From Nitrosarchaeum sp. (GTDB lineage: Archaea; Thermoproteota; Nitrososphaeria; Nitrososphaerales; Nitrosopumilaceae): a DNA stretch of 12,402 nucleotides. How positions within the stretch are numbered: position 1 is the first letter of the stretch; each line of letters opens with the position of its first letter. Below are positions 1 through 12,402 of the stretch, piece after piece. The position numbers and the translations under genes are program-made. The notes beneath the pieces are model-generated. The model did not search any database. It was not told the origin of the DNA and saw only the letters and a list, made by a program, of their open reading frames with translations. Location of the stretch: NCBI GenBank assembly GCA_013140415.1, contig JABFSW010000049.1, forward strand, positions 1 to 12,402, given 5' to 3'.

Positions 1-206
1 AACATCCAATGTTCAAAGAAGCAGTAAGAGCATTTATCACTCCAATGATTTCTACACTTTCAATTATGACATTAGCTGAAGATGGTTCTGAAGCTGAAGT
101 CTTGGGATTGGGAATCTCTGTAATTGCCTTAAACTTGGGAATGTATATTGCAGCACCAGCTGTAATTGGATTCAAAGTTCACAAACACTTGAAATCCAGA
201 AAATAA
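1..206 (+). CDS. 3' end of an unrecognised small membrane protein (5' truncated by window)
   Basis: The reading frame is open from the left edge to a TAA stop at 204-206, and the gene probably begins outside the window. A Met codon at 9 is available but need not be the start, because the frame continues upstream of it (His-Pro precede the Met). The visible 67 residues hold two hydrophobic stretches, roughly from VRAFITPMIS to MTLA and from VLGLGISVIA to AAPAVIGF. A short acidic linker (EDGSEAE) separates them, and the end is basic (KVHKHLKSRK). This fits a small integral membrane protein with a cytoplasmic basic tail. I do not recognise the family. The next gene lies 104 bp downstream on the same strand and appears to have its own promoter. 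Confidence 0.6.
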   Translation, partial: HPMFKEAVRAFITPMISTLSIMTLAEDGSEAEVLGLGISVIALNLGMYIAAPAVIGFKVHKHLKSRK

Positions 207-265
207 CTTATAAATTTATTATATTTATCTGCAATTCACAAAAACTGGATAAAATGATCTCAACG

Positions 266-275
266 TTTTTTATAT
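266..275 (+). promoter_or_regulatory. Putative TATA box of the type-3 repeat protein gene
   Basis: The T-rich TATA-like element tttttatat lies about 40 bp before the ATG at 311, which would give a 5' leader of roughly 10-15 nt. It sits inside a 7-bp inverted repeat, atctcaa at 257-263 and ttgagat at 281-287, which could be an operator overlapping the core promoter. No other feature is seen in 207-310. Confidence 0.4.
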
Positions 276-310
276 CGGAATTGAGATAAACACCAGATAG
301 GTAAAAAAAT

Positions 311-1525
311 ATGAAAAACAATACCAAGTCGCTTTTAATCGGTTTCATTTTACTATTCATTTTATTGCCAAATAGTGTATTTGCTCAAGATCCAGACACT
401 GATGGTGACGGTATCCCTGATTCTTCAGATTCTTGTCCAACTGATCCTGAGACAGTTAACGGATTTCAAGATACAGATGGTTGTCCAGATGTAGTTCCTC
501 CACCAACTGACACTGATGGTGACGGTATCCCTGATTCTTCAGACTCTTGTCCAACACAAGATGAAACAGTTAACGGATTTCAAGATACAGATGGTTGTCC
601 AGATGTAGTTCCTCCACCAACTGACACTGATGGTGACGGTATCCCTGATTCTATTGATACATGTGTAACACAATCTGAAACATTGAATGGCTATCAAGAT
701 ACAGATGGTTGCCCTGATACAAATCCCGCAACAACTGACACTGATGGTGACGGTATTTCTGATTCAAATGATCAATGCCCAACACAAGATGAAACAGTTA
801 ACGGTTTTGATGATCTGGATGGTTGTCCAGATGTAGTTCCACCAACTGACACTGATGGTGACGGCATTTCTGATTCAAATGATCAATGTCCAACACAAGC
901 TGAAACAGTTAACGGTAATGATGATCTGGATGGTTGTCCAGATGTAGTAGCACCAAAAGATACTGACAATGATGGAATTGATGATAAAATAGATCAATGT
1001 CCAACACAAGCTGAAACAGTAAATGGATCTGATGACTCAGATGGTTGTCCAGATGTTGTCACTCTTCAAGATTCAGATAAGGATGGAATTATAAATTCTG
1101 CCGATATTTGTCCACGTTCTCCTGAAACATTTAATGGATATGACGATGAGGATGGTTGTCCTGATAATTCACCTATAACTGACTCTGATGGAGATTCAAT
1201 AATCGACACCCTTGATTCTTGTCCAACACAAGCTGAAACAGTAAATGGATCTGATGACTCAGATGGTTGTCCAGATGTTGTCACTCTTCAAGATTCAGAT
1301 AAGGATGGAATTTCAGATGATTATGATAAATGTCCAATTCAATCTGAAACCATAAACAATTATCAAGATACAGATGGGTGTCCCGATATAGTTCCTGCAG
1401 ATGTATCTACACCACAATCAGACTCTGAACAAGACAATTCCATCTTCCAATGGACTGCTGTTATTGCTGCAATTATTACTGCTGCAGGTGCTCTTGGCGC
1501 TGCAAAATTCAGAAAATCCTCATAA
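311..1525 (+). CDS. Secreted thrombospondin type-3 repeat protein with C-terminal membrane anchor
   Basis: This 404-residue protein has a Sec-type signal peptide (residues 1-25, hydrophobic core LLIGFILLFILL, likely cleavage after VFA). Nine tandem thrombospondin type-3 repeats follow (about residues 29-359, 36-38 residues each), then a linker rich in acidic and polar residues, a single transmembrane helix (about 378-398) and a basic tail, KFRKSS. Each repeat has the pattern DTDGDGI-D--D-CP---E--NG--D-DGCPD, with two cysteines and two Asp-rich loops. In this family such loops bind calcium, and such repeats form rigid extracellular stalks, including linkers of OmpA-like proteins. The protein is therefore probably a calcium-stabilised stalk or adhesin at the archaeal surface. 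It lacks a PEFG-CTERM tail, unlike the surface proteins near the right end. Unit 3 has Val in place of the usual Pro after its first Cys. The ATG at 311 is the only start that precedes the signal peptide. Confidence 0.85.
   Translation: MKNNTKSLLIGFILLFILLPNSVFAQDPDTDGDGIPDSSDSCPTDPETVNGFQDTDGCPDVVPPPTDTDGDGIPDSSDSCPTQDETVNGFQDTDGCPDVVPPPTDTDGDGIPDSIDTCVTQSETLNGYQDTDGCPDTNPATTDTDGDGISDSNDQCPTQDETVNGFDDLDGCPDVVPPTDTDGDGISDSNDQCPTQAETVNGNDDLDGCPDVVAPKDTDNDGIDDKIDQCPTQAETVNGSDDSDGCPDVVTLQDSDKDGIINSADICPRSPETFNGYDDEDGCPDNSPITDSDGDSIIDTLDSCPTQAETVNGSDDSDGCPDVVTLQDSDKDGISDDYDKCPIQSETINNYQDTDGCPDIVPADVSTPQSDSEQDNSIFQWTAVIAAIITAAGALGAAKFRKSS
998..1090 (+). repeat. 93-bp exact direct repeat, copy A (partner 1220-1312)
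   Basis: By eye, positions 998-1090 and 1220-1312 match without a mismatch over 93 bp. The offset is 222 bp, or two repeat units of 37 codons. This spans most of unit 6 and the start of unit 7, and points to a recent duplication or conversion of a two-unit block inside the array. Confidence 0.85.
1220..1312 (+). repeat. 93-bp exact direct repeat, copy B (partner 998-1090)
   Basis: This is the second copy of the 93-bp identical block, in units 8 and 9. Sequence on either side differs at once (aa versus ct before the block, ataa versus tcag after it). Confidence 0.85.
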
Positions 1526-1538
1526 ATTCTCTAAATAG

Positions 1539-1550
1539 TTTTTCTTTTTT
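1539..1550 (+). terminator. Oligo-T archaeal terminator after the type-3 repeat gene
   Basis: A tract of eleven T residues interrupted by one C begins 14 bp after the TAA stop. Archaeal RNA polymerase commonly terminates at T-rich tracts of the non-template strand without a hairpin, so this fits intrinsic termination. It is called from composition and position only. Confidence 0.45.
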
Positions 1551-1610
1551 GTTATCTCTTTGATTCCTTTGTTCTATTCTTTAACCAAACATTTAATGCC
1601 AAAAATCCTT

Positions 1611-1678
1611 TTTATAAAAATAATTGGTTTGCACGCCAACAATCCAGAAGGAATCATCCAACGATGGTTCTTTCTGGA
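1611..1678 (+). ncRNA. Candidate small structured RNA: TATA-like box plus 16-bp hairpin
   Basis: A TATA-like tttataaa (1611-1618) is followed, at the spacing expected for transcription start (about 1640), by a strong inverted repeat. Left arm 1643-1658 pairs with right arm 1663-1678 around the 4-nt loop caac. All 16 positions pair if the two G-U wobbles are counted. No ORF covers it. The two wobbles interrupt DNA symmetry but preserve RNA pairing, which favours an RNA role over a DNA-binding site. It could also be a terminator or processing signal, or the relic of a small inverted-repeat element. No homologous RNA family is recognised. Confidence 0.35.
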
Positions 1679-1783
1679 ATTTTAATAAGACTTGAACATT
1701 TGTTTGGTGTCATCCAAAACTCATTATAAATTTACAAAAATTAAAACCTGTTTTCTTTAATTTTCTAGTATTATTACTCTAAG

Positions 1784-1793
1784 TTATTATATT
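1784..1793 (+). promoter_or_regulatory. TATA box for leaderless transcription of the gene at 1814
   Basis: The element ttattatatt is centred about 25 bp before the ATG at 1814, so the predicted transcription start falls on or next to the start codon. No Shine-Dalgarno sequence is visible before the ATG, in keeping with leaderless initiation. Confidence 0.5.
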
Positions 1794-1813
1794 GAAACAA
1801 ACTCGTATTCTTA

Positions 1814-2137
1814 ATGCATATAGAATATGAAGAATTTGCTACCATCGAAGAACTCTTCTTGTATATGGCATCTGCAGCCCCACCTATGAAAAACACAATG
1901 CCAATTAATTCGTATAAGGGTTACATTATGGCATTTATCCCACTCAATCCTGCAAATGGAGATACATATCTTATGATTTATGCTAAAGGTACACTTGAAT
2001 CTGGAATTTATGAATTCGATGTAAATTCAAAGTCTTTCAAGAAAGTTGATGCTATTGAACGAGCAGACAAAAATTACTTTGTTTCTTTAACACCAAAAAG
2101 AAACACTATAGCTGACGAAGCTATTAAAAATCTATAA
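1814..2137 (+). CDS. Small conserved-looking hypothetical protein
   Basis: This 107-residue protein has no signal peptide, membrane helix or cysteine. It begins with an acidic stretch (MHIEYEEFATIEELF). A middle part of alternating hydrophobic and polar residues (GYIMAFIPLN, DTYLMIYAKG, GIYEFDVNSK) would suit a small beta-rich or alpha/beta cytoplasmic fold. I do not recognise a family and assign no function. The start is supported by a TATA box at the right distance for a leaderless message. The stop overlaps the stop region of the opposite-strand radical SAM gene by 6 bp (2132-2137), so the two genes converge with no space between them. Base composition is like its neighbours. Confidence 0.65.
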   Translation: MHIEYEEFATIEELFLYMASAAPPMKNTMPINSYKGYIMAFIPLNPANGDTYLMIYAKGTLESGIYEFDVNSKSFKKVDAIERADKNYFVSLTPKRNTIADEAIKNL

Positions 2138-3718
2138 TTTCTTTGTTAGAATTTTAGGGGCAGAAATTGATCTACTTCTAGCATATTTGTCGATTATTTC
2201 ATCTGGAGTTCGTCCATTGAATAGATCTTTACATAAACCTCTCAGATATCTCATAATTGCCCATGTACCTGCTTTTAGAATTCCATACATGAATACTTTC
2301 ATTGGTGGGCCGTATGTTTTATTTCTGAGAATAATTGGAATGATGTCATTGATAACTCGAAGATTATTTTCCCAACATTTCCAAAATAATGTAAACTGTG
2401 CCTCATTCAAGTTTCCAAAATGCATAGAATTCTTTTCACTAAAGTCTTGGTAAAGTAACGGAGCAACCAATCCTCTAAAATTCATTGCTCTAAAGTCACT
2501 CATCATATCAATTGTATATTGAACATCATCTGGAGTCTCATCTGGCCAACCTATGATGATTGTTGCAGCTGGGAACCAGTGATTTTTATTTAAAATTTTT
2601 GCACCTTCTATTACTACACTACCCCATTCTTCAGGTGCAAATGGTCTTGTTTTTACACCAAGATGTTTCTTTACCATATTTGGTGCAACTGTTTCAATTC
2701 CCAAATTTGTTGCAAGCCATCTGCCGGTTTCATCTTGTTTGTTAATCATTGAAATTTGTCGCATTAATTCTGGGTCTGCTGCAACTGCTGAGAAAGTCAT
2801 ATGTGTTGTTCCAATAAAGTTGGCTCCTAATCCTTTAAGGCCTTTCCAAAGTTCTGTAATTGCATCTCTGTTTGGAATAAAATCTCTGTTGTCACATCCA
2901 TAAAGTAGCATCTCATCAGAATGCAACCAAACAGAATCAAATCCGTAATCTAGGTTAATCTTTGCTTCATGTTGTAATCTTTCTAATGGCAGATCTTTTT
3001 TTGATCTCTTATTTACATCACAAAAGTCACAACCTCTACCACAACCTCTCATTGCTTCGATGAGAGAATTTATTGTAGGTCCTTCAATAACTGGGATATT
3101 TTGTATGTTCTTTACAAAACAATGCATTAGTTCTGGTGCATCACCTTTTTCTAAATCATGAAATAAGTCTAATGCTAATTCATCTGCTTCTCCCACTACA
3201 ACTGTATCAATTCCATGAATTTGCATTCTATCTGATTTTGCTAACTCCCATGCACCGTTTCCACCAACTACTACATGAAAATCATATTTCTTTTTTAGTT
3301 GAATGATACTGGCACACATTTTTTTGAATTTCATTGCAACGTATGATAATTTTTCAGGTGACATAGTTGTTGTAACTGGTGCCATTCCAAGAGGATCCAT
3401 CACATTAATTCCAACCACTTTAGTATCTGGGCCAATTGATTTTTCTAACATCTCTGGATTTGCAATAAAGACTTCATCGCGTCTGTATCCTTGTAGTAAT
3501 GCACTCTCCACTCTTCTTAATCCGACTTGAGCAACTTTTGACTCGCCTGTAATTGGGTCTGTTTCAACAGGTGGGCAGAAAACTTTGTCAAAAACCCATT
3601 CTGGAAGTACTTCATATGGTCCACACGCAATAAATCCATAAAGAAAATTCCCTCTATAATTTGTCATTAAACTACGATCAGCAGTGAGTACAATTCGTTT
3701 TCCAGCCAATATTAACAA
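2132..3718 (-). CDS. B12-binding-type radical SAM enzyme (possible tetraether-lipid-modifying class)
   Basis: The 528 residues hold a cobalamin-binding-like N-terminal region (about 100-190, with VVVGGNGAWELA and TVVVGEADE) and then a radical SAM core. The core carries the [4Fe-4S] motif CGRGCDFC (C226, C230, C233; spacing CX3CX2C). The canonical DxHxxG cobalamin ligand motif is absent, as in many members of this class. Further core features are GFDSVWLHSDEM (about 259-270) and the strand TIIIGWPDETPDD (about 386-398). No rubredoxin-like cysteine cluster is seen. The architecture matches archaeal enzymes that act on unactivated carbons, such as the GDGT ring synthases GrsA/GrsB, but the substrate cannot be read from the sequence. 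The start is uncertain. TTG at 3718 is used here, but the TATA box makes the TTG at 3709 (Ala-Gly-Lys-Arg follows) at least as likely. ATG at 3667 would remove the RIVLTADRSLM segment. Confidence 0.8.
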   Translation of the reverse strand: MLILAGKRIVLTADRSLMTNYRGNFLYGFIACGPYEVLPEWVFDKVFCPPVETDPITGESKVAQVGLRRVESALLQGYRRDEVFIANPEMLEKSIGPDTKVVGINVMDPLGMAPVTTTMSPEKLSYVAMKFKKMCASIIQLKKKYDFHVVVGGNGAWELAKSDRMQIHGIDTVVVGEADELALDLFHDLEKGDAPELMHCFVKNIQNIPVIEGPTINSLIEAMRGCGRGCDFCDVNKRSKKDLPLERLQHEAKINLDYGFDSVWLHSDEMLLYGCDNRDFIPNRDAITELWKGLKGLGANFIGTTHMTFSAVAADPELMRQISMINKQDETGRWLATNLGIETVAPNMVKKHLGVKTRPFAPEEWGSVVIEGAKILNKNHWFPAATIIIGWPDETPDDVQYTIDMMSDFRAMNFRGLVAPLLYQDFSEKNSMHFGNLNEAQFTLFWKCWENNLRVINDIIPIILRNKTYGPPMKVFMYGILKAGTWAIMRYLRGLCKDLFNGRTPDEIIDKYARSRSISAPKILTKKL

Positions 3719-3734
3719 GATTCGTTCTTGTATG

Positions 3735-3742
3735 GTATATAT
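3735..3742 (-). promoter_or_regulatory. TATA box of the radical SAM gene
   Basis: On the minus strand the element reads atatatacc. Its centre lies about 25-30 bp before the TTG at 3709, and only about 20 bp before the TTG at 3718. It gives the gene a promoter separate from the larB transcript, which ends 46 bp upstream of it. Confidence 0.4.
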
Positions 3743-3787
3743 GATTTACGAGGTAACCTGACCGCATAATTTTCTAAATTATTAATT

Positions 3788-4570
3788 TCATCTTGTTCTG
3801 TTTTTTTGTACTGCTCTATTTGCAATATTTGCTGCTATCGCACCAGCTGCAATTCCGTTGTCTATGTTGACTACTGATAATCCCAATGAACAACTTTGCA
3901 GCATTGATGCAAGGGCCGCAATTCCTTTTCCACCATAACCATATCCCGCCGATGTAGGTATTCCAATTACTGGAATATCTACCATTGATGAAACCAACGT
4001 TGCTAGCGCTCCTTCCATTCCAGCAGCTACAATTATACAATCTACTTCATCTCCTATCATTTTTTTCAAAATTGGAAAAATTCTCTGAATTCCTGCAACT
4101 CCTACATCGTAACTAGAAATGCATTTGCAATTCATTGCCTCACACATCAACCTCGATTCTTCAGCAACTCCTATGTCTGATGTTCCAGCTGTAAGTATGC
4201 CTATTTTCCCACCCTCAAATTTTATTGGGTTTTTAAAAAGTAATATTGTTGATGAATTTTTTCCAGTTTTGACTTTCACTTTTAATTTTTTTGCAAACGA
4301 TAAAATTTTTGAATAATCACCTTTATTGATTCTTGAAACTACAACTGAGTTTGTTTTCTCTAGTGTTTTTTTAATTATTTTTTTAATTTCATCTAATTTT
4401 TTAGTTTCTGCAAAAACTACTTCTGGTATCCCTTTTCTTTTCCTTCTATTTATGTCGATTTTGGCAATGCCTTCTATTTTTTCAATTGAATATAGTGATA
4501 ATAGCTTTTTTGCATTATTTACTGAAATTTTTCCTTTTTCCAGAGACTCTAAAATTTCATGAATTTCCAA
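3788..4570 (-). CDS. larB: LarB, pyridinium-3,5-biscarboxylate mononucleotide synthase (NPN cofactor)
   Basis: LarB carboxylates the pyridinium ring of nicotinic acid adenine dinucleotide at C5 and hydrolyses the phosphoanhydride, the first step to the nickel-pincer nucleotide. The 260 residues show a variable N-terminal helical domain (1-115) and a PurE/AIR-carboxylase-like C-terminal domain. Family signatures are GILTAGTSDIGVAEE (124-138), AAGMEGALATLVSSMVDIP (182-200), IGIPTSAGYGYGGKG and SMLQSCSLGLSVVNIDNG. C227 in MLQSC matches the position of the catalytic cysteine in characterised LarB. Length is normal for the family. The start is TTG at 4570. The in-frame stop upstream is the mdh TAA itself, and the nearby ATG is out of frame. 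It lies 33 bp behind mdh on the same strand, so the two are probably cotranscribed. The other Lar genes are divergent, beginning at 5611. Confidence 0.93.
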   Translation of the reverse strand: MEIHEILESLEKGKISVNNAKKLLSLYSIEKIEGIAKIDINRRKRKGIPEVVFAETKKLDEIKKIIKKTLEKTNSVVVSRINKGDYSKILSFAKKLKVKVKTGKNSSTILLFKNPIKFEGGKIGILTAGTSDIGVAEESRLMCEAMNCKCISSYDVGVAGIQRIFPILKKMIGDEVDCIIVAAGMEGALATLVSSMVDIPVIGIPTSAGYGYGGKGIAALASMLQSCSLGLSVVNIDNGIAAGAIAANIANRAVQKNRTR

Positions 4571-4603
4571 TGATATTTCATATTTATTTGAATAAAAAAA
4601 TGC

Positions 4604-5518
4604 TTAGATTTGTATGCCTGAAATTGCACTCTTTACACTTTGTACTCCAGTATCAAATACCTGTCTTTCTTCAGCATTTAGTTCTAACTCGATTATTTTT
4701 TCAATGCCATTCTTTCCAATTACTGCTGGAACTCCTATTGTTACATCTGAATGACCATATTCTCCATCAAGATATGTTGCAACAGGTATCACTTGTTTTC
4801 TATTTCTTACCACTGATTCAATCATTGCAGAAATTGCATTTCCTGGTGCATGTACTGTTGCACCTTTTAATTCGATAACCTTGGCTGCAACTTGTTTTGT
4901 GTTTTGGACAAGTTCATCTACTTTTTGTTTTGGAAGAAGTGAAGAAAGTGGAATTCCTGAAACTGAGGAGAATCTTGGTAGAGGTAACATATTTTCACCA
5001 TGTTCTCCAATCACAAGCGCTCTAATGGAATCACGAGAATGTCCAGTGGCTTCATGTATAAATTGCTTGAATCTGGATAAATCTAACATTCCACCCATTC
5101 CAAATATTCTGCTTCTATCAAATCCTGAAACCTTGTAAGTAACATATGCCATTGGATCAAGTGGATTTGTCACCGGAATTATCATAGAATCATTGGCATA
5201 TTTTTTGATATTTTCTACAACGCTTTTAACAACAGTTGCATTAATTTTTAAAAGATCCATTCTTGTCATTCCTGGTTTTCTTCCAGAGCCTGCTACTACT
5301 ACTACTATATTGGAACCTTTCATATCTGCAAAATTATTTGAACCCTTTACTTCTACATCAATTCCTTGTTCTGATAACATATGATTGATATCCATTGCTT
5401 CACCTTGTGGTAACCCCTCTGCAACATCAAGTAATAATATTTGATCATCTAATCGCTTTAATGCTGAAAATAAAGCTGCATCTCCACCAACTTTTCCTGA
5501 ACCTATTATTGTAATCAT
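4604..5518 (-). CDS. mdh: Malate dehydrogenase (LDH/MDH superfamily)
   Basis: This 304-residue NAD(P)-dependent 2-hydroxyacid dehydrogenase interconverts malate and oxaloacetate in central carbon metabolism. Visible motifs are the Rossmann loop [11 protein letters not shown] (5-15), Asp31 at the end of the second strand (favouring NAD), [12 protein letters not shown] (79-90), TNPLDPMAY (117-125), LDLSRF with the Asp-Arg pair (145-150), and the catalytic His in [10 protein letters not shown] (171-180). Arg80 just before KPG is the residue that marks malate specificity; lactate dehydrogenases have Gln there. The ATG at 5518 leads straight into the nucleotide-binding strand and follows a TATA-like element at leaderless spacing. 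It precedes larB by 33 bp and faces larC across 92 bp. This links it to a nickel-pincer cofactor locus and suggests, by inference only, that the NPN client may handle malate or a related acid. Confidence 0.92.
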
Positions 5519-5540
5519 AAATTGAGCTGTTGATTTTCAA

Positions 5541-5548
5541 TAATTAAA
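5541..5548 (-). promoter_or_regulatory. TATA-like element of the mdh-larB unit
   Basis: The minus strand reads tttaatta, centred about 27 bp before the mdh ATG at 5518, so transcription would start at or next to the start codon. It shares the 92-bp divergent spacer with the larC promoter, so a regulator binding between 5519 and 5610 could control both arms of the locus. Confidence 0.4.
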
Positions 5549-5580
5549 TCTAATGAAGTTTTTTCTCTATTTAGATAGAA

Positions 5581-5588
5581 TTTATATG
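5581..5588 (+). promoter_or_regulatory. TATA box of the larC-larE-desulfurase operon
   Basis: The element tttatatg is centred about 26 bp before the ATG at 5611. No Shine-Dalgarno sequence lies between them, which predicts a leaderless larC message. Confidence 0.5.
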
Positions 5589-5610
5589 CATTTTTAGTAA
5601 TTTTCAATCT

Positions 5611-6843
5611 ATGGTTGTTGTTATAGATCCTCAAATTGCAGGCATATCTGGTGATATGCTTCTTTGCTCTTTAGTGGATCTGGGTGCAAATAAAGTCAAA
5701 ATTCTTAACGGTATTAAACTATCTGAAAAATTTCTACCAAATTCCATCATTAAACAAATTGACTTTAGAAAAATCGAGAAACATGGTATAGAAGCGACTG
5801 CACTATTTTTAGAAATTGATGAAAATGTTCATGAACGAAAGGGCATTGAAATAAAAAAAGCAATTATGGATTTAGCAAAAGAGATTGGTCTTTCTAATAG
5901 AGCAAAAGTTTTTGCAGAATCTTGTATTGACACACTAATTTCTTCTGAATCAAAAATTCATGGTATCCCTATAGATTCGGTTCATTTTCACGAGGCATCT
6001 AGTATTGATACTTTGATAGATATTGTTGGAATTGCAATCGCAGTAGATGATTTAGGTATGTTTGATGAAGAAATTATTTGTATGCCTATTGCAGTAGGTG
6101 GAGGAAACATGACTTTTTCCCACGGTACTATGTCTAATCCAGCAAGTGCTATTCTTGAAATCTTAAAAAATTCTAGATTATCGATTTATGGTGGTCAAGT
6201 AAAAGATGAATTGACTACTCCTACGGGCGCTAGTATTCTTGTAAATCTTTCAAAAACTTCCATGGATTATTATCCGTTAATGCAGATAACCTCTATTGGT
6301 TATGGTGCAGGAAAAAAAGACTTTGATGAATTTTCAAATGTGTTAAAGATTGTAAAAGGAACCCAAAAAAATAATTTTCAATTAGATTCTGTTAAAATTC
6401 TAGAAACAAATGTTGATGATGTATCTGGAGAAATCATGGGCAATCTAATTGAAAAAATTATGAATACAGGCGCCAAAGATGTTTCTATTTACCATGGTAT
6501 TACAAAAAAAGGAAGACCAACAAATCTCATATCTGTAATTTGTGATGATGCTTTTGTACATGAAATTATGGATATCTTGGTAATTGAAACTGGAACTTTG
6601 GGAATTCGTGTAACCACTTCAAATCGTTTCATCATTCCAAGAACAACTCATGACGTTAAATTAATTCTTGATGGAAAAGAATTTGTAGTAAAATACAAAG
6701 TTTCATCCTTTAAAGGAAAAAACAACTTCAAAATTGAATTTGATGACTTAAAATTAATTGCAAATACATTAAACAAGTCAATAAAGGAAACAGAATCATT
6801 GATTAGAACAGAAATTATGCAATTAGGTATTGATTATGGCTAA
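5611..6843 (+). CDS. larC: LarC, nickel-inserting NPN cofactor synthase (DUF111)
   Basis: LarC inserts nickel into pyridinium-3,5-bisthiocarboxylate mononucleotide in a CTP-dependent reaction, completing the nickel-pincer nucleotide. The 410 residues carry the family marks in order: IDPQIAGISGDMLLCSLVDLG (5-25, start of the family), VHFHEASSIDTLIDIVG (124-140), PIAVGGG then SHGTMSNPA, TTPTGASIL (202-210), ETNVDDVSGE (265-274) and KKGRPTNLISVICDD (299-313). Length is typical of the full protein. The reading frame is continuous, so the frameshift between LarC1 and LarC2 known from Lactobacillus is not needed here. It is the first gene of the plus-strand operon, and its last 8 bp overlap the larE start, which suggests coupled translation. 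His and Asp residues in the HFHE and VDD motifs are plausible nickel or nucleotide ligands, inferred from conservation. Confidence 0.93.
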   Translation: MVVVIDPQIAGISGDMLLCSLVDLGANKVKILNGIKLSEKFLPNSIIKQIDFRKIEKHGIEATALFLEIDENVHERKGIEIKKAIMDLAKEIGLSNRAKVFAESCIDTLISSESKIHGIPIDSVHFHEASSIDTLIDIVGIAIAVDDLGMFDEEIICMPIAVGGGNMTFSHGTMSNPASAILEILKNSRLSIYGGQVKDELTTPTGASILVNLSKTSMDYYPLMQITSIGYGAGKKDFDEFSNVLKIVKGTQKNNFQLDSVKILETNVDDVSGEIMGNLIEKIMNTGAKDVSIYHGITKKGRPTNLISVICDDAFVHEIMDILVIETGTLGIRVTTSNRFIIPRTTHDVKLILDGKEFVVKYKVSSFKGKNNFKIEFDDLKLIANTLNKSIKETESLIRTEIMQLGIDYG

Positions 6844-7633
6844 ACTTGATAACCTCATTGATTGGTTTGGAAACAAAACCAAGGTGATAGTTGCTCTTTC
6901 CGGTGGAGTAGATAGTGCACTTGTAGCATATGCTGCATTTCAAAAATTAGGGCATTCTGCAATAGCAGTTACTGCTGACTACAAAACTTTATCAAAAGAG
7001 GAACTTGAAACAGCCAAACAAATTTGTTCAGAGATAGGAATAAAGCAAATTCTTTTAGATTATGACGAGCTTCAAAATGAAGAATTTGTTAAAAATGCAT
7101 CTGATCGTTGTTTTCATTGCAGAATGGAGTTAGGTGATCATTTGATTACTCTGGCAAAAGAACATGATGTTAAATTTATTGTAGATGGGACTAATTTGGA
7201 TGATTTAGGTGATTATAGACCTGGAATTGAAGCATTAAAAAGAAATGGTATTAGAAGTCCATTGGTAGAAACCAATTTTACAAAAAATGACATTAGAAAA
7301 ACTGCAAAACTGATAGGATTGTCCATATATGATAAACCATCTAATTCTTGTCTAGCATCACGTATTCCTTGGGGACAAAAAGTCACAACTGAAAAATTAA
7401 CTAGAATAGAATTAGGAGAAACAATTGTTAAACAAATTACAAATTTAAAACAAGTTAGAGTTAGAGATCTTAATGGAGTTGCTAAAATTGAAGTGGATAA
7501 AGATAAAATTTCTGTTTTTGAGGATGGCATTTTAGATGAAATAACTGGCAAATTAAAATTAATTGGATTTTTATCAGTTAAAATCGATCCAGATGGGTAT
7601 AGACCAGGAAAAATTAACGTGATTACAGATTGA
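6836..7633 (+). CDS. larE: LarE, ATP-dependent sulfur transferase of NPN synthesis, three-Cys type
   Basis: LarE adenylates the two carboxylates of the LarB product and converts them to thiocarboxylates. Counting from the ATG at 6836, the 265 residues show the PP-loop SGGVDS (22-27), Cys92 and Cys95 in RCFHCR, the DGTNLDDLGDYRPG loop (117-130), and Cys172 in SNSCLASRIPWG. Cys172 falls at the site of the sacrificial Cys176 of Lactobacillus LarE. The extra CxxC gives three cysteines, the set used by [4Fe-4S]-dependent LarE proteins that carry a labile sulfide. A TTG at 6830 would add two residues. The ATG is preferred because aggt at 6825-6828 lies 7 bp before it and could act as a weak Shine-Dalgarno. 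It overlaps larC by 8 bp and the next gene by 4 bp. The adjoining desulfurase is the likely sulfur donor. Confidence 0.92.
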   Translation: MAKLDNLIDWFGNKTKVIVALSGGVDSALVAYAAFQKLGHSAIAVTADYKTLSKEELETAKQICSEIGIKQILLDYDELQNEEFVKNASDRCFHCRMELGDHLITLAKEHDVKFIVDGTNLDDLGDYRPGIEALKRNGIRSPLVETNFTKNDIRKTAKLIGLSIYDKPSNSCLASRIPWGQKVTTEKLTRIELGETIVKQITNLKQVRVRDLNGVAKIEVDKDKISVFEDGILDEITGKLKLIGFLSVKIDPDGYRPGKINVITD

Positions 7634-8790
7634 TCTATCTTGATAATGCGGCATCAACACAAATTCATGAAGATGTCTTAGAAGCAATGCTGCCCTATCT
7701 TAAAGAACAATATGGCAATCCTTCTTCCATACATCGTTACGGTAGATTAGCCAATAAAGCTATAGAAAAAGCTAGAAAACAAATTGCTATGTTGATTAAT
7801 GCAGATTCTTCTGAAATTTTACTTACTTCCGGTGGAACTGAATCCAATAACACTGCACTTTATGGAATTGCAGAGAAAAAACCTCATTCTCAAATAATTA
7901 CTTCATCTATTGAACATGATGCTATACTTGAACCATGTAAAAAATTAGCCAAAGATGGGTTTGATGTAATCTATTTACCTGTTGATACTCATGGGGTAGT
8001 GAATCTATCTGTTCTAAAAAACTCTCTCTCTGATAATACTTGTCTTGTTTCAATTATGTTTGGAAATAATGAAATGGGAACAGTAGAACCTATTGCCCAA
8101 ATTGCTCAACTATGTAATGAGCAAAATATTCCATTTCATACAGATGCAGTTCAAGCTGTTGGAAAAATCCCAATCGATGTTAAAAAATTAGGTGTAGATT
8201 TACTTTCAATATCCTCCCATAAAATTAATGGACCAAAAGGAATTGGGGCATTATACATTAGAAAAGGAATTGACATTAATCCAATTATTTTAGGAGGAGG
8301 TCAAGAACATGGTTTACGTTCAGGCACTGAAAATGTAGCAAATATTGTGGGATTTGGAAAAGCATGCGAACTTGCTAAACTCAATTTATCTGATAATATC
8401 TCTCACATGAAAAAACTTCGTGATTATCTTGTTGCAAAAATTCTCAGAGAAATCCCAAGTGTTATTCTTAATGGCCATGTTGAAAATCGGTTACCAAATA
8501 ACGCTCATTTTACTTTTCTTGGAGTTGCTGGTGAAGATTTGATTATAAAGTTAGATGAATATGGTATAGCTGCATCAACTGGTTCTGCATGTTCAGTGCA
8601 TACACAAAAAGCCTCTCATGTTTTACAGGCTATGGGATTTTCACATGAACAAATTACTGGTTCGTTAAGATTAACACTTGGGTTATTTAACAATCAACAA
8701 CAAATAGATGAAACAGTGAACATATTAAAAAAAGTGACAGCAGAACTTCGTTCGGTTTCACCATTTAAAGAAAAATATTCTTTTAACTAA
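7630..8790 (+). CDS. iscS: Class I cysteine desulfurase (IscS/NifS family)
   Basis: This PLP enzyme removes sulfur from cysteine as an enzyme-bound persulfide. The 386 residues include the typical beginning MIYLDNAAST, TSGGTESNN (66-74), His96 stacking on PLP (SSIEHDA), TDAVQAVGK with Asp172 and Gln175, the Schiff-base lysine Lys198 in SSHKINGPKG, LRSGTENV (229-236), and catalytic Cys321 in STGSACSVHTQKASH. Length and motif order are normal. The start is TTG at 7630, whose last two bases are the first two of the larE TGA stop (TTGA overlap). The protein then begins exactly where the family does, and translation is probably coupled to larE. Position as third gene of the larC operon suggests it feeds LarE or rebuilds its iron-sulfur cluster, though it could also serve general Fe-S or tRNA thiolation needs. 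It converges with the next gene, leaving 3 bp between stops. Confidence 0.93.
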   Translation: MIYLDNAASTQIHEDVLEAMLPYLKEQYGNPSSIHRYGRLANKAIEKARKQIAMLINADSSEILLTSGGTESNNTALYGIAEKKPHSQIITSSIEHDAILEPCKKLAKDGFDVIYLPVDTHGVVNLSVLKNSLSDNTCLVSIMFGNNEMGTVEPIAQIAQLCNEQNIPFHTDAVQAVGKIPIDVKKLGVDLLSISSHKINGPKGIGALYIRKGIDINPIILGGGQEHGLRSGTENVANIVGFGKACELAKLNLSDNISHMKKLRDYLVAKILREIPSVILNGHVENRLPNNAHFTFLGVAGEDLIIKLDEYGIAASTGSACSVHTQKASHVLQAMGFSHEQITGSLRLTLGLFNNQQQIDETVNILKKVTAELRSVSPFKEKYSFN

Positions 8791-8793
8791 ATT

Positions 8794-9591
8794 CTAAATA
8801 CGCATCTGAAATTTATTTTTTGTAACAAATATTGTCGTTATAATTCCTATTGCCAAAATCATTATTGCAATTGTGCCAAATTCTGGAATTATGGTAGTGC
8901 CTATTATTTCAATATCTGAATCACCTTGTTCAAAATTGATCGTAATTACTCTTGAATTTGAATCTGTTATGGTTTCTTGGTATGGTGCTTCAATTCCATC
9001 TATTATTATTATGAATATATCATCTGTTTCATCTTGTTTTTTTGCATCTAGTGCGTATCTTGGAATCTCTAATGAAATAGATCCATCATCAGTAGATTCT
9101 ATTATTACTATTAATGCAAAAATCTCTTCGTCTACCAACATATTTTTTACAGTTCCGCCTTCTATGGAATATTCTACATCAAATGTGCCATGATTGCCCG
9201 CATCTACTTCAAATGTTTTTGTTTCAGATGTTTCTGTTTTTGGTGAAAAAGTAAATTGAGTTTCTGCAATGTTTCCTTCCCCAAATGATACTCTTATTGT
9301 GTATTCACCTGCTTTAGACCATAGAGGACCTTCTGCTCTCACTGTATGTGAATAATTACCGTCTTCTGCTACTGTAATCTGTGCAATATCTACTAAATTA
9401 TCTTGGCCGAAAATTTGCATTGTTACAGGAGTACCTGTTATGATGGTACTTACTTTGCCAGAAATTACTATGGTTTCCCCCTCTTTATAGGAATTAGCAT
9501 CTGTTTCTACAGAAATTAACGATTCTGCAAAAGCTGGTAAAGTAAAAACCATTAATAAAATTAAAACTCCGGAAATAATTTCAATCTTCAC
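8794..9591 (-). CDS. PEFG-CTERM surface protein with Ig-like beta domain (protein 1)
   Basis: This 265-residue exported protein has a signal peptide (1-22, likely cleavage after AFA). A beta-rich domain (about 28-110) runs from ETIVISGKV to GPLWSKAGEYTIRVSFGEG. A second domain (about 135-232) starts at VEYSIEGGTV and ends at IEIIGT. The PEFG-CTERM signal follows: PEFG at 236-239, a hydrophobic helix and the basic end TKNKFQMRI. PEFG-CTERM is a predicted sorting signal of thaumarchaeal surface proteins, thought to be processed by an archaeosortase-like enzyme. Both domains resemble those of the protein encoded at 9661-10509. The tail DNA, however, has diverged from the 125-bp tail shared by the next two proteins. 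The start is GTG at 9591, since the nearby ATG runs into a stop at once. A TATA box at 9612-9619 implies a leaderless message. Ligand and role are unknown. Confidence 0.82.
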   Translation of the reverse strand: MKIEIISGVLILLMVFTLPAFAESLISVETDANSYKEGETIVISGKVSTIITGTPVTMQIFGQDNLVDIAQITVAEDGNYSHTVRAEGPLWSKAGEYTIRVSFGEGNIAETQFTFSPKTETSETKTFEVDAGNHGTFDVEYSIEGGTVKNMLVDEEIFALIVIIESTDDGSISLEIPRYALDAKKQDETDDIFIIIIDGIEAPYQETITDSNSRVITINFEQGDSDIEIIGTTIIPEFGTIAIMILAIGIITTIFVTKNKFQMRI

Positions 9592-9611
9592 AAATTCATG
9601 ACTACATGATT

Positions 9612-9619
9612 CTATATTT
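9612..9619 (-). promoter_or_regulatory. TATA box of PEFG-CTERM gene 1
   Basis: The minus strand reads aaatatag, centred about 24 bp before the GTG at 9591. This supports GTG as the first codon of a leaderless transcript. Confidence 0.45.
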
Positions 9620-9637
9620 CCTTTACTATCTAAAATG

Positions 9638-9762
9638 AAAAAATGAAAAAAGTTGTGAATTTAGTATCTTGGCATAATGCTTAGTCTTGATTTTGCAGAT
9701 ACTGCAATTATTGATATAATTGCTACTGCTAGAATCATAACTGCGATTGTACCAAATTCTGG
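9638..9762 (-). repeat. 125-bp perfect direct repeat, copy A: PEFG-CTERM tail module
   Basis: Positions 9638-9762 match 11446-11570 at every base. On the coding strand the block starts with the proline codon of PEFG. It runs through 33 codons of transmembrane helix and tail to the TAA, then 23 bp of A/T-rich 3' flank. The first mismatch (9763 versus 11571) is the wobble base of the Ile codon just before PEFG. Confidence 0.9.
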
Positions 9763-10509
9763 GATTACGAAAGTACCTACTACTTCAATTTTTTCAGCGC
9801 CTGCTGGGAACATTATTGTGACTTCATTGCCATCAATTTCCACATCATTCCATTCTTGTCCATCCACAAGTACCATAAAGATACCGCTAAGGATTGATTC
9901 GTCTGGGGTTAATGTGAGTGTTCCATCTTCATCTGCACTAATTCTAATGATAATTGAGTTATCATTATTGTTGATGCTTGCACCAGTTACCATCCCACCT
10001 GAAATACTGTATGGTACACAATAACCGTCCTTTAGATCTATCTCTGAAGAACTACAATTGTCTGATATAGCTGAAGCTTCACCAGTTAATTCAACAAGTG
10101 CTTTGTTATTTTGAGAAGCCCCATAGTTGACTTTAATGGTGTATGTACCATCACGTTTCCACAATCCACCTTCTGTATTTAGAGTCGTTTCAAAACTACC
10201 ATCATTACCAACATCTATCTGAGCAATTGTAACGACAGAGTTTAATGGACTCGTAACAGTAAGTATTACTGGAAATCCAGAAACATGTGCTACTTTGCCT
10301 TGTACCAAAATTTTGTCATTGTGATCATAGGTTGTTCTATCTGTCCAAACAGATACTGGCATATCCATAAGCAACATTTGATTTGCTGCCATTCTTCCAT
10401 CATCTGCTTCTTCACAACCCACACATGCTTGAGCATATGCTGATGACATGGTTAAAGTACCGACTGCAGTCAAAACGGCTAATAGCGCGAACGACGTACG
10501 GTTGTTCAT
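9661..10509 (-). CDS. PEFG-CTERM surface protein with two beta domains and four cysteines (protein 2)
   Basis: The 282 residues begin with a signal peptide (1-26, likely cleavage after AYA) and a mature N-terminus QACVGCEEADDGR with a CxxC. An Ig-like beta domain (about 55-130) holds KILVQGKV, DVGNDGSFETTL and GGLWKRDGTYTIKVNYG. A second domain (about 150-245) holds YSISGGMVTG, ADEDGTLTL, MVLVDGQEW and AEKIEVVGT. PEFG (250-253), a hydrophobic helix and the end AKSRLSIMPRY follow. Protein 1 has the same two-domain plan without the cysteines. The second cysteine pair (NCSSSE and DGYCVP) could form disulfides outside the cell. The ATG at 10509 starts a normal signal peptide and follows a TATA box with a leader of about 12 nt. 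The 3' end is the 125-bp module shared with protein 3. The function is unknown; surface layer, adhesion or binding roles are possible. Confidence 0.85.
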   Translation of the reverse strand: MNNRTSFALLAVLTAVGTLTMSSAYAQACVGCEEADDGRMAANQMLLMDMPVSVWTDRTTYDHNDKILVQGKVAHVSGFPVILTVTSPLNSVVTIAQIDVGNDGSFETTLNTEGGLWKRDGTYTIKVNYGASQNNKALVELTGEASAISDNCSSSEIDLKDGYCVPYSISGGMVTGASINNNDNSIIIRISADEDGTLTLTPDESILSGIFMVLVDGQEWNDVEIDGNEVTIMFPAGAEKIEVVGTFVIPEFGTIAVMILAVAIISIIAVSAKSRLSIMPRY

Positions 10510-10542
10510 CTTATTTGCGAATTGGACCCATCTCTATTTATG

Positions 10543-10552
10543 TATATTTAAA
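10543..10552 (-). promoter_or_regulatory. TATA box of PEFG-CTERM gene 2
   Basis: The minus strand reads tttaaatata within an A/T-rich stretch. It is centred about 38 bp before the ATG at 10509, giving a short leader of roughly 12 nt without an obvious Shine-Dalgarno sequence. Confidence 0.5.
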
Positions 10553-10633
10553 AAAGATTCTGTGTAATTCAGGGGGGTTAGATCAAGTTCTTCTCTGTGT
10601 TTACTGTCGTGGTCTTAAAAATTGTTAATAGGT

Positions 10634-10650
10634 GTTTTATTTAATAAAAC
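10634..10650. terminator. 17-bp A/T palindrome at the end of the HEPN-like gene
   Basis: The arms gttttatt and aataaaac surround a single central T. It lies at the 3' end of the minus-strand gene that stops at 10650 and could mark transcript ends, but low-complexity A/T sequence makes chance likely. The rest of 10510-10649 shows only the promoter of gene 2 and a run of six G residues near 10572. Confidence 0.2.
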
Positions 10651-11321
10651 TAAATCAAAGCCCCATCTGAGTTAAATCGGGTTCCACAATAGAATAATTT
10701 TGATTTTGGTAATGGGGTTAAACTATCCATAATCAATTCACCGTCACCTGTATAACTTACAGATAGATTAACCCAATTCTTTTTGTCGAGGAAAATATCT
10801 GGTTTTTCTATATGTTGTGCATAATATGCCATACAATGGATAGAATAAACTGCACATAATGCATATAATGTGTTCTTTAGATTCCCTTGTTTGAATCCAT
10901 CTGGAAGATCATGTTTTGTCTCATTATAGCCTGTCCACCAAAATGGGGCTCTCTCAGATTGTAGTTCTAATGGAGAATATGATTTTGATATATCTCTAAA
11001 ATCAATTTTTTTAAGAAGGATCCACTGTGTTGATAAAATTCCATTTTTATTGATTGGATTGTAATAAGAGAAAAAATTAGGTTTTGTATTTTGTTTATCT
11101 GGATTTGTATATTTAAATCCAAATTTATCGCAAATTAATCTTAACATATTTTCAACTTGCCCACATGACATTTGAAGAATACTGTATAATCTTGGAGAAT
11201 AGGTGTCATCCGTATTGTCAAGTGGGATAATCCGAGTTAATTCAATAAACTGTGTTTCAATATCATAATAGAAATTCAGCATTCTATTTCGTTTTAATTG
11301 AAATTGCATTGGATTGAGCAT
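10650..11321 (-). CDS. Hypothetical protein with HEPN-like YNxxKHD motif
   Basis: The 223 residues have no signal peptide or membrane helix, so this is a cytoplasmic protein among exported ones. The C-terminal half has FWWTGYNETKHDLPDGFKQG (127-146) followed by the helix LKNTLYALCAVYSIHCMAYY (148-167). This arrangement, a WW then YN-x2-KHD and a long Ala/Leu helix, recalls uncharacterised HEPN-superfamily proteins. Some of those are RNases or abortive-infection factors. The first half is helical, with SPRLYSILQMSCGQVENMLR (42-61). The last 40 residues are not recognised. Met1 at 11321 is used, but Met5 and Met14 are also possible. Its beginning overlaps, in another frame, a transposase remnant, and its promoter would lie inside that remnant. 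The gene was therefore probably brought in or stranded by a mobile element. The family call is by pattern and tentative. Confidence 0.6.
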   Translation of the reverse strand: MLNPMQFQLKRNRMLNFYYDIETQFIELTRIIPLDNTDDTYSPRLYSILQMSCGQVENMLRLICDKFGFKYTNPDKQNTKPNFFSYYNPINKNGILSTQWILLKKIDFRDISKSYSPLELQSERAPFWWTGYNETKHDLPDGFKQGNLKNTLYALCAVYSIHCMAYYAQHIEKPDIFLDKKNWVNLSVSYTGDGELIMDSLTPLPKSKLFYCGTRFNSDGALI

Positions 11322-11439
11322 TTTGAATTACTGTAATCCATTTATTCTTGCCTCTTATTTCAATTCCTGCTTTATCGGCTGGGGTTTTACCGTCTAATGC
11401 CATGTGGGTTCTGATGAAGTCAAATCTCAGATTACACAT
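11284..11439 (-). pseudogene. C-terminal remnant of a DDE-type transposase
   Basis: On the minus strand, 51 codons from ATG 11439 to TAG 11284-11286 include RFDFIRTHMALDGKTPADKA and GIEIRGKNKWITVIQNA. This matches the C-terminus of DDE transposases/integrases (FIRPHMAL-GKTPAEKAGI, then G-NKW--LI--A). The catalytic Asp-Asp-Glu core is missing. Homology begins within a few codons of 11446, where the 125-bp PEFG module starts, so the gene was cut there. The end of the remnant overlaps the start of the HEPN-like gene in a different frame. No terminal inverted repeat was found nearby. The exact IS family is not certain. Confidence 0.75.
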
Positions 11440-11445
11440 AATCTT

Positions 11446-11570
11446 AAAAAATGAAAAAAGTTGTGAATTTAGTATCTTGGCATAATGCTTAGTCTTGATT
11501 TTGCAGATACTGCAATTATTGATATAATTGCTACTGCTAGAATCATAACTGCGATTGTACCAAATTCTGG
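11446..11570 (-). repeat. 125-bp perfect direct repeat, copy B: PEFG-CTERM tail module
   Basis: This is the partner of 9638-9762, at an offset of 1808 bp with no mismatch. On its left side it abuts the transposase remnant, whereas copy A is flanked by the promoter of gene 1. The flanks are unrelated, so the identity is not part of a longer duplication. Confidence 0.9.
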
Positions 11571-12323
11571 AATTACAACACCGTCTTTTATTCCGACTTC
11601 AATAGAATACTTGTATTTAGGATCGTCACCTTGTTGAGCTACAATTGTGTACTGACCATCTTGATTCCATAATGGACCTCCAGTTGTAATGTCTTTAAGA
11701 AAATGACTATTTGTATCTAGAATTGGTGCAAATTGATCAACAACAACTACGTTTCCATTTGGTGCTATTACTTTAATCGTGATAGAATTAGCACTGTCTG
11801 TAGTTCCCATTATTGTAATTATGTTAGATCCTGCCATTGCATTTGATTCTTTAATCATCAAGCCTTTTCTTTCTGTAGGTTTTGGTTCAAAAAATCCTGT
11901 TTCTAAATTGGATTCAGTTACATCTGTTTCTGAAGTCATACCATTGATTATTTCAACACGAAGTGATGCTTTATACAATGAACTTCCATGTGGACTTTGT
12001 TCAACTTTAATTGTATAAAATCCACTCTCTTTCCACATTGGATTTACTTTGAATTCTGTGGCAAAGTCTCCGTTTGCATCAGGTGTTAATTGACCGACAC
12101 TAATTACATTTAGACTAGGAGAAATTACTGTAAACGTTATGTCTGTGATTTGTGACATTGTATGTCCACTCACTGATATAGTGTCTGAACCTTCTGAGGC
12201 CATAGCTGAAACTGACATTCCTGTCTCTTGAGCAAAAGCATTCTGTTGAATTGAAGTTATTGAAATTATTGACAATGCTATTAGGGCTAATGTCACTGAT
12301 GTTGTTGAACGTTTAAAACTCAT
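11469..12323 (-). CDS. PEFG-CTERM surface protein with two Ig-like beta domains (protein 3)
   Basis: The 284 residues have a signal peptide (1-31, likely cleavage after AFA) and two related beta domains. The first (about 44-112) contains DTISVSGHT, GQLTPDANGDFATEF and MWKESGFYTIKVEQS. The second (about 163-235) contains NIITIMGTT, VVVDQFAP and GGPLWNQDGQYTIVAQQG. PEFG (252-255), the transmembrane helix and the end AKSRLSIMPRY follow. The domain type is that of the first domain of proteins 1 and 2 (beta strands, then a W--xG-YTI motif), but here it occurs twice and the other domain type is absent. No cysteines are seen. From the P of PEFG on, the DNA is identical to that of gene 2, while the ectodomains are clearly different. 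The ATG at 12323 follows a TATA box with a leader of about 6 nt. The protein is probably exposed at the cell surface; its binding partner is unknown. Confidence 0.85.
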   Translation of the reverse strand: MSFKRSTTSVTLALIALSIISITSIQQNAFAQETGMSVSAMASEGSDTISVSGHTMSQITDITFTVISPSLNVISVGQLTPDANGDFATEFKVNPMWKESGFYTIKVEQSPHGSSLYKASLRVEIINGMTSETDVTESNLETGFFEPKPTERKGLMIKESNAMAGSNIITIMGTTDSANSITIKVIAPNGNVVVVDQFAPILDTNSHFLKDITTGGPLWNQDGQYTIVAQQGDDPKYKYSIEVGIKDGVVIPEFGTIAVMILAVAIISIIAVSAKSRLSIMPRY

Positions 12324-12350
12324 TCTAATTTGGAAACGGTTACTTGGTAT

Positions 12351-12358
12351 TTATATAT
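12351..12358 (-). promoter_or_regulatory. TATA box of PEFG-CTERM gene 3
   Basis: The minus strand reads atatataa within a longer A/T run (12344-12366). It is centred about 31 bp before the ATG at 12323, predicting a leader of only a few nucleotides. Confidence 0.5.
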
Positions 12359-12381
12359 ATTTTTAAAAAGAGAAAAAAAGA

Positions 12382-12402
12382 TGAATTTAGTATCTTGGCA
12401 TA
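12382..12402 (-). repeat. Third copy of the PEFG tail module, cut by the window edge
   Basis: The last 21 bases match 9656-9676 and 11464-11484 exactly. The sequence to the left (12370-12381) is similarly A-rich but not identical, so this copy shares less of the 3' flank. Confidence 0.75.
12387..12402 (-). CDS. Last codons of a fourth PEFG-CTERM protein (5' part outside window)
   Basis: A minus-strand TAA at 12387-12389 is preceded by codons for Met-Pro-Arg-Tyr, the same four last residues as proteins 2 and 3. Together with the identical 21 bp of DNA, this makes a further PEFG-CTERM gene beyond the right edge very likely. Only four full codons are visible, so nothing can be said of its outer domains. 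Its stop lies 64 bp upstream of the start codon of gene 3, the same head-to-tail spacing as between genes 2 and 1 (69 bp). Confidence 0.6.

Follow-up and report, generated by a model that had tools for sequence, protein, structure and literature searches.

Concerted evolution of the sorting tails of neighbouring PEFG-CTERM surface genes in Nitrosarchaeum and related archaea

The duplicated block and its gene array

Two neighbouring genes for PEFG-CTERM surface proteins in Nitrosarchaeum sp. end in the same DNA, which raises the question of how paralogs with different ectodomains come to share a 3' end that includes non-coding sequence. The window analysed here is the whole of contig C81 (12,402 nt) from a fragmented genome (G000; 213 contigs, 84.5% complete), and it ends within a third copy of the tail. 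The identity over 125 bp between positions 9638-9762 and 11446-11570 that had been claimed in a preliminary description of this DNA holds base for base, with mismatches at both ends, and a repeat comparison of the window also recovers the two blocks as a 138-nt pair with 97% identity. An exact match of 125 bp is far beyond chance. Read on the minus strand, each block runs from the proline codon of PEFG (9760-9762 and 11568-11570) to the stop codon (9661-9663 and 11469-11471) and 23 nt beyond. It comprises the final 34 codons of a PEFG-CTERM gene, with the stop (102 nt in all), followed by a T-rich stretch of 23 nt. In archaea, T-rich tracts act as terminators. The further claim that the block starts exactly at the proline codon is true of this pair; across the pairs with identical tails, exact matching continues upstream of that codon for 0-15 nt (Nitrosarchaeum set and G020) or 4-21 nt (G022). 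The third copy at the contig end, which was absent from the preliminary description, was identified as the end of gene C from repeat D5, from a match at 12366-12402, and from the same layout with a complete C in relatives.

All three complete PEFG-CTERM genes of the window (D, A and B) pass the curated TIGR04296 cut-off of 25 bits at their C-termini (Table 1). The ectodomain of gene B has a weak MG2-like match (Pfam MG2, E 8.7e-5, under its cut-off). The tail of gene D differs from that of gene A at 36 of 93 nt in the window genome, and a tail search of the same genome finds 7 places, the unlinked ones of which differ. The cognate sortase (TIGR04297) is encoded at G000:C29:6090-7007; it is present as one copy each in 15 of the 18 genomes of the genus and is absent from three incomplete ones. 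Sortase matches to Pfam PF09721 were all below threshold (8 of 18 genomes), and it was TIGR04297 that settled the matter. Elsewhere in the window, genes for LarB, LarC and LarE of nickel-pincer cofactor synthesis adjoin a malate/lactate dehydrogenase-type gene and a gene for a NifS-like cysteine desulfurase (3788-8790), and positions 311-1525 encode a protein that carries seven thrombospondin type 3 repeats and, towards its C-terminus, a hydrophobic stretch. In the part of the source consulted, thrombospondin type 3 repeat proteins are reported, along with PEFG proteins, to be more abundant under peroxide exposure (PMC6593220).

Table 1. Features of the PEFG-CTERM array and of the insertion within it (window coordinates)
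Feature	Position	Strand	Description
Gene D	8794..9591	-	PEFG-CTERM surface protein, 265 aa; TIGR04296 41 bits (cut-off 25); tail diverged, not homogenised in this genome
Gene A	9661..10509	-	PEFG-CTERM surface protein, 282 aa; TIGR04296 50.4 bits, residues 248-277; open reading frame
Gene A homogenised block	9638..9762	-	Sorting tail 9661-9762 (102 nt with stop) and 23-nt T-rich 3' flank 9638-9660; from exact identity and column index
Gene B	11469..12323	-	PEFG-CTERM surface protein, 284 aa; TIGR04296 49.3 bits
Gene B homogenised block	11446..11570	-	Sorting tail 11469-11570 and 23-nt T-rich 3' flank 11446-11468; exact 125-bp identity
Gene C 3' end	12364..12402	-	Stop codon at 12387-12389, preceded by the final 13 coding bases (12390-12402) and followed by a C-type flank; truncated by contig end
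Insertion between B and A	10556..11443		888 bp; 14-nt terminal inverted repeats (one mismatch and an end difference)
DDE transposase C-terminus remnant	11314..11430	-	Inside the insertion; aligns with residues 328-366 of the G011 transposase (72% identity)
223-aa ORF	10650..11321	-	Inside the insertion; no Pfam or NCBIfam family

Relatives in the Nitrosarchaeum group carry a tandem PEFG-CTERM array with the transcription order C-B-A-D. The order C-B-A is identical in 13 of the 13 genomes, other genera included, in which A, B and C are labelled on one contig (12 complete-array genomes and G019, with labels assigned by similarity). The ectodomains of A, C and D are distant homologs of each other, and that of B is of a different type, being unlike A over most of its length (G013). 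The array was not found in G007 and G008. G009 has two different arrays, one resembling that of G004 and the other that of G012, and its assembly may be a mix of two populations.

Concerted evolution of the tails and its boundaries

The tails of the linked copies evolve in concert, and they do so between definite boundaries. Divergence was compared in 12 genomes whose A, B and C genes are all complete, 11 from the genus group of the window and one (G020) from another genus. The permutation left out G000 (where C is cut), G003, G005, G009, G009x and G010, and G000 was added for A and B in the boundary, control, private-change and tail-tree analyses. The mean difference between tails of the same genome is 0.5 (A-B), 1.67 (B-C) and 1.83 (A-C) of 102 nt, whereas orthologous tails of different genomes differ by 6.59 (A), 6.38 (B) and 5.18 (C) of 102 nt. 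When genomes were permuted, 0 of 100,000 permutations gave a value as low as that observed for each of A-B, B-C and A-C; with each close clade represented by a single genome (9 in total), values this low came from 2, 12 and 12 of 362,880 permutations, counts that include the true pairing. The C tail lags in G012 and G020, with 6-8 differences.

The synonymous difference (pS) between A and B tails is 0.012 within genomes versus 0.190 between them, while the A-C ectodomains have values of 0.697 and 0.700, respectively, indicating that the duplications are old and that the tail alone has been renewed. A recent full-length duplication of one gene followed by fast divergence of the ectodomains would suit a one-family tandem array in which the ectodomains of A, C and D are distant homologs, but the A-C ectodomain value, a gene order shared even with other genera, and the difference between B and A along most of their length leave this explanation next to no probability. 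The preliminary description had itself named two findings that would speak against its proposal, recent full-length duplicates and equally high synonymous identity in the ectodomains; both were looked for, and neither was seen. The paralogs are closer within a genome than the orthologs are between genomes, and the duplication predates the compared species, as the 13 of 13 genomes with C-B-A and the ectodomain pS indicate. Both are marks of concerted evolution. In addition, AU tests reject the trees that keep the tails of one gene as a clade (p = 8.4e-7 for A, 0.0038 for B and 0.00055 for C). The unconstrained tail tree is weakly resolved, with 3 of 18 branches starred and bootstrap support not settled.

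The 102-nt tails of G000, G011 and G013 are identical despite differing ectodomains. Transfer of tails between species was considered as the source of this identity; the test of the G002 and G011 clade, which lies on one side of a branch of the tail tree (support 77/76), gave no conflict, so ancestral retention is enough to account for tails that are identical between genomes.

The private changes follow the same genome from gene to gene. Private changes in the A tail recur in the same genome in B (15 of 17) and in C (10 of 17), and of 204 comparisons with the B tails of other genomes, 1 shows a private A-tail state. B of the same genome carries 2 of the 3 changes that are private to A in the non-coding flank; in the reverse direction 1 of 9 private B changes is common to A, a count that adds no support, with 7 of the 8 misses coming from the G014 flank, which is shifted in register. 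Mosaic flanks and a partial tract also occur. The B flank of G014 has a C-type start and is then B-type, the C flank of G004 has 23 nt of A/B-type and is then C-type, and the D tail of G054, from another genus, agrees with the neighbouring tails over 61 nt before breaking away, with 20 differences beyond position 60.

The excess of paralog identity within over between genomes is approximately zero in the ectodomains, sets in at PEFG, and climbs within the tail. For A-B this excess drops to zero about 17-23 nt past the stop codon, and for the pairs that contain C it ends near the stop codon because the C flank is of another type. Upstream of the tail, A and C are 82% alike at -45..-31, yet this region has no within-genome excess. 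A-B is the most uniform pair and has the longest shared stretch, and homology length may set the conversion rate. Within-genome differences fall in the first 17 nt of the tail in 14 of 48 cases versus 135 of 1286 ortholog differences; this clustering at the 5' edge is only suggestive, as the pairs are not independent.

The uniformity of the tails could also be ascribed to purifying selection alone, acting on the protein and on the nucleotides, for instance through codon usage, RNA or the function of the terminator. Between genomes the tail is conserved (pN 0.012-0.018), the orthologous A, B and C tails have a between-genome pS of 0.17-0.19, below that of their own ectodomains (0.30-0.37), and a single sortase family (TIGR04297) serves the signal. 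The low pS of the orthologous tails indicates an additional role for synonymous constraint or for between-species exchange, and within-genome gene conversion alone does not explain it. However, the sites at which the paralogs of one genome agree are precisely those that distinguish orthologs of different genomes. Furthermore, gene D and an unlinked B-like paralog (its orthology taken from search matches, not from a tree) bear the same sorting signal and are free to vary. The D tail has a pN of 0.159 and a pS of 0.380 and lacks any excess of within-genome identity (permutation share 0.10-0.26 over its first 36 nt, 0.61-0.91 over the remainder), and a search for conversion between the array and the unlinked paralog detected none (permutation share 0.36-0.56). 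Sortase recognition alone consequently does not demand identity, and selection as the only cause is very improbable.

The explanation that best accommodates these results, with a probability of about 0.93, is recurrent gene conversion limited to the sorting tail and terminator of linked PEFG-CTERM genes. The neighbouring genes C, B and A share an end made up of the PEFG sorting signal, a transmembrane helix, a basic tail, the stop codon and a T-rich terminator. The copies would overwrite one another repeatedly via short-tract, non-reciprocal homologous recombination, leaving them uniform within each genome. The tract would be bounded where homology stops, which is upstream at unrelated or long-diverged ectodomains and downstream at the promoter region belonging to each gene. 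The ectodomains would escape conversion and evolve as separate orthologous lines. Gene conversion had been one of two alternatives offered in the preliminary description, and the agreement of paralogs within genomes at synonymous and non-coding sites, over a tract that begins at PEFG, strongly supports it. The comparisons show concerted evolution, its boundaries, its restriction to linked copies and its spread in the family; the agent (probably homologous recombination of the RadA type), the donor copy, and whether uniformity is selected on account of the single sortase or follows from closeness and homology are matters of inference.

Spread, insertions and rearrangement of the array

Homogenised tails are spread widely in the family. 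The closest pair of tails is within 3 of 102 nt in 30 of the 34 genomes with at least two comparable tails, which represent 13 genus groups; the four genomes without homogenisation are G018, G045, G049 and G103. This survey leaves out G009, G009x, G010, the D tails of the Nitrosarchaeum-group set, and any tail whose length is other than 102 nt. On average, tails of one genome differ by 4.0 (with the four exceptions counted), tails of congeneric genomes by 5.0 and tails of different genera by 20.6, and the small gap between the first two values is due to the four exceptions and to the many close relatives sampled in the genus of the window. Arrays have 2-5 tails. Four or five tails are identical or 1-2 nt apart in G022, G041, G075 and G088, and the ectodomains of these genomes are mostly 25-57% identical at the protein level.

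The window is a 12.4-kb contig of a genome in 213 pieces and ends inside a third copy of the repeat, and a repeat that was collapsed or consensus-corrected during metagenome assembly could give identical tails. The same pattern is present in single-contig genomes (G001, G002 and G020), and hence it is not an artefact of the fragmented window assembly. It is also found on contigs of 90-620 kb from independent records, and the five tails of G022 are all within 1 nt of one another. An assembly artefact is thus extremely unlikely as the source of the pattern.

Genes B and A of the window are separated by an insertion flanked by the 8-bp direct repeat TTAAAAAA (10548-10555 and 11444-11451, plus strand). 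The B-A gap of the close relative G013 is 63 bp and lacks the insertion. The 223-aa ORF is the probable cargo of this insertion. The DDE_Tnp_IS240 domain (PF13610) is found above cut-off in the inserts of G011 and G014, and the window insertion retains a 39-residue remnant only. An 8-bp target duplication is present, with TTTTTTAA on both sides at B-A and CTTTTTAA at C-B (read from the flanks). IS6/IS240-type elements make 8-bp target duplications. The tails that flank a 4.4-kb insertion between B and A in G014 and a 3.9-kb insertion between C and B in G011 are identical, indicating that such distances, or insertions this recent, leave uniformity intact.

As a separate observation, seven inserts of about 220-4400 bp lie at the same place between PEFG genes in six genomes (window 10556-11443; L080 4146-8550; L077 5870-9750; the B-A and C-B gaps of L082; the B-A gaps of L070 and L083). 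Their ends are related to GATTCTGTGTAATC, and their 8-bp T-rich target duplications are found directly downstream of a terminator and ahead of the following TATA-like box. In G011 and G014 the inserts encode a DDE_Tnp_IS240 transposase with a SWIM finger, and that of G014 also encodes a Fic protein and a response regulator. Genus-wide, 12 of the 14 matches to the insert-end pattern are in the array, a count to be read with the fact that the pattern was itself derived from inserts in the array. Insertions seem to land preferentially in the array. Scars of about 30 bp with ends resembling inverted repeats occur at the same junctions in G001, G015, G017 and G012 (L067 5408-5513, L081 5871-5976, L083 6156-6258, L078 4010-4101) and are perhaps decayed or internally deleted insertions.

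The tails may also mediate rearrangement. G003, which is 99% complete, has C and D, and orthologs of A and B were not found in it. The 60 nt located 3' of its C gene match A-type flanks at up to 93%, versus at most 62% for B- and C-type flanks. This arrangement is best explained by a deletion through a tail-to-tail crossover between C and A, which would leave exactly such a junction. The same C-to-A-flank junction is present on contig C84 of G009; this contig is short, the genome holds a second array, and the junction may be an assembly artefact.

These junctions, together with the variable number of tails per array, bear on the other alternative of the preliminary description, a cassette system in which recombination through the tail would place different ectodomains on a constant anchor, giving surface variation. 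The order and orthology of the ectodomains are stable, the A-C ectodomains have no within-genome excess of identity or mosaicism, and silent ectodomain copies were not seen in the stretches read. Exchange of ectodomains between loci, as expected of an antigenic-variation cassette system, was accordingly not detected in this comparison. Moreover, the ectodomain is wholly upstream of the tail, so a crossover in the tail removes or duplicates genes and does not exchange ectodomains between loci. The cassette system is unlikely for these reasons, and the proposed swapping is not supported; a weaker form of it survives in the tail-to-tail crossover of G003. A broader proposal, that the tail serves ammonia-oxidising archaea across the family as a recombination module through which arrays are shortened, lengthened and re-joined (as in G003) while each protein retains its anchor for the single sortase and the uniformity is itself selected, is conceivable but on balance doubtful.

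Significance and known systems

Gene conversion confined to the tail would act on a natural part of a protein, a 34-codon sorting and anchor signal with its terminator, and would do so repeatedly across a family. The hosts are abundant archaea that are hard to manipulate, and the tails offer a tractable natural measure of short-tract recombination in them. The PEFG tails are unsuitable for tracing orthology. They also raise the question of whether a uniform sortase substrate is selected or whether uniformity is a by-product of nearness and homology. The TIGR04296 and TIGR04297 models describe the PEFG-CTERM signal and the thaumarchaeosortase enzyme, not homogenisation at the DNA level. A search of the open literature, which most subscription journals lie outside, returned nothing linking PEP-CTERM or Nitrosopumilaceae with concerted evolution, and PEFG-CTERM itself is mentioned there in two papers.

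A survey of 26 concertedly evolving prokaryotic genes describes recurrent gene conversion over long times (PMC6053082). In the portion consulted, that survey treats genes as wholes, unlike the tail-limited PEFG case, and a word search of its main text gave no Thaumarchaeota or CTERM signals (PMC6053082). A closer likeness is found in mtrA-1 and mtrA-2 of Methanococcales and Methanomicrobiales, tandem paralogs in which, according to the sections seen, one domain is homogenised per species by long-lasting gene conversion (PMC4632066). Both cases involve archaeal tandem paralogs with one part homogenised and the other part different, and both were approached with similar tests, namely paralog versus ortholog identity and a rejected topology. 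In mtrA, as far as those sections go, it is the soluble enzyme domain that is homogenised and the transmembrane part that differs (PMC4632066), whereas in the PEFG array a 34-codon sorting signal and transmembrane tail is homogenised with its terminator, in 3-5 genes, and large ectodomains differ.

The babA/babB and homA/homB genes of Helicobacter pylori are likewise surface paralogs with divergent front parts and with 3' segments that are alike within a strain, which the excerpt consulted ascribes to concerted evolution, with gene conversion between loci (PMC3960876). Unlike the PEFG genes, the bab and hom genes are described there as encoding bacterial outer-membrane proteins of one species, with chimeric and expression-switching alleles (PMC3960876). 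The PEFG array, in contrast, has an archaeal sortase-type signal and stable ectodomains, and its homogenisation recurs across genera. Domain-limited concerted evolution is thus already known from mtrA and babA/babB, and the PEFG tails add a variant to it.
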